Shown: positions 1 through 64,000 of the stretch, piece by piece
How positions within the stretch are numbered: the stretch's first letter is position 1
How the letters are laid out: each line of letters opens with the position of its first letter
Assembly: GCA_019694875.1 (NCBI GenBank)
Contig: JAIBBC010000003.1
Location: forward strand, 1 to 64,000
DNA length: 64,000 nucleotides
From: Cyclobacteriaceae bacterium
Lineage (GTDB): Bacteria > Bacteroidota > Bacteroidia > Cytophagales > Cyclobacteriaceae
Reading direction: 5' to 3'
Position numbers and translations under genes: made by a program
The notes under the pieces: generated by a model
The model's input: only the letters and a program-made list of their open reading frames with translations
The model's database searches: none
What the model was told of the DNA's origin: nothing

Positions 1-2
1 GC

Positions 3-3000
3 GCAACCACGACAGCTAATTATAACGTAACCATCAACCCGCTTCCGACTCCATCGATCACGGGTCTGAACGCAGTATGTGAAAATCAAACCAACGTCAC
101 CTACAGCACACCGAACGTTGTGGGCAACACCTACAACTGGAATATCACTGGCGGAACAATCACGGCAGGAGCAGGCACCAACAGCATCACGGTAACGTGG
201 GGCGCAGCGGGCACAGGCACGTTGCAACTGACCGAGACGATCACGGCCAGCACATGTGCCGTGACCACATCAGTTTACAATGTCACCAAGAATGCGAACC
301 CGACCCCTGTCATCAGTGGCCCGGCTACAGTATGTGCTGCGCAGGCAGCGAATGTTTACTCAACGACTAACGTAGTTGGCAACAGCTACAACTGGACGGT
401 TACCGGGGGTACGATTACAGCCGGAGCGGGAACCAACAGCATCACGGTCACGTGGGGCAGCGGTGCAAGCGGCACGGTACAGTTAACCGAAACCATCACG
501 GCTACCGGCTGCGCAACCACGACAGCGAACTATAACGTAACCATCAACCCGCTTCCGACTCCATCGATCACGGGTCTGAACGCAGTATGTGAAAATCAAA
601 CCAACGTCACCTACAGCACACCGAACGTTGTGGGCAACACCTACAACTGGAATATCACTGGCGGAACAATCACGGCAGGAGCAGGCACCAACAGCATCAC
701 AGTAACGTGGGGTGCAGCGGGCACAGGCACGTTGCAGTTGACCGAGACGATCACGGCCAGCACCTGTGCCGTGACCACATCAGTTTACAATGTCACCAAG
801 AATGCGAACCCGACCCCTGTAATCAGTGGCCCGGCTACGGTATGTGCTGCGCAGGCAGCGAACGTTTACTCAACGACTAACGTAGTTGGAAACAGCTACA
901 ACTGGACAGTGAGCGGGGGTACGATTACAGCCGGAGCAGGTACCAACAGCATCACGGTAACGTGGGGCAGCGGGGCGAGCGGCACGGTACGGTTGACTGA
1001 AACCGTTACGGCTACCGGCTGCGCAACCACGACAGCTAATTATAACGTAACAATCAACCCGCTTCCGACACCTGTGATCACGGGTCTGAATGCAGTATGT
1101 GAAAATCAAACCAACGTCACCTACAGCACACCAAACGTTGTGGGTAATACGTACAACTGGAATATCACAGGCGGAACAATCACGGCAGGAGCAGGCACCA
1201 ACAGCATCACAGTAACGTGGGGTGCAGCAGGCACCGGCACGCTTCAACTGACTGAGACGATCACAGCCAGCACGTGTGCCGTGACCACATCAGTTTACAA
1301 TGTTACCAAGAATGCGAACCCGACTCCTGTGATCAGTGGCCCGGCTACGGTATGTGCTGCGCAGGCAGCGAACGTATACACAACGACTAACGTAGTTGGC
1401 AACAGCTACAGCTGGACGGTAAGCGGGGGTACGATTACAGCCGGAGCAGGCACGAGCAGCATCACGGTAACGTGGGGCAGCGGAGCAAGCGGCACGGTAC
1501 AATTAACGGAAACCGTTACGGCTACCGGCTGCGCAACCACGACCGCGAACTATAACGTAACCATCAACCCGCTTCCGACTCCCTCGATTACAGGTCTGAA
1601 TGCAGTGTGTGAAAATCAAACCAACGTCACCTACAGCACACCAAACGTTGTGGGTAATACGTATGCATGGAGCATCACAGGCGGAACGATTACGGCAGGA
1701 GCAGGAACCAGCAGCATCACGGTAACGTGGGGTGCAGCAGGCACGGGCACGCTGCAACTGACTGAAACGATCACAGCCAGCACGTGTGCAGTTACTACCG
1801 CAGTTTACAATATCACCAAGAATGCGAACCCGACCCCTGTGATCAGTGGCCCGGCTACAGTATGTGCTGCCCAGGCAGCGAACGTATACTCAACGACTAA
1901 CGTAGTCGGCAACAGCTACAACTGGACAGTGAGTGGCGGTACGATTACGGCCGGAGCGGGCACCAATAGCATCACAGTCACGTGGGGCAGCGGAGCAAGC
2001 GGCACGGTACGGTTGACTGAAACCGTTACGGCCACCGGCTGCGCAACAACTACTCCGGCATATGTTGTAACCATTAATCCCAATCCGGTTGTCAACGCGA
2101 TTGCTGATCAGATTGCCTGTAACGGAACCACAGTAGCAGCCATCAGCCTCAGTGCAAGTACAGGAGGCGGAGAAACTTTTAACTGGATCGATGGTGCACC
2201 TATTGGTATGCCAAACGGATCTGACAACAGTGCGCCATTTGACATTCCATCATTTACAGCTACGAATGCGGGAAATGCTCCTGTAACGATTCCGATTAAA
2301 GTAACGGCTACAAAAAACAGTTGTACCGGGCCTATCCTTACATTCAACGTTACCGTAAATCCGAGCCCGACGTTCGGTATTACGAACTTAACCCCGGTGA
2401 TTTGTGAAGGCACAGCCAATAATATCACACTCACGAGTCCAACAGCTAATGCCGTGATCACCCTGATCAGCGCGACCTACAGCGGTGCAACGGGAGGAAC
2501 TTACCTTGGTGGTGAGACATTTACAACCGGTCAGAAGATAAACGAAACACTCGGCAATCCAACTGAAAGTCCGATTACAGTAACATACAGGTTTAGCGTA
2601 TCGGCTAACGGTTGTACCGATCCTGTACAGCAGTCGACAACGGTAACAATTAACCCTGCACCGCCTGTGTTTAGCATTACCAATATCACTCCATCGATCT
2701 GCACGGGTACAGCAACGAATATCACACTGATTACGCCAACGCTGAATGCACTTGTTCGACTTGATGCGGTAAGCTATGGAGCGGCCACGGGAAGTACGCT
2801 GGTGGTAGGCAGCACCTACACGACTGGTCAGGCGATTACCCAAACGTTGACGAATCTCACAAACGCACCGACCACGGTTACGTATACCTTTAGCGTAAGT
2901 GCGAACGGATGTAATAATCCGGTGCAGCAGCAGACCACGGTTGTCGTTAATCCTTCACCGACCATGTCGATCAACAATATCACAGCATCGATTTGTTCCG

Positions 3001-6000
3001 GAACAGCAGTCAACATCACGCTGAATAGCCCGACAAGCGGTGCTATCATGCGATTAACCAGTGTGAATTATAATGGCGCGACCGGTACTCTCATAGCTCC
3101 TCAAAACTATACACCGGGTTCCGTGATTACAGAAAGTCTGACGAATCCAACAAACAATCCAATCATTGTAACGTATAACTTTGATGTTTCGGCAAATGGT
3201 TGTTCAACAGCCGGGCCGTTTACCACCACGGTAACGGTGAAACCAAGTCCTGTATTCACCATCACAAATGCTTCACCGCAAGTATGCGAAGGAACCCAAA
3301 CGGATATTACATTGAACACGCCCACGGCAGGCGGACAAGTGCGACTCGATGCTGTGAATTACAATGGAGCAACTGGTACACTGAGCGCTGGAGCATTGTT
3401 TACCAACGGTCAGAAAATAACTGAGGTACTGGTAAATCCTACTAACTTCCCGATTACCGTAACCTACACGTTCAGCGTAAGCGCTAACGCATGTGGCAAT
3501 CCGATTCAGCAGCAGACCACCGTTACCATAACCAGGAGCCCGACCGTAACGGTGCCATCTGACTATACCACATGTCAGCCGACTACCATTCCGTTAACCG
3601 GCACGATTGGAGCGAGTGCAGCAAGTGGGTTGTGGAGCATCGTTTCCGGAGGCGGTACACTTTCTGCTACGAACGTTTCAGGTACGACAGTAACCGCCAA
3701 TTATACAGTTGCTCCCGGTGATATCGGAAGCACTGTAACGCTGAGACTCACAACCAATGATCCGGACGGCCCGGGACCTTGTGGACCCGCATTTGATGAT
3801 ATCAATATCACAATCAACCGTGCAGCAAGCATCACGGCTGGTATCGACCTCGCACAATGTCGCGATCAGGCATCAATTGCCCTGCAGGGTGCAATCACAT
3901 ACGCACCCAACGGGGTAAGCTGGTCTGGGGGTACTGGTACATTTGGAACAGCAACAAGCCCTACTTCAACTTATAGCTTTAATAATCCATCGGAGGTCAA
4001 TACAAACGTAACATTGACGCTTACCGCTAACGATCCGGATGGAGCAGGACCAACCGGCCCTTGCGGGATAGTAACAGACCAAATGATATTGCGTGTTAAC
4101 CAATTGCCGACCGTTGTGTTCTCAGGTTTCGGACCGGGTTCTCCACCTCAGATTGCCGAAAATGCAACTCCGATTACACTTACCGGAAACCAAAGTGGGG
4201 GAACGTTTACGATTTTGCCAATAACTTCCAGCATTGGAAGTACAACTCATTCACCCGTTGACGAGGTTTCGTTTGACCCGTCTGCGGTCGATTTGGGTGC
4301 AAACTTCGTGAAGTACACATATACAGATGCCAACGGCTGTACCAACTTCCAGCAACAGCAGGTTATTGTTAACCCGGTAACGGATATCGACTTCACGTTG
4401 CAGTACGCCAGCGGACCATTGTCCGGTCAGTTTATTCCATCGAACGGAACGGGTGGTTTTGATTTCTGTGGCGAAGTCGGAAACGTTCGGATTGTGGGTA
4501 ATCCGGTAGCAAGCTCCGGCATTAACCCAACAAACTTTACAGCTGTGGGCGCAAATGCAGCTATTCTTAATGCTAAGATATCGCAGATAGGCCCTGACTA
4601 CTTCATCGACACAAACGGACTGCCGTCAGATAATTACCTGCTTCAGTATACCTACACAAACTCACTGGGTGTAACTTCTGCTCCATTGATAAGGCCTCTG
4701 AAAATCTATGCAAGCCCGATTGCGACTATTGATAATCTAACCAACAATTGTATCGCTTCAAGCATCCTTTTTAAAGACGCTTCAACGTTGCCTCCTACAC
4801 CGTTCCCAAACAATCCTGCTACCTGGAGCTACCGCTGGGATTTTGGTGACGGGCAATTTGGTACATTGAAGAATCAGCCTCATCCGTATTCTGCATCCGG
4901 AGTTTACAATGTGCAGCTCACCGTAACTACAGGACCCACACAATCTTGTTCAGGAAGTACATCACTTGTAATCCGAGTCGGAGATGTGCCTGTTGTTGAT
5001 TTTGCGTGGTCGGCAATTTGTACAAATGATAATACGAAATTTCAGGACGAAACAGATCCGGGATCGGTTAGTACAATTGATAACTATGCATGGGATTTCG
5101 GTGACGGATTTACGTTGTCAGGTCCGCCTGCCGGTATTATTCCTCCGGGCACGCATGGGGGAAGTACATTCGGAACGTATGACAAACCGGAACACAACTA
5201 TTCAACACCGGGTTCGAAAAATGTTGTACTCAGTGTAACCACCAACGATGGATGTAATAACTCGAAGCCTAAAACAATTTCTATTCTTGTATCGGGATCT
5301 ACCGTAACACCGGATGCAATCACTCCATACAGCAATAACTTTGAAGTGGCCGATTCTGAATGGATTCCCGAGGGCTTCGAAATCTCCACCAACCCGGATG
5401 TGTTTAGCAACGCCAGCTGGCAGTTTGGTGTACCAACCGGTATTGTTATCAATCCAACGGTTGACCCGACTACTACTTCGGCATGGTGGACTGGTGCAAA
5501 TTCGAATTCGTATTACGCTTCAGAAGAATCGGCTGTTAACGGCCCTTGCTTTGACTTGCGATCTTTATCAAGACCAATGGTTACGCTTGATTACTGGTCT
5601 GATGCTGAACAAAACCTTGATGGCGCAGCGTTGCAATATTCTACCGATGGTGGTTTGAATTGGAGCATTGTCGGTCCGTTGGCAAGCAGTCCGAATGAAG
5701 GTATCAACTGGTATGCGGGTCAAACGGTTCAGTCAAATCCGGGTCGTCAGCCTTTCGGAAGTAATGGATGGACGGGTAAGCTTAGCAACTGGAAGAATGG
5801 TCGTTTCAACCTCGATATGATCCCACAGGCGGAGCGTGACCAAGTTCGCTTGCGCGTTGCATTCTCAAGTAACAATACGAACGATCCAAGCAAGACGTTT
5901 GACGGCTTTGCGTTCGATAACGTGTTTATCGGTGAACGCAGGCGTAACGTAATGGTGGAATACTTTACGAATGCCGGAATTAATGCTTCTACAAATACAT

Positions 6001-6950
6001 ATTTTGATAATCTGTATTCGGCACAGTTTACAGGTCCGCTTCCGAAGGATAGCTCGGATTTCTTCAAGATTCAATACCACATCGCTAACCCTTCTGATGA
6101 TCCGATTAATCAGGATAACCCGATTGATCCGGCTGCACGGAGCCTCTTCTATGGAATATCTCAGCCGCCTTCTGCGATTATGGACGGTATCCTCGGTAAT
6201 TACTATGGAACTACCTTTAACGGAAATTACCTGTCAATCACCGAAGAGCAACTGGAGAGACGGGCGTTGGAAGATCCGTTATTCGATATCAAACTCGACA
6301 CGCTGGCTGCTACGTCAACGACCATAAAGTTCCATGCTGAATTTACATATAAGCACCCTACGCTTGCATTCAGCACACCGGTAACCGTGCACGTGGCTCT
6401 CGTGGAAGATAACGTAGGCTCTCCGCCTCAACGAAACGTGTTGCGGAAGTTCATGCTGGGCACAGAAGGAGTGACGTTAAATTTACCGTGGACTTTCAAT
6501 CACACGGAAGTGATTGATCGTGACCTTGAGATTGATGCACCTATCGGAACAAATAACAGTAATCTGTACCTGATTGCCTTTATTCAGGATAAACGATTCG
6601 ACTCAAAGATTATCCATCAGGCAATTAAGATAAAGCTGAGTAAAAAGACGCAGGCTATTATTACCGGAACTGACGATCCAATATTCGAGCAGGTGAAGAA
6701 TATGGCTGTTTATCCGAACCCTGCGACACGTTATGTGAATTTTGCAACGGAAGCCCCGTTAACAAGAGACTATCAATATTCAATTATTGATCAGCGTGGA
6801 ATCACCGTAATGTCCGGTAACCTGAATCGTGACCTTACGATACCACAGCAGGTTGAGATTTCGAATATTGCCGATGGTGTGTATGTAGTTCTGATCTCCC
6901 AGAATGGCCGAAGACTCACACAACGCAAACTGGCCGTGCTGAAAAGATAA
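3..6950 (+). CDS. Giant T9SS-secreted repeat protein (adhesin-like), 5' partial
   Basis: Reading frame is open to the left edge, so the N-terminus and signal peptide lie outside the window; 2315 residues are visible. In order: about eight Ig/PKD-like half-repeats of about 85 residues (to about residue 680) arranged as four 170-residue units; four repeats of about 98 residues carrying an ITN-x-(T/S)P-x-(I/V)C-x-GT core (about 785-1180); further beta-rich modules; two PKD domains with WDFGDG motifs near residues 1613 and 1697; a jelly-roll-like segment; a segment starting VEYFTNAG that resembles Omp28-type thioredoxin-fold domains without the CxxC; and a C-terminal type A sorting domain with VYPNPA near residue 2235. 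Expected to be exported by the type IX system and fixed on the cell surface. Role as adhesin or gliding-type surface protein is inference. The convergent kinase gene begins at the very next base. Confidence 0.9.
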   Translation, partial: ATTTANYNVTINPLPTPSITGLNAVCENQTNVTYSTPNVVGNTYNWNITGGTITAGAGTNSITVTWGAAGTGTLQLTETITASTCAVTTSVYNVTKNANPTPVISGPATVCAAQAANVYSTTNVVGNSYNWTVTGGTITAGAGTNSITVTWGSGASGTVQLTETITATGCATTTANYNVTINPLPTPSITGLNAVCENQTNVTYSTPNVVGNTYNWNITGGTITAGAGTNSITVTWGAAGTGTLQLTETITASTCAVTTSVYNVTKNANPTPVISGPATVCAAQAANVYSTTNVVGNSYNWTVSGGTITAGAGTNSITVTWGSGASGTVRLTETVTATGCATTTANYNVTINPLPTPVITGLNAVCENQTNVTYSTPNVVGNTYNWNITGGTITAGAGTNSITVTWGAAGTGTLQLTETITASTCAVTTSVYNVTKNANPTPVISGPATVCAAQAANVYTTTNVVGNSYSWTVSGGTITAGAGTSSITVTWGSGASGTVQLTETVTATGCATTTANYNVTINPLPTPSITGLNAVCENQTNVTYSTPNVVGNTYAWSITGGTITAGAGTSSITVTWGAAGTGTLQLTETITASTCAVTTAVYNITKNANPTPVISGPATVCAAQAANVYSTTNVVGNSYNWTVSGGTITAGAGTNSITVTWGSGASGTVRLTETVTATGCATTTPAYVVTINPNPVVNAIADQIACNGTTVAAISLSASTGGGETFNWIDGAPIGMPNGSDNSAPFDIPSFTATNAGNAPVTIPIKVTATKNSCTGPILTFNVTVNPSPTFGITNLTPVICEGTANNITLTSPTANAVITLISATYSGATGGTYLGGETFTTGQKINETLGNPTESPITVTYRFSVSANGCTDPVQQSTTVTINPAPPVFSITNITPSICTGTATNITLITPTLNALVRLDAVSYGAATGSTLVVGSTYTTGQAITQTLTNLTNAPTTVTYTFSVSANGCNNPVQQQTTVVVNPSPTMSINNITASICSGTAVNITLNSPTSGAIMRLTSVNYNGATGTLIAPQNYTPGSVITESLTNPTNNPIIVTYNFDVSANGCSTAGPFTTTVTVKPSPVFTITNASPQVCEGTQTDITLNTPTAGGQVRLDAVNYNGATGTLSAGALFTNGQKITEVLVNPTNFPITVTYTFSVSANACGNPIQQQTTVTITRSPTVTVPSDYTTCQPTTIPLTGTIGASAASGLWSIVSGGGTLSATNVSGTTVTANYTVAPGDIGSTVTLRLTTNDPDGPGPCGPAFDDINITINRAASITAGIDLAQCRDQASIALQGAITYAPNGVSWSGGTGTFGTATSPTSTYSFNNPSEVNTNVTLTLTANDPDGAGPTGPCGIVTDQMILRVNQLPTVVFSGFGPGSPPQIAENATPITLTGNQSGGTFTILPITSSIGSTTHSPVDEVSFDPSAVDLGANFVKYTYTDANGCTNFQQQQVIVNPVTDIDFTLQYASGPLSGQFIPSNGTGGFDFCGEVGNVRIVGNPVASSGINPTNFTAVGANAAILNAKISQIGPDYFIDTNGLPSDNYLLQYTYTNSLGVTSAPLIRPLKIYASPIATIDNLTNNCIASSILFKDASTLPPTPFPNNPATWSYRWDFGDGQFGTLKNQPHPYSASGVYNVQLTVTTGPTQSCSGSTSLVIRVGDVPVVDFAWSAICTNDNTKFQDETDPGSVSTIDNYAWDFGDGFTLSGPPAGIIPPGTHGGSTFGTYDKPEHNYSTPGSKNVVLSVTTNDGCNNSKPKTISILVSGSTVTPDAITPYSNNFEVADSEWIPEGFEISTNPDVFSNASWQFGVPTGIVINPTVDPTTTSAWWTGANSNSYYASEESAVNGPCFDLRSLSRPMVTLDYWSDAEQNLDGAALQYSTDGGLNWSIVGPLASSPNEGINWYAGQTVQSNPGRQPFGSNGWTGKLSNWKNGRFNLDMIPQAERDQVRLRVAFSSNNTNDPSKTFDGFAFDNVFIGERRRNVMVEYFTNAGINASTNTYFDNLYSAQFTGPLPKDSSDFFKIQYHIANPSDDPINQDNPIDPAARSLFYGISQPPSAIMDGILGNYYGTTFNGNYLSITEEQLERRALEDPLFDIKLDTLAATSTTIKFHAEFTYKHPTLAFSTPVTVHVALVEDNVGSPPQRNVLRKFMLGTEGVTLNLPWTFNHTEVIDRDLEIDAPIGTNNSNLYLIAFIQDKRFDSKIIHQAIKIKLSKKTQAIITGTDDPIFEQVKNMAVYPNPATRYVNFATEAPLTRDYQYSIIDQRGITVMSGNLNRDLTIPQQVEISNIADGVYVVLISQNGRRLTQRKLAVLKR
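31..2040 (+). repeat. Four tandem 510-bp repeats within the surface-protein gene
   Basis: The segment starting with (c)catcaacccgcttccgac recurs at 31, 541, 1051 and 1561, an exact 510-bp period. Each unit encodes two related 85-residue half-repeats, one containing the GAAGTGTLQLTET version and the other GSGASGTV(Q/R)LTET. Copies differ by scattered, mostly silent changes, and the fourth ends at about 2040 where the frame passes into different modules. More copies may lie to the left of the window. Confidence 0.95.
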
Positions 6951-8864
6951 TTAGTACTTCTTAAGCTCTTCCGCGAGGTCATCAATGATCTCGCGGCAGG
7001 CTTGAACAAACTCCATTACGTTCAATTGCAATTCAAGTGACGGGACTTTTGTTTCTTTGGCCATCTCTTCGATCTTGATCACAGAGTCTTTCAAGTTATT
7101 AATTCCCAGTAGCGTCATGGAAGGCTTAATCTGATGTGCAACGCGTGCAAGCTTAATAAAATCGGAAAGATTTAATGCTTCTTCCATTTCACCCAGCGAA
7201 GCAGGGATCGACTGAACGAAGGTTTGCAGCATTTCCTTAATAAACTCCTGGTTATTGCCAGAAATATTCTGCAGATAAGCGAGATCGTACTGCTTAGGAG
7301 TTGAAGCAGGTTTTAACTCGGATGCAGAAGCCGGAACAATCTTCAATTTTTCGAACAACATCTCATATAAATCCTCCGGAGTAAAAGGTTTCGAGAGGTA
7401 ATCGTTCATGCCGGCAACTAAGCATTTCTCTACATCAATCTTGGTTGCGTTCGCGGTTAGGGCCACGATGGGTGTTCCGCCAGCAGGGTGGGGCATCATG
7501 CGAATTGCTTTGGTCGCTTCATACCCGTCCATGACCGGCATCTGAACATCCATCAGGATAACATCGTAGGTATTGCTCTTGAGTTTTTCTATTGCAATCA
7601 ATCCGTTCTCGGCAATGTCTGTATTACACTTCCAGGTTTGCAGAATACTTTTTGCGTACAACCGGTTAATGTCATTATCTTCCACCAGCAGCACGCGCAC
7701 ATTTCGCGTGGTGTTGTCGACATGACTGGCTATATGAGGGGTTTGCTTTGATATTTTGGTAGTACCGACTGCGTAGGGGATATGCACCGTGAATGTAGAG
7801 CCAATGTGCTCCTGGCTCTGAACTTCAATGCGGCCATTCTGCAGTTCAACCAATTGACGGGCAATGGTTAATCCAAGTCCGGAACCACCGTAACGCCTTG
7901 TAACACTTTCATCGGCCTGGCTGAAGCTTTCAAAAATTGTATTCAGTTTTTCTGCAGGAATGCCCACACCTGTATCTTTTACTGAAATACACACGTGACA
8001 AATGCCTTTTTGCAGTTTCTCCATTTCCACCTTTACGTGGATGGCTCCCGTATGCGTAAACTTAACCGCATTGCTGATCAGGTTAATCAATACCTGGTTC
8101 AATCGAACCGGGTCTCCCAGAAGAATTTTGTTGAGTGATTCGTCAATCGTATAATGAAGTGCGAGATTTTTTTCGCGGGCCTGGTAAGTAAAGGTTGAAA
8201 TCAGCGAGGGGAGAAGATCCTTTAAGTTAAAAGCAATTTTTTCAAACTTGAGTTTACCCGAGTCGATCGCGGCAAGGTCAAGGATGTCGTTTATAATTAC
8301 CTTGAGATTTTCAGAAGAATGCCGGATGGCGTTCAGGTACATTTCGCGTTCTTCCGGATTCTGATTTTTGCTGAGCAATCCGGCAATACCCGCAATCCCG
8401 TTAATCGGTGTCCGGATTTCGTGACTGATGTTCGCGAGAAATTGCTCTTTCGCTTTTTGCGCACGAAGCAGTTCTACCGCATCATCTTTACGTTGCGTGA
8501 TGTCGCGACAGTCAAGAATCAACCCTGGTAAACCTTCCTTATTTTTCAGATTGATCGCGTTGAACTCGAGAAACCTGTAGGTCCTGTCTTTACAAAGAAA
8601 TTGAAATTCGACCTTTTCTGTATAAAGCCGTTTTTGTGTTTGCCTGAAGCTTGCTTTGAACTCTTCCAGCGAAGCAGGCAGAATGAAGTCGAAGAAGTTC
8701 TTGCCAATTAAGCTCTTGGCCCGATAACCGAGGGTTTCGTGAACTGAAGCGTTGTGGTATAAAATCTTTCCTTCAAAGTCAACGATGAAAATAATATCCG
8801 AACCGTCTTCAACAACGGCCTTGTAAAAACTACCTTTTTTTACGTAAGCCTCAAGCTTTGTCAT
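6951..8864 (-). CDS. PAS-containing hybrid histidine kinase with receiver and Hpt domain
   Basis: Predicted cytoplasmic phosphorelay sensor, 637 aa, no membrane segment visible. Order: PAS domain (about 10-130, with IIFIVDFEGKILYHN), HisKA dimerisation domain with H-box SHEIRTPING (His near 148), HATPase with NLISNAVKFTH and GGSGLGLTIA, receiver with VEDNDIN and phospho-acceptor in ILMDVQMP (near 438), and a C-terminal Hpt-like helix bundle with AHQIKPSM (near 580). Its ATG overlaps the stop of the upstream sigma-54 activator by 4 bp (ATGA), so the two are probably one operon and one pathway. The signal sensed cannot be read from the sequence. Its stop abuts the stop of the convergent surface-protein gene with no spacer. 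Confidence 0.93.
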   Translation of the reverse strand: MTKLEAYVKKGSFYKAVVEDGSDIIFIVDFEGKILYHNASVHETLGYRAKSLIGKNFFDFILPASLEEFKASFRQTQKRLYTEKVEFQFLCKDRTYRFLEFNAINLKNKEGLPGLILDCRDITQRKDDAVELLRAQKAKEQFLANISHEIRTPINGIAGIAGLLSKNQNPEEREMYLNAIRHSSENLKVIINDILDLAAIDSGKLKFEKIAFNLKDLLPSLISTFTYQAREKNLALHYTIDESLNKILLGDPVRLNQVLINLISNAVKFTHTGAIHVKVEMEKLQKGICHVCISVKDTGVGIPAEKLNTIFESFSQADESVTRRYGGSGLGLTIARQLVELQNGRIEVQSQEHIGSTFTVHIPYAVGTTKISKQTPHIASHVDNTTRNVRVLLVEDNDINRLYAKSILQTWKCNTDIAENGLIAIEKLKSNTYDVILMDVQMPVMDGYEATKAIRMMPHPAGGTPIVALTANATKIDVEKCLVAGMNDYLSKPFTPEDLYEMLFEKLKIVPASASELKPASTPKQYDLAYLQNISGNNQEFIKEMLQTFVQSIPASLGEMEEALNLSDFIKLARVAHQIKPSMTLLGINNLKDSVIKIEEMAKETKVPSLELQLNVMEFVQACREIIDDLAEELKKY

Positions 8865-10222
8865 ATTCCAGCGTCCTCCATTTCTTTAAGGTAGCGATAC
8901 AAGGACGATTTACCGATGTCGAGTCGCTTGGCCACTTCCAGTACATTATTATCATATCGGTTCAGGAAATGGCGGATAATGCGGTACATGTATGACTGCA
9001 TCGTCATTTCCTGGTAAAGAATCGACTCTGTTCGTGCTGAGCCTGTGAAGGTAATGTCCTGATCACGTATCTCGTTACCTTCAGCCATTACGGCTGCCAG
9101 ATCAATTACCGACTTGAGCTCGCGAATATTTCCCGGAAACGGATACTCCAGCAGCTTCTTCTGTGCGGCCTCGCTGATTCTGAATTTCGGAAGTTGATTT
9201 TCCTTCGAAAAATGATCCAAAAAGTGCTTGGCAATCAGCAAGATATCGCTTCCTCGTTCACGTAAAGGTGGAAGATGCACCGGGAGCCCGAGAAGTCTGT
9301 AATATAAGTCTTCCCTGAATTTGCCTGCTTTCACTTCTTCAGCCAGATCGCGGTGTGTGGCCGTAATTACGCGGACGTCAAGTTTGATGACTTGGTTGCT
9401 GCCTATGCGTGTTACCTCGCGTTCCTGCAAAACGCGCAAAAGCTTTGCCTGCAGGCTTGGATCCATCTCACCGATTTCATCGAGGAAAATGGTTCCCCCA
9501 TCTGCCTCCTCAAACTTACCGATACGCCTCGTCATGGCACCGGTAAAGGCTCCCTTTTCGTGACCGAACAATTCACTCTCAATAAGTTCGGAAGGAATGG
9601 CTGCGATGTTAACGGCAATGAAGGGCTTATTTTTACGTTTCGAGTTATAATGTATTGCCTTGGAAACCAGCTCTTTACCTGTACCTGTTTCGCCTGTAAT
9701 GGAAACCGAAATAGTGCTTTTTACTGCTTTCTCGAGCATTCCGAATACCTTCTTAATAGCGGAACTGGATCCCACTATACTCTTCTCAAACTCATATTTT
9801 TCGGAGATTTCACGCTTCAGGTGATCGATTTCTTTGATTAGCGATTGTTTATTCCGAGCATTGTTAATCGAGTTTAATAAGCGATCCTTAGTATCCTGAT
9901 CCTTAGTGATATAATCGAACGCTCCGGCCTTTAACAATTCGACAGCGGTTCCTATTTTTTCCTGTGCTGATACGATGATAACAGAGATGTTTGGGTCGTA
10001 ACTCTTAATCTGTTCCAGAACCTGCTGCCCTTCCATGTCCGGCAGCGAATAGTCGAGCGTGATAACAACGGGGTTTTTCTGAAGGCTGTTAATGCAGTCC
10101 TTGCCGGTTGTAAAGAACTCTACTTCGAAATCAGGGTTCAGCCCCAGCACATAACGAATAAATTTGGTGTAGGCCTGATCGTCCTCCACTACAAAGATTT
10201 TGACGGGTTCTTTCTCGTACAT
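8861..10222 (-). CDS. NtrC-family sigma-54-dependent response regulator
   Basis: Transcription activator, 453 aa. Receiver domain at 1-125 with acidic residues VVEDD and probable phospho-Asp57 in ITLDYSLPD. AAA+ domain about 150-390 with Walker A GETGTGKE, the sigma-54 contact loop GAFTGA and Walker B GGTIFLDEIGEMD. C-terminal Fis-type helix-turn-helix (about 410-450, NNVLEVAKRLDIGKSSLYRY). Full length for the family. First gene of a two-gene operon with the hybrid kinase; the 4-bp ATGA overlap suggests translational coupling. Expected to activate RpoN promoters elsewhere; targets not visible here. Confidence 0.95.
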   Translation of the reverse strand: MYEKEPVKIFVVEDDQAYTKFIRYVLGLNPDFEVEFFTTGKDCINSLQKNPVVITLDYSLPDMEGQQVLEQIKSYDPNISVIIVSAQEKIGTAVELLKAGAFDYITKDQDTKDRLLNSINNARNKQSLIKEIDHLKREISEKYEFEKSIVGSSSAIKKVFGMLEKAVKSTISVSITGETGTGKELVSKAIHYNSKRKNKPFIAVNIAAIPSELIESELFGHEKGAFTGAMTRRIGKFEEADGGTIFLDEIGEMDPSLQAKLLRVLQEREVTRIGSNQVIKLDVRVITATHRDLAEEVKAGKFREDLYYRLLGLPVHLPPLRERGSDILLIAKHFLDHFSKENQLPKFRISEAAQKKLLEYPFPGNIRELKSVIDLAAVMAEGNEIRDQDITFTGSARTESILYQEMTMQSYMYRIIRHFLNRYDNNVLEVAKRLDIGKSSLYRYLKEMEDAGI

Positions 10223-10321
10223 GTGCGTATATTGAGGGAGTTAAAAATACAGCAGTTTTTTTAATAGTTAAATGGCCCTGAAAAACGTTTATTTGGGCTC
10301 CTTAAATGAAAAATATCGCTT

Positions 10322-10786
10322 ATGATTGCTGAATTGTCGAGACTATCATCAGGGGAACAAGAACTGGTGTATAAGGCGCCCTTGCTGGTCTGTATTCTTA
10401 TCGCAGGTGCTGACGGTAACATTGATCGCAAGGAAATAAAGAAAGCAATTAACATCGCTCAGAAAAAGCAAAAAGGCTCCGATCCGGTGTCGGTATTGTT
10501 CAAGGAACTAGCGCAAGACTTCGAAGACAAGCTCAAGATTATTGAGCAAGGCTACCCGTACGAAGCAACGCAGCGGACGCCACTGATTTCAGATGAGTTA
10601 AAAGAGCTTAACAAGTTGTGGCAGAAGCTCCCGCAAAGCTTCTCTAAAGGATATTATGACATGCTGGTTATGCTTGCAAAAGAAGTAGCAGCATCCTCCG
10701 GCGGACTTCTTGGAATGAATAAAATTGGTTCGGAGGAAGCACGGCTTGTGAAACTAACGATGATTCAAAATCCTGTGGCCGGATGA
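10322..10786 (+). CDS. TerB-like small helical protein
   Basis: 154 aa, no signal peptide or membrane span. The segment LICILIAGADGNIDRKE-like (seen as ILIAGADGNIDRKEIKKAI) resembles the acidic helix-loop of TerB/tellurite-resistance and DnaJ-associated TerB domains; the rest is predicted helical. Function unknown. Stop overlaps the start of the rhomboid gene by 4 bp (ATGA), so the two are co-translated, and holA follows 2 bp after the rhomboid. Divergent from the NtrC-type regulator with a 99-bp gap. Family assignment by motif only. Confidence 0.75.
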   Translation: MIAELSRLSSGEQELVYKAPLLVCILIAGADGNIDRKEIKKAINIAQKKQKGSDPVSVLFKELAQDFEDKLKIIEQGYPYEATQRTPLISDELKELNKLWQKLPQSFSKGYYDMLVMLAKEVAASSGGLLGMNKIGSEEARLVKLTMIQNPVAG

Positions 10787-11343
10787 CCAACCGTTCTGTT
10801 CTCGGGAGTATTGTTGTTCCGCTGAGACTAGTTTTTTTAATGTGGCTTTTTTTCTTCCTTGAGTACAATTTCGGAATCCCGTTAAGCGCGTTCGGAATTC
10901 ACCCAAGATCGTTCATTGGATTAATTGGGATCGTAATCGGGCCCATGCTTCATGCCAACATCATACACCTGATTTCGAATACCTTCCCGCTGTTGTTTCT
11001 CGGGGGAGTGTTGTTTTACTTTTATCCGCGCATTGCGGTAACCGTTTTTTTCAGGGCATACATCTGGACCAACATTTTGGTGTGGCTGTTTGCACGGAAT
11101 GCCAATCATATTGGCGCGAGCGGACTGGTGTATGGAATTGCCTTTTTTCTGATATTTTTTGGATTATTGCGCAGGGATTTTATGTCGCTGTTCATTTCAA
11201 TTATTACCATTCTGCTCTACGGGGGAGTCTTTTACGGGGTGTTGCCAAGCGATCCGAATATTTCGTGGGAGTCGCATTTTGGCGGAGCGTTGGTAGGAAT
11301 AACCTCAGCTGTAACGTTCAGTGCAAAACGAAAAGTCGATTAA
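10783..11343 (+). CDS. Rhomboid-family intramembrane serine protease
   Basis: 186 aa, about six membrane segments. Catalytic Ser113 in the GASG motif and His165 in ESHFGGALVG form the expected Ser-His dyad; the HANIIHLISN stretch (57-66) is the conserved oxyanion/His-Asn loop of rhomboids. Cleaves transmembrane segments of unknown substrates within the inner membrane. Start ATG overlaps the TerB-like stop by 4 bp. A longer frame starting at 11082 overlaps its 3' end, but that is an upstream extension of holA, not a gene. Confidence 0.92.
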   Translation: MTNRSVLGSIVVPLRLVFLMWLFFFLEYNFGIPLSAFGIHPRSFIGLIGIVIGPMLHANIIHLISNTFPLLFLGGVLFYFYPRIAVTVFFRAYIWTNILVWLFARNANHIGASGLVYGIAFFLIFFGLLRRDFMSLFISIITILLYGGVFYGVLPSDPNISWESHFGGALVGITSAVTFSAKRKVD

Positions 11344-11345
11344 CG

Positions 11346-12368
11346 ATGGATGCTTCCGCAAGAAAAATATTAAGCGATGCGAAGGCCGGCAAATACAGCC
11401 CGGTTTACTTCCTCCAGGGAGAGGAGCCATACTTCATTGATGTAATTGCCGACTACATTGAAAAGAATGCATTAACGGATGCTGAAAAAGGATTCAACCA
11501 GGTGATTGTGTACGGAAAAGATGCAGCCATGGCTGCAATCCTTACGCACGCACGAAGGTTTCCGATGATGGCCCAGTTTCAGGTGGTGATTGTGAAGGAG
11601 GCCCAGGAAATCCAGGACCTTAACAAAGAAACGGGAGCGAGGCTTTTACTTGAATACCTCAAGCAACCTGTGCCCAGCACGGTGCTGGTGTTTTGTCACA
11701 AACATAAAACGCTCGACAAGCGCAGAGAACTTGGTAAGAATATCGAGAAGCTTGCCACTTCACTGACTTCCAAAAAACTATACGATAACCAATTGCCCGA
11801 CTTCCTTTCGGAATACGCGCGTGAAAGAAGCATTGCGATTGACGATCAGGCCATCCGGGCGATGTGTGAATTTGTGGGGAACGACCTGAGCCGGCTTACC
11901 AACGAGATGGACAAGCTTACCATCTCACTCAAACCGGGAGAGCCCATTACGGCTGCACACGTGATGCAGCAGGTGGGAGTGAGCAAAGAGTACAACATCT
12001 TCGAGCTGCAAAAGGCCATTCTTCAGAAAAATTCTTTGAACGTGGCGAAGATTGTTAACTACTTCGAAAGCAACACCAAGAAGAATCCCGCCATACCAAC
12101 TGTGGCTTACCTGTATTCATTTTTCAGCAAAGTTTTACTCGCTTCACAAGCTCCGGACAAAAGTGAGAAAGGACTAGCTAGTGCGCTGAAAGTGAGCCCG
12201 TATGTGATCCGTGATTACAGTCTTGCTTTACAGCAATTTCCACCCGATCGGATATTGCGCAACATTTCGCTGCTGAAAGAAGCTGACCTGAAACTAAAGG
12301 GCGTAAACGCGGGTACAACTTCCGAGGGACAGATTTTGCGTGAACTCATTTACCGCCTGATCCATTAA
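11346..12368 (+). CDS. holA: DNA polymerase III subunit delta
   Basis: Clamp-loader delta subunit that opens the beta sliding clamp; 340 aa, normal length. N-terminal AAA+-like fold begins with PVYFLQGEEPYFIDVIADYI, the characteristic delta start, and lacks a working Walker A as usual. C-terminal part includes NIFELQKAI and the helical collar region. The ATG at 11346, 2 bp after the rhomboid stop, was chosen; the upstream GTG/ATG starts would add residues translated from the rhomboid gene in another frame and match nothing in the family. Confidence 0.93.
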   Translation: MDASARKILSDAKAGKYSPVYFLQGEEPYFIDVIADYIEKNALTDAEKGFNQVIVYGKDAAMAAILTHARRFPMMAQFQVVIVKEAQEIQDLNKETGARLLLEYLKQPVPSTVLVFCHKHKTLDKRRELGKNIEKLATSLTSKKLYDNQLPDFLSEYARERSIAIDDQAIRAMCEFVGNDLSRLTNEMDKLTISLKPGEPITAAHVMQQVGVSKEYNIFELQKAILQKNSLNVAKIVNYFESNTKKNPAIPTVAYLYSFFSKVLLASQAPDKSEKGLASALKVSPYVIRDYSLALQQFPPDRILRNISLLKEADLKLKGVNAGTTSEGQILRELIYRLIH

Positions 12369-12395
12369 ACTGCATAACGCTTCAACTTTTTTACT

Positions 12396-12403
12396 TAACT
12401 TTG
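12396..12403 (+). promoter_or_regulatory. Bacteroidota-type -7 element upstream of the TPR gene
   Basis: TAACTTTG matches the TAnnTTTG consensus exactly, in the 130-bp gap between holA and the TPR gene. No clear TTTG lies 19 bp upstream, so support is partial. Leader to the chosen ATG would be about 90 nt. Confidence 0.4.
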
Positions 12404-12498
12404 ACTCATAGCCATAGGGCTAAGGCACAGCAGATTTTCAGACGGAGTTTTTGCTACCTATTTTTTGGTCTTATTCTTGCAATATTTTTTACGCCTTG

Positions 12499-15400
12499 AT
12501 GTTATTCATAAAATCCGTTCATGTGAGGTTAGCAAGTTCGATTCTCAGCATTCTCCTGGTCACAACGTTCAGCGCAATCGGGCAGGATCAACTGTCCCGA
12601 TCCAAAACCGAAAATCTTTACAAAAAAGGCACCGAGCTCGTAAGCCATTCAAACTTCAGCGCAGCACGCGTTGTGTTTTCTGATTTCCTGAAGTACGCAG
12701 CACCAACAGATGCGCGCAGGGCTGACGCTGAATACTTCATCGCCTTAAGTGCGTTAAAACTGGGCCAGTCGGATGGCGAAAAACTGATCGCAGATTTCAT
12801 TTCTCACAACCCCTCGAATCCAAGAAGCGCAACTGCATTCTTCGACCTGGCTAACTTCTTTTACGCAGAGAAAGAATATACAAAGGCCATCAGCTACTAC
12901 AGCAAAGTAAACTTTGCGGGCCTCAGCCAGGACCAGCAGGTGGAAGGATATTTTAAATGGGGCTACAGCTACTTCAATCAGAAGAAGCTTGACGAAGCGC
13001 TGGAAAAATTTAATGCCGTGAAGCTGCAGGAAAGCCAGTTTGCTCCGGCTGCAAATTACTATGCAGGGTTTATCGAATACTCAAAAGGAAACTATGGTGA
13101 CGCGTTGGCGGATTTAAAACGTGCAGAGGCTAATCAATCCTATTCAAACATTGTTCCTGCACTCATTGCAAACGTCTATTATAAACACCGCAAGTATGAT
13201 GACCTGATAAAATACGCAACGTCTCTTCAGCCACGAGCTTCGCAAATTTCCAGTTATAACGAAATCTCGATGCTCGTAGCAGATGCATATTACTACAAGC
13301 AGGATTATACAAAGGCTGCGGCCGCATACGAAGTTTACCTGGAAGAGAATCAGTCGAAGGCAGAGAACGCAATGTTGTTCCGCGCGGGTTTTGCGAACTA
13401 TTCATTGGGCCAGGATGCGAAAGCAATCAATTACCTTAAAACATCTGCTTCACGTCAGGATTCGGTGAGCTTTTATGCTTCTTATTATCTCGGGATTCTG
13501 TATCTCAAACAAGGCAACAAGCAGTTTGCACTTAACTCATTCAATCATTCGAAGGGTTATACGGCCGACAAGAAGCTTGCCGAGGAGAGCACGTTTCAGT
13601 ATGCAAAAATTTCGTATGACCTCGGTAAAAGTGATGTAGCCATTACAGAGTTTGAAAAGTTTTTGGTTGCATACCCGGCAAGCGATCACAGTGTTGCTGT
13701 GCGCGAATTGCTTGCGCAGGCATATGTGAATGGAAATAATTACAATAAGGCCATTGAATACATCGAGGCGCTGCCGCGCAGGACGCCCAGTGTTGATCAG
13801 GCCTATCAAAAAGCAACTTACCTGAAAGGCTCCGAACTTTTTAACAAAGAAGACTATGCAAACGCAGTAGGGTATTTTGAAAAATCGCTGGCAAGTCCGG
13901 TTGATCCAAAATACGTAGCGCTGGCGAGTTTCTGGAATGGTGAGACATATTCAATCGGCAGCCGCTTTGAGGAAGCGATTCCGTTCTATCAGAAGGTGAT
14001 AGCCACACCGGCAGCAGAAGCCGATGTGGTGGTCAAAACCCGTTACGGACTGGGTTATGCATTCTTTAACCTGAAGCAGTACGATCAGGCACTCTTTAAT
14101 TTCAAGGAATTTGTAAACAAGAGCAGCAAGACAAATGCGAATTATGTTGACGGAGTACTGCGTCTGGCAGATTGCTATTTTGTAACCAAGGCTTATCCGG
14201 ATGCGCTGGCCAACTATGAGAAGGCCCGTCAATTGAAAACCCCCGATGTAGATTACGTTTTGTTTCAAACGGGGGTAATCAACGGTATCCTCCGAAAGTA
14301 TACGGATGCACGAACACAGTTCTCGGCTTTGATCTCAGGTTATCCGAAATCGCAATACAGAGACGAGGCATTGTTCCAGCGGGCTCAGTTTGAAATCGAG
14401 CAAAGCAACTATGCGGTTGCCATCAGCGACCTTACGCGTTTGGTCAACGAAGGCTCACAGTCAGGTTCAAAGTTCTTGCCGTATGCATATGAAAGAAGGG
14501 CCGCCTCGAACTACAATTTGAAAGAGTACGACAAAACCATTGCCGACTACGAAACAGTTATCAAGCAATTCCCATCACATCCGGTTGCCCGCCAGGTGTT
14601 ATTGCCGTTGCAGGAGGCTCTGAGCGTTGCCAAGCGCAGTGATGAGTACGATCAATATCTGGCCATGGTAACTAATGCAAACCCGGGTGGAAAAGATCTG
14701 GAGGTCATAAACTTCGAATCGGCCAAGAATCAGTATTATAACCAGCAGTATGCCAAGGCGATCACCGGTTTCTCAACATTTCTGACAACCTATCCATCAA
14801 GCGCAAAGGTTGCTGAAGCAAACTTCTTTACGGCTGAATCGCATTACCGTTTAATGGAATACGACAAGGCGATGGCCATTTACACTGAATTGTCTTCTGA
14901 TCCGGCATCGCCAAATGCGAACAAGATTGCCGGCCGTGTTGCTGAGATTCAGTTCAAGCAAGGAAAATACACGAACGCTGTAGTGAGCTACCACAAAGTT
15001 GAACGGTTCGCCTCAAGCAAAAAAGATTTATATACAGCCTGGTCGGGATTGATGGAATCATTCTTCCTGTTGGCCCAATACGATTCAGTAACAACATACG
15101 CAAACCTCATCCTCGAAAAAGGAAATGTAAACGCAGGTGCTCAAAACAAGGCATCCCTTTACCTCGGAAAGGCTGCGATGGCCAAAGGTGACTATGAAAC
15201 TGCGAAGGATGAATTCCTGAATACGCTGAACACCGCGCGCGATGAATACGGAGCCGAGGCCAAGTATCGCATTGGCGAAATCTTCTCACTCACCAAACAA
15301 TACAAGCAGAGCAACGAAACGCTGATTGGTATCAGCAGCAGTCCGGAGTTCTCGGCATATGATGAGTGGGTAGGAAAGTCATTCCTGTTGCTGGCCGACA

Positions 15401-15573
15401 ACTACCTGGCACAGGGCGATGCGTTCAATGCAAAGGCAACGCTTGAGTCGTTGATCACGAACAATTTTCCGCTGCAATACATCCGCGATGCGGCAGCCGA
15501 CAAATTGAAAAAGATAACGGCTGATGAACTGAAAGAGCAGCAAAAAGTAAAATCAGATACAACCGGAAAGTAA
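12499..15573 (+). CDS. Large periplasmic or outer-membrane TPR-repeat protein
   Basis: 1024 aa from the ATG at 12499; a 16-codon extension to a TTG at 12451 would put hydrophilic residues in front of a good signal peptide (hydrophobic core SSILSILLVTTF, cleavage near SAIGQ). The rest is tandem tetratricopeptide repeats, with many A-x2-Y-x10-A-x-Y-type helices (e.g. YTKAISYYSKV, YDQALFNFKEF). Expected to be a scaffold in the periplasm. The barrel gene starts 1 bp after its stop, and this TPR-barrel pairing suggests joint work in an outer-membrane complex. No enzymatic motif seen. Confidence 0.88.
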   Translation: MLFIKSVHVRLASSILSILLVTTFSAIGQDQLSRSKTENLYKKGTELVSHSNFSAARVVFSDFLKYAAPTDARRADAEYFIALSALKLGQSDGEKLIADFISHNPSNPRSATAFFDLANFFYAEKEYTKAISYYSKVNFAGLSQDQQVEGYFKWGYSYFNQKKLDEALEKFNAVKLQESQFAPAANYYAGFIEYSKGNYGDALADLKRAEANQSYSNIVPALIANVYYKHRKYDDLIKYATSLQPRASQISSYNEISMLVADAYYYKQDYTKAAAAYEVYLEENQSKAENAMLFRAGFANYSLGQDAKAINYLKTSASRQDSVSFYASYYLGILYLKQGNKQFALNSFNHSKGYTADKKLAEESTFQYAKISYDLGKSDVAITEFEKFLVAYPASDHSVAVRELLAQAYVNGNNYNKAIEYIEALPRRTPSVDQAYQKATYLKGSELFNKEDYANAVGYFEKSLASPVDPKYVALASFWNGETYSIGSRFEEAIPFYQKVIATPAAEADVVVKTRYGLGYAFFNLKQYDQALFNFKEFVNKSSKTNANYVDGVLRLADCYFVTKAYPDALANYEKARQLKTPDVDYVLFQTGVINGILRKYTDARTQFSALISGYPKSQYRDEALFQRAQFEIEQSNYAVAISDLTRLVNEGSQSGSKFLPYAYERRAASNYNLKEYDKTIADYETVIKQFPSHPVARQVLLPLQEALSVAKRSDEYDQYLAMVTNANPGGKDLEVINFESAKNQYYNQQYAKAITGFSTFLTTYPSSAKVAEANFFTAESHYRLMEYDKAMAIYTELSSDPASPNANKIAGRVAEIQFKQGKYTNAVVSYHKVERFASSKKDLYTAWSGLMESFFLLAQYDSVTTYANLILEKGNVNAGAQNKASLYLGKAAMAKGDYETAKDEFLNTLNTARDEYGAEAKYRIGEIFSLTKQYKQSNETLIGISSSPEFSAYDEWVGKSFLLLADNYLAQGDAFNAKATLESLITNNFPLQYIRDAAADKLKKITADELKEQQKVKSDTTGK

Positions 15574-15574
15574 C

Positions 15575-17239
15575 ATGACGAAGTTTATTTCATATTCTTT
15601 TTTAGCGGTTCTTTTACTTTCTGCGGGAAGTGTTCTTGCACAGAATCCCACATGGGAGGAAGGCAAGGAAATGAAGGAAGTGGAGATTGAGATCATTCGC
15701 TCACGCGAGAACACGGTACCAAAAGCAAACCGGTTGTTTGAAAAAATTCCTCCACGCCCGGTTGAATTGTTGTCACCACCGATTAGCTACGACTATAAAG
15801 TATTCAATTTTCAAACACCGGAATTGAATCCGGTAGCGCGGCCGCTGCGATTGAAACCCGAGGCTTCGTCACAGGCATACAGGGGCTATCTGAGTGCCGG
15901 TCTCGGCAACTACTCCTCGCAATACCTGGATGGTTTTATCACCAATAAGGCAGATAAGAAGAAGTTATTGGGCGCGCATGTGTTTCTTAACCGTTCGGGA
16001 AAAGGGCCTGTGGAAGGCGAGAATTCCGGATCGGGGCATTCGGGCCTTTCTGCTTTCGCGCAAACGTTCAGCAAAGAACTCGCCTTTGGCGCCAACATTG
16101 GTATTGAGCAACGCAGCACACATTTCTACGGCTATCCGGAGGGAACAGAAATTAATCGTTCCGATATCAAACAAGCGTATACGTTATTCAACCTGGGCGC
16201 GCAACTGATGAACGCACGCAAGTCTGACTTTTCATATCAGCTTGGCGGAAACTTCAGCTTTATCAACGATAAGTTCGAAGCGAAAGAGAGTACGGTCGAC
16301 TTCCTGTTCAAGGGTGCATATAAGATTAACGATGAGCAGGCAATTAACCTGAAAGCCGATTATTCAATCATCAATCGTAAAGATGTTGACGTTGAGGCAA
16401 AAGCCCGGAACCTGTTCCAGGTAAACGGTTATTACTCTTTTAAAACGCAAACCGATTTCTACTTACAGGTAGGAGCGACAGTTGCACTTGAAAATGACTC
16501 AATCGATTCGAATAACTTCCATTTTTATCCGGACGTTAAGTTAACCTATGCGTTGAATGACGTAGTTGATTTTGTGGGGTCGCTGTCGGGCGGAATGGAA
16601 AAGGTTTCCCTGCAAACTTTATCGAACGAAAACATCTGGCTTGCACCATCTATTGCAACGTTTCATACCAACAAGAAATTTGATCTCAATGCCGGTATCC
16701 GCGCCAAGCTTGGCGGAAAAGTATTGGCAGGAGCAGGGGTCTCAATCGCTGCGCTGGAGGACCTTTACTTCTTTGTGAACGATCCAACCGATCAATCCAA
16801 ATTTCAGGTCGCGTATGATGACGGTACAACCAAGCGTACAAACTTCTACGGTTCGTTGCTGTTCACCTATTCTGATGTCGCGAAGTTCTCGTTGCAGGGT
16901 GATTACTATACCTATGCGACCGACAATCTGCCGGAAGCATGGCATAAACCCACATATCGCGTTAGCGCGGGCGCCGCATACAACCTGTACAAGAAGTTTA
17001 TCTTCAATCTGGACATGATTGCACAAGGCGGAATGAAAGCGTATGACGCAGATAACGATAAAACAGTGAAATTGAACGGTGCATTCGATTTGAGTTTTAA
17101 AACCGAGTACCTGATCTCTGATACATTCTCTGCATTTGTGAATCTGAACAACATTGCATCGAACAAGTATCCGATTTTTTATAATTACCCCGTAAGAGGG
17201 TTTCAGGCGATGGCCGGTATAACGTGGAAGTTTAAGTGA
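15575..17239 (+). CDS. Outer-membrane beta-barrel protein (TonB-receptor-like)
   Basis: 554 aa with a clear signal peptide (FLAVLLLSAGSVLAQ, cleaved after Ala about 22). After a proline-rich linker the protein shows alternating hydrophobic/polar strands and ends in an aromatic residue-rich terminal strand (GITWKFK), typical of an outer-membrane barrel. No plug-domain motif recognised, so it may be a barrel without a plug. Directly follows the large TPR protein by 1 bp and is probably co-transcribed. Substrate unknown. Confidence 0.82.
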   Translation: MTKFISYSFLAVLLLSAGSVLAQNPTWEEGKEMKEVEIEIIRSRENTVPKANRLFEKIPPRPVELLSPPISYDYKVFNFQTPELNPVARPLRLKPEASSQAYRGYLSAGLGNYSSQYLDGFITNKADKKKLLGAHVFLNRSGKGPVEGENSGSGHSGLSAFAQTFSKELAFGANIGIEQRSTHFYGYPEGTEINRSDIKQAYTLFNLGAQLMNARKSDFSYQLGGNFSFINDKFEAKESTVDFLFKGAYKINDEQAINLKADYSIINRKDVDVEAKARNLFQVNGYYSFKTQTDFYLQVGATVALENDSIDSNNFHFYPDVKLTYALNDVVDFVGSLSGGMEKVSLQTLSNENIWLAPSIATFHTNKKFDLNAGIRAKLGGKVLAGAGVSIAALEDLYFFVNDPTDQSKFQVAYDDGTTKRTNFYGSLLFTYSDVAKFSLQGDYYTYATDNLPEAWHKPTYRVSAGAAYNLYKKFIFNLDMIAQGGMKAYDADNDKTVKLNGAFDLSFKTEYLISDTFSAFVNLNNIASNKYPIFYNYPVRGFQAMAGITWKFK

Positions 17240-17265
17240 GGGGTGCGAAAGGCTTGGGGCTAAAG

Positions 17266-17296
17266 TTTGTAGGCCTCGAAAAATCGCTTAATTTTG
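17266..17296 (+). promoter_or_regulatory. Canonical Bacteroidota promoter for the SPOR gene
   Basis: TTTG at 17266-17269, then 19 bp, then TAATTTTG at 17289-17296: exact matches to the -33 and -7 consensus with the ideal spacing. Predicted start of transcription is near 17302, leaving about 19 nt to the ATG at 17321. Confidence 0.75.
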
Positions 17297-17320
17297 TATG
17301 TTACCAACTTTTTAACCTTC

Positions 17321-18085
17321 ATGGCAAGACGAAAGAAACCTACGGATGATGAAACGAATGAGAACCTCAACAAGTCGAACGAGTCATCCGATGATACCTT
17401 TGGTTTACCGGACATTGAATACAAGCCGTTAGACCGGGTTGAAGAAAAGACCACGGTTGTTGAAACAACGACAGTGTATTCTTCAACTGAGCCGGAACCT
17501 GAGAAACAGGAAGTCGTTAATGAAGAATACAGTCAGCCTGTTGTGACTGAAGAACAACAATCATCTGAATTTGCATTTGAAGAAGAACCAGCACCGGTAT
17601 GGCCGAAGGTTTTGGGTGTGCTAATTGTTGTTCTGTTAGCGGTTGGTGCAGCATGGTACTTTGTGGTATACAGACCGAAAGCTGAAAAAGACAGACTCGC
17701 AGCGCTTGCCAATGAGCGCGAAAAACATAAGCAGGATAGTATTCGTGATGCCAATGCAAAGCTGGAAGAAGCACGCCTGGCTGCCGAAAAACGCAAGGCC
17801 GATTCACTGAACGCGATTCCAAAAGCCGGCATTTTTGAAACACTAACCGAACGCACCGGACGTTATTACGTGGTGGTAGCGAGCGCAGTAGACGATGATC
17901 TGCTGGTTGATCATGCTAAAAAACTGGGCGAAAAGGGCGTGAGCACCAAGCTTATTCCTCCGTTCAGAAAATATAAGTTCTATCGCCTTACCATTGCTGA
18001 TGCCGATACGTTTGCTGCGGCCCAGCAGATTGCAGACTCGAAAAAGTCGGAATACACCGATGCCCTCTGGGTATTGAAGTACTGA
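17321..18085 (+). CDS. Membrane-anchored SPOR-domain protein
   Basis: 254 aa from the ATG at 17321; an upstream TTG/ATG at 17294 would start inside the promoter's transcribed start region and was rejected. Acidic cytoplasmic N-terminus (about 95 residues), one membrane segment (VLGVLIVVLLAVGAAWYFVV), a charged coiled linker rich in Lys/Glu/Ala, and a C-terminal SPOR domain beginning RYYVVVASAVDDD and ending ALWVLKY. SPOR domains bind denuded glycan strands in septal peptidoglycan, so a role in division or cell-wall work is likely. Followed by a strong terminator, so probably monocistronic. Confidence 0.9.
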   Translation: MARRKKPTDDETNENLNKSNESSDDTFGLPDIEYKPLDRVEEKTTVVETTTVYSSTEPEPEKQEVVNEEYSQPVVTEEQQSSEFAFEEEPAPVWPKVLGVLIVVLLAVGAAWYFVVYRPKAEKDRLAALANEREKHKQDSIRDANAKLEEARLAAEKRKADSLNAIPKAGIFETLTERTGRYYVVVASAVDDDLLVDHAKKLGEKGVSTKLIPPFRKYKFYRLTIADADTFAAAQQIADSKKSEYTDALWVLKY

Positions 18086-18110
18086 CGGATTGAATTGCTG
18101 AAGATTTTTT

Positions 18111-18142
18111 AACTGCATCGGTATGACAACGGTGCAGTTTTT
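18111..18142 (+). terminator. Rho-independent terminator after the SPOR gene
   Basis: 10-bp stem AACTGCATCG / CGGTGCAGTT (one G-T pair), 9-nt loop at 18121-18129, followed by a T run. A T run also precedes it. Confidence 0.75.
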
Positions 18143-18169
18143 GCATCGTATGGATATAATTTTTTCGCG

Positions 18170-19066
18170 ATGACGCAGAAGGAAAAGAATAACAAAGTGA
18201 TTGCCGCGGCCTCTACCGTAGGCATGTACGCGGTTTTATTCCTGATCATGTTATTTACTGTTGCGTGGCGTACGCCATATCCGCCTCTTCCGGAGGGTGG
18301 CCAGGGAGTTTCACTGATTCTGGGAACAGATGACTTCGGAAGCGGAGAAGTCCCGCTCGATGAGCCTATTGGAACTTCGGAGCCCGAAAAGCAGAAGGAG
18401 CAAACTCCCGAGGAACAACCGAAAGAAGAAGTCAAGCCTCAGCCTCAACCGGAAGAAGACGACAAAGAAGTTGTTACCTCTACGGAGGAAAGTCCCGTAA
18501 CGGTAAAGAAGGAAGAGCCGAAGAAGAAGGAAGAGAAAAAAGAGGTTAAGCCCGATCCGGTCGTAAAAAAAGACGAAACACCTAAGAAGGAGGAGCCTGA
18601 GCAACCCAAGGCAGTTTATAATCCAAACAAGAGCACATCAACAACCGATAATAAAACAGGTACGCCCGGAAGCAAGGGCGATGATGAAGGCAAGACGGGC
18701 GACAAAGGCGATCCGCGCGGAACACCAACCGGTGCTGTTTATAAAGGCAACCCGGGAACGGGAGGTGACGGAAATGGCGGGAGCGGTGGAACACGTCTTG
18801 ATATGGCTGGCTGGGCCTGGGTAGAAATACCGCAGGCGCCAAAACCAACCGAGAATGATCAGTTCTCCGGTCAGGTAGTTTTTGCGTTTGATGTGGATGA
18901 AACCGGGGAGATCATTAACATCCGAAAAGAATCCGGAAACTTAAGTTTTGAACTTGAGAAGAAATGTAAAGCTGCACTTGAGAAAACCTCGCTTTACAAA
19001 ACATCACCGGGAGCAGCTCCTCCAAAGACTTCCGGACGCGTAACGTTCACGCTTAAGGTTCAATAA
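18170..19066 (+). CDS. TonB-like energy transducer
   Basis: 298 aa. Short cytoplasmic N-terminus, one membrane segment (about 12-33, VGMYAVLFLIMLFTVAW), a long Pro/Glu/Lys-rich periplasmic spacer, a Gly-rich region (GTGGDGNGGSGGT) and a C-terminal TonB fold (about 220-298, FDVDETGEIINI and GRVTFTLKV). Expected to pass proton-motive energy to outer-membrane receptors with ExbB/ExbD, which are not encoded nearby. folC follows 60 bp downstream. Confidence 0.85.
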   Translation: MTQKEKNNKVIAAASTVGMYAVLFLIMLFTVAWRTPYPPLPEGGQGVSLILGTDDFGSGEVPLDEPIGTSEPEKQKEQTPEEQPKEEVKPQPQPEEDDKEVVTSTEESPVTVKKEEPKKKEEKKEVKPDPVVKKDETPKKEEPEQPKAVYNPNKSTSTTDNKTGTPGSKGDDEGKTGDKGDPRGTPTGAVYKGNPGTGGDGNGGSGGTRLDMAGWAWVEIPQAPKPTENDQFSGQVVFAFDVDETGEIINIRKESGNLSFELEKKCKAALEKTSLYKTSPGAAPPKTSGRVTFTLKVQ

Positions 19067-19126
19067 GCCGCAATCAAATTTGGAATTTGACACCTGCAAC
19101 GTGAGATTTGCAGCCTGTTAAACTCC

Positions 19127-20410
19127 ATGCTCAACGCATATCAGCAAACGCTTAAGTATCTGTATGAAAACCTGCCCATGTTTCAACGGGTGGGTGCATC
19201 AGCCTATCGGCCCGACCTGACCAACACGTTTGCACTTTGCGAGGCGCTTGGTAATCCGCAGTTCAAATTCAAATCAATTCACATCGCAGGTACTAATGGA
19301 AAGGGAAGTACTTCGCACATGCTCGCCTCGGTGTTGCAATCGGCCGGATATAAAACCGGATTGTATACATCACCGCATCTGAAAGAATTCACGGAGCGGA
19401 TCCGGATAAATGGGCAGGAAATCAATCAGCAGTTTGTGGTTGATTTCGTTAACCGGATCAAACCTGAAATTGAACGAATAAAACCTTCATTTTTTGAGAT
19501 TACGGTGGCGATGGCGTTCGATTACTTCGCTACGCAGAAGATTGACGTGGCTGTGATCGAGGTTGGTTTGGGCGGCCGGCTGGATTCCACGAATGTGATC
19601 ACACCAGTACTCTCGGTAATCACAAACATCAGCTTTGATCACAAAGATATTCTCGGTGATACACTTGAGAAGATCGCTTCCGAGAAGGCCGGTATTATCA
19701 AGGACAATGTACCGGTAGTAATCAGTCAACGGCAATCAGAAGTTGAACATGTCTTTATTGAAAAGGCCAGGCAGCACAAAGCAACTGTATACTTTGCAAG
19801 TGATGAAATGGATGTTCAGCTAAGCAACAATTTGTTTGAAATAAGAAAGAACAATGCGCTGTATATCAGCAAAATAGATCTCCCGTTAAAAGGTAATTAT
19901 CAAACAAAAAACTTACCCGGAGTTATCAAATCCATTGAGCTATTGCGTACCATGGGGTTCGTTATCTCGAATGAGACAATTGAATCCGGGCTTGAGAAGA
20001 CAGTTGTTCAAACGGGTTTAAAGGGCCGCTGGCAAAAGCTGAACGACCGGCCATTAATTATTTGCGATACGGGCCATAACGCGGGCGGAGTTCAGGAACT
20101 GGTTTTACAGATCAACCAGCAGAAGTTCAGGAAGCTTTTCATGGTATGGGGCATGGTGAAAGACAAAGAACCTGATGAAGTGCTGAGACTTTTACCCCGG
20201 CAGGCAACGTATTATTTTTGCCAGGCGTCCATTCCGCGTGCAATGGACGCAGGTTTGTTGAAAGCATCTGCGGAGCGTTTTGGTTTGACGGGTGAAGTGA
20301 TAACTGGCGTAAACGAAGCCATTGCCAAAGCGAAGGCTTCGGCAGGTGAGGATGATTTTATTTTTATTGGCGGCAGCACGTTTGTGGTTGCTGAAATTGA
20401 GAATTTGTGA
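19127..20410 (+). CDS. folC: Folylpolyglutamate synthase / dihydrofolate synthase
   Basis: 427 aa, normal length. Mur-ligase-like ATP enzyme that adds glutamate to dihydropteroate and folates. P-loop GTNGKGSTSHM (about 56-66), the folate-loop stretch GLYTSPHLKEFTERI, the Mg-binding segment VGLGGRLDSTNV, ITNISFDHKDILGDTLEKIA, and the C-terminal domain motif DTGHNAGG. Stop overlaps the trmB start codon by 4 bp (GTGA), indicating translational coupling. Confidence 0.96.
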   Translation: MLNAYQQTLKYLYENLPMFQRVGASAYRPDLTNTFALCEALGNPQFKFKSIHIAGTNGKGSTSHMLASVLQSAGYKTGLYTSPHLKEFTERIRINGQEINQQFVVDFVNRIKPEIERIKPSFFEITVAMAFDYFATQKIDVAVIEVGLGGRLDSTNVITPVLSVITNISFDHKDILGDTLEKIASEKAGIIKDNVPVVISQRQSEVEHVFIEKARQHKATVYFASDEMDVQLSNNLFEIRKNNALYISKIDLPLKGNYQTKNLPGVIKSIELLRTMGFVISNETIESGLEKTVVQTGLKGRWQKLNDRPLIICDTGHNAGGVQELVLQINQQKFRKLFMVWGMVKDKEPDEVLRLLPRQATYYFCQASIPRAMDAGLLKASAERFGLTGEVITGVNEAIAKAKASAGEDDFIFIGGSTFVVAEIENL

Positions 20411-21063
20411 AAAGGAAACTCGAACGTTTTAAGGTGATCGAAAGTCAGCCCAATGTGGTTGAGCCTACCAAAGAATTCTATCATTCGATCAAGGGAAACT
20501 GGAACAAGGATTTTTTCAGAAACGACAATCCAATCACGGTTGAACTTGCCTGTGGCCGGGGCGAATACACGATCGGGCTGGCAAAACTTTTTCCCGACAG
20601 AAATTATATCGGGGTGGATATCAAAGGCGAGCGAATCTGGAAGGGCAGTACCACTGCGACAGAAAACAATCTGACCAATGCAGCTTTCCTGCGCACGATG
20701 ATTCTGCTGATTGAGAACTTCTTTGCCGAAGGTGAGATCAGCGAAATCTGGATTACGTTTCCTGATCCCCGGCCGCGCGTGCGCGATATCAAACGCAGGC
20801 TCACAAGCCCTAGATTCCTGTCGATTTACAAGCGTCTTTTGAAACCCGGTGGCTACGTGCGGCTCAAAACCGATAACACCGGTTTTTATGAGTTTACGCT
20901 GGAGGAAGTTTTGCAGCGTGACGATATCACCGATCTGAAATTCTCGGACGATGTTTACAACTCCGAATTAAGGCCCGAATGCTTTGATATTAAGACCAAG
21001 TATGAGCAGATGTTTGCCGCAAAGGGCGAGCGGATTAAGTATCTCCGCTTTCAGTTCAAGTGA
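20407..21063 (+). CDS. trmB: tRNA (guanine-N7-)-methyltransferase
   Basis: 218 aa. SAM-dependent enzyme that forms m7G46 in tRNA variable loops. SAM-binding ELACGRGEYTIGLA, the ribose-contact segment NYIGVDIKGERIWKG, and the TrmB signature ITFPDPRPRVRDIKRRL followed by KPGGYVRLKTDN. The start is a GTG overlapping the folC stop; no better in-frame ATG exists upstream. The usual FPDPWPK is FPDPRPR here. Confidence 0.94.
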   Translation: MKRKLERFKVIESQPNVVEPTKEFYHSIKGNWNKDFFRNDNPITVELACGRGEYTIGLAKLFPDRNYIGVDIKGERIWKGSTTATENNLTNAAFLRTMILLIENFFAEGEISEIWITFPDPRPRVRDIKRRLTSPRFLSIYKRLLKPGGYVRLKTDNTGFYEFTLEEVLQRDDITDLKFSDDVYNSELRPECFDIKTKYEQMFAAKGERIKYLRFQFK

Positions 21064-21132
21064 TCCCGGTTCGCGGTTTTTGAAGTAACAATTCCATAAC
21101 AGGGCAGTGACAGGCAGGTAATGCCCGTGCCA

Positions 21133-21140
21133 TACCTTTG
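21133..21140 (+). promoter_or_regulatory. -7 element for the LpxH-like operon
   Basis: TACCTTTG is an exact TAnnTTTG match about 75 bp before the ATG at 21215. No TTTG at the ideal upstream spacing. If used, the hairpin at 21171-21199 would lie in the 5' leader. Confidence 0.35.
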
Positions 21141-21170
21141 CTTTTAAGTAGAACTTCTTTTAGGTTAGGT

Positions 21171-21199
21171 ATCCCGAAGGAATTACGGGCCTTCGGGAT
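21171..21199 (+). promoter_or_regulatory. Perfect 10-bp hairpin in the leader of the phosphoesterase gene
   Basis: Arms ATCCCGAAGG (21171-21180) and CCTTCGGGAT (21190-21199) with a 9-nt loop, ending 15 nt before the ATG at 21215. Could be the trmB terminator (followed by the weak U tract TACTTTT) or a leader structure that affects translation of the next gene. Confidence 0.6.
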
Positions 21200-21214
21200 T
21201 ACTTTTAACACATC

Positions 21215-22069
21215 ATGGGCAAACGTAAAAAACGACAGGTCGATATTGTCATCATTTCGGATGTCCACCTGGGCACATTTGGGTGCCACTCGGAAGAACT
21301 TCTCCGTTACCTCAAAACCATCAAGCCCAAAAAAGTAATTCTCAATGGCGACATTATCGACATGTGGCAGTTCAGCAAACGCTACTGGCCCAAGTCGCAC
21401 ATGCAGGTGGTAAAACACATTACGGGTTGGCTGGCCAAAGGCGTTAAGATTATTTATCTGCCCGGCAACCACGATGAAATGCTGCGGAAGTTCAAAGGAC
21501 TGAAAATTGGCTCCTTCCGGATAGCGAACAAGGTTGTGCTGAACCTCAACGGGAAGCGGGCCTGGGTTTTCCATGGCGATGTGTTTGACGTGACGATGCG
21601 CTACTCGAAATGGCTGGCCAAACTGGGCGCAGTCGGGTACGACATGCTTATTCTCATTAACGCATTTGTTAACTGGTGTCTGGAGAAACTGGGGCGCGAG
21701 AAAATATCACTTTCCAAGAAGGTAAAAGACAGCGTGAAGTCGGCCGTGAAGTTCATCAATAAGTTTGAAGATACGGCTGCCGACATCGCCATCTCCAATC
21801 AGTACGACTACGTTGTATGCGGACACATTCATCAGCCGGAGATGCGTCAGATTCTGACCGAAAAAGGTTCGGTGATGTATTTGAATTCAGGCGACTGGGT
21901 TGAAAACCTGACTACGCTTGAGTATGCAAATGGTGAATGGAGGATTTACCGGTACAAGGATGATCCCATTGCAAATTCTGTTAAATTGCCCAAGCGACTC
22001 GAACACAAGCTCGACAACGATGAGATATTCCGCGACCTGGTGAACGAGTTCCTTACCGTAAAAAAGTGA
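21215..22069 (+). CDS. Metallophosphoesterase, UDP-2,3-diacylglucosamine diphosphatase-like (LpxH type)
   Basis: 284 aa. Carries the calcineurin-like motif set in order: SDVHLG (about 14), NGDIIDMW (about 45), GNHDEM (about 88), HGDVFD (about 118) and CGHIHQP (about 208), which bind two metals. This arrangement matches the LpxH family of lipid A synthesis, which splits UDP-2,3-diacylglucosamine to lipid X and UMP. Stop overlaps the glycosyltransferase start by 4 bp (GTGA). The lipid A role is an inference from the family; other phosphoesters cannot be excluded. Confidence 0.82.
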   Translation: MGKRKKRQVDIVIISDVHLGTFGCHSEELLRYLKTIKPKKVILNGDIIDMWQFSKRYWPKSHMQVVKHITGWLAKGVKIIYLPGNHDEMLRKFKGLKIGSFRIANKVVLNLNGKRAWVFHGDVFDVTMRYSKWLAKLGAVGYDMLILINAFVNWCLEKLGREKISLSKKVKDSVKSAVKFINKFEDTAADIAISNQYDYVVCGHIHQPEMRQILTEKGSVMYLNSGDWVENLTTLEYANGEWRIYRYKDDPIANSVKLPKRLEHKLDNDEIFRDLVNEFLTVKK

Positions 22070-23058
22070 AAATACTCTACGCAATTCAGGGCACCGGCAA
22101 TGGCCATATCAGCCGTGCCGAAGACATTATTCCGATCCTTCGCCAGTACGGCCGGCTTGATATTTTTGTGAGCGGTGCGCAGGCCGACATCAAGCTCGAC
22201 TATCCGTTGAAATATAAGTCACGCGGACTGAGTTTCTATTTCGGGAAATCAGGTGGCATTGATTTGTTCAAAACGTTCAAGCAGAACAGCTCAAAGGAAG
22301 TTTATAAAGAGATAAAAAACTTTCCGGTTGATAAGTACGACATTATCATCAACGACTTTGAGCCCATCTCAGCATGGGCGGCAAAGAAGCGCGAAATTCC
22401 GTGTGTATCGTTAAGCCATCAGTCAGCGTTACTTTCGCCTCGTGTTCCTCAGCCCAAGCATTTTGATCCGGTAGGTGAGTGGATACTGAAAAATTATGCC
22501 CCGGCTAATGCAGCGGTGTCATTTCACTTCGCAAAGTTCGATGAGAACATGTACACGCCTGTGATCCGTTCATCAATCCGCGAGGCTACACCAAGTGAGG
22601 GCGATCATTACACGGTTTACTTACCCGCCTACGATGACCGCAAGCTCGTACCGTTGCTGATGAAAGTGCCGAATGTTCGCTGGCACATCTTCTCAAAACA
22701 TACCCATAAACCTTACCACATTGGTAAACTTTCGGTTTACCCGGTGAACAAAGATGAGTTTGCTGCGAGCCTGCTTTCGTGCAAAGGGATTTTATGCGGA
22801 GCCGGCTTTGAAACTCCTGCAGAAGCGCTGTATCTCGGCAAAAAGCTGCTCGTGGTGCCGATGAAAAAACAGTACGAACAGCACTACAATGCTGCTGCAC
22901 TGAAAAGTATTGACGTGCCGGTGTTAAAGAATGTAAAGAAGAAACGAATCGATAAAATCCGCGAATGGATTGAGTCGGACAAGCGGGTTGAAATTAATTA
23001 CGAAAACACTACGCAGGAGGCCGTTGAAAAAGCATTGAAGCTTGGCGGCTACAAATAG
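22066..23058 (+). CDS. Glycosyltransferase (GT28/MGT-like fold)
   Basis: 330 aa starting with GTG at the 4-bp overlap. Begins KILYAIQGTGNGHISRAEDI, the N-terminal nucleotide-sugar transferase loop with GxGxGH-like spacing; C-terminal CGAGFETPAEALYLGKKLLVVP is the donor-binding element seen in GT28-type enzymes. Substrate unknown; coupling to an LpxH-like enzyme suggests envelope glycolipid work (inference). Its stop directly abuts the convergent TrpF-like gene. Confidence 0.8.
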   Translation: MKILYAIQGTGNGHISRAEDIIPILRQYGRLDIFVSGAQADIKLDYPLKYKSRGLSFYFGKSGGIDLFKTFKQNSSKEVYKEIKNFPVDKYDIIINDFEPISAWAAKKREIPCVSLSHQSALLSPRVPQPKHFDPVGEWILKNYAPANAAVSFHFAKFDENMYTPVIRSSIREATPSEGDHYTVYLPAYDDRKLVPLLMKVPNVRWHIFSKHTHKPYHIGKLSVYPVNKDEFAASLLSCKGILCGAGFETPAEALYLGKKLLVVPMKKQYEQHYNAAALKSIDVPVLKNVKKKRIDKIREWIESDKRVEINYENTTQEAVEKALKLGGYK

Positions 23059-23652
23059 TTAATCTTCAGTCTCCAGCTTTTCCAGCACGGAGGCCAGCGC
23101 GTCATAGTTTTTCAAACCGGGTTTATCTTCAGTTCCGCCCTGCAGCGCAATTCCTTTGATGTGCGTGTTGTGTAGTTTACTGTCTTCCGGAGTAACCGAA
23201 TCAATGCGCAAGAGAAGTTTGTATTCTTTCGACAGCATATCGAGTTGTTCGAGCGGAGTAGATTCCGGAACAATCAGGTATGCAATCTGCGGGCGGTGAA
23301 TGCCCAGTTCGTCTTCGTGAGCTTTAATCTCTTCGTAGGTGGTTGAAACAATAAAGGCTACAAAAGCCGAATGCAGCTTCTTGATATCAGCAAGCGTTCC
23401 TTCCACAAAATCGGGCAGATAATTCTGAACGATGGGAGCGAGGTCCTCATGCTTCTCTATCCCGTAGATTTCGGTAACGATGGACGGGCCCGTAAACCAG
23501 CCGCGCATTTCACGGAACAGTTCGGGGCTTACGTAATTTTCCTGACTGGCAATTACAGTGAACCCAAGCATATCCACACTCATGCCGGCACAATACCGGG
23601 CATCACTGAGGTTTGAAATTTTGCCTACTTTAACTAAAGTCTTGAGCGCCAT
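23059..23652 (-). CDS. TrpF-like TIM-barrel protein without the catalytic Cys
   Basis: 197 aa. Overall layout matches phosphoribosylanthranilate isomerase: N-terminal VKVGKISNLSDARYCAGM aligns with the KICGLT...DA start, DMLGF with the second strand, and IALQGGTEDKPGLKNY with the phosphate-binding GG and PG(V/I)KD segment. The active-site Cys of KICG is Gly10 here, so normal PRA isomerase activity is unlikely. No trp genes are nearby. Function unknown. Confidence 0.65.
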   Translation of the reverse strand: MALKTLVKVGKISNLSDARYCAGMSVDMLGFTVIASQENYVSPELFREMRGWFTGPSIVTEIYGIEKHEDLAPIVQNYLPDFVEGTLADIKKLHSAFVAFIVSTTYEEIKAHEDELGIHRPQIAYLIVPESTPLEQLDMLSKEYKLLLRIDSVTPEDSKLHNTHIKGIALQGGTEDKPGLKNYDALASVLEKLETED

Positions 23653-23673
23653 ACAGAATCGAAAATAAAGAAA

Positions 23674-23681
23674 TAACTTTG
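23674..23681 (+). promoter_or_regulatory. -7 element before the lipoprotein gene
   Basis: TAACTTTG matches TAnnTTTG exactly. It sits where the longest frame would begin (TTG 23679), which argues that translation starts further downstream, near 23730-23733. Confidence 0.4.
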
Positions 23682-23732
23682 TTCCTGTTTACGTTTAAAG
23701 ATACGGGCGGATTCAGACAAAAGACCGGTTTG

Positions 23733-24428
23733 TTGAAAAATTTCTATAAATATCTTGCGGGGCTGTTGGTAGTGCTGGCGGGCTGTGGCGATGACGAGAC
23801 GAAAGTTACTTCAGATGCGGATTACTTCCCGTTGCATAAAGGTTTCTACCAGATTTATAACGTCAGCGAAACCCGCTATCTGAATATCAATGATTCGGAA
23901 TCCCGTACATTTCAACTCAAGACGGAGGTTGTTGATTCGTTTATTAATCAGGAGGGAGGATACACCTACACCATCCATCGAAGCGAACGGACCACACCAT
24001 CCGATCCCTGGACTTTTACCGAAGTTTGGGCTGTTCGGATGAATACCGCAAATGTGGTGGTTTCCGAAGAAAACGTGCCGTACATCCGCATTGCTTTTCC
24101 GGCTGTCAAAAATCGCACGTGGGATGGGAACGCCCTCAATACCTTATCAGCCGATGAGTATGTATTGACAACCGTTGGAAAATCATATCAACTCGAAAGC
24201 GGGGAGCAAGTTGGTCCGTACATCCAAATTGTACAGGAAGATTCTGGTGATCCGATTACGTTTGTGGATAAACGACAGGAGTTTTATGTTAAAAATATAG
24301 GCTTGGTAAAGCAGGAGGTTACCGATATCAAATATTGCAGCGATGCAGATGATTGCGTTCCGGGAACACAAGTCATTAACAATGGTATAATTTATGTTCA
24401 AACGCTGATCGAGTATGGGCAGAATTAG
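23733..24428 (+). CDS. Predicted lipoprotein of unknown function
   Basis: About 231 aa from the TTG at 23733, which gives MKNFYKYLAGLLVVLAGC, an ideal lipoprotein signal with lipobox LAGC. The frame is open to a TTG at 23679, but that lies in the predicted promoter, so the exact start is uncertain. The mature part is beta-rich with no recognised domain and two Cys near the C-terminus (YCSDADDC). Its last 14 bp overlap the start of the subtilisin-like protease, so they are co-expressed; it may be attached to the same cell-surface process. Confidence 0.75.
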   Translation: MKNFYKYLAGLLVVLAGCGDDETKVTSDADYFPLHKGFYQIYNVSETRYLNINDSESRTFQLKTEVVDSFINQEGGYTYTIHRSERTTPSDPWTFTEVWAVRMNTANVVVSEENVPYIRIAFPAVKNRTWDGNALNTLSADEYVLTTVGKSYQLESGEQVGPYIQIVQEDSGDPITFVDKRQEFYVKNIGLVKQEVTDIKYCSDADDCVPGTQVINNGIIYVQTLIEYGQN

Positions 24429-26052
24429 GTTCGTGTTGTTTCTTCTGTTGATCAGTGCCGGCATTTCGGAGGCGCAGGTTAATCGGTATATGATATTTTT
24501 TGCCGACAAAACAGGCAACGGACACACCGTGGATCATCCGGAGACATTTTTAAATGAACGTTCCGTTCAGCGAAGGATCAACCAGGATATTGATGTGATC
24601 GCGGAAGACTTGCCTGTTACGGCATCATACATTCAGCAGGTTCGGGCTACAGGCGCCACAGTGTTGTATAAAACAAAGTGGATGAACGGTGCGCTGATCG
24701 AATGCACGAACGCACAATTAGCTGCTGTTAACGGACTCACATTTGTGAAAGCTGCTGACACTGAATTGGTTGCTCCCGGAGGAAGTGGCAGCAAGCAACG
24801 CAAGTCAATTAAATTTGGGTTTTCCAGCACAGCCGATGACATGACGCAAGGGCAACTCGCCATGTTGGGTATCGATGAGATGCATGCCGATGGTTATCAC
24901 GGAGAAGGTGTGATTGTAGCGATCATGGATGGTGGCTTTAGTGGCGTAAACACACAGGCGCCTTTCCATGAGATTTTTAATAACCGCATTGATCAGAATG
25001 TATCGTGGAATTTTGTAACCAATACATCAAATGTGTACCAGGCAAGCTCACACGGAACGCAGGTGCTTTCGGTGTTGGGCGTGCAGGCGACTGTAGGGGC
25101 CGATGAGTTTTCAGCCGGGGCATACAAAGCAACGTTTCAGCTCTATGTAACAGAGAATATTCCTACCGAGTATCGGATTGAAGAGTACAACTGGTTGTTT
25201 GCGGCTGAGCGTGCCGACAGTGCCGGGGTTGATGTGATTAATACGTCATTAGGTTACAACACATTTGACGATTCCAGCATGGATTACGAAAAGTCTGACA
25301 TGGACGGAGCAACGGCAGTGATAACCCGGGCAGCGGTAATTGCTGCTTCGAAGGGAATTTTTCTCGTAAACAGTGCCGGCAATTCAGGTACCGATCCCAG
25401 CTGGCAAATCATTACAGCGCCTGCTGACGCGGAAGATGTGTTGTCGGTGGGTAATATCAATCTTCAAGGGCAGCGGAATCCGAATAGCTCGATCGGGCCT
25501 TCTGCTGATGGAAGGATCAAACCCGATGTTGTGGCCCTGGGAACAGGTGTTACAGTAATCGGTTCGAACGGAGCAATTGCAAGCAACAACGGAACGTCAT
25601 TTTCGTCACCCTTGACAGCGGGCCTTGTTGTGGGTTTGCGTCAACGCTATCCCGATTTAACCCGTGCTGAGTTGATGGAGGCTATCAGGATGTCGGCTTC
25701 GCAGGCTGCGTCACCCGACAATCAGCTCGGCTATGGAATTCCGCATTATCGTGCCGTGGTAAACTACCTGGAGGTGACCAGCGTAGAGCCTGAAGAAAAC
25801 CACTCGCTCGTGATTTATCCGAATCCCGTTCAGGATACCTTTACCATTGCGCCACGCAAACCGTCTCTTGTACAATTAAATCAGGTAGCCATTGTAAATG
25901 CGCACGGTCAGGTTGTCGCCAACAATCACATGGAATACAACTGGCCCGACAATTCATACTCACTGAATATCGGCAACTTCCTTCCGGGAGTTTATTTCCT
26001 GACGGTTCGTATCGGAAGCCGGTATGAGACCTACAAGCTGATCAAGATATAA
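24415..26052 (+). CDS. Subtilisin-like S8 protease with T9SS sorting domain
   Basis: 545 aa. Signal peptide (FVLFLLLISAGISEAQ), propeptide-like region 22-125, then the S8 catalytic domain with Asp172 (IMDGGFSG), His213 (SSHGTQ), oxyanion Asn323 (SAGNSG) and Ser395 (NGTSFSSP). C-terminal type A sorting domain starts near IYPNPVQD and ends YKLIKI, so it should be secreted through the outer membrane by the type IX system and anchored or released. All catalytic residues are present. Overlaps the upstream lipoprotein gene by 14 bp. Confidence 0.94.
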   Translation: MGRIRFVLFLLLISAGISEAQVNRYMIFFADKTGNGHTVDHPETFLNERSVQRRINQDIDVIAEDLPVTASYIQQVRATGATVLYKTKWMNGALIECTNAQLAAVNGLTFVKAADTELVAPGGSGSKQRKSIKFGFSSTADDMTQGQLAMLGIDEMHADGYHGEGVIVAIMDGGFSGVNTQAPFHEIFNNRIDQNVSWNFVTNTSNVYQASSHGTQVLSVLGVQATVGADEFSAGAYKATFQLYVTENIPTEYRIEEYNWLFAAERADSAGVDVINTSLGYNTFDDSSMDYEKSDMDGATAVITRAAVIAASKGIFLVNSAGNSGTDPSWQIITAPADAEDVLSVGNINLQGQRNPNSSIGPSADGRIKPDVVALGTGVTVIGSNGAIASNNGTSFSSPLTAGLVVGLRQRYPDLTRAELMEAIRMSASQAASPDNQLGYGIPHYRAVVNYLEVTSVEPEENHSLVIYPNPVQDTFTIAPRKPSLVQLNQVAIVNAHGQVVANNHMEYNWPDNSYSLNIGNFLPGVYFLTVRIGSRYETYKLIKI

Positions 26053-26087
26053 ATCCCGCTACCTTACCAAAGCCCGCTACGCGGCCT

Positions 26088-26095
26088 TATATTTG
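26088..26095 (+). promoter_or_regulatory. -7 element for rpe
   Basis: TATATTTG matches TAnnTTTG exactly, 15 bp before the rpe ATG, so the leader would be about 9 nt. No TTTG at the ideal upstream distance. Confidence 0.45.
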
Positions 26096-26110
26096 CACAA
26101 ATTTTAGTGC

Positions 26111-26764
26111 ATGAGCAGTCTAATCATCGCTCCGTCAATCCTGGCGGCTGATTTCGCGAATCTGGAACGGGAAGTAAAAATGCTGAATGAGAGTCAGGCC
26201 GACTGGATTCATGTTGATATTATGGACGGTGAATTTGTGCCTAACATTTCGTTCGGAATCCCGGTAACGGAAGCTATTAAACGCCATGCGAAAAAGCCCC
26301 TTGATGTTCACCTGATGATCGTTCAACCCGAACGGTATGTCGAAGCGTTTCAGAAGGCAGGCGCGGAGACTATTTCAGTTCACATTGAAGCGTGCAATCA
26401 CCTCCATCGCAACATTCAGCAAATTAAGGCACTTGGTTGTAAGGCAGGAGTGGCCGTCAACCCGCACACATCTGTTTCAGCATTGGAGAATACCATTGCA
26501 GACATTGATTTGATTTGCATGATGTCGGTTAACCCTGGCTTCGGAGGGCAAAAGTTTATTGAGAACACGTATCAGAAAGTGAAACAGTTGAAAGAACTGA
26601 TCCGCCAAACCGGTTCGAAGGCATTGATCGAAATTGATGGCGGAGTAAACCTTGCGAACGCAAAACCGTTGAAGGAAGCCGGTGCGGATGTATTGGTGGC
26701 GGGAAACTTTGTGTTTAGCGCAAGCGACCCGAAATCGGTGATCAGCCAGCTTAAAAGTGTTTAA
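26111..26764 (+). CDS. rpe: Ribulose-phosphate 3-epimerase
   Basis: 217 aa, normal length. Interconverts ribulose-5-phosphate and xylulose-5-phosphate in the pentose phosphate pathway. Diagnostic segments: APSILAADFANLEREV at the N-terminus, HVDIMDGEFVPNISFG with metal/catalytic Asp, DVHLMIVQPERY, MSVNPGFGGQKFI, and IEIDGGVNLANA with the second catalytic Asp, ending in VAGNFVF. Has its own likely promoter and stands alone. Confidence 0.97.
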   Translation: MSSLIIAPSILAADFANLEREVKMLNESQADWIHVDIMDGEFVPNISFGIPVTEAIKRHAKKPLDVHLMIVQPERYVEAFQKAGAETISVHIEACNHLHRNIQQIKALGCKAGVAVNPHTSVSALENTIADIDLICMMSVNPGFGGQKFIENTYQKVKQLKELIRQTGSKALIEIDGGVNLANAKPLKEAGADVLVAGNFVFSASDPKSVISQLKSV

Positions 26765-26820
26765 CCAACCCAACCCGGCAAGGTTTTTGATTTTACCGGT
26801 ATAACCCTCAATTCAGCTTT

Positions 26821-27399
26821 ATGAAACGCATTCTGTTGCTTTCTGTTTTCACTGTTTTTATTCTTGGTTCATGTTCAAGGTCTGTAACCCGTATTGATCC
26901 CTCAACGGAAATTGACCTGAGCGGCCGCTGGAACGATACCGATTCACGCAAAGTGGCTGACCAGATGATTCACGATCTTTTCACATCCGATGCTTTTGAA
27001 AAATATGCCAAGTCGCTGGGCCATAAGCCGGTGATCATCATGGGTATGATCAAAAACAAAACGAGCGAGCATATCGATGCCGGCAACTACATCAAGAAAT
27101 TTGAAATGGTGATCCTGAATTCCGGTCTTGCCGACCTGGTTGAGTCGGACGAATTCCGCGACAAATTAAGGCAGGAACGCGCCTCCCAGCAGGATTTTGC
27201 CGATCCGGCAACGGTAGCAGCCTGGGGTAAGGAACAGGGTGCAGACGTAATGTTATTTGGCGAAATGAACTCCGAAACCGATACGTACAATAACAAGAAG
27301 GTTGTGAACTATCAGACCACTTTGTTTCTGACGGACATTGAAACGAATAAGCGCATCTGGCTTGGCCAGAATGAGATCAAGAAATTCGTTAAAAACTAA
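26821..27399 (+). CDS. LpoB-like penicillin-binding-protein activator lipoprotein
   Basis: 192 aa. Lipoprotein signal with lipobox ILGSC (Cys near 18), then the LpoB-type fold: DLSGRWNDTDSRKVADQM, KPVIIMGMIKNKTSEHIDA, GADVMLFGEM and TDIETNKRIW. In the LpoB family such outer-membrane lipoproteins stimulate a bifunctional peptidoglycan synthase. Followed after 12 bp by a COG3014-like lipoprotein, a pairing known from other bacteria. Which synthase it serves is not visible here. Confidence 0.88.
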   Translation: MKRILLLSVFTVFILGSCSRSVTRIDPSTEIDLSGRWNDTDSRKVADQMIHDLFTSDAFEKYAKSLGHKPVIIMGMIKNKTSEHIDAGNYIKKFEMVILNSGLADLVESDEFRDKLRQERASQQDFADPATVAAWGKEQGADVMLFGEMNSETDTYNNKKVVNYQTTLFLTDIETNKRIWLGQNEIKKFVKN

Positions 27400-27411
27400 C
27401 CAACTTTAGTC

Positions 27412-28803
27412 ATGCTGAGAAAGTCCACGATCATCGTCAGCCTGATGATGCTGGTTTCAGCATGCGCCTCGTTTTACGAGGTGAGCCACAATTTCAACGA
27501 ACAATTTGAGAACGGTAACATCGATCAGGCCCTTGCCGAGCTGAAGAGCGACAAGCAGTATCAGAAGTCAAACGTTCAGCTATTATATTACGTTAACCTC
27601 GGATTGCTGCGGTCGATGAAAGGCGACTACGTTAAGAGCAACAAAGCATTCGAGAAGGCATATCTCTTTGGGGAAGACTATAAAGTAAATTACCTCGCGG
27701 AAGCGGCTTCGTATTTAACCAACCCAACCATCACCGTGTACCGGGGTGAAGATCACGAACACCTCATGCCGCTGTACTACAAGGCGCTCAACTTCATGAA
27801 GATGAACCAGTATGAGGATGCGCTGGTTGAATGCAGGCGGCTCAACATCCGGTTGCAACAACTATCCGACAAGTATAAGAATCCAAAGAAATATCAGCGC
27901 GATGCCTTCATTCATAATCTCATGGGCATCATCTATCAGGCAAATGGCGACTGGAACAACGCATTTATCGCATATCGTAATGCCCTTGAAATCTACGAGG
28001 ATGACTACGCCACGATGTTTAACCTTTCTGCGCCCGATCAACTGAAGAAGGATTTGCTGGTGAGCGCATGGCGGATGGGATTTACGGATGAGTATAACAC
28101 CTACCGGGATAAATTTGGCTGGACTGACTTCGACCCGACCAAGCAACCTGACGCTGATTTGGTTTTCTTCTGGCACAATGGCCTTGGTCCGGTAAAGAGC
28201 GAATGGAGTGTGAACTTTGCTGTTACCGGTGGGCCGGATAATCTTTTCGTGCTGGAGAACGAGGGTCAAACCATGAGCTTTCCATTTCATGTGTACGACA
28301 AAGACGATCGCTCGAGCCTTTCAGATCTTCGGATGTTCCGGGTAGCCTTTCCGAAATATGTTGAACGGCCGCTGTATTTCAACCGGGGCGAGATAACGAC
28401 TGACGGACAACATTATTCACTTCAGGTGGCAGAAGACATTAACCAGATCGCGTTTAAAAGCCTGCAAGACAGGATGGCACTCGAGTTTAGCAAAACGCTT
28501 ATCCGGGCCGCCCTTAAAAAGGCTGCTGAGGAGAGCCTTCGCAAGGAAAGCAAAGGCTGGGGGGCTGTTTTAGGCGCTGTGAATGCGTTTACGGAAAAGG
28601 CCGATACCCGTAACTGGCAAACGCTTCCGCACAGTATCGCCTACACCCGCGTTCCGCTTCATGAAGGCACAAATGAAACCTCACTCACGCTTACCACACC
28701 AGACGGCAGCGACACTCAGTATCAGTTCACCTACAACGTAAAAAAGGGCCAGACACTATTCCATACGTTTACTTCGTTAGAAGCGAAGCCTGCAGGTTAC
28801 TAG
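27412..28803 (+). CDS. COG3014-like TPR lipoprotein
   Basis: 463 aa. Lipoprotein signal with lipobox VSAC (Cys near 18). N-terminal half has TPR-like helices (DQALAELKSDK, YEDALVECRRLNIRLQQL, AFIAYRNALEIYEDDY); the C-terminal half is beta-rich with a conserved-looking LPHSIAYTRVPL segment near the end. Co-transcribed with the LpoB-like gene. Molecular function of the family is not established; link to cell-wall synthesis comes from the neighbour. Confidence 0.78.
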   Translation: MLRKSTIIVSLMMLVSACASFYEVSHNFNEQFENGNIDQALAELKSDKQYQKSNVQLLYYVNLGLLRSMKGDYVKSNKAFEKAYLFGEDYKVNYLAEAASYLTNPTITVYRGEDHEHLMPLYYKALNFMKMNQYEDALVECRRLNIRLQQLSDKYKNPKKYQRDAFIHNLMGIIYQANGDWNNAFIAYRNALEIYEDDYATMFNLSAPDQLKKDLLVSAWRMGFTDEYNTYRDKFGWTDFDPTKQPDADLVFFWHNGLGPVKSEWSVNFAVTGGPDNLFVLENEGQTMSFPFHVYDKDDRSSLSDLRMFRVAFPKYVERPLYFNRGEITTDGQHYSLQVAEDINQIAFKSLQDRMALEFSKTLIRAALKKAAEESLRKESKGWGAVLGAVNAFTEKADTRNWQTLPHSIAYTRVPLHEGTNETSLTLTTPDGSDTQYQFTYNVKKGQTLFHTFTSLEAKPAGY

Positions 28804-28918
28804 GGTAGGACAATAGCGTGAATTAGCGTATTTTTAGGGTTTTGGTGCAGATTAAGTTCAAAAAGCAGCTCGTGAACAGGTTGTCGGTCAATCTCCGGTT
28901 TTCAATTTCCTCCCACGC

Positions 28919-29947
28919 TTGATCCGGACGTGTACAATACTAACCCTGCTGGCCTGCCTGTGCAGTGCAAACCTCGCTTTCTCGCAAGACAAGGATAAGG
29001 ACAATAGCATCCCGCTTGATCATTTTTATGTCGACCGCAAAGGGCCGGGCATCCGGAAGTTATTGAGCAAATTTACGATTGGACTGAGCACCGGGTATGG
29101 AGCCACAACATTCAGGCATGAGCTCGATGGATATGGAATTTATCAGCCAGCTTCGGGTAAACCGATCGTGTTTAACCCGGATGTACCCACGATTGGATTT
29201 ACAAACTGGTTCAACCGTGTTGATACAACCGATCTCACAATCAACCCGGCAGACTTTGCCGTGAACTCCGACACGGCCAAGATTGGTTTCAAGAGCAAGT
29301 CGTTTAACATTCCGCTGAAGCTTACCATTCACTACGAGTTTTTAAAGCGTTACCGGGTAGGGTTAGGCTATTCGCTGGACTTCACGAAAGTGAAAGATTT
29401 TGAACCGATCAGTTACGGTAAGGACATACGGTCGTTCTCACCGGATGTGTCATCCTTCATGCTTCAAAAGTATTTTGTGATGCTGGGCGGATCGGTATAC
29501 CGGTACGAGAATTACCTCCTGACTGTCGATGCCAACATTGGCGGTTATAGCCTCGGCAAGAAGTTCGATAAGTCGAACATTAAGCGTGGAGTTTTCTTTA
29601 ATCTTGGCGCAACCGTAGAGCGCGAAATGTCGGAGTATTTCCGGGTCTTTATCCGCCCGTCTTACGAGTTCAAAACCTACAGGCTTGCGAGCCTGGACGG
29701 GAGCCCCGAGTTCAAGCATCATATGAATGCTTTTTACGTCAACATCGGGGTGTCGTATCGTTTACCTGAGTTAAGAAAGTGCTTTCACAAGCAATGCAGC
29801 ATACAAATTAACCATGCCCACGGAAACCGTGAGTACCGCAGCCGGGTGCATCCCATCTACAAAAAACAGAACCCGCACTATGGCGAAAACTACCCCGAAC
29901 TGATCAAGTACAAGGGTAAAAACAAACGCAAATTAAATCCGTATTAG
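28919..29947 (+). CDS. Outer-membrane beta-barrel protein
   Basis: 342 aa starting at TTG (no in-frame ATG gives the signal peptide). Signal sequence TCTILTLLACLCSANLAFSQ, then a short acidic linker and alternating strands typical of an 8-12-stranded barrel (e.g. FTIGLSTGYGATTF, FYVNIGVSYRLPEL). The C-terminal 50 residues are unusually basic and His/Tyr/Asn-rich, beyond the barrel. Function unknown. Confidence 0.75.
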   Translation: MIRTCTILTLLACLCSANLAFSQDKDKDNSIPLDHFYVDRKGPGIRKLLSKFTIGLSTGYGATTFRHELDGYGIYQPASGKPIVFNPDVPTIGFTNWFNRVDTTDLTINPADFAVNSDTAKIGFKSKSFNIPLKLTIHYEFLKRYRVGLGYSLDFTKVKDFEPISYGKDIRSFSPDVSSFMLQKYFVMLGGSVYRYENYLLTVDANIGGYSLGKKFDKSNIKRGVFFNLGATVEREMSEYFRVFIRPSYEFKTYRLASLDGSPEFKHHMNAFYVNIGVSYRLPELRKCFHKQCSIQINHAHGNREYRSRVHPIYKKQNPHYGENYPELIKYKGKNKRKLNPY

Positions 29948-29950
29948 GGG

Positions 29951-29969
29951 CCGGTTTTTAACCGGTTTT
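29951..29969 (+). terminator. Small hairpin with T tract after the barrel gene
   Basis: Stem CCGGTT / AACCGG with a 3-nt loop followed by TTTT, just after the barrel stop. Short stem, so modest support. Confidence 0.4.
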
Positions 29970-30000
29970 CGGCCAAAATTTGGTATCTTGCTCGTCAATG

Positions 30001-30026
30001 TAGAGACGCAAAATGATGCGTCTCTA
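30001..30026. repeat. Perfect 10-bp palindrome upstream of gyrA (REP/MITE-like)
   Basis: TAGAGACGCA (30001-30010) and TGCGTCTCTA (30017-30026) with a 6-nt centre AAATGA, 33 bp before the gyrA ATG. The GTAGAGACGC core resembles short palindromic repeats scattered in many bacterial genomes; only one copy is seen in this window. Confidence 0.65.
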
Positions 30027-30059
30027 TGCTTTAAAAAACATTCAAAACAACGTTTTTAA

Positions 30060-32540
30060 ATGGCCGAAGAAACCGGTGGCCTGACTCCAGGCAGACAAGC
30101 GATAATTCCGATCAATATTGAAGATGAAATGCGGGGTGCCTACATCGATTATTCGATGTCTGTGATCATTTCGCGTGCCTTGCCCGATGTCCGGGACGGA
30201 CTCAAGCCCGTGCACCGCAGGGTGCTTTACGGTATGCTCGAGCTGGGCGTTAACTACAACAAGCCTTACAAGAAGTCGGCCCGTATAGTCGGGGACGTAA
30301 TGGGTAAGTATCACCCGCACGGTGATGCGTCTATTTATGATACGATGGTGCGCATGGCGCAGGACTGGTCGATGCGATACATCCTCGTGGATGGTCAGGG
30401 TAACTTCGGTTCCATTGACGGTGATGCACCGGCAGCGATGCGTTATACGGAAGCCCGTCTCAAAAGAATCGCGGAAGAAATTCTGGCCGACATCAACAAA
30501 GATACGGTTGACTTCAAGCCAACGTATGACGATCAGAACAGTGAGCCAAGTGTATTACCAAGCAAGATTCCGAACCTGCTCGTAAACGGTGCATCCGGAA
30601 TTGCGGTAGGTATGGCGACCAACATGGCTCCGCACAACCTTACCGAGGTTGTTAACGGGATCATTGCGTACATCGATAACAACGACATCGCGATTGAAGA
30701 GCTGATGAAGCTGGTAACAGCACCTGACTTCCCAACGGGAGGTATCATCTACGGTACCAATGGTGTTCGTGAAGCATACAGAACAGGAAGAGGAAAAGTG
30801 GTGGTACGCGCGAGAGCCGAGATTACGACAACCGCCAATGGCCGGGAGCAGATTATCGTGACCGAGATACCGTACCAGGTGAACAAGGCGCAGATGATCG
30901 AGAAGACGGCCATGCTGGTCAACGAGAAGAAGATCGAAGGCATCTCCGATATTCGCGATGAGTCTGACCGCGAGGGGCTTAGGATTGTGTACGACCTGAA
31001 GAAGGATGCAATTGCTAACATAACCCTCAATAACCTATTCAAACTCACATCGTTACAGTCGTCTTTCGGAATTAACAATGTGGCCCTGGTAAAAGGCCGC
31101 CCTCAGACCCTGAACCTCAAGGATTTGGTTAAATACTTCGTGGAGCACCGCCATGAGGTGGTGGTTAGAAGGACCAAATTTGAGCTCTCAGAGGCTGAAA
31201 AACGCGCCCATATCCTGGAAGGCTACCTGATCGCACTGGATCACCTGGACGAGGTGATTGCCCTGATCCGCGCCTCGCGCGATCCGGAAACGGCAAAAAA
31301 TGAACTGATGGCCCGTTTCGGCCTGTCGGAGATTCAGTCGAAGGCTATTCTCGATATGCGCCTGCAGCGATTGACCGGCCTGGAGCGTGATAAAATCCAG
31401 CAGGAATACAAGGAAGTTAAGGCGCTGATCGATCGCCTGAATGCAATTCTGAGTGACGAAGGCTTACGAATGCAGATCATCAAGGATGAGCTTACCGAAA
31501 TCCGGGATCGTTACGGTGACGAACGCAAAACAGAAGTTGTTCAAACCGAAGAAGACATTACTGTTGAGGATATGATCGCCAACGATGAGATGGTGATCAC
31601 AATTTCCAACCAGGGATATATCAAGCGTACGATTCTTTCGGACTACCGGACGCAAGGCAGGGGCGGTGTTGGATCCCGCGGAGCGGTAACCAAAGAAGAT
31701 GACTTTACCGAGCATTTGTTTATCGCGCATGCGCATAACTATCTGTTGATCTTTACCGAACAGGGACAAGTTCACTGGAAGCGTGTGTATGAAATCCCGG
31801 AAGGCAATAAAGTTTCGAAAGGTCGCGCAGTACAAAACCTGATCAACATCCAGCCGGGCGATAACATCAAGGCAATCTTAAAAATTACGAACCTGGAGGA
31901 TGAGGAGTATCTGGCTAACAACTTTGTTATCCTCTGTACCGAGAAAGGAACCATCAAGAAGACTTCGCTGGAAGCTTACTCTCGTCCGCGACAAGGCGGT
32001 ATCACGGCCATCACAATTCATGAAGGTGACAAGCTGTTGAACGCATCGCTCACCAATGGCAAGAACGATATCATCATCGCGAAGTCGGAGGGCAAGGCTG
32101 TTCGCTTCAACGAATCGGATGTGCGGCCAATGGGCCGTACTGCAGCGGGGGTGAGAGGCGTAACGCTTGATAATCCGTTGGATAAAGTTATCGGGATGGT
32201 GTGTCTTACCCGTCCGGATGCTAACCTTTTGGTGGTGTCGGAAAAAGGGTATGGAAAACGTTCATCGATCGATGACTACCGTGTAACGAAACGTGGGGGC
32301 AAAGGTGTAAAAACGATTAATGTTACGGAAAAAACTGGCAAACTTGTTGCCATTAAGGAAGTGACAGATAAAGACGAACTGATGATCATCAACCGTTCCG
32401 GCATTACGATCCGTATTGAAGTGAAAGAGCTTCGCGTGATGGGTCGCGCAACGCAAGGTGTGAGGCTGATCAAGCTGAATGAAGATGATCATATCTCTTC
32501 CGTGGAGAAAATTCAGATTGACCTTGAACAGAACCAATAA
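30060..32540 (+). CDS. gyrA: DNA gyrase subunit A
   Basis: 826 aa. Type II topoisomerase breakage-reunion subunit. N-terminal [22 protein letters not shown], catalytic Tyr129 in [10 protein letters not shown], the quinolone-region helix [12 protein letters not shown] (about 83-94), and the beta-pinwheel C-terminal domain with a GyrA-box-like QGRGGVG, which separates it from ParC. The residue matching E. coli Ser83 is Ala90 here. Works with GyrB (encoded elsewhere). A TPR gene follows after 22 bp. Confidence 0.97.
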
Positions 32541-32562
32541 TCGATTACTAAACTATACACGA

Positions 32563-33777
32563 ATGAAACGAATACTTTTGATTTTGCTGGTGATCCCGGC
32601 TGTTGCATTTGGGCAGAAAGCTCCCAAGCCGAATGCAAAGAAAATCCTTTCCTTGTATCAGGATGGAAAATACAAAGAAGCAAAAGAACAGGCGGATATA
32701 TCGGTGGCTGACCCTAAAGTCGGAACGGACGGTTACGCGTGGTATTATCGCGGCCTGGTATACGCAACCCTCGATACGATTCAAGATGCGTCACTGAAGT
32801 CGCTTGACGCTGATGCCCGGAAAGTGGCACTCGAGTCTTTCCAAAAGGCTGAAGATCTCAACAAAAAGAAAGACACAGAGTATTACATCATGGCTCCAGG
32901 AACATTTAATCCGGTAAACAAGTCGCAGCAGTTTGAGCAGTGGGCAAACTGGTATCTCGCAAAAAGTATCAAATTGCTTCAGTTGGAAGAGCCTGACTAT
33001 AACGGAAGTTATGCGAATGGCAAAATTGCCCGTAGCATCTTCGAAACCCTTTCGAAGTATCCTAACGATACGCTGACGTACTACGTGCAATCGCTGGCAG
33101 CTATCAACATTATGCACTACGATTCAGCAGAAGAGGCTGCGTTGAAGTACAAGGAAAAAGGCGGAAAGAATCCGGACATGTACCTGATTTTGTTCCAAAT
33201 CTATAACGACAAAAATGACAAGGTTAAGGCGCTTGCTGTAGCAAAAGAAGGCCGTGAGAAGTTCCCGTTCCGTGACGACTTTGCAAAAAACGAGTTAAAC
33301 GTGTACCTCACCACCAAGCAATTTGATGCCGCCAAGGCGATGGTGGAAGAGCAGGTGCAGACAGACCCGTCTGCGGAAACATATTATTTATTAGGCGAGC
33401 TTAACAAGGAATTAAAAAACAAACCGGAGGCTTTGAAAGCCTTTGGAAAAGCTCTTGAGCTGGACGCGAATCACTTCGATACAAACGCGAGCATGGCGGA
33501 AATGACTTACGCGGAAGTGGGTGAAGTTCGTAAGGAACGTGATGCAACAAAAGACATTGCGAAACGTCAGCAGCTTTATCAGAAGATTGAGCAAAAATTA
33601 CGGGAAACTGTACCATACTGGGAGAAGCTGGAGGCACTGAAACCGAATGATGAAAATGTGCTTTATGGATTGCAGAGTATTTACAACGACCTTAGCGCAT
33701 ACGATGAAGCTAAGTACGCACCAAAGCTGAAAAAGCTGAAGGCAAAAATGAAAGCTTTAAATCTTGAGGTAGATTAA
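32563..33777 (+). CDS. Secreted TPR-repeat protein
   Basis: 404 aa from the ATG at 32563. The frame extends back to 32479, but that would start inside gyrA and hide the signal peptide RILLILLVIPAVAFGQ. TPR-like helices run through the protein (YKEAKEQADISVADP, DKVKALAVAKEGREKF, KPEALKAFGKALELDANHF), with a long coiled segment near 330-370. Only 22 bp after gyrA, so it may be read with it. Periplasmic role unknown. Confidence 0.82.
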   Translation: MKRILLILLVIPAVAFGQKAPKPNAKKILSLYQDGKYKEAKEQADISVADPKVGTDGYAWYYRGLVYATLDTIQDASLKSLDADARKVALESFQKAEDLNKKKDTEYYIMAPGTFNPVNKSQQFEQWANWYLAKSIKLLQLEEPDYNGSYANGKIARSIFETLSKYPNDTLTYYVQSLAAINIMHYDSAEEAALKYKEKGGKNPDMYLILFQIYNDKNDKVKALAVAKEGREKFPFRDDFAKNELNVYLTTKQFDAAKAMVEEQVQTDPSAETYYLLGELNKELKNKPEALKAFGKALELDANHFDTNASMAEMTYAEVGEVRKERDATKDIAKRQQLYQKIEQKLRETVPYWEKLEALKPNDENVLYGLQSIYNDLSAYDEAKYAPKLKKLKAKMKALNLEVD

Positions 33778-33804
33778 TCACCTCCCGTCAGATATATCCG
33801 ATAT

Positions 33805-33834
33805 AAAAGAGGGCTTCTAAGGAAGTCCTTTTTT
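33805..33834. terminator. Bidirectional terminator between TPR gene and nhaA
   Basis: Stem GGGCTTC / GAAGTCC (one G-T pair) with loop TAAG, flanked by AAAAGA and TTTTTT which extend the pairing, so it gives a U tract on either strand. It overlaps the nhaA stop codon. Confidence 0.75.
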
Positions 33835-34975
33835 ATTGCATTTGTGAAGCTGTTTTACGCAGGTAGAATAAACCGGCCAGCCCGCTGAGCAATGAAGCAA
33901 GCATAACTGAAATTTTCGCGTGATCGACCAGTGACGGATTATCAAACGCCAGCAGGCTGATAAAGATTGACATGGTAAATCCGATTCCGCCCAACATCCC
34001 CACACCGAAAATGTGCTGCCAGGTTATACCCGCGGTGAGCTTGCTCAGTTTCAATTTCACGGTGGCCCACGTGAACAGCAGGATACCGATGGGTTTGCCT
34101 GCAAACAGTCCGGCCATAATACCAATGCTCATCGCGCTCCCAAGTTCACGATAAAAACCTTCATCAATTACGATGCTGGTATTGGCGAGTGCAAAAATGG
34201 GCAGAATAATAAACGCCACTGGCTTGCTTAACCAGTGTTCAAGTCTATACGACAGCGTATTCTTGTCGCCTGATCCAAATGGAATCGCAAATGCAACCAG
34301 CACGCCCGTAATTGTTGCGTGAACACCCGATCCCATCATAAAATACCACATGATTGCTCCTCCCAGGAGATAAGGCCATGCGTGATGAATTTTCAGTCTA
34401 TTGAAAATGAATAATAATCCTAAAATCCCGCCTGCAATTGCCAGGTTGAGCCAATGTACAGTGCTGGTGTAAAAAACTGCAATGACAAGGATTGCCCCCA
34501 GATCATCGATGACGGCCAGCGCTGTTAGAAATATCTTGAGTTTGGACGGAACACGTTTACCCGCTAACGAAAGAGCTGCCAGCGCAAATGCGATATCCGT
34601 AGCCATCGGAACACCAATGCCTGCGATGTTTCCACCGGCACCCAGGTTGAATAAAAAATAAATACCTGCCGGCACCACCATTCCGCCCAAAGCGGCCAAC
34701 GCAGGCAACATGGCGCTCCTCACAGTAGAGAGTTCTCCCTGATAAACTTCACGCTCCAGTTCAAGACCAATGAGCAAAAAGAAGATGGTCATGAGTCCGT
34801 CATTAATCCAATGCGTAAGGCTATGATGCCCCAATTCTACATGCCACATGGCCGCATAGGAAGGGGCTAGATTACTCAGCGAAAGCGATACCAGCGTGCA
34901 GATTATCAAGATCATGCCGGGTGCCTGTTCGCTGCGAATGAAATTTTGAAAAATTTGCCTCGGTTTCATTGACAC
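33833..34975 (-). CDS. nhaA: Na+/H+ antiporter NhaA
   Basis: 380 aa, about 12 membrane segments, normal length. Exchanges cytoplasmic Na+ or Li+ for periplasmic protons. Family landmarks: NDGLMTIFFLLIGLELEREV near the N-terminus, PMATDIAFALAAL, and the ion-binding double Asp in LAVIDDLGAI, then GIGFTMSIFISLLAF. Single gene with its own likely promoter and terminator. Divergent from thioredoxin. Confidence 0.96.
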   Translation of the reverse strand: MSMKPRQIFQNFIRSEQAPGMILIICTLVSLSLSNLAPSYAAMWHVELGHHSLTHWINDGLMTIFFLLIGLELEREVYQGELSTVRSAMLPALAALGGMVVPAGIYFLFNLGAGGNIAGIGVPMATDIAFALAALSLAGKRVPSKLKIFLTALAVIDDLGAILVIAVFYTSTVHWLNLAIAGGILGLLFIFNRLKIHHAWPYLLGGAIMWYFMMGSGVHATITGVLVAFAIPFGSGDKNTLSYRLEHWLSKPVAFIILPIFALANTSIVIDEGFYRELGSAMSIGIMAGLFAGKPIGILLFTWATVKLKLSKLTAGITWQHIFGVGMLGGIGFTMSIFISLLAFDNPSLVDHAKISVMLASLLSGLAGLFYLRKTASQMQ

Positions 34976-34983
34976 AGAAACGC

Positions 34984-34991
34984 CAAAGATA
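34984..34991 (-). promoter_or_regulatory. -7 element for nhaA
   Basis: On the minus strand TATCTTTG matches TAnnTTTG exactly, 8 bp upstream of the nhaA start codon at 34975, implying a very short leader or leaderless message. No TTTG at the ideal spacing. Confidence 0.35.
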
Positions 34992-35071
34992 ATGAACTAA
35001 CCGATTGATTAGCGGAGAAACCATTCGGGATCGCTTATTGTTATCTGTGCGGAAAGAATATTCAAACGACT

Positions 35072-35386
35072 ATGGAAACAACTCAGTCGAAGACATCATT
35101 CTGGGAGATTATTAACTCAGACAAACCTGTGTTGGTAGATTTCTATGCGGATTGGTGCGGACCCTGCAAAATGATGGCGCCTGTTATCGATCAGCTTAAA
35201 ACCGCTGTGGGTGATAAAGCGCGGATTCTGAAAATCAATGTCGATATGGCTCCGGCCGTGTCATCACAATACAGCATTTCAGGTGTACCAACATTCATTT
35301 TGTTCAAAAAAGGAAACATTGTCTGGCGTCAGTCAGGTGCAATGGGGATGGATCAGCTGAAGCGTGTTATTGACGCAAACATCTAG
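35072..35386 (+). CDS. trxA: Thioredoxin
   Basis: 104 aa, cytoplasmic. Redox motif WCGPC with Cys29 and Cys32, preceded by VLVDFYADW, and the cis-Pro loop SGVPTFILF. General disulfide reductase. The stop TAG shares the palindrome CTAG with the stop of the convergent gene, so the two coding regions overlap by 4 bp. Confidence 0.95.
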   Translation: METTQSKTSFWEIINSDKPVLVDFYADWCGPCKMMAPVIDQLKTAVGDKARILKINVDMAPAVSSQYSISGVPTFILFKKGNIVWRQSGAMGMDQLKRVIDANI

Positions 35387-36198
35387 TCGTTGCTGCCGGA
35401 AACCTGTTTTCCGAACGCATACCAGTCGTAACCTGTTTCAATACGGTTATGCCGAAGGGTAGGTACCTGCGTTGTTATAATCAGTTTTGTGTTGCCCAGA
35501 TCAGCCGAATGAAATTGAGGAGTATGCAATTTTACCCCTTTGGCCGTTTTGAACGTGGCGCCCGGAAAACAATCAAGTACTGATTGTTTCAACGAAATGA
35601 TCGCATTCATTCCAAACATCACTACAACCTCGGGCTTATACATTTCGATGTTTTTCAGAATAGTTTCGACTCGCTGATTAAATAATGTTTCCTGATAGAC
35701 TTTTCTGCTTTTCAGAAAACTGAATTGCGGAATATCAAGCCAGCTGTAATACCACGCGTGATTGTGTGGAGCAGGTAAAGGATACAGTGTGATCAATGCT
35801 TCATTGTTGGCTGCAGGTTGGGCAAACTTCTTCTTTTGATAGTCGGTCACATCAGGAAGTTTTTTGTTTTTGAACCCAAAAGAAAACGCAATCAGGTTCT
35901 TCCAGCCACCATGCGTAACAGCCTGCTTTCCAAACCGGTGATCGTAAAGCGTGGTGAACTTTTTAGCCCGCGGGCCTTCGAGCCGCGCGCCCACGTGCTG
36001 ATATAACGCGCGGATGTCGCACAAAGCGCCTGTTTGTTGAGGATGCGCATTCGCGAAGTAGTCGATTCTCTCCGCGACATCCTCGGGCAGATCACCACCA
36101 CTTTCTTCAAACGTAACAAACCAGATCTTTGCCTTCCACGATCCATAACCGTAAAAATAACTCATCCAGTGTTTGAGGGCGCCTTCGCGAATAAGCAT
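35383..36198 (-). CDS. Hypothetical protein, possibly uracil-DNA-glycosylase-like fold
   Basis: 271 aa, no signal or membrane span. The pattern is loosely that of the UDG superfamily: an early strand plus Gly-rich loop (IWFVTFEESGGD), a middle strand VVVMFGMNAI, and a late strand and loop TQVPTLRHNRI where UDGs carry an HPS motif. The key catalytic residues cannot be confirmed, so this is only a suggestion. 27 bp downstream of the MpaB-type oxygenase gene and probably co-transcribed. Confidence 0.6.
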   Translation of the reverse strand: MLIREGALKHWMSYFYGYGSWKAKIWFVTFEESGGDLPEDVAERIDYFANAHPQQTGALCDIRALYQHVGARLEGPRAKKFTTLYDHRFGKQAVTHGGWKNLIAFSFGFKNKKLPDVTDYQKKKFAQPAANNEALITLYPLPAPHNHAWYYSWLDIPQFSFLKSRKVYQETLFNQRVETILKNIEMYKPEVVVMFGMNAIISLKQSVLDCFPGATFKTAKGVKLHTPQFHSADLGNTKLIITTQVPTLRHNRIETGYDWYAFGKQVSGSND

Positions 36199-36225
36199 GC
36201 GGGAAGATACTATAATTCGCGTACG

Positions 36226-36987
36226 TTAGGTTGACTTGTCTAATGCAAGAATCTGCTTGCGATAGCGGGAGGGAAGTAACAACGTTTTAATAACCCGATC
36301 GGCCCTGACGAGCCGGGTCAATTTATAAAGTGCAATCACGACATGTATTCCGAAAGTTTTCCGGAGCGTGAGGTTTTGCGCCACCGCAGGCGGTGCCATC
36401 AACGCTTGTGCTTCCAGCAGGATCGTAAACCGGAACCAACCCAGGTGTTTCTTGTATTGACTGAATAAATCTTCGGTGAATGTACTGTACTGCAGGTTTG
36501 TTTGAAGCTGTGCATGGCGCATCAATTCCCATTCGACAAATGAATTGGGAAGGCCTGCAAGTTTCATGCGGTGGCCAACGAGACTGAAGACTGTAAATAT
36601 TTCTTGTTTCTCTGCGCTGGTGAGTTTTCGCTCGAGCAGTTCGAATGAGCGAATAGAGTAGTCGATAAGCATGGATAAAACATCGCGGTAAGCCCAATCG
36701 GGAATTTGTGCCTGGCGTTTTGCCTCTACCTGCGCATGAATGGCACTCATTGCATCGATTGCACGCAGCGCATCTTCCTGCTCTGAAAATACAATAGTGC
36801 GGGCATATGCGACCGTTGAAAAAAGACGACCAATCGGGTCGGCCGGAAGGCGGCCTGTGAAGTACAGCCAGTCGACTGCCTTGTTTAGCGCAAATTCGGC
36901 CGCGGATGCTGCGAAGATGAACAAGATAGTGTCGCTCTTTCCCCAGATTTTCCTGACAATCGAATTTGGATTAACAAAGTACCCCAT
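36226..36987 (-). CDS. MpaB-family oxygenase (DUF2236)
   Basis: 253 aa. Resembles the MpaB/rubber-oxygenase catalytic family: GRLFSTVAYARTIVF with the following Asp/Ala helix, YRDVLSMLIDYSIRSFELLERKLT, and the SLVGHRMKLAGLPNSF region. In studied members (latex-clearing protein, MpaB') the domain binds a b-type heme and cleaves C=C bonds; the substrate here is unknown. Has a well-spaced promoter of its own and reads into the downstream hypothetical gene. Confidence 0.78.
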   Translation of the reverse strand: MGYFVNPNSIVRKIWGKSDTILFIFAASAAEFALNKAVDWLYFTGRLPADPIGRLFSTVAYARTIVFSEQEDALRAIDAMSAIHAQVEAKRQAQIPDWAYRDVLSMLIDYSIRSFELLERKLTSAEKQEIFTVFSLVGHRMKLAGLPNSFVEWELMRHAQLQTNLQYSTFTEDLFSQYKKHLGWFRFTILLEAQALMAPPAVAQNLTLRKTFGIHVVIALYKLTRLVRADRVIKTLLLPSRYRKQILALDKST

Positions 36988-36997
36988 ATGCCTTGTT

Positions 36998-37028
36998 TAA
37001 AGGTATTAAAAGTACTTTTAAAATCAAA
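36998..37028 (-). promoter_or_regulatory. Bacteroidota promoter for the MpaB-type gene
   Basis: On the minus strand TTTG (37028-37025), 19 bp, then TACCTTTA (37005-36998), one mismatch from TAnnTTTG. Predicted transcription start just upstream of the start codon at 36987. Confidence 0.6.
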
Positions 37029-37078
37029 GTAAATATGCTTTTCGTCCTTTTGTGAAGGCGGGGAAGTGCTGGAACTGA

Positions 37079-39874
37079 TTATGCTAAAACCGTAGCGCGT
37101 ACATCCGTCATAACTTCCAAAAGCACATCGTTGAGCTTTTCGGAGAGGTGAACGGTTTCCGAATTTACGTTTGTAGTTTTCTCCAGCGTCCGGATTACCT
37201 CATACAAGGTATCGATACCCAGGTTTTCCAGGGTTGGTTTCATCTGATGCGACACTGAACGCAAGGTTGCAACATCGCTCTTTTGCACGCTGTTCTGAAT
37301 CTGATTCAGCATTGCGGGTACGTCAGTGCAGAAAATTGTGAGAATCTTTTTCAGAAACTGACGATCGCCATGGCTTAATTGTTCGAGTTTCGAAAGGTTG
37401 TATAATTTGTGCATCGGGGTAACAACCGGGGCGGGCTTACTCATGTTGTGTAGCATGCGGGAAGATTTGAGGGTTTGTTTAATTTGTTTGATGAGATCTT
37501 TTTCATCGAAAGGTTTAGTCACGTAGCTGTTCATTCCGGCTGCAAGGCACTTATCGATCTCGGCCTGAAACGCGTTTGCTGTTAAGGCAATGATGGGTAC
37601 ATCAAGACGCAATTGCTTTCGTATTACCGTTGTAGCGGTAATACCGTCCATCTCAGGCATGTGCAGGTCCATCAATATCATGTCGTACGCATTATTTTTC
37701 AGCATGATAATCGCTTCGGCTCCGTTCACGGCTTCGGCTATCTCGCATTGGTGATAGCTCAGGCAGTGCCTTGCCACCATGCGATTTAATTCGTTATCTT
37801 CCACAACCAAAATCCGAAGGTTCTCCTGAAGTGCTTCATTGTCCTGCACGACTATCTCAGCGATCGCTTCTGCAATCGGCCATTCAAACGTCAGCGTAAA
37901 CCGACTGCCTTTTTCTTTTTCACTTTCCACCTCAATAGTTCCGTGCATGAGTTGTACAAGCTGGTGCGTGATTGCCATGCCCAGTCCCGTACCGCCAAAC
38001 TTGCGAACGGCTGAGTCGTCTTCCTGTGAGAATTTATTGAAGATATTCAGCAAAAATTCAGGCTCCATACCAACACCCGTATCGTGAATGTCGATTCGAA
38101 CAACCTGCGAGGCAGTACTCGCGGATACAACCGCACAGTGAACATCAATGCTTCCGCGGATGGTGAATTTCACCGCATTTCCCAAAATGTTTATCAACAC
38201 TTGTCGCAGATGGCTTGCATCGCCCGTCAGCATATCAGCCAGTCGGGGGTCAATGTTCATGTTGAACTGCAGCATCTTTTCAATAGCAGCAGGCTGCATG
38301 ATCGCACCAACATCACTTAGCACGGTGCGAAGATCGAACGGCTGAGAGTCGATCCGGAATTCACCGGCTTCAATTTTTGAAATGTCCAGGATGTTATTGA
38401 CAATCGACAGCAGGTGCTGGGATGCCGAGTCGGCATAATGCAGGCATTTTCCCTGTTGTGCGGTGAGATCGGTCCGTTTCAATTGACGCACCATACCGAT
38501 GATGGCATTGAGCGGTGTTCGTATTTCGTGGCTCATATTTGCCAGGAAGCTCTCTTTCGCCCGCGATGATTCTTCTGCCTTATTTTTTGCTATGAGAAGC
38601 GCTTCTTCCAGCGACTTTTGTTCGGTAATGTCGAGGTGGATACCAACGGAACCGATTAATTCACCGGCATCGTTGTAATTTGGCGCACCGCTGATAAACC
38701 ACCACCGGGGCTGGTTGCTTTTATCACGCACCTGGATTTCATAACTGTCTGACACACCGCGCTTTCGGAGGGCTGCTTTTTCTTCAACAATTGATTTTGC
38801 TTTTGCTGGCGCGAATAATTCTGCCGCCTGTTTGCCAATGAGTTCTTCGCGCGAGTAACCGCCCAGTTCGCAGAATGTCTCGTTTGCGAATTGAATTTCA
38901 TCCTGGAGATTAACTTCTATTAATCCAAGCTTCATGTTTTCGATGATGCCCCGGTATTTTTCTTCCTGTGCCTTTAGTTTTCGCTCATAGTTAAAGCGTT
39001 GCGTAACATCGGTATACTTCCAAAGGTGACCTTTGTATTCATCGGAAACGAAAATGGGAATGTAATCACGCAGATAGGTGCGTCCATCTGCAAGTTCAAG
39101 AAGCTCGCCCAATACCAGTTTTCGTTCTGCCAGGGTTTCATTGATCCGTACTACGAATTCTTCCGGATTTTTGAACATAGGCTTATTGTCTTCGGCTGCA
39201 TTCGAACAATCCATGCCTTCAAGGTCTTTGGGAGCGACAGGGATGCCGAATAAATTGCAAAACATGGTATTACATAAAACAATCTTCCGGTTTTCATCTT
39301 CCAGCAAAACTCCGGTTTGCAGGTTCATGATTAGCGAAGAGAATCGCTTTTCAGATTGAAGAAGCTGGTATTCGCGGTCCTTCAGCTTAAGCTGATCGTT
39401 ATTAAGCCTGTTTTTCTGATCGTTGATTTTCTCCAGCAGCGATTTAATTTCCTGCGTTGCTATATCCTGCGACTTCATCACGTGGAGAAGATCAATCAAC
39501 GGGTCGTGATAAGCAAAGTCGGTAATGGCAAGATCATGCTTAACCACTTCATCCACTGAATTGAACCAGGGCGTTCCAACAAATAATAACTCGTTGGGTT
39601 TCATGAGTTCGAACTGCCCGCGCAGGCGAACATCAGGTTTCATAGTAGAGCGAATGATCACCGATTGATTGGTGAGATTCGAAAGTGTATTCTGGTCGCA
39701 CACTTGTCGCGGACGCTCAAGGTAAAAAGCTTCGAAGAAAGGTTGATCGGACGGAAAAGAAAGTAGTTTACTGAGACCTTTTCCAACGGAGGTGATCCTG
39801 TTTTTCTCGTTCAAAATGAAATAGAACGGGAACAACTTGTTGAACTGCTCGATCGAAAAACTCAGTGCGTTCAT
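37079..39874 (-). CDS. HNOBA-PAS hybrid histidine kinase with receiver and Hpt (H-NOX partner)
   Basis: 931 aa, cytoplasmic. N-terminal 1-150 is a heme-NO-binding-associated (HNOBA) domain (FNKLFPFYFILNE, FYLERPRQV, LRGQFELM, ITDFAYHDPLIDLLHV), then a coiled helix, two PAS domains (about 190-300, 305-430), HisKA with SHEIRTPLNA (His near 446), HATPase (NILGNAVKFT, GGTGLGMAI), receiver with VEDNELN and ILMDLHMPEMD, and C-terminal Hpt with SHQMKPTLENL. The H-NOX gene ends 5 bp upstream, so the kinase is expected to respond to NO through H-NOX, as in other H-NOX/kinase pairs. Output regulator is not linked in cis, except the divergent membrane receiver. Confidence 0.92.
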   Translation of the reverse strand: MNALSFSIEQFNKLFPFYFILNEKNRITSVGKGLSKLLSFPSDQPFFEAFYLERPRQVCDQNTLSNLTNQSVIIRSTMKPDVRLRGQFELMKPNELLFVGTPWFNSVDEVVKHDLAITDFAYHDPLIDLLHVMKSQDIATQEIKSLLEKINDQKNRLNNDQLKLKDREYQLLQSEKRFSSLIMNLQTGVLLEDENRKIVLCNTMFCNLFGIPVAPKDLEGMDCSNAAEDNKPMFKNPEEFVVRINETLAERKLVLGELLELADGRTYLRDYIPIFVSDEYKGHLWKYTDVTQRFNYERKLKAQEEKYRGIIENMKLGLIEVNLQDEIQFANETFCELGGYSREELIGKQAAELFAPAKAKSIVEEKAALRKRGVSDSYEIQVRDKSNQPRWWFISGAPNYNDAGELIGSVGIHLDITEQKSLEEALLIAKNKAEESSRAKESFLANMSHEIRTPLNAIIGMVRQLKRTDLTAQQGKCLHYADSASQHLLSIVNNILDISKIEAGEFRIDSQPFDLRTVLSDVGAIMQPAAIEKMLQFNMNIDPRLADMLTGDASHLRQVLINILGNAVKFTIRGSIDVHCAVVSASTASQVVRIDIHDTGVGMEPEFLLNIFNKFSQEDDSAVRKFGGTGLGMAITHQLVQLMHGTIEVESEKEKGSRFTLTFEWPIAEAIAEIVVQDNEALQENLRILVVEDNELNRMVARHCLSYHQCEIAEAVNGAEAIIMLKNNAYDMILMDLHMPEMDGITATTVIRKQLRLDVPIIALTANAFQAEIDKCLAAGMNSYVTKPFDEKDLIKQIKQTLKSSRMLHNMSKPAPVVTPMHKLYNLSKLEQLSHGDRQFLKKILTIFCTDVPAMLNQIQNSVQKSDVATLRSVSHQMKPTLENLGIDTLYEVIRTLEKTTNVNSETVHLSEKLNDVLLEVMTDVRATVLA

Positions 39875-39879
39875 TTTTT

Positions 39880-40431
39880 TTAAACTTTTTCCCAGCTTAC
39901 TCTGAATACTTCGTGGCTGTCACCCGCAGGCCTGCTTTGCAGCAGATCGACAGAAACTTCCATTTCATAAAGTTTCCCGATGCCGATTAACAAACCGCGT
40001 ACAAAGGATTGCAGCCCTTCGCGTGCAGAGAGATAATGGAGATCAATGGATGTTTCGGTTTCATTTGAAACCCGGAATTCCGGAGGAGTTAATTTTGGAT
40101 AGATCAGCATGATGCGATTGTGGAACACCGGCAGGTTCCGGAGGAATGCCGTCATGCTCGCTCCGCCAGCTTGCAGAAGCGCTCCATATTTTTCACGGCT
40201 TGTACGCAGCACCCACCATTCGCCAAAGGCAGTCAACACTGCGTCCAGTGTTAAACCGGTTTCATCTGCTGCAGCCTGGGCCAGCTTGTAAGTGACTGAA
40301 TCGTCATAGGGCTCGTTGCTTAAAAAGAAGTCAATATCAACTCCGCTACGCTTCTTAATAGCTTCCCACTTATCTTCTCCGAAGGTTTCCCGAACCAGAT
40401 CTTCGATTGCTTTATTTACGATGCCGTACAT
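39880..40431 (-). CDS. H-NOX heme nitric-oxide sensor
   Basis: 183 aa. Starts MYGIVNKAIEDLV, the family start; the frame runs on to a TTG at 40461, but the ATG at 40431 fits the family length. Proximal heme ligand His104 (NLPVFHNRI), conserved NEPYDD, and the heme-propionate motif Y133-x-S135-x-R137. Counting from that motif, the site of the distal Tyr of O2-binding members is Ser142, which fits an NO-selective sensor (ungapped count). First gene of a two-gene operon with the HNOBA kinase, which it should regulate. Confidence 0.93.
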   Translation of the reverse strand: MYGIVNKAIEDLVRETFGEDKWEAIKKRSGVDIDFFLSNEPYDDSVTYKLAQAAADETGLTLDAVLTAFGEWWVLRTSREKYGALLQAGGASMTAFLRNLPVFHNRIMLIYPKLTPPEFRVSNETETSIDLHYLSAREGLQSFVRGLLIGIGKLYEMEVSVDLLQSRPAGDSHEVFRVSWEKV

Positions 40432-40515
40432 ACCGTTAGTTTTCCGGGGGATGTCCAACAATCAGACCGACCGCCCAAAAGGGGGAAAACAGCGGTATCT
40501 TGAGGGTAGAGAGGC

Positions 40516-40529
40516 CTTGGAATTCCAAG
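40516..40529. promoter_or_regulatory. 14-bp palindrome between H-NOX and the membrane receiver
   Basis: CTTGGAATTCCAAG is a perfect palindrome in the 210-bp divergent gap; an overlapping CCAAGAATTGG follows. Placement between divergent genes suggests an operator, not proven. Confidence 0.45.
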
Positions 40530-40641
40530 AATTGGAAAATGAAGTCCTATTTTGAAAGAAATAATCTGAATAAGGTCAAAATGGAGCTGAATAGGGTGGT
40601 GGAGCCTTTTTTGCAACCTCGGTTCGAAAAAGATAAAAAAC

Positions 40642-41121
40642 ATGAACAATAACATCTCCCTCAAAATATGCGTCCTGGACGATGATCAGGTTTATCGCAA
40701 GATGCTGGTATGTTACATCGAGTCTCTTGGGCATCATGCCACGGGGTTTCAGACAGCTGATGAGTGTCTGGAAAGTCTACGCGAGAATCCTGATCTGGTA
40801 TTGCTCGATCATAATCTGGAGGGCGAACAGAAAGGCGTTGACATTCTCCGCTTTATTAAACACGAGCGTCCTGATATCGCTGTAATCTATATTACCGGTG
40901 AAGAAAATGCAGCTCTTGTATCGGATGTTTTCCGTTCCGGTTCAGAGGATTTCATTGGAAAGGACAGTGCCAGCCTGCTGCGATTGAAACTTAAACTGGA
41001 AGAACTTGTTGCACGTAAAATTGAAAAATCAAATCGCGCCAGACGTAACAAACGACTCGTGATTGCGGGATCAATGTTGCTGACGGCCTACGCGATTGTG
41101 CAGTATCTCTTGATGAGTTAA
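40642..41121 (+). CDS. Receiver-domain protein with C-terminal membrane anchor
   Basis: 159 aa. Receiver fold 7-125: acidic pair in CVLDDD, phospho-Asp56 in LVLLDHN, T/S switch in VIYITGEE, and conserved Lys in FIGKD. After a basic segment (KIEKSNRARRNKR) comes one membrane span at about 138-158 and the chain ends at LLMS. No DNA-binding or enzymatic output domain. A tail-anchored receiver is unusual. Divergent from H-NOX/HNOBA kinase, so it may be its phosphotransfer target (inference). Confidence 0.85.
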   Translation: MNNNISLKICVLDDDQVYRKMLVCYIESLGHHATGFQTADECLESLRENPDLVLLDHNLEGEQKGVDILRFIKHERPDIAVIYITGEENAALVSDVFRSGSEDFIGKDSASLLRLKLKLEELVARKIEKSNRARRNKRLVIAGSMLLTAYAIVQYLLMS

Positions 41122-41143
41122 CCTCCCGGATAGATAAAAAATT

Positions 41144-41175
41144 AAGGTCAGTCGTTGGTGCGGCTGACCTTTTTT
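41144..41175. terminator. Strong bidirectional terminator
   Basis: 11-bp stem AAGGTCAGTCG / CGGCTGACCTT (one G-T pair), 6-nt loop, T run on the plus strand and A run upstream. Serves the receiver gene and the end of the polysaccharide operon. Confidence 0.85.
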
Positions 41176-41195
41176 ATGGTAAGAATGAAAATTCT

Positions 41196-42092
41196 TCAGA
41201 CTGTTACCAACTGGTTACTGTGAACGGTTGTCTGCATCAGAATTCTGCGCAGGTAATTTCCATAACCACTTTTTTCAAGCTTGCCTGCGAGCCCGGCCAG
41301 CGCTTCTGAGTTTACAAAGTTCATGCTATAGGCTACTTCTTCGATGCATCCTACCTTTACACCCTGACGCTTCTCGATCACCCTCACAAACTCAGAGGCA
41401 TCGTGCAGTGAATCGAATGTTCCGGTATCAAGCCAGGCAGTTCCACGATCAAGGATGCGAACGCTTAGTTCGCCCATATTCATGTAAGCCTTATTTACAT
41501 CGGTTATTTCATATTCACCGCGAGCACTGGGCTCCAGGTTGGTTGCAATATCAACTACGCGATTGTCATAGAAATAAAGTCCGGGTACAGCATAAGAAGA
41601 CTTGGGCATGCGCGGTTTTTCTTCGATCGATATAGCACGTCCTTCGGAATCGAACGATACCACACCATACCGTTCCGGGTCCGCAACTTCATAGGCGAAA
41701 ACAATTCCGCCATTAGGGTTTTGGCATCCCGGCAGGAGAGCAGACAGCTGTGAACCGTAAAAAATGTTGTCACCCAGAATGAGGCTTACCGGGTCTTTGC
41801 CGATAAAGTCTTTTCCGATCACAAAAGCCTGTGCAAGGCCATTCGGCTTTTCCTGAATCGCGTATTCGATACGGCATCCGAGTTCCAGCCCGTTGCCAAG
41901 CAAGCGTCTGAATTGTGCGCTGTCTTCCGGTGTCGTGATGATCAATATTTCGCGTATCCCGCTCATCATGAGTATCGAAAGCGGGTAATAAATCATGGGC
42001 TTATCGTATACCGGAACAAGTTGCTTCGAAATTCCTTTGGTGATGGGATACAAACGTGTTCCCGAGCCACCGGCTAAGATGATTCCTTTCAT
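41196..42092 (-). CDS. rfbA: Glucose-1-phosphate thymidylyltransferase
   Basis: 298 aa. Makes dTDP-glucose. Starts [17 protein letters not shown], the nucleotide-binding signature; also [19 protein letters not shown] with the metal Asp, [20 protein letters not shown], and [10 protein letters not shown]. Last gene of the polysaccharide operon; its ATG overlaps the rfbB stop by 4 bp. Confidence 0.96.
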
Positions 42093-43180
42093 GCGGCAGA
42101 TTCGTATGGTTTTGATTTGTTGTTGATCATGTGGGTAAGGTAGTAGTCGCGATATGCTCCTGATGATACACGGTCCATCCAGGCGCTGTTATCCAGATAC
42201 CAATCGATTGTCATTGCAAGGCCTTGTTCAAAGGTGTACCTGGGACTCCAGCCTAACTCACGCTTGATGCGTGAAGCATCGATTGCATAGCGATGATCGT
42301 GACCTGCACGATCCTGGATAAAGTGTATCAGCTTTTGAGACTCACCGAAAGCCCGGCCAAGTTTTCTATCTATCTGGCGGCACAGCAAATGAATCAGGTC
42401 GATATTCTTCCACTCGTTGTGTCCGCCTATCAGGTAAGCTTCACCGGTTGCACCCTGGTGAAAAATAATGTCGAGTGCTTCCACGTGATCCTGCACGTGA
42501 AGCCAGTCGCGGACATTGCGCCCGGTTCCATAAACCGGCAACACCCGTTCTTCTAAAATGTTTTTGATAAAGAGCGGGATCAGCTTTTCCGGGAACTGAT
42601 ATGGCCCGTAGTTATTGGAACAGTTCGATATCACTACCGGAAGTTTGTAGGTGTTATGAAACGCCCGCACCAAATGATCAGCAGATGCTTTGCTGGCCGC
42701 ATAAGGCGATTGAGGATTATAAAGTGATTGTTCGGTGAAATAGCCTTCGTCTCCCAACGCTCCAAACACTTCATCGGTTGAAATGTGATGGAAACGGTAA
42801 TCTCTTCCGGGTTGAGTCCAATGTTCACGTGCCACCTGCAGTAATGCGGCCGTGCCCTGAACATTTGTTTGTACAAACACCATCGGATTTTCGATGCTGC
42901 GGTCGACATGCGACTCAGCGGCCGTATGGAGCACACCATCCACGTCAAATTTTTTAAAGACTGTACGGAGCAATGTGAGATCGGTGATCGAACCTTTCAC
43001 AAACGTGTAGTTATCGGCTATCTCTATATCAGCCAGGTTTTCGAGGTTTCCGGCATACGTAAGATTATCAAGATTAACAACATGATAGTTTGGATACTTG
43101 GTAACAAAATGTCGTACGAGGTGCGAACCGATGAAGCCGGCCCCGCCCGTAATCAGGAGTGTGCGTTTAAATTTTTTCAT
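42089..43180 (-). CDS. rfbB: dTDP-glucose 4,6-dehydratase
   Basis: 363 aa. Short-chain dehydrogenase-type enzyme forming dTDP-4-keto-6-deoxyglucose. NAD-binding [16 protein letters not shown], the catalytic STDEVFGAL segment, [11 protein letters not shown] with Tyr and Lys, and [16 protein letters not shown]. Overlaps rfbA by 4 bp and galE by 14 bp. The later pathway enzymes RmlC and RmlD are not encoded in this window. Confidence 0.95.
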
Positions 43181-44228
43181 AAAGTGGTTGAGTAGTTGAA
43201 GTAGTTTTTCCTGCCATCAGGTTTTGTTGCCATTGCCACGCAGTGTGCATCATATCGTCAAGCGAACGTTTTGCCCGCCACTGGAGTACATCACTGGCGA
43301 GAGTTGTGTCTGCAAAAATTTTCTCTATATCTCCCGGTCTGCGGTCAACGATTTCGTAAGGGAACGAAATGCCATTCACCCGTTCGAAAGCTTCAATCAA
43401 CTGCAGTACGGTGAAACCCTGTCCGGTTCCGATGTTAAAGACCTCGTAGTTAACCGCTTGTTTTCCAAGTAGTTGCCGACTAAGAGCTGCTACGTGTGCT
43501 GCAGCGAGGTCCATCACGTGTATATAATCGCGAATGGCTGTCCCGTCAGGTGTGTTGTAATCATTACCGAATACCCGAAGCTTTTCGCGAAGCCCGGCAG
43601 CGGTTTGTGTGATAAAGGGTACCAGGTTTGAGGGTATGCCATTGGGAAGCTCGCCAATCAGGCCACTTTCATGGGCACCGATCGGGTTGAAGTATCGAAG
43701 TGCAATGCACCGGAAAGTTTTATCTGAACTTGCATCGCGAAGAATCTGTTCACCGATCTGTTTTGTTTTACCGTAAGGAGAAGACGCGTTACCAAAAGGC
43801 ATCCTTTCTGTTACCGGGAGTTCATCCGGTTGACCGTAAACTGTACAGGATGAGGAGAAAATCATACCGGACACCTCATTCGCCTCAATGAGTTCTAATA
43901 AATTAACCAGCGCTGAAACATTGTTACGATAGTACAACAGTGGTTTTTCGATTGATTCACCAACTGCTTTGCTCGCTGCAAAGTGTATCACTCCGCGAAT
44001 ATCGGGATATCGCACGAACAGATTCTTCATAGCAGCCTGGTCGTTCAGATCAATCTTTTCAAATATGAACGGTTTTCCCGCGATTGTTTCCAGGCGATGC
44101 AATACGCTATACGAAGAATTTGAGAGGTTATCAATGATCAGCGGTTCGTATCCGGATTGCGCAAGTTCAATAACCGTGTGGGAGCCGATGTATCCAAGAC
44201 CACCGGTAACCAGAATAAGAGGCTTCAT
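43167..44228 (-). CDS. galE: UDP-glucose 4-epimerase
   Basis: 353 aa. NAD-binding ILVTGGLGYIGSHTVIEL, catalytic Ser-Tyr-Lys set (SSSCTVYG, SPYGKTKQIGEQ), RYFNPIGAHESGLIGE, and GDGT-like FGNDYNTPDGTAIRDYIHVMDLA, all typical of GalE. Interconverts UDP-glucose and UDP-galactose, supplying Gal for surface glycans. Its start shares one base with the upstream stop (TAATG). Confidence 0.95.
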   Translation of the reverse strand: MKPLILVTGGLGYIGSHTVIELAQSGYEPLIIDNLSNSSYSVLHRLETIAGKPFIFEKIDLNDQAAMKNLFVRYPDIRGVIHFAASKAVGESIEKPLLYYRNNVSALVNLLELIEANEVSGMIFSSSCTVYGQPDELPVTERMPFGNASSPYGKTKQIGEQILRDASSDKTFRCIALRYFNPIGAHESGLIGELPNGIPSNLVPFITQTAAGLREKLRVFGNDYNTPDGTAIRDYIHVMDLAAAHVAALSRQLLGKQAVNYEVFNIGTGQGFTVLQLIEAFERVNGISFPYEIVDRRPGDIEKIFADTTLASDVLQWRAKRSLDDMMHTAWQWQQNLMAGKTTSTTQPLYEKI

Positions 44229-45316
44229 TAGTTTTGACTGAGTTTAGGTTTTTCCATTTGAATAACACGTTGCTTCCACTCGTTAACTCGTTTGTTCATA
44301 TTCAGAACGGAAGAAGAAACACCGAACAGCACAATTGCCACCAGTAGGATCCACCACCATTGAATGAGCCCGCTAAGCGCGATGATGACAATGAGAATAA
44401 AAATTTTCAATATGGCGATCAGCAGCGTAGCACGTTTGTGCGAAATGCCCATCAAAAGCAGTAAGTGATGCAAATGGGTTTTGTCAGCCTGGAAGGGCGA
44501 CATTCCTTTCTTAATTCGCCCGCGATACACACGAAGTGAATCGAACACGGGAATTATGAATAAGCCAACCACCACCAGCAGCAATTGCAGCTGTACGGTT
44601 TGTTCGTATTTGCTGGAAAGCGACAGAAGCCGGATTGCCGTTGTCACCAGAATAAATCCAAGCATGAGCGATCCTGCATCACCCATGAATATCTTTTTCG
44701 ATCCAAGATTGTATCGGAGAAAACCGATGATTGCTCCACTTAACACTGCAAAGAACACAGCCAGTTCCGGGCGATTCAGACTCCATGAAATGATTCCGAG
44801 TGTTGCCGAACCGATCAGCGTTAAGCTGCCTAAAAGTCCGTCAATTCCATCCATGAGATTGTATGCGTTTACTACGCCCGCAATCACGACAATCGTTACA
44901 ATGTATTGTGCCGCAACCGGTAATTCATACACCCCTGCAATTCCATATAAAGACGGAATCCGGATACCTGCGTAAGCCACTGCACCCGCGCAGGCGAATT
45001 GCGTAAGCAAACGGTAAACAGGTTTGATGTTGAGCCTGTCGTCCAGCACACCGGTGACGAGCATTATCACGCTGCCTCCGAGCCACGTCAAATCCTGCGT
45101 GGTGAATAAGGGCGAATTAACAAGGGCCAGAATCAGGCCCGCGGCCAACGCAATGGAAATACCTCCCGCAAGCGGAACTGCATTTGAATGAACCTTGCGC
45201 TCATTGGGTTTGTCGACCATGCCAACCGCGATTGAAATCCAGCGAATGACGGGGATGATCAGGATTGCCAGCAGGAGTGACTCGGCAAACGGAATTGAAA
45301 TACTTTTGAAGTTCAT
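44228..45316 (-). CDS. Undecaprenyl-phosphate sugar-1-phosphate transferase, WecA/MraY family
   Basis: 362 aa, about 10-11 membrane spans. Family motifs: VDKPNERKVHS near the N-terminus, VTGVLDDRLNIKP, NAYNLMDGIDGL, FMGDAGSLMLGF, and the HHLLL loop (DKTHLHHLLLL). Loads a sugar phosphate, usually GlcNAc, onto undecaprenyl phosphate to start O-antigen or capsule repeat synthesis. Its presence among glycosyltransferases points to a lipid-linked surface polysaccharide. Confidence 0.92.
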   Translation of the reverse strand: MNFKSISIPFAESLLLAILIIPVIRWISIAVGMVDKPNERKVHSNAVPLAGGISIALAAGLILALVNSPLFTTQDLTWLGGSVIMLVTGVLDDRLNIKPVYRLLTQFACAGAVAYAGIRIPSLYGIAGVYELPVAAQYIVTIVVIAGVVNAYNLMDGIDGLLGSLTLIGSATLGIISWSLNRPELAVFFAVLSGAIIGFLRYNLGSKKIFMGDAGSLMLGFILVTTAIRLLSLSSKYEQTVQLQLLLVVVGLFIIPVFDSLRVYRGRIKKGMSPFQADKTHLHHLLLLMGISHKRATLLIAILKIFILIVIIALSGLIQWWWILLVAIVLFGVSSSVLNMNKRVNEWKQRVIQMEKPKLSQN

Positions 45317-45322
45317 GGTGTG

Positions 45323-46537
45323 TTAAGCTTGTTCGTAGAAAAGTTGAGCATGCGACAAATGGCTTGCTTCGTGTTTTAAAAGGGTATTTTGATCGAGGTT
45401 TGTAATGCTTGGTGCAGCAACCGATTTGGTTTTAATTGCGATCGCTTCCTGGATAAGCGACTCATACCGGGTCGAAATGAGTTTCCAGGTATACCTGCGT
45501 TGCGCGACACGTTTCATTTTGCGTCCGATTTCAATCAGTTTTTTTACCGGTGTTTTGCGGATCAGTTGCCGAAGGCTTTCGGCATCGTTGAAGTACAGCG
45601 CACTCTCTTCGGTTGTGGTTCGGTTGTAAGAAACGCCATAAGCCAGAATGGGCAGCCCCAGGCTCATGGCTTCCACGAGTGACGGATTGGTGCCACCGGC
45701 CGAATGGCCATGCACATACACAAATGCATTGCTGCGTAACAAATCCAGTGAACGTTGATCGTAGATCGGGTCGAATAAGATAATGTTCGCATAGGTGCTG
45801 TATTGCTCACGCAACCGGATACCGTATTCGCTTTTACTCCAGTTGCCGACTATGACCAGCGTATACTCCGGCAATTCGGAGAAAGCTTTCAATACTTCGT
45901 GAACGTTATTTTCAGGCTCAATACGGCAAACTTTAAATGCATATGGGTTTCTTAGAAACGCGTAGTTTTGTTTGTCATCAGCGGTTGGTGCAACCTGCAG
46001 CGTATGATCGGCCCCGTATTCAACAATTCGGCTGAGCGTTTTATAGCGAATGGCAGTATAATCCTGAATCGATTCGTTGTCGGCAATATCAATATGCGAA
46101 TACCGCACCGCGATACTTTCTGCCCACCACAAATAGCACTTGGCCATCCAGTTCCACTTATCACGTTTCCATTCTATGCCATCAATGGAGATAACAATCT
46201 TTTTTCGGGTGAACAGCCTCACAAACGGAAGAAGCCAGGCACCGGCTACTCCGAGAACCAACAACACATCTGCATATCGAAGTGCATGCAGTATCGACCA
46301 TGAATCATAGAAAATACTTTGAATGCCGTTTGCTTCAAGCGGGATGTAATGAAGTTTCGCTTTGCCGTGAAATGGCTTACGATTGCTTTTGGGATACCGT
46401 TTGCCGGAACAGTACACGGTAACATCATACTGCGATCCCATGTTTTTAACAAGGTGTTCGGTGAGGGTTTCAAAGCCCCCGTAGTTGGCCGGTAACCCAA
46501 CGGTTCCGATAACGGCTATCTGTTTTTTAGTGTTCAT
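45323..46537 (-). CDS. Glycosyltransferase, DUF1972 plus GT4
   Basis: 404 aa. N-terminal DUF1972-type Rossmann domain (AVIGTVGLPANYGGFETLTEHLV, FYDSWSILHALRYADVLLVLGVAGA), C-terminal GT-B fold (YTLVIVGNWSKSEYG, YVHGHSAGGTNPSLVEAMSLGLPIL with the donor-binding Glu). The DUF1972 group is common in rhamnosyl- and related transferases of polysaccharide clusters. 4-bp overlap with the upstream glycosyltransferase stop. Confidence 0.9.
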   Translation of the reverse strand: MNTKKQIAVIGTVGLPANYGGFETLTEHLVKNMGSQYDVTVYCSGKRYPKSNRKPFHGKAKLHYIPLEANGIQSIFYDSWSILHALRYADVLLVLGVAGAWLLPFVRLFTRKKIVISIDGIEWKRDKWNWMAKCYLWWAESIAVRYSHIDIADNESIQDYTAIRYKTLSRIVEYGADHTLQVAPTADDKQNYAFLRNPYAFKVCRIEPENNVHEVLKAFSELPEYTLVIVGNWSKSEYGIRLREQYSTYANIILFDPIYDQRSLDLLRSNAFVYVHGHSAGGTNPSLVEAMSLGLPILAYGVSYNRTTTEESALYFNDAESLRQLIRKTPVKKLIEIGRKMKRVAQRRYTWKLISTRYESLIQEAIAIKTKSVAAPSITNLDQNTLLKHEASHLSHAQLFYEQA

Positions 46538-47727
46538 GATTTTACGGTCTCGTGGCCGGTGTTAACGATTGTTGTGCCAAGCTTAAAATCATTGAATTCA
46601 AGCTCATTTTGACGGTTTTTTTGATAGGATTTCCATTTTTTGGAATGCTTGTCCAAGCCGGATTTGAGTATTATCGCAAGGCTTTTTTGGACGAATGCGC
46701 TTTCCGAATAGCCGGAAGCGAGGCCGGCAGCAGTTTCAGCCATTTGCTGATACACCTCCGACATAGTCAGGCTCGACAATTTTTCTGATACATGGGAAAG
46801 ATTGCGTGAATTGGTCCAATAGCCGGAGCGACCATGTTCAACAAGTTCCGTTATTCCGCCTACCGGTGGAATCAGGGCGGGAAGGCCATAAGCCATTCCT
46901 TCCAATATCGTGAGGCCAAATGTTTCAATCCATTCATCGGGCCGGGAGAGATTAACGATGATGTCAGCCTGGGCATAGAAGCGATGGAGGTCATGCTGAA
47001 CCGGTACTAATTCCAGGTTAGCAGGCAAAAGTTTGGTTCGAAAGTAGACGTCAAGTTCGTGTTGTTGCGCATTGAGTACGAGTTGAAACCGTAAGCCGGG
47101 ATGCAAGGCTGCAAGTGCTAAAAATTCGTCAACGCCTTTGTATGCTTTCAGGCTGCACACCATCAACACGCGCACGGGTTTGGTTTTCTTTTTCCGGTTT
47201 TGAATGGCACGGTCCAGGAACTCCTGTTCAATTGCATTGGGCAATAGATGTGTCCGCACGTTGGCAACAGGTTCTGCAGCAGCGAGGTATCCTGAAACAT
47301 ACACAACATCGTTTGCCGCCCATTTCATAATACCGAACAGGAAGTTTTTCAGGACAGCCGGCCGTACCGAAGTTTCATGGAGGTGGTAGATTACCCGGCA
47401 GCCTTTCATTTTCGCAGCGATGGCTGCACCGAAGGGCAGTACGGTGTTGATGTACACGATGTCTTCCTTCCGGGCGATTTTCCAGGTCAGCCGAAACAGG
47501 CGCCACTGGCTGATCAGCAAACTGATGAGCCGCATGACGCGGTTGCTGTGCCACTGATAGTGAAATTTAGCATAGCGGGCACCTGCAATACTGCTCAGCA
47601 AACCCGGGCCTTTGCTACAGGCAACGGTAACGCATAATCCGTTGCGGACCCAGCCGCGCACAAGTTGACTTAACACACGCGGGCTTCCGCTAAAGTCGTT
47701 TAGAAGATGAACTGCAATTATTTTCAT
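46534..47727 (-). CDS. Glycosyltransferase family 4
   Basis: 397 aa from the ATG at 47727, chosen because it makes the 4-bp ATGA overlap with the upstream gene and gives the usual start MKIIAVHLLNDFSGSPRVL; the frame is open 16 codons further. C-terminal GT-B motifs: VLMVCSLKAYKGVDEFLAL, IIVNLSRPDEWIETFGLTILEGMAYGLPALIP. Member of the operon; sugar and acceptor unknown. Confidence 0.9.
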   Translation of the reverse strand: MKIIAVHLLNDFSGSPRVLSQLVRGWVRNGLCVTVACSKGPGLLSSIAGARYAKFHYQWHSNRVMRLISLLISQWRLFRLTWKIARKEDIVYINTVLPFGAAIAAKMKGCRVIYHLHETSVRPAVLKNFLFGIMKWAANDVVYVSGYLAAAEPVANVRTHLLPNAIEQEFLDRAIQNRKKKTKPVRVLMVCSLKAYKGVDEFLALAALHPGLRFQLVLNAQQHELDVYFRTKLLPANLELVPVQHDLHRFYAQADIIVNLSRPDEWIETFGLTILEGMAYGLPALIPPVGGITELVEHGRSGYWTNSRNLSHVSEKLSSLTMSEVYQQMAETAAGLASGYSESAFVQKSLAIILKSGLDKHSKKWKSYQKNRQNELEFNDFKLGTTIVNTGHETVKS

Positions 47728-48938
47728 GTGAGTTGATTGTAAATTGAAAGGAGCTGGTTGCCCCGGATGTTCCAATGAAAGTGTTTTTCGAACCGATCGC
47801 GTGCCGCCACTCTCATGGCAGCAAGCTTTCGCGGATTGTGATATAGCTCACGGATAGCCCGTTCGAGTTCACCGATGGTTTGCTCGCGTGAGATGTTCGT
47901 TACGGCAATGCCCGAACCTGAATCGATCAGTTCACCGGGTCCCGCATTGTCGAGGCAAATCACCGGCAATCCGAATGATAATGCCTCTGCTACCACCATT
48001 CCCGCACCCTCGTGTGACGGAAATAGAAATGCTGCGCTCGTTCTGAAAATGTTCATTAACGAAATGCGCTGTATCCACGGAATGAATCGGATGGAGGACG
48101 TGACGTTGTAGTCATCGGCAATCTTTTTCAGGGCAGGTAGTTCAGGTCCTGATCCTACGATCGTTAACGAGCAACGTTTTTTTGCTTCGATTGGCAGGGA
48201 ACTGACAAATCGTGCGAATGCTTCAACGCCCAGATCAAAACCTTTTAGTTGCACGAGCCGGCCGGCAGACAGCAACGAAAAATCTGACGAAGCTGCCGGT
48301 TCCCAACCATAATCCTCTGTAGCGACAGCCGGCATCAGCGACCAGTTCTTCATGCTTCGATGTACTTTGTTTACAGTTGAGTTTATGCATAGCACGTGAT
48401 CGGCCTTCCGTATTCCGCGCTGCAGGGCACGGGATGTCTTCCAGAATATCTGTTTGATTAACACGGTCATCCTGTCACGAAACCAGAACAACGGCCTGTG
48501 CTTAATGAAGGTAAATGGAATGGACGGGTGATGCCCGATTGGTCCGTATACAAAAGGTTTATTCAATTTCCATAGGTAGGAGGGAATCCAGTCGTTATGA
48601 AAGTTTACGGAATGAACAATGTCATAGCTGACGTTTTGTTTTCGGATGAACTGCGGCAATGCATATTGCCACATCCAGAAGTAAAGAAGTGCACCACGAC
48701 CTCCGCGTTTCCAGAATCGCATCCATTTGGGAAGATCAAAATATAGGAATGTAATTAGCGCATATCGCTCGTCCGGATTGAAGTGCTGGTAGTTTTCGAT
48801 TGGCCTCCGATTATTTTTACGGGTTACGACAATAACCCGGTTGAAGCGCGCAATCTGCATAACAAAATTCCATCCGGTGCCATCTTCGGAACCTTTTGAA
48901 GGGTTGATCGCGTAAGCAGTCGCCAGAATTGTTTTCAT
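47724..48938 (-). CDS. Glycosyltransferase family 4
   Basis: 404 aa. N-terminal AINPSKGSEDGTGWNFVMQI loop; C-terminal SAGRLVQLKGFDLGVEAFARF and LFPSHEGAGMVVAEALSFGLPVI (donor-binding EX7E-like). A different subgroup from the neighbour. Overlaps the acyltransferase stop by 4 bp. Confidence 0.9.
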   Translation of the reverse strand: MKTILATAYAINPSKGSEDGTGWNFVMQIARFNRVIVVTRKNNRRPIENYQHFNPDERYALITFLYFDLPKWMRFWKRGGRGALLYFWMWQYALPQFIRKQNVSYDIVHSVNFHNDWIPSYLWKLNKPFVYGPIGHHPSIPFTFIKHRPLFWFRDRMTVLIKQIFWKTSRALQRGIRKADHVLCINSTVNKVHRSMKNWSLMPAVATEDYGWEPAASSDFSLLSAGRLVQLKGFDLGVEAFARFVSSLPIEAKKRCSLTIVGSGPELPALKKIADDYNVTSSIRFIPWIQRISLMNIFRTSAAFLFPSHEGAGMVVAEALSFGLPVICLDNAGPGELIDSGSGIAVTNISREQTIGELERAIRELYHNPRKLAAMRVAARDRFEKHFHWNIRGNQLLSIYNQLT

Positions 48939-49642
48939 AACGTCCTGCTTTTTAATATCCTTGCGGGTACTCCGCCAATCACACTATTATCAGGAAATGT
49001 ACCCGTCACAACTGCGCCAGCAGCAACTACGCAGCCATTGCCGATAACAGCACCGTCAAGAACAGTTACCTTACTGCCAATCCAGCAGTTGGAACCGATC
49101 ACGATTCCTTCGCGTGTTACGCCCTGTTCGCGGATCAATATATTGGGATCTGTATAGCGATGGTTTTCCGCGTGGCAACTGAAGTATTGTCCCACGATGG
49201 TATCGCTTCCGATAGTCAATCCACCGGCACCGCCCAGGTATGCATATTCTCCGATACCAACCCGGTCTCCGATATGAATATGTGACCCGGTATGATTCAG
49301 GGAAGCGGATACAATAACCCGGCTAAAGGCTCCGATGCTTACGTGGTGACCCAACCGGATTCCGTTTTTACCTAATGCACTGAATAACACATCGTTACCG
49401 ACCTTCAGAAAATTGCCCCAGGTTATCCGCGACAGGTATTGGAACCTTACCCGGCTGCCGCGTAACATGCCGCGTGAGTTGCGAAAGCGAAGGATGATTA
49501 CGCTGCCGCGGAGCAGCGCGAGCGCTTGTGTCCACATAAACTGTAGCAAGTCTGCCTGGCTGAGGGAGGCGTCAAGTGTGAACGAACGGTTGCGCATGCG
49601 CACAAGTTTTTGAATGAGCTTTTTCATGTGAGTTTGTTTCAT
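48935..49642 (-). CDS. Left-handed beta-helix (hexapeptide) acyltransferase
   Basis: 235 aa. Hexapeptide repeats give a beta-helix (VSIGAFSRVIVSA, IHIGDRVGIGEYAYLGGAGGLTIGSDTIVG), with His of ENHRYTD as probable catalytic residue, and the standard end NCWIGSKVTVLDGAVIGNGCVVAAGAVV then GGVPARIL. Probably O- or N-acetylates a glycan in this pathway. The ATG at 49642 was chosen as it overlaps the upstream stop; a second ATG at 49627 is possible. Confidence 0.9.
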   Translation of the reverse strand: MKQTHMKKLIQKLVRMRNRSFTLDASLSQADLLQFMWTQALALLRGSVIILRFRNSRGMLRGSRVRFQYLSRITWGNFLKVGNDVLFSALGKNGIRLGHHVSIGAFSRVIVSASLNHTGSHIHIGDRVGIGEYAYLGGAGGLTIGSDTIVGQYFSCHAENHRYTDPNILIREQGVTREGIVIGSNCWIGSKVTVLDGAVIGNGCVVAAGAVVTGTFPDNSVIGGVPARILKSRTL

Positions 49643-50469
49643 GCAGCCAATCGGGTCACGCGGCCCATAATAATTTTCATGGTCATTGCCAGGTCAGTAT
49701 TTTCGACCGTCACGTATTTGTCGGCATCGTGCTTTCCAAGCTGTTGGAAAAATGTGCGATACTGTTCGGTGAGTTGTTGAATGGTAGGAACATCCAGTTC
49801 CTGTTTGCGGGCGCGGATAATTTCCGGTGAAGCAAACAGAAAGAAATTAATATCCGGTTTTCGGATCAGTGCGTAGAGCCACCGGATCATTCCTGATGGG
49901 AGATCAATGTTGCTTCTGCGGCTGTCGTGAATAAAGTCGAAGTAATACCGATCGTATAGCACCACGTGGCCACGGATGCTATAACGAACCCACACATACC
50001 ACTGGCCGATTAGATAGTCAAGGTAGTAGTATCCGAAACGAACCAGTGATGAAAGTAAGCTTGTATTTTTCCCTTGACGCGGTAGCGATTCCGCGGCAGC
50101 GCGTTCGGCAGCAACCTTACCCTTTGTATATGCACTAAGGATGGGGAACAACGATGGCCTGTGTCGCAAAACCACAACCGGTTTACGCAACTGCTTTTCA
50201 ATGCGTGTTCGGAGATTTTCAATCACGGTAGATTTACCAGCACCATCAACACCGCTAAACGTAACTACCGGGGCCGTTCGATTCCGGAGACGCCTGATCA
50301 CATCTGCACCATACGCTATGATATTAACCAGCTTTCGAATTCCTGAATTGTCAGGAAGGTTTTTGATTTCGTTGGAAATAGAATGACTGGCGATCTGGTT
50401 ACGATAGTAGCGACGAAGTTTTCGATCCAGTGCAGTGTTTAAGTTGTCATCGGATTTGTTGCCGGACAT
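49639..50469 (-). CDS. Thymidylate-kinase-like P-loop protein
   Basis: 276 aa. Walker A SGVDGAGKST near residue 75, then DRYYFDFIHDSRR (lid/substrate region) and FLFASPEIIRARK, as in TMK-fold kinases. Similar proteins occur in polysaccharide clusters of Bacteroidota, with unknown substrate. First gene of the nine-gene operon. Its first nine codons lie antisense to a GNAT remnant (start codon CAT on plus at 50467-50469), so the N-terminus is of recent or doubtful origin; no other in-frame Met precedes the Walker A. Confidence 0.8.
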   Translation of the reverse strand: MSGNKSDDNLNTALDRKLRRYYRNQIASHSISNEIKNLPDNSGIRKLVNIIAYGADVIRRLRNRTAPVVTFSGVDGAGKSTVIENLRTRIEKQLRKPVVVLRHRPSLFPILSAYTKGKVAAERAAAESLPRQGKNTSLLSSLVRFGYYYLDYLIGQWYVWVRYSIRGHVVLYDRYYFDFIHDSRRSNIDLPSGMIRWLYALIRKPDINFFLFASPEIIRARKQELDVPTIQQLTEQYRTFFQQLGKHDADKYVTVENTDLAMTMKIIMGRVTRLAA

Positions 50470-50766
50470 TTAACCAAACGTCAGGAGTATGCCGGGCAGA
50501 TCCAATGGATCGCGACTGATGCACAATGGAGACGTACCGGTGTGGGTTCTGAATTGCTGTGGATCATGGCGGGCTGGTTTGTCGAGAACCAGGTTGCGAG
50601 TGTGCGGGTTGATCTTGATCCGGACAACAACACTGCGCAGTCATTCTATCAACATCATCATGCCGCCAGTATCAACCGGTATTGGCTTTATTGGGACGAC
50701 ATCGGAATTGTTCACACAGACCGCGGGCCCTCCGGCAAGCAGTCAGGAAAAAAAGCAGACATATGA
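50443..50766 (+). pseudogene. GNAT acetyltransferase remnant (N-terminal half lost)
   Basis: An in-frame stop at 50440-50442 is followed by a GNAT C-terminal half: VVIGFVAGHL (strand 4), QIQWIATDAQWRRTGVGSEL with the R-x-x-G-x-G acetyl-CoA loop, and VRVDLDPDNNTAQSFYQ (strand 6 plus the Asn/Tyr region). The first 60-80 residues expected for a GNAT are absent in every frame. A GTG at 50542 could still start a 74-residue peptide. The break coincides with the first gene of the polysaccharide operon. Confidence 0.75.
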
Positions 50767-50855
50767 GATCGAACATTACCAGCCGCTATCGCGAAACCGC
50801 TATACTCATCGTGATTATTCTGACGATCATGTTGCTGACAACAATATTCTCATAA
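50763..50855 (+). CDS. Possible 30-residue single-span membrane peptide
   Basis: ATG overlaps the GNAT remnant stop as ATGA. Encodes a basic N-terminus (MRSNITSRYRETA) followed by a hydrophobic span (ILIVIILTIMLLTTIFS) and TAA. Good membrane-peptide pattern, but too short to judge coding by eye. Confidence 0.35.
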   Translation: MRSNITSRYRETAILIVIILTIMLLTTIFS

Positions 50856-50858
50856 GCA

Positions 50859-51353
50859 TCATCGCATCCGGTAGCTCCGGTACACAAACAATCCGATTAC
50901 ACCAATCACGATACCTGAAACAATCAGTATCATTACCGGATGAATTCCCGAATCATTCGGGTTTAGGTTCGTGATTGTTTCGTACGTAAGCCAGAGTATA
51001 ATTCCGCTGACCACCAGTTTAAGAAACCGTATCAGCCGGATCAGGTTGCTGTATTGCCGCTGATAGTTTTCCGGTGTGATAACGACCGGATAGCGTAGCT
51101 TGTCCGGCCTGCGGCCGAGTAATGTCAGCAAGCCGTGAATCGAGAAACCAAGAAGGGGTAAGATCCAAATCAAAACTTTAGCTCCGAAGCCATTGGGTTC
51201 TCCTGAAAAGGAATAATGAATTGGAATCTGATCAGACAACAAAGCATATTGTTCGGTAATCATCACCACAGTTTTAATCAATAAAGAAAGCGCGACCACT
51301 TCCAGTAATAAATCAAACGAGGTGAAAGGTCTTTTTAAATCGTGGATCGTCAT
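50859..51353 (-). CDS. DUF1648-type membrane protein
   Basis: 164 aa from the ATG at 51353; the frame goes on to a TTG at 51389. Four hydrophobic spans and the DUF1648 signature near SDQIPIHYSFSGEPNGFGAK, as in SdpI-like and related membrane proteins. Function unknown. Upstream of it lies one of the triple TTTAAT sites (opposite orientation to the gene). Confidence 0.75.
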   Translation of the reverse strand: MTIHDLKRPFTSFDLLLEVVALSLLIKTVVMITEQYALLSDQIPIHYSFSGEPNGFGAKVLIWILPLLGFSIHGLLTLLGRRPDKLRYPVVITPENYQRQYSNLIRLIRFLKLVVSGIILWLTYETITNLNPNDSGIHPVMILIVSGIVIGVIGLFVYRSYRMR

Positions 51354-51428
51354 GAACAACAACTGATCTTTATACGCTAAACGTTTCAATAATCCATTGG
51401 TTTATTTTTTTTAGAATTGCAGAGCACT

Positions 51429-51456
51429 TTTAATTTCGATTTAATGTCGATTTAAA
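51429..51456 (+). promoter_or_regulatory. Triple 11-bp direct repeat, site C
   Basis: TTTAAT at 51429, TTTAAT at 51440, TTTAAA at 51451: an exact 11-bp period. Lies in the gene-poor gap 51354-51647 above the DUF1648 gene, with the repeats pointing away from it. Confidence 0.65.
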
Positions 51457-51647
51457 CACAGGTCGGAATTCTACACTGCTTAGTAACTAGTCCGGAAGAA
51501 GGGAAGACTCTGAATTCACCCTCCGATTCGTTCTCAGACACAACAAAATACCTGATGTATGGCTTTAGCTGTTCGGTGGGTAAATAGTTTTCGAATTTCA
51601 ACGTCACATGTATGGATCATGCACAGCCTAAAGTACGGATTACCGAT

Positions 51648-52679
51648 TCATCCGGCAACAGGCCATAATCGAAACATCGGCAGAATCCGCCCGAATAGTT
51701 TGTTGATAATTCCAGGAATCATACTACCCACGGACACATGAACGGTATCGACTGTACCCCGGATAGGAATGCGGATCGAGATCTTATCCTGTCGACCGCT
51801 CCCGATTCCTTTAATCGCAAGCGCAATACCCCATTCCCATACCTTGTTGAAAAATCCTTTGTCAAAATCATCCCGGCCACGAACCTGCACATTTGATATC
51901 GCAGGTTCAAGGTATCCGGTGACAATCCCTTCGTCAGTTTGAACTTCAGCGCAGACATCCAGTAACCCGGCCGCAACATCAAAGCGCATATATTTTCTAA
52001 GGAATGGATTCAAATAGGGAAGGCGTGCACGGTCCAAGAGGATATGCGATGCAAACGTAAGTTTTTCAGCACGGGCATCTATCGTTCCGGTAACGTGCAG
52101 TGTACCTTCAAATACTTCACTGTTTATCCGGAAGGTCGTTTGATGAACTTTTGTGAAGTTATTGGTCAGGTTGTCGATGTGGCACGAAACGGACCGCAGC
52201 ATAATTGTATTAAGTTCATCATCCATACAATACGATACCTCGCTTGCTTCGATCGTCAGTGATACGTTAAAGCAAATCAACGTGCGTATTCGGGAATGAA
52301 TTTCGTGATACAGCTTATCCAGCGAAATTTCCGGATCCGGACGATGAATTATCTTAGCTGATAACCTTTTTATGTTAACCGATGCTGCAATCTCACGATG
52401 CCATAAACTTCTCCAGGAAAGCTTGATAATGGTAACCGGTACATGCAAAGAAAAAGTCGATTCCTCAGCATGTAATGGATCATGTATGGATTCGAGTTGC
52501 ACATCGTATAAGACGATTTGCCCGCGTAAAAGTTCTAGTTTAACCTGACGTGCGCTTCCTATGAATTTGCTGGATGTGTTCAGTTTGTGATTGATGAACA
52601 TCCGAATCAGTACCGGCATACCGATCCACATCAAAGCCGTGAGGCATAACGCGATGAAAATGATTAACAAGATACCCAT
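51648..52679 (-). CDS. DUF748/AsmA-like membrane-anchored protein
   Basis: 343 aa. N-terminal membrane anchor (ILLIIFIALCLTALMWIGMPVLI), then a beta-rich periplasmic region with short strands like those of AsmA/DUF748 proteins, e.g. LHVTGTIDARAEKLTF, FDVAAGLLDVCAEVQT and ending ISIRIPIRGTVDTVHVSV. This family includes lipid-transfer-like envelope proteins; exact function unknown. Divergent from the DUF1328 gene with a shared regulatory gap. Confidence 0.75.
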   Translation of the reverse strand: MGILLIIFIALCLTALMWIGMPVLIRMFINHKLNTSSKFIGSARQVKLELLRGQIVLYDVQLESIHDPLHAEESTFSLHVPVTIIKLSWRSLWHREIAASVNIKRLSAKIIHRPDPEISLDKLYHEIHSRIRTLICFNVSLTIEASEVSYCMDDELNTIMLRSVSCHIDNLTNNFTKVHQTTFRINSEVFEGTLHVTGTIDARAEKLTFASHILLDRARLPYLNPFLRKYMRFDVAAGLLDVCAEVQTDEGIVTGYLEPAISNVQVRGRDDFDKGFFNKVWEWGIALAIKGIGSGRQDKISIRIPIRGTVDTVHVSVGSMIPGIINKLFGRILPMFRLWPVAG

Positions 52680-52754
52680 AGTTCTCTAACAAGTTCAAAG
52701 AACAAGCCAAAGTGTGGAAATAAGTTGGGTACCGTTGATTCAAAATTCAACGAT

Positions 52755-52782
52755 TTTAATATGAATTTAATCAGGCTTTAAT
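52755..52782 (+). promoter_or_regulatory. Triple 11-bp direct repeat, site A
   Basis: TTTAAT at 52755, 52766 and 52777, exact 11-bp period, 57 bp upstream of the DUF1328 ATG and pointing towards it. The end of the third repeat reads GCTTTAATGC, as at site B. Confidence 0.75.
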
Positions 52783-52838
52783 GCTGTCGGGCTTGGCACG
52801 ATTTTATACGAGCTTAGTGAAACCAAACACACATCACT

Positions 52839-52997
52839 ATGTTACGCTGGGCTGTTATATTTGCGATCATTGCCATTGTTGCCGGAATATTCGGCTTCGG
52901 GGGAATTTCAGAGAGTGCTGCAGGAATTGCCAAGGTACTCTTCTTTATATTTGTAGTCATCTTTGTTGTTCTGCTGATTGCAGGCCGCAGAAGATGA
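52839..52997 (+). CDS. DUF1328 small membrane protein
   Basis: 52 aa, two hydrophobic spans: [20 protein letters not shown], a short AAGIAK loop, then [18 protein letters not shown]. Matches the DUF1328/UPF0391 small-protein family by length and by the GFGGI-AG-A-IAK core. Often found among stress-responsive genes; function unknown. Preceded by the triple TTTAAT site. Confidence 0.85.
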
Positions 52998-53068
52998 TCA
53001 ACTAAGTACTGCTTGCAACAAATTTAGTTCGGGAGGATTCGTTGCGTTGTTTTCATAATTCCGGAATT

Positions 53069-53094
53069 AAGGGCTGCTGCGTACAGCTTTTTTT
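53069..53094. terminator. Terminator between DUF1328 and ClC genes
   Basis: Stem AAGGGCTG / CAGCTTTT (two G-T pairs), 7-nt loop, followed by a run of T. Lies between convergent genes. Confidence 0.55.
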
Positions 53095-53104
53095 ATGCTG
53101 CTCG

Positions 53105-54865
53105 TTAATCAACTTTCATCCGCTCGCGGTACGTTGAAAATATCCGCGACTTGGAAATGAACCCGGCATACTTGCCTTCCTGAATTACAGGAATATTCCA
53201 GACTCCGGATTTATCAAACTTCTCCATGATTGCACTCATAGGCTCTTCCGCATCAACCGTTAGCACGGGTGGCTGCATCAAATCAGTAACCTTTGTAACA
53301 TCATACAGGGATGCGTTGAACATGATTTCGCGAATGTTCTCCAGGTAGATAACTCCCGCAAGTGTTCCATTCTCATTCAATACCGGAAAGATGTTGCGTT
53401 TGGAGTTGGCCACTTTGTTCAATAATTCTCTCAAGGTGTGCTGCGAGGATACAGCGACAAAGTCCCGCTCGATGAATGACTTGGCAGAAAGTTCGGATAG
53501 GACATGTGTATCTTTGCTGATACCGGCCATACCACCATCTTCTTCAAGCTTGGCCTGATCAAGTGATTTAGGATTAAGATATTTGGATACGGCTGTACTC
53601 AGGGCCGACACAATCATTAACGGAATGATCAGGTCGTAACCGCCTGTGATCTCGGCAATCAGGAAGATAGCTGTTAACGGAGCATGAAAGATACCCGTGA
53701 GTAAACCGGCCATCGCCACCAGCGAGAAGTTTGAAGTCGGCAAGCCGCCAACACCCGTAACATTAATCAGGAATGAGAATGCAAAGCCGATACATGCGCC
53801 TACCAGAAGGGCAGGAGCAAAGTTGCCACCGTTGCCACCGGCACTCAGCGTACACGTGACTGCAACAACTTTAACGAGCCCGACAATCAATACAAGTAAC
53901 CCCAATCGAACCGGATGGTGGGCAACAAATTCGAACAACGGACTATCGGTAAACAGTTGACCGGGATCAAGCGTAGCAAGCGTGATGATCGATGAATATC
54001 CTTCTCCCAGTAAGGGCGGGAACAGTACGATCAGCCCGCCCAGCATACTCACGCCAATTAAAAATCTCAGCCAATGGTGTTTAATTGTTTGCCGGAAGAA
54101 TCCCTCCAGGCTGCGGAATACCCGCAGATAAAAAACCGATACAAGCCCGCAGACAATTCCTAGCGCTATATAGTAGGGCACATTGTGATAGTTGAAATTA
54201 CTGATATGCCGGAACGATAATAATATGTTTTCCGACAGGATGATTTTCGAACAAAGCGCACCAGTTGCACCGGCAATCAACAAGGGAATGAATGCACTGA
54301 TGCTGATATCCACCAGCAACACTTCGAGCGCAAATAGTACGCCCGCAATAGGTGCATTGAAGGCCGTTGCAATTCCGGCAGCTGCCCCGCAGGCCAGTAA
54401 TAAGGTCCGGTTACGGAACCCGATCGGAAAAAATGAAGCGAACGTTGATCCAATGGCAGAACCTGTTTGCACAATGGGCGACTCCAGACCAGCCGAACCA
54501 CCAAACCCAACCGTCAATGCGCTGGTGATTGCATGACTGAACGTTTCTTTACGCGGTAATCGAGATGACTTATTTGCAATGGCGAGCATCACATGCGATG
54601 TTCCCTTTTGCAGATCGCCTTTTAGTACGAAATGAACAAAGGCCAGGCTCAACAAAATCCCGACAGCCGGAGCAATCATGTATAACAGGACAGATGTGCT
54701 GGCCATTGTTCGGATCTGTTCCTGAAGATAGTGCACAGAAATCTTTAACAGCACAGCGGTAAGTCCAGCCCAAACACCCACGATCACTGCACCGATGATG
54801 AGCAGCTGTTTCTCGGGCATTCTTTTGACTAGTGAGTGAAGCGTGGCGCGGAATTTAATAAACAT
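53105..54865 (-). CDS. ClC-family chloride channel/antiporter with CBS pair
   Basis: 586 aa. Membrane part about 1-425 with about 11 helices: FGGSAGLESPIVQTG carries the gating Glu128 (equivalent of the GREGP Glu), AAAGIATAFNAPIAGVLFALE, and GNGGNFAPALLVGACIG for the anion path. C-terminal 445-580 is a CBS domain pair (ERDFVAVSSQHTLREL, PPVLTVDAEEPMSAIM, and VWNIPVIQEGKYAGFI), which usually senses adenylates. Upstream gap carries triple TTTAAT site B, on the far strand. Confidence 0.95.
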   Translation of the reverse strand: MFIKFRATLHSLVKRMPEKQLLIIGAVIVGVWAGLTAVLLKISVHYLQEQIRTMASTSVLLYMIAPAVGILLSLAFVHFVLKGDLQKGTSHVMLAIANKSSRLPRKETFSHAITSALTVGFGGSAGLESPIVQTGSAIGSTFASFFPIGFRNRTLLLACGAAAGIATAFNAPIAGVLFALEVLLVDISISAFIPLLIAGATGALCSKIILSENILLSFRHISNFNYHNVPYYIALGIVCGLVSVFYLRVFRSLEGFFRQTIKHHWLRFLIGVSMLGGLIVLFPPLLGEGYSSIITLATLDPGQLFTDSPLFEFVAHHPVRLGLLVLIVGLVKVVAVTCTLSAGGNGGNFAPALLVGACIGFAFSFLINVTGVGGLPTSNFSLVAMAGLLTGIFHAPLTAIFLIAEITGGYDLIIPLMIVSALSTAVSKYLNPKSLDQAKLEEDGGMAGISKDTHVLSELSAKSFIERDFVAVSSQHTLRELLNKVANSKRNIFPVLNENGTLAGVIYLENIREIMFNASLYDVTKVTDLMQPPVLTVDAEEPMSAIMEKFDKSGVWNIPVIQEGKYAGFISKSRIFSTYRERMKVD

Positions 54866-55218
54866 GAGGTTCCGTACAGAGCGAATTGAATGTTGTCAGT
54901 TGCATGTGTTGCTTAAGACTGCATAAACGATGTAATAAAATCCTTTATGCGGATCTCATGCAACGAAAAGTCAGCAAAGTAACAGGATATCAGATAAAGT
55001 GTCGCTTCAGTTCGTGGTTGACAAGGAATTTTAAACACGTTTATGCTTTAGCGCATGGTTTAAGGTGATTTTAATCTCGATTTAATAAAGCTTTAATGCC
55101 AGATTTGGTGCGATGATGCGGCCGCGAACTGTTCTTTGTGAGGAGCAACTTGCTCAGACTTTAGCATTGATTACCCGATGCGGGAGCAATAATGTATGTA
55201 TAAAACAGAAAATTTGTG
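54866..55218. other. 353-bp gene-free gap between ClC and TPR genes
   Basis: Contains the triple TTTAAT site B and a TTTG at 55104-55107 with no well-spaced TAnnTTTG. No credible ORF or hairpin seen in the rest. Confidence 0.6.
55070..55097 (+). promoter_or_regulatory. Triple 11-bp direct repeat, site B
   Basis: TTTAAT at 55070, 55081 and 55092, exact 11-bp period, 122 bp upstream of the TPR gene start and pointing towards it; ends GCTTTAATGC like site A. Confidence 0.75.
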
Positions 55219-56832
55219 ATGAAGAAGATTGTGGGTTTCGCATTGTCATTCGTTTTTTCGTTAGGGATCACGTTCGGGCAACAGGAAGAAATACAAAAAG
55301 CAAAACGTCAACTTGATATTGACCATACCGCGCAGGCCGTTGCTTTGCTGGAGCCAGCCGTTGCCCGGTATCCGAAAGCTGGTAATGTTTATTATTATCT
55401 GGGCTATGCACAACTCAGGAACAATCAGTTGGATGCGGCCGCCAAGTCGTTTGATACCGGTATCGCAAAGTTTCCGAAAGAAGCGATAAACTATGCAGGC
55501 AAAGGCCATTTGCAAATGATCCAGAAACGTCCAACAGACGCAACGGCTAACCTGAACAAAGCACTGCAACTTTCCAAGTCTAAAAAGGTTCCGGTACTTA
55601 AGGCAGTTGCTCAAGCTTATCTTTCCGATCGTAGTTCAGCTGCGAAAGCTTTGCCCTTGTTGCAGAAAGCAAAGTCTATTGATAATGACGCTGAAGTTGA
55701 AATCCTGTTAGGTGATGCCTATCTCATGCAGAACCAAGGTGGTCCCGCTGCAAGCGCGTATGAAAACGCTGCACTGCTTGATACTAAATCCGGCAAACCG
55801 CATTACAAGATTGGCTTGATCTATTCGCGGGTAAATCCCACACTTTCGCAACAGTCTTTTGAGAAATCCGTAGCGGTAGATCCTGAATTTACAGCTTCGT
55901 ATGATGAACTCGCGGATATCTATTACCAACAAAAGGAACCTCAGAAGGCGGTTGCGGCTGCTGAAAAATTCAGGCAACTGAGCAGTGATCCGGACAAGAT
56001 CCAAATGCGCCTGGCATTTATCTATGTGATGAATGGAGAGTACGCAAAAGCTAATACCATCTTTGCCAGTCAGATGAATAAGGAAACCGTCAAGCCATTG
56101 GTGTACCGTTATTACATTCGTTCACTACAGGCAACTAAGGTTCCGCAGGACTCACTGGAATCTGTAAAAGTTTCGGAACAGTTTCTCACGAAGGCATTGG
56201 TGGAAGATCTTACTGCTCGCGATTTTGTTGATCTTGGCAAACTGTACATCGCCCTCAACCAGGATTCATTAGGCGAGATTCAACTAAAACGTGCCATTGC
56301 TTTTGATCCGGAGAGCATCGAAGCTGCGCAACTTCATGCTGAGATGTTGTATAAGAGTAAGCGATATGAAGAAGCGGCCGAAGCCTATGAGAAGTTGGTG
56401 GAAGTTAAAGATAAACCAAGTCCAAATGAATACCTCAACCTTGCACGTGCATATTCGATCAGCGAGCAATATGAAGAAGCTGATACGGTTTATGTCAAGC
56501 TTGTAGAACAGTATCCAACCAATATTCAGGTTGCGGTGGAGTCCGCTCGGGTGAAGGCCAATATTGATTCCACACAAGACGATGGCCTTGCCAAGCCACT
56601 GTATGAAAAGGTTATCGAACTGGCAGAGGCATCTCCGGAGAAGTATAAAGTTTATATGATTGAGGCTTATAAGTACATGGGTTCATACTTTGCCATTCAG
56701 GAAGGAAACGTTTCAAAGGGTAAGGCTTATTTTGAAAAAGTACTCACGCTGAATCCGGAAGATTCGCAGGCGAAAGAAGTGCTCGAAGCAATTCGGGCTG
56801 GACAGATCCAATCTGGTAAAAAAACGGGATGA
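55219..56832 (+). CDS. Secreted TPR-repeat protein
   Basis: 537 aa; ATG at 55219 follows an in-frame GTG at 55216. Signal peptide (IVGFALSFVFSLGITFGQ), then about 12 TPR units (AVALLEPAVARYPKAGNVYYYLGYAQL, YEEAAEAYEKLVEVKDKP, KGKAYFEKVLTLNPEDSQAKEVL). Periplasmic scaffold of unknown target. Site B lies in its upstream region. Confidence 0.82.
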   Translation: MKKIVGFALSFVFSLGITFGQQEEIQKAKRQLDIDHTAQAVALLEPAVARYPKAGNVYYYLGYAQLRNNQLDAAAKSFDTGIAKFPKEAINYAGKGHLQMIQKRPTDATANLNKALQLSKSKKVPVLKAVAQAYLSDRSSAAKALPLLQKAKSIDNDAEVEILLGDAYLMQNQGGPAASAYENAALLDTKSGKPHYKIGLIYSRVNPTLSQQSFEKSVAVDPEFTASYDELADIYYQQKEPQKAVAAAEKFRQLSSDPDKIQMRLAFIYVMNGEYAKANTIFASQMNKETVKPLVYRYYIRSLQATKVPQDSLESVKVSEQFLTKALVEDLTARDFVDLGKLYIALNQDSLGEIQLKRAIAFDPESIEAAQLHAEMLYKSKRYEEAAEAYEKLVEVKDKPSPNEYLNLARAYSISEQYEEADTVYVKLVEQYPTNIQVAVESARVKANIDSTQDDGLAKPLYEKVIELAEASPEKYKVYMIEAYKYMGSYFAIQEGNVSKGKAYFEKVLTLNPEDSQAKEVLEAIRAGQIQSGKKTG

Positions 56833-56891
56833 TTTAGTTAATTGTCCGAAAGCCGCATCTTTAAGTTGCTAACTTTTAATATCTGCACCGG

Positions 56892-57293
56892 ATGCGAAAG
56901 GTTTTTTACTGCGATGATGATCAAGATGATTTGATGATGCTTCGGGATGTCATCCGAAAGATCGATCCCGAAATTGATTTTGAGTTCACTGATGATAGCG
57001 AGACAGTGTTAAACATCTTACACGCTTCTGCAAAATTGCCGGACGTGATTTTCCTGGATATCAACATGCCACGGGTTTCCGGAACGGAACTTCTACAGGA
57101 ACTGAAAAATGATCCAACGCTGAAGAGTATACCGGTGTTTATGTACAGTACAACCAGAGAGTCAATGGAAGCTAATCGTTGCAGGGAGTTGGGTGCCGAA
57201 GATCTGCTTCAAAAGCTTCCCGGCATGGAAGAATCGTTCGTTCAGATTCGATCAGCACTAGCCCAACTTCAGCTTGTCGGCATGGCGCAGTAA
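56892..57293 (+). CDS. Single-domain response regulator (receiver only)
   Basis: 133 aa. Receiver with YCDDDQDD acidic pocket, phospho-Asp56 in VIFLDINMP, and switch T/S in FMYSTT; Lys in LLQKLPG. No output domain, so it probably shuttles phosphate or acts by protein contact. Starts 59 bp after the TPR gene. Ends 3 bp before the convergent membrane protein. Confidence 0.9.
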   Translation: MRKVFYCDDDQDDLMMLRDVIRKIDPEIDFEFTDDSETVLNILHASAKLPDVIFLDINMPRVSGTELLQELKNDPTLKSIPVFMYSTTRESMEANRCRELGAEDLLQKLPGMEESFVQIRSALAQLQLVGMAQ

Positions 57294-57296
57294 TAT

Positions 57297-57629
57297 TTAC
57301 GTTCCTGGATTGTCGGAAGATGCAGATTTTGAACGATAACGAACTGCAAAAAACAATTCAGTTAAGACTATCAGTACCAATAGCAAAAACAGAAAGTTGC
57401 TGGCGCGTTTTATTCTTGTTGAACCATCCATAAAGGCAGACGTTTCATCGACTACCGATTCTGCTTTCTCCTTGACTGTAAGCGAATCCTGCTGAATTTT
57501 CTTCAGCATCTTGAACTTGAACTCAACAATCGAATCGGACTGCTTCTCTGTCTTCTGGTTAATCGTGTACACCAGTGCAATAGCGGAGATAAGATAAATT
57601 ATTCTGAATATAAATCGGGCCCTTGTCAT
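57297..57629 (-). CDS. Hypothetical two-span membrane protein
   Basis: 110 aa. N-terminal span (FIFRIIYLISAIALVYTI), a charged middle that may be coiled coil (VEFKFKMLKKIQQDSLTVKEKAE), and a C-terminal span (ASNFLFLLLVLIVLTELFF). No family recognised. Last gene before the accessory region. Confidence 0.6.
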   Translation of the reverse strand: MTRARFIFRIIYLISAIALVYTINQKTEKQSDSIVEFKFKMLKKIQQDSLTVKEKAESVVDETSAFMDGSTRIKRASNFLFLLLVLIVLTELFFAVRYRSKSASSDNPGT

Positions 57630-57725
57630 GTTATTCTACGCCTTTAAGACTATATAAATTTAGTTACCCAATCGATAAATATCGGTTATCAACTGACAAT
57701 ATCGAACAGCAACTTTCATTAATCG

Positions 57726-58922
57726 TCAAAATCTTTTCATCCTTCTGATATAATCCTTATCAATTGCCTTTTGAGTATAAATCATCGTGGATCTTAAGTC
57801 GGCATGGCGAAGGGTTTTTTGAATAAGTTCAAGATCAAAACCCTTCTCATACATGATTTGCCCAGCAGTATGTCTTAAGCTGTGGGGTGAGTATTTTCCT
57901 TTAACTCTAAGTTTTCTGAAGTAAATCCCAACCAATTCGTCAAGTTCTGCACGAGTAAGCATCGGAAATACTTTTCCCTTCTTTATCTTATTCTTCTTAA
58001 GATAACTACTAAGCTCTCTTTTAACGGTTGAAGACATTTTAATAACTTCTTTTGACTTCTCGCTTCTGCCTTTGCCCCATACAGCTATTCTCCCCTGGTC
58101 AAATTTAATATCACTTACAAAAACGCGTAACACCTCTATAGATCGAAAACCGTTCCATGCCATTAAAGAAAGGATTGCTCTGTCTCTTTTACTTTTGGCT
58201 AGCACAAGCAGTCTATCGCGTTGCTGTTCAGTCAGGCTATCTTTATGGTACGTTGTAGTAAGTCTTCTGGGTAGAACAACTCGCATCGATGCAATTTCTC
58301 TCAAAGATTGAGCGCTGATCTTTCTTAGTGCAGATCTTATTTGACGTTGTTCTTTTGAAAGTTCAGATGTTTCAAAACCCTGATAAGCTAACACCCATTC
58401 ACAAAATGATTTCAGCACCGTTTTGTAAAGTCGCTTAGTGTAGTCAGATAGGCTGGGGGAGAGAATATACTTTCCGGCAGTTCTTTTATTAATTCTTGTA
58501 ATATCATCTTTGATGGAAAGAAAGTAGCCATTCAGGACGGTGGCGTAAATTGAGGTACTTCCCTTTGACCTCAGTCTATCTTGGATTGACGCAAGAAACA
58601 GCTTGACATAAATATTTGATATAGGAAGTCTCGGTTCATTGAGATCGTTGATCAAAAGCTGTATTCTCTTAGATTCTAGAAACTTGCGAAACCGATTCAG
58701 AATCGATCGGAGCGAGGTGTTTTTCTGCTGGATGTAATCAGCGAGCTGAGATAACACATCTCCACCAGGCTTATAAGTCTTAAGAAACGACTTTGCATTA
58801 ACCAGGTAAGCTCCAGTTACTCCATACTTTCGCTTCAGCCAATATTCATAGTCAACCAAAATCTGGCTAGCCGTGGCAATTGGTTTTGATATCTCTTTCC
58901 CAATCTCAATAATATTGCTCAT
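57726..58922 (-). CDS. Tyrosine-type site-specific recombinase (integrase)
   Basis: 398 aa. N-terminal SAM-like DNA-binding half, C-terminal catalytic domain with Arg in NGFRSIEVL (about 260), a Lys in WGKGRSEK, His347 and Arg350 in HSLRHTAG, His373 in TLRHADL and the nucleophile Tyr382 in MIYTQK. All catalytic residues are present. Expected to integrate or resolve DNA at a target site. Reads leftwards. Confidence 0.92.
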   Translation of the reverse strand: MSNIIEIGKEISKPIATASQILVDYEYWLKRKYGVTGAYLVNAKSFLKTYKPGGDVLSQLADYIQQKNTSLRSILNRFRKFLESKRIQLLINDLNEPRLPISNIYVKLFLASIQDRLRSKGSTSIYATVLNGYFLSIKDDITRINKRTAGKYILSPSLSDYTKRLYKTVLKSFCEWVLAYQGFETSELSKEQRQIRSALRKISAQSLREIASMRVVLPRRLTTTYHKDSLTEQQRDRLLVLAKSKRDRAILSLMAWNGFRSIEVLRVFVSDIKFDQGRIAVWGKGRSEKSKEVIKMSSTVKRELSSYLKKNKIKKGKVFPMLTRAELDELVGIYFRKLRVKGKYSPHSLRHTAGQIMYEKGFDLELIQKTLRHADLRSTMIYTQKAIDKDYIRRMKRF

Positions 58923-58974
58923 AAACTACATGTTGAAAGGTGGCACTTTCGATAGAACATATTTACCAAATATT

Positions 58975-58990
58975 ATAAATGTACATTTAT
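58975..58990. promoter_or_regulatory. 16-bp palindrome near the integrase start
   Basis: ATAAATGTACATTTAT is self-complementary over all 16 bases, flanked by TTTAC (58962-58966) and GTAAA (58997-59001). 52 bp upstream of the integrase start; operator candidate. Confidence 0.5.
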
Positions 58991-59157
58991 TTTTTAGTAA
59001 ATAATACTCATGAAAGATATGAGTGAAGAGGGTGCTGCTTATGTGGTACAATTATTAATTTCCATAATTGACTACCGTCAATGGATAATTAAAATCGTAA
59101 ATTCCCACCAAAGATTATTTTGTCATTTCATCATTTGCTCGAAATGAGCAGCTAGCC

Positions 59158-59174
59158 ATAGGAGTAACTCCTAT
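59158..59174. promoter_or_regulatory. 17-bp palindrome upstream of the ATPase gene
   Basis: ATAGGAGT, one central A, ACTCCTAT. Centre too tight for an efficient hairpin terminator, so a protein-binding operator is more likely. 200 bp before the ATPase start. Confidence 0.5.
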
Positions 59175-59374
59175 AACACCGTTTGCACTACCATATTTTT
59201 GTGTAAATAGAACCTTGCCTCAAGCCACAGTTTTTTCGCCCCGGAATTGTGATTGATGTTCACTGACGCCTGAGGTTCTGAATTGCTTTAATCTGGTTTG
59301 ATTTCAACAACATGCGCCTAGCGAGTTTAGCTGAGATCATGTTTTTTGTCCAAACCGCATGTCGATAAAATCAT

Positions 59375-61813
59375 ATGAACGTCAGAAAAACTGTGCGGCA
59401 ATTGCTCATTGAAATTGCTAACTCCTCCAACGCATCGCGGCTATCGAAAATAATTGCGTACTATTATCCGAATCTTCCTGCAAAGATAAATTCGCGCTAC
59501 GAAAAAATCTTTGAGTACTATAAAACTGCTCCGACCAATCTTTCGTTCGAAGAAATCAGCCATGAGGAGCAGGCCATTTTAGATTCAACGCAAGTTATTC
59601 CGGGAGACTATAGAATAGAGTCAGTTACGTTCAGCAGTCTCCGAGGCATTATAGATCCAACCTCGGATGGTATTCCCTTTGGCTTGAATTTCGTGCGCAA
59701 TGGAGAAATTTACAACGCATTGATACTTGCACATAATGCTACTGGCAAGTCTTCCATTTTTGCTGGGCTGGAAATGATCTACGCGCAGGAGGTAAGTGAG
59801 AAGTTGCTTCGTTCAACAGACAAGAATTTTAAGAAGCAAGCTTATTACGATTACTTAAAGCGATTTGGTTCTGCGTTGGATCCCCAATGCGAGATTAAAA
59901 CTCAGGCCGGGACATTTAATCTGAAGGATCTCATGTTTCCGGATTCCAACGTGCTTAAACTCGTTGCACCCGGTAATCACTTCATCAGTGACTACGACAT
60001 TTATGAATATGGTAAGAAGGATTTTTACGGTGACTCAGAGAACGAATCATCCTTCCATTATTTGATCGCGAACTCGTTGGGCTTGGGTGACTTCATGAAA
60101 ATGCGGGATACTTACCGCAAACTTGCCAAATACAACCGAACGATTGAGCGGGCAATACTTGCAGACCTTGAGAAAGATCGTGCTAATCTTGAAATCACAA
60201 CAACGAGTCGCAGAGAAACATTGGCAAGTAAGCGCGAACAACTAAAAGTCCTGCAATCGGAACGGAATCCTTCTGAACGATCGAGCGAATCAAGTGCGGA
60301 ATATAAGCAGTTGAAACAGCTTCAAGCAAAGTCTCTTGGGTTTGATGTTTCCGCGAACGAGTTTCGCAAGACGGTTAATACTTTCTTGAAGCTTTACACA
60401 GACAGCTTGGCATTTGCAAAAAATCAATCTACTGTAAAAGAGCAGAGTTTTTTAGAATCAGGTCTTGAACTTGCTCATGTGTTTGATGAATGTCCGTTCT
60501 GTCGCGCGTCGCAGCAATCTACACAGGAAATGGTAAGGGCCGTTGAGAAAAGATTAGCGATGCTAAAGGATTCTCTTCAACGTGAGGATGCGCTGGAGCA
60601 AGCGTATACTGCTGCTCACAATATGGTTAGAAGGTTTTATGTGGAGTCGTCCGTGTTTTATGAAAATCTTACTCGTGAACGAGTCGAAGTATCTCAATTG
60701 CGACTATTGGGCGAGCTGGGTTCTTTACTCGAATGGTTGTACGTGCGGCTTTCTCCCATCGCGAATGATGAGACAATGCGGAGTTACTTGAACAGCCCTG
60801 CCACGAAAACCAACGATCGCAGACACGAATATTTATATAATATTATTAATAATAATAACTGGGGAAATTCTTCAGAACTGATTCAACGAATCGCGGAATT
60901 TAAGGATCAGCGAGGAGTTGAATTAGAAGCTGCTTTGCTTCGACTCGAGGCAAGACAAGGCTCTCAATTGTCGCGAGCGCAACGAGAAGCAATTTTAGAA
61001 AAGGAAATTTCTGATGACAATAGTCAATTGGAGAGAGATTTGAAAACACTAATTGAGACGCAAAAAACAATCGGTGTATTAAATAGGGATATACGCACGA
61101 TGAGTCAAATGAAAGTGGAGCTTGAACAATTCATCGCTGAACTGAATTTGAGAATAGACAGCATGATTCAGGAAGTATTTGATCCGGTGAGATCCCATCT
61201 GGAAGAGATTATGAACCAGTTCATGTGGGAAAAAGGCGTTAAATTTTCAGTAAGGAATAGTGAACGAACCGTTATAACCGAAGATGAACCCACACAAACG
61301 GGTGTCATGGTAGCAGTTTTAGAACGAGATGCTACCACTGACAGTGGACCACGATATATTACGCCCGACCGTTATTTTAATACTTTCCGTTATAAGCTGT
61401 TTTGCTTGACAGTAAGTCTCAGCATGGCGTTGATTAATCGAAGGCGCTACAAGATAAACCTGCCATTAGTGATTGATGACGTATTTTTTGGCAGCGACTT
61501 TATTTCAAAGACGATGTTTACAGATTTTCTGAAGAGAGTAATCGAAGTGTTTCACACATTTGGGGGTGATATGCCCAGCCAATTCATCCTCTTTACGCAC
61601 GATGAAGTAATTTATCAAAGCGCGATGGAGGCAGTGGCCAGGACGCGAATTGGTAAAGAGCACATACTTGAGTCAACCATCACCGGAAAACTTTTCCCAC
61701 CCGATGATCGAGCGAAAGAATATACGGTTTTGCAAGATGGTACGCGATTTTGGGATTTGTTCTATCCAATTCCTAATCCTTATGAGTTTGAAAATAAACC
61801 TGTAATGCAATGA
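59375..61813 (+). CDS. Rad50/SMC-like ATPase with CxxC hook
   Basis: 812 aa, no membrane span. A 78-residue N-terminal segment precedes the ATPase core (GDYRIESVTFSSLRGI). The P-loop reads AHNATGKSS (about 119-127), missing the usual first Gly pair of GxNGxGKSS. Two coiled-coil arms flank a CPFC motif near residue 372 that may bind zinc like a Rad50 hook. The second half carries a degenerate signature region, Walker B-like LPLVIDDVFF and FILFTHDEV (switch His). Layout fits AAA_13/RecN-type ATPases, many of which act in antiphage systems; no nuclease domain is fused. Overlaps the next gene by 4 bp. Exact family unknown. Confidence 0.8.
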   Translation: MNVRKTVRQLLIEIANSSNASRLSKIIAYYYPNLPAKINSRYEKIFEYYKTAPTNLSFEEISHEEQAILDSTQVIPGDYRIESVTFSSLRGIIDPTSDGIPFGLNFVRNGEIYNALILAHNATGKSSIFAGLEMIYAQEVSEKLLRSTDKNFKKQAYYDYLKRFGSALDPQCEIKTQAGTFNLKDLMFPDSNVLKLVAPGNHFISDYDIYEYGKKDFYGDSENESSFHYLIANSLGLGDFMKMRDTYRKLAKYNRTIERAILADLEKDRANLEITTTSRRETLASKREQLKVLQSERNPSERSSESSAEYKQLKQLQAKSLGFDVSANEFRKTVNTFLKLYTDSLAFAKNQSTVKEQSFLESGLELAHVFDECPFCRASQQSTQEMVRAVEKRLAMLKDSLQREDALEQAYTAAHNMVRRFYVESSVFYENLTRERVEVSQLRLLGELGSLLEWLYVRLSPIANDETMRSYLNSPATKTNDRRHEYLYNIINNNNWGNSSELIQRIAEFKDQRGVELEAALLRLEARQGSQLSRAQREAILEKEISDDNSQLERDLKTLIETQKTIGVLNRDIRTMSQMKVELEQFIAELNLRIDSMIQEVFDPVRSHLEEIMNQFMWEKGVKFSVRNSERTVITEDEPTQTGVMVAVLERDATTDSGPRYITPDRYFNTFRYKLFCLTVSLSMALINRRRYKINLPLVIDDVFFGSDFISKTMFTDFLKRVIEVFHTFGGDMPSQFILFTHDEVIYQSAMEAVARTRIGKEHILESTITGKLFPPDDRAKEYTVLQDGTRFWDLFYPIPNPYEFENKPVMQ

Positions 61814-62781
61814 AAAAGTCGTTCGTCATATTCGTTCCCTCTATTTTGTTGGTCATCATCATCGGAATGTTTTGGTATCAATGGTGTGGACTTAATAATA
61901 ACCTAAAACAAATTCGGAAGGATTTACGGGCTAGTCAGGATTCGCTAAAGAGGGAAAAGAATCCTGGACCCCTAAATATTGAGTTGAAACCAGCGGGGAA
62001 AACATTTACGATAGATCCTAAAGAGATTCAGCGAATCAATAATCATATCGATGCGTTAACATCTGAGGTGAGAAGTGAAGCTCATCGAGCGGAGAGTATC
62101 ATTGAAAAGGACTTAGATCGTCTCAACCTCTTGATCACTGTGGGTATTGGATTCTTGGCGATGGTTGGAGTATTTGTGCCACTATTTTTTAATCTAGTGA
62201 GTTCACAAGATATGAAAGAACAACAACGAGAATTGCGGAGTGAAGTTTCAACAGCCATGGAAACCATGAAAACGCTGGACGAGAATGTTACAAATCTCGG
62301 TACAAGCATTAAAGACGTATACGGAAATGTTAAGAAGGTCGGCAAAAAGACCGATGTAGCTCACCTACACGTTTGCAATCTGATGCTCCAACATGCGGTA
62401 ACTCGATTTTACAATGTTGCGTCAATCATCATGGCAAAGAGTGCGTCCGGTGATGAGGCAAATTACATGAGGGAATTGTTCAAAAATCTTAAACGCGCGC
62501 TGAAAGCATGTGATGACGATGAAGGCCATAAGATTTGCGAGAATCCACATTTCACTCAATCGATATATGACCTGCATCGGATGTTTAGTGGAAATATCGT
62601 TCAGCATTCAATTTTTACTACTCGAATTCAAACTGCGGAAGTAGAAGCCTTTACCAAATGCCTAGACGCACTGCAGAATTCTACGAAAGAGAATGAAAAG
62701 GCGAACTATGAGAAGATGTACGAACGTATTGACTTGATAATGGGAGCATGGCCAGACAGCAAAGGTAACAAGGCTGCCTAA
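61810..62781 (+). CDS. Two-span membrane protein with coiled coil, coupled to the ATPase
   Basis: 323 aa, start codon overlaps the ATPase stop (ATGA). Membrane spans at about 5-23 and 106-130, an outer loop of about 80 residues with helical heptads between, and a cytoplasmic C-terminal part with heptads (about 135-190, METMKTLDENVTNLGTSIKDV) and a helical tail. No family recognised. Likely partner that places the ATPase at the membrane; a role as effector or anchor is inference. Confidence 0.7.
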   Translation: MKKSFVIFVPSILLVIIIGMFWYQWCGLNNNLKQIRKDLRASQDSLKREKNPGPLNIELKPAGKTFTIDPKEIQRINNHIDALTSEVRSEAHRAESIIEKDLDRLNLLITVGIGFLAMVGVFVPLFFNLVSSQDMKEQQRELRSEVSTAMETMKTLDENVTNLGTSIKDVYGNVKKVGKKTDVAHLHVCNLMLQHAVTRFYNVASIIMAKSASGDEANYMRELFKNLKRALKACDDDEGHKICENPHFTQSIYDLHRMFSGNIVQHSIFTTRIQTAEVEAFTKCLDALQNSTKENEKANYEKMYERIDLIMGAWPDSKGNKAA

Positions 62782-63002
62782 CGTACTAGTTATCTCAGGC
62801 CGTGCATTTTATGAAGAGCAAAAATAACTCTCAAACTGCTCTAAATTTTGGTGAGAAGCTGCCGGATGATTATCGGTGGCATAATCATTCCTAGAATCTA
62901 CAAACAGCACGTCAAATTAATTCCTAGACAAGGAAAACAATCTTCATATTTTCAACTTTGCGGATAATTAAGTAACAAATAAAACCGACAAATTCTGATT
63001 CA

Positions 63003-63716
63003 TCATTTCAAAAATAATCGTTCAACTTTTCTTGTAAACTCGTGTGTTTGTTCAAGTGGTCTCGCATATTTGTCAATACAAATTCCCAGACTTCCTGTTT
63101 GACTGATATGCCTTCCTGTGAATTGATTAATATCAATAAAAATGATGCCTACATCCGAGTGAAGTGGCTCGTCCCATGGAACGGAATAGATACGTTCTAC
63201 ATCATCAGTCTTTGCTGACCGTAACATCACATTGGGCGTGTTTTTTAAACGTCCGTCATTCAATATAATCAGCATAAGATAGGATTGATGAAACCCTAGC
63301 GACTGATATTTATTTGCTTGAATGACTCCTTTGCTGATCTTCTCGACTCCGTTTACTTTCGATCTTTCTTCATTAATGGCTAACGCTTTGAGACGTTTGA
63401 CTTCGAAAGCTATAGATACTTTTAAATCTTTTGGATTAACGAGTAAAAGATCAATATCACCAGGCTTTTGGCCAACGGTTACAAAAGGGTCAGTCAAGCC
63501 ATAGAATGTTTGTACAGAACTAATGTCTTTAAAGAATTTCGAAAGAAACATTTCCTTGAAATGACGATGTTCCAGTAACCATTTGATAATAGCTTCTTCG
63601 GTAATCGCTGTTACACTATCAGAATTATCTTCGGATTCAGCAAAAAACGAAATTCTCGATTTGTCGCCAACAAGCTGGGCGTCATATTTAACGGTTTCGA
63701 AAATCATCACATCCAT
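63003..63716 (-). CDS. PD-(D/E)XK-like protein
   Basis: 237 aa. Contains PGDIDLLL (Asp87, Asp89) followed by IAFEVKR (Glu105, Lys107), the spacing of the PD-(D/E)XK active site, then a QANKYQSLGF helix and the strand SYLMLIILNDGR. Suggests a metal-dependent nuclease fold. Convergent with the ATPase pair, so not in the same operon, but in the same accessory region. Function untested. Confidence 0.7.
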   Translation of the reverse strand: MDVMIFETVKYDAQLVGDKSRISFFAESEDNSDSVTAITEEAIIKWLLEHRHFKEMFLSKFFKDISSVQTFYGLTDPFVTVGQKPGDIDLLLVNPKDLKVSIAFEVKRLKALAINEERSKVNGVEKISKGVIQANKYQSLGFHQSYLMLIILNDGRLKNTPNVMLRSAKTDDVERIYSVPWDEPLHSDVGIIFIDINQFTGRHISQTGSLGICIDKYARPLEQTHEFTRKVERLFLK

Positions 63717-63836
63717 GCTTTCGCGAATAAAAAATAAGAACTTAAATCTATTGAGAACGATTGAAATACTAAAATTATGCAGACTATCAATAAGCTTATG
63801 TCGAGCTGTAATCTTTGGTGGTCAACAATTCAACTT

Positions 63837-64000
63837 CTAAATAGTGTAATATAAGGAGTGATCTATGTCAATACCTTCATCGCGCATACCCAAGTTTCGC
63901 TTGAAATGAAGTTCCATTTCTGCTGAGTAATTTTTAAGAAATCCCCGATATCCAGCTAATTTCAGTACGAGTATGTTGGCTAAAAACTGCAATTCAAAGG
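63837..64000 (-). CDS. Partial CDS at the right edge
   Basis: The minus frame is open from the edge (63998) to a TAG at 63837-63839, giving 53 residues ending DHSLYYTI. No family recognised. The length without stops in AT-rich sequence and the aromatic/charged composition suggest real coding; the start lies outside. Confidence 0.45.
   Translation of the reverse strand, partial: FELQFLANILVLKLAGYRGFLKNYSAEMELHFKRNLGMRDEGIDIDHSLYYTI

Follow-up and report, generated by a model that had tools for sequence, protein, structure and literature searches.

The locus and its repeat arrays

The stretch of DNA analysed here (the window; 64,000 nucleotides, C4:1-64000, positions elsewhere being given with their contig) belongs to a Cyclobacteriaceae genome of 4.68 Mb in 5 contigs, and it contains three arrays in which the hexamer TTTAAT or a close variant recurs at a period of exactly 11 bp, as an earlier note on this DNA had described for sites starting at 51429, 52755 and 55070. 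Array A (51429..51456, + strand) consists of three units, TTTAAT, TTTAAT and TTTAAA, the last of which the earlier note had wrongly placed at the end of array C. It lies upstream of a gene for a DUF1648 protein (50859..51389, - strand; PF07853, 44.2 bits, cut-off 28.7), which has a TTG start in the list of open reading frames and an ATG further inside; because this gene is on the minus strand array A points away from it, and the gene is a possible target of the array. Array B (52755..52782, +) has three perfect TTTAAT units and is situated between two divergent genes, one for a DUF748-like protein (51648..52679, -; PF05359, 46.6 bits, just under the cut-off of 50), a possible target, and one for a small DUF1328 membrane protein of 52 amino acids (52839..52997, +; PF07043, 55.1 bits, cut-off 27), a likely target, the ATG of which follows the end of the array by 56 nt. 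Array C (55059..55097, +) separates a divergent pair made up of a gene for a ClC-type chloride channel or transporter with CBS domains (53105..54865, -; PF00654, 258 bits; PF00571, 57.1 bits), again a possible target, and a gene for a TPR protein (55219..56832, +), a likely target that has a paralogue at C3:463281; the distance from the end of the array to the ATG at 55219 is 121 nt. Three units per site had been claimed, which is correct for A and B but not for C, where TTTAAG at 55059 precedes three TTTAAT units. An integrase gene begins 0.9 kb past the TPR gene, which is no demonstration of a genomic island.

TTTAAT itself thus accounts for eight of the ten units in arrays A to C (the exceptions being TTTAAA in A and TTTAAG in C), and the hexamers stand head to tail with 5-bp spacers. 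B and C are the two sites of the three that end in GCTTTAATGC, as had been noticed previously, and the placing of all three between genes, beside DUF1648, DUF748, DUF1328, ClC and TPR genes, agrees with the lists of open reading frames and with Pfam (DUF748 just below its cut-off). A search of positions 50500-57000 against Rfam gave no matches.

Excess over chance and a fourth array

The TTTAAT repeats are real and exceed chance expectation. In the window the three-unit pattern, with up to 3 mismatches allowed, is matched 4 times, site C contributing two overlapping matches, whereas the average over 100 shuffles is 0.21 (standard deviation 0.48, largest value 3). Over the whole genome, at no more than 1 mismatch, one strand yields 5 matches, and the other strand and the reversed control yield none; four of the 5 are in the window and the fifth, at C3:463101, marks a further array, D (C3:463101-463128), so that at this stringency the genome has arrays only at A, B, C and the site before the TPR paralogue. 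Relaxing the limit to 2 mismatches yields 6 matches (control 1), the sixth at C1:1480953, while sites of two units, at no more than 1 mismatch, number 86 against a control of 50, sub-matches of the arrays being counted in. The pattern YTTAAK, with 1 mismatch, recovers the five known places again, but it adds no support, since its control gives 4. All four arrays are intergenic according to the genes called from the lists of open reading frames.

Array D precedes the TPR gene at C3:463281, which is 66-68% identical to the TPR gene of the window, and it stands 119 nt from the ATG, against 121 nt for array C. When the two regions are superposed at the array, identity is 75% over its 28 positions, but falls to 19% over the 160 positions upstream and to 22% over the 125 downstream. 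The array and its distance from the ATG have been kept, or twice gained, while the surroundings of C and D changed. The D-type TPR orthologues of two genomes of the same genus (G009 and G002; 85% identical) have no array before them, and in G009 every three-unit match in the full 19-kb stretch around the gene has 4 or more mismatches, implying that D was gained in the line studied here or lost in the others. No array precedes the third TPR paralogue of the genome (C5:86286). Upstream of the DUF1328 genes of nine relatives there is likewise no such array, the best three-unit match having 3 mismatches (in G028) and the others 4 to 8. The earlier note had named enrichment and conservation as its checks, and these have come out differently: the pattern is above control and intergenic, but it was not found before the TPR orthologues of the two same-genus genomes and before the DUF1328 genes of the nine relatives. 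The DUF748-like gene finds no match at E ≤ 1e-35 in 389 other genomes drawn from the order, so that the cluster in the window looks special to this line.

The same ladder beside an OmpR-type regulator in other Bacteroidota

When this genome and 58 relatives are taken together, 25 of the 59 match the pattern at no more than 1 mismatch, and in several of the relatives a common gene order recurs, namely an OmpR-type regulator, a histidine kinase, the array and a SulP-type transporter (as assigned by Pfam). Read by eye, carbonic-anhydrase-like and UspA-like genes come next in some relatives. In one genome (G040) the regulator pair lies behind two arrays, which face a SulP gene and a DabA gene, and an AcrB-type RND operon is preceded by six perfect units. 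In two other relatives (G008 and G015) arrays lie beside an MsrA-like gene; these sit between converging genes and are taken as chance. Two of the linked regulators were tested, and both find their best NCBIfam match in TIGR01387, the CusR/HprR/CzcR-like ‘heavy metal’ response regulators, with 244.4 and 226.6 bits, which is under the curated cut-off of 279.2 bits, making them TIGR01387-like but not members by that test. In Bacteroidota, then, an 11-bp ladder of T(T/C)TAAT units adjoins a CusR/HprR-like response regulator and its kinase and precedes SulP, DabA or RND genes, which serve the transport of anions or inorganic carbon or efflux. The earlier note had read the spacing as that of direct repeats bound by regulators of the OmpR/PhoB family, and this physical linkage, in relatives and in named Bacteroidota, lends support to that reading.

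Two larger sets of loci bear on the association. The first was selected by array, using the exact four-unit pattern in named genomes, and comprises at least 120 loci; among the 120 listed, 36 have the clade regulator and/or the kinase within the fetched DNA. Many of these 36 are from Pedobacter, with apparent Czc-type efflux operons, and they are for that reason not independent; one (L180) is a Bacillota locus with its regulator about 3.8 kb away, and was left out of the spacer comparison described below on both grounds. Among the listed loci, the dinucleotide TA occurs exactly 10 nt past the last unit in 32 of the 36 linked cases, and in 29 it begins the full box TANNNTTG (TA, then NNNTTG). 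The other 84 listed loci divide equally into 42 that are simple tandem repeats, with TA at this place in 8 and the full box in none, and 42 that are not, with TA in 11 and the full box in 4.

The second set was chosen by regulator alone, and consists of 30 loci out of 67 listed relatives of the regulator. A ladder of four T(C/T)TAAT units with an 11-bp period, up to 3 mismatches being tolerated, is present in 17 of the 30, against none of 1800 shuffled loci (shuffled letter by letter inside 60-base blocks). For loci from the same genus the figure is 12 of 15, these being the 12 closest, and the regulator loci of G009, G002 and G012 have no ladder at up to 3 mismatches. TA stands at exactly +10 nt in 7 of 18 arrays listed for this set, which indicates that the geometry is common in the clade but not universal. 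At the level of whole genomes, the one studied here being left out, the 31 with a clade regulator have 44 matches against 18 in the control and the 27 without have 18 against 17; the corresponding p-value of 0.0013 is optimistic, as the counts include overlapping matches of one array.

The regulator clade and the arrays of this genome

A search of the genome for the clade regulator gave no matches at E ≤ 1e-48. The genome encodes six Trans_reg_C domains, five of them in response regulators and the sixth in a winged-helix protein anchored in the membrane (P0002, C4:945708), and none of the six falls in the regulator clade; nor does any of them lie within the window, in line with the earlier observation that no OmpR-type regulator is encoded there. 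The five response regulators share at most about 36-37% identity with the clade, the members of which have a mean identity of 57% among themselves and a lowest value of 44%. (Identities and scores are used here in place of the regulator tree, in which branches are long and the deep forks weak.) Matches of the clade kinase in this genome begin at residue 121 or later of its 453.

Two regulators of the genome deserve brief mention as candidate readers of the arrays. That at C3:476453, 13 kb from array D, is weakened as a candidate, its orthologues being in place in G009 and G002 with no array nearby, and in the case of the PhoB-like regulator at C5:58045 a phosphate regulon would be expected to have more than four sites.

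The arrays of this genome also differ from the linked ones in their details. According to PMC9723704, TAnnTTTG is the sigma-A -7 box in Flavobacterium, and it is exactly 10 nt before such a Bacteroidota promoter element that linked arrays often end (the 29 of 36 among the loci listed), whereas TA is found at that place in none of the four arrays A to D. Between these arrays and their genes, -7-like boxes are no better than in shuffles. Clade-like spacers were not found in the four arrays either, their mean score of -1.15, scored against the 105 spacers taken from the linked loci (35 of the 36), being reached by 26% of random sets.

Interpretation

Regulators of the OmpR/PhoB type occupy half-sites arranged in tandem, head to tail. 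The explanation that we consider probable is that the arrays are operators of a response regulator of this type with a very small regulon, of some five window genes and one TPR paralogue. Binding of the arrays by a protein of the OmpR/PhoB family is an inference, as are its control of these genes and the direction of that control. The winged-helix domains of such a protein would bind head to tail, one to each TTTAAT half-site and all from the same side of the helix, and a ladder of three or four such sites spaced by one turn would favour cooperative loading. The regulon would include the DUF1648/DUF748/DUF1328/ClC/TPR cluster and the TPR paralogue, reached via the four arrays; the DUF1328 gene and the two TPR genes would be its likely targets, with DUF748 and ClC perhaps controlled divergently, and for DUF1648 the array lies in reversed orientation. 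It is plausible, as had been suggested, that all five window genes belong to one regulon. The earlier note had thought of a stress regulon; the linked systems elsewhere stand ahead of genes for the transport of anions or inorganic carbon or for efflux. What speaks for the operator reading is the excess of the pattern over shuffles and control, its retention at a near-constant distance from two TPR paralogues, its linkage to the clade regulator in other genomes and its fit to the PmrA box. What speaks against it is that no clade regulator was found in this genome, that its arrays differ in geometry and spacers from the linked ones, that the TPR and DUF1328 genes examined in relatives have no arrays, and that array A faces away from DUF1648.

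As to which protein would read the operators, one tentative possibility is that this class of operator has outlived its own regulator, the ladder having been adopted in this lineage by another one, either one of the other five OmpR-type proteins or the protein at C4:945708. On the same, equally tentative, reading the ladder would serve genes that do not occur as a set in relatives, and would do so with a promoter geometry of its own.

It is rather unlikely that the clade regulator and its kinase are present in the organism after all, hidden in a gap of the assembly or on a replicon missing from it, and that the arrays are their ordinary targets. Of 16 same-genus genomes, 15 encode one or more clade members at E ≤ 1e-48, in some cases distant ones, and an assembly of 5 contigs leaves gaps possible; against this, the genome is rated 100% complete, and its arrays are without the geometry and spacers typical of linked ones. 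We also think it improbable that the arrays are relics, left without function when the regulator was lost. The clade is indeed not found here, and the TPR and DUF1328 genes examined in relatives have no arrays, but the units are near-perfect while the spacers vary, and two paralogues have retained the array and its distance although their flanks can no longer be aligned. No less doubtful is a reader from outside the OmpR family that polymerises on direct repeats, such as a BldC/MerR-like protein: BldC is reported (PMC5859096) to bind direct repeats as cooperative multimers, and no matching OmpR-type regulator was found in the genome, yet elsewhere the ladder is linked to an OmpR-type regulator, and the unit and spacing fit a known box of that family. 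Chance, or a bias in the sequence of A+T-rich DNA between genes, is disfavoured and very improbable indeed, since even though single arrays with 1 mismatch do arise in relatives too (the 18 matches against 17 in the 27 genomes without the regulator), here there are 5 matches against 0 in the control, three of the sites fall inside 3.7 kb, and the fourth precedes a paralogue at an equal distance.

Relation to known operators

Returning to the reading of the arrays as OmpR/PhoB-type operators, one of the nearest described counterparts is the box of PmrA (BasR). PmrA is described (PMC3973317) as binding tandem half-sites CTTAAG and XTTAAT, 5 bp apart, XTTAAT being the second half-site of verified Salmonella PmrA boxes. 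The likeness lies in the head-to-tail hexamers, the 5-bp separation (hence the 11-bp period) and the unit, as TTTAAT fits XTTAAT and eight of the ten units of A to C have this form. The differences are that PmrA uses two half-sites, as against three to four in the window arrays and up to six in G040; that its first half-site, in the same source, is CTTAAG or CTTAAT; and that no PmrA was found in this genome, none of the six Trans_reg_C domains being so named. A further counterpart is given by the TIGR01387-like CusR/HprR/CzcR regulators with their kinase: in relatives these adjoin arrays with the unit and period of the window, where at least three T(T/C)TAAT units at 11 bp likewise precede genes, but in this genome none was found. 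We regard the window arrays as a multi-unit version, in Bacteroidota, of a known kind of element, the tandem operator of OmpR type.

To our knowledge, few operator sequences of Bacteroidota two-component regulators are known, and no description of such TTTAAT arrays was found in the titles and abstracts searched, a coverage that takes in few subscription journals. An operator that can be read directly (an array of three to six TTTAAT/TCTAAT units with a period of 11 bp, often followed by a -7 box after exactly 10 nt) and that is tied to a widespread CusR/HprR-like regulator would allow target genes to be called from sequence in many genomes, and the window would offer a clean test of the fate of such operators where the CusR/HprR-like regulator is not found.

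Further arrays and operator types

The longest array with varied spacers among those encountered in the analysis comprises six perfect TTTAAT units at an 11 bp period, and lies in the relative G040 (L042:5866-5926, i.e. C1:7957865-7957925), upstream of an AcrB-type RND efflux operon. In the relative G012, four NTTAAG-type units, again with an 11-bp period (in order CTTAAG, CTTAAG, GTTAAG and CTTAAG), are found at L284 directly 3' of the kinase gene of another regulator-kinase pair, similar in kind to the array-linked pairs. Given the sequence of its units, which closely resemble the PmrA/QseB half-site, this ladder is a putative sister operator type.

Other observations in the genome of the window

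A 282-aa protein with an OmpR-type DNA-binding (Trans_reg_C) domain at its C-terminus and an apparent membrane segment at its N-terminus is encoded on the reverse strand of C4 (~945.7-946.5 kb; L079:5700-6548). It has no receiver domain, and may be a one-component membrane regulator.

Within the window, the TPR gene is followed by a gene for a stand-alone receiver-domain protein (56892-57293, forward strand) and by one for a phage integrase-family tyrosine recombinase (57726-58922, reverse strand).

A 1076-aa leucyl-tRNA synthetase ORF (C3, ~918.4-921.6 kb, reverse strand; L243:406-3633) contains an in-frame, endonuclease-like DUF559 domain (residues 326-430), which separates the first catalytic part from the editing domain and looks like a mobile in-frame insertion into an essential gene.
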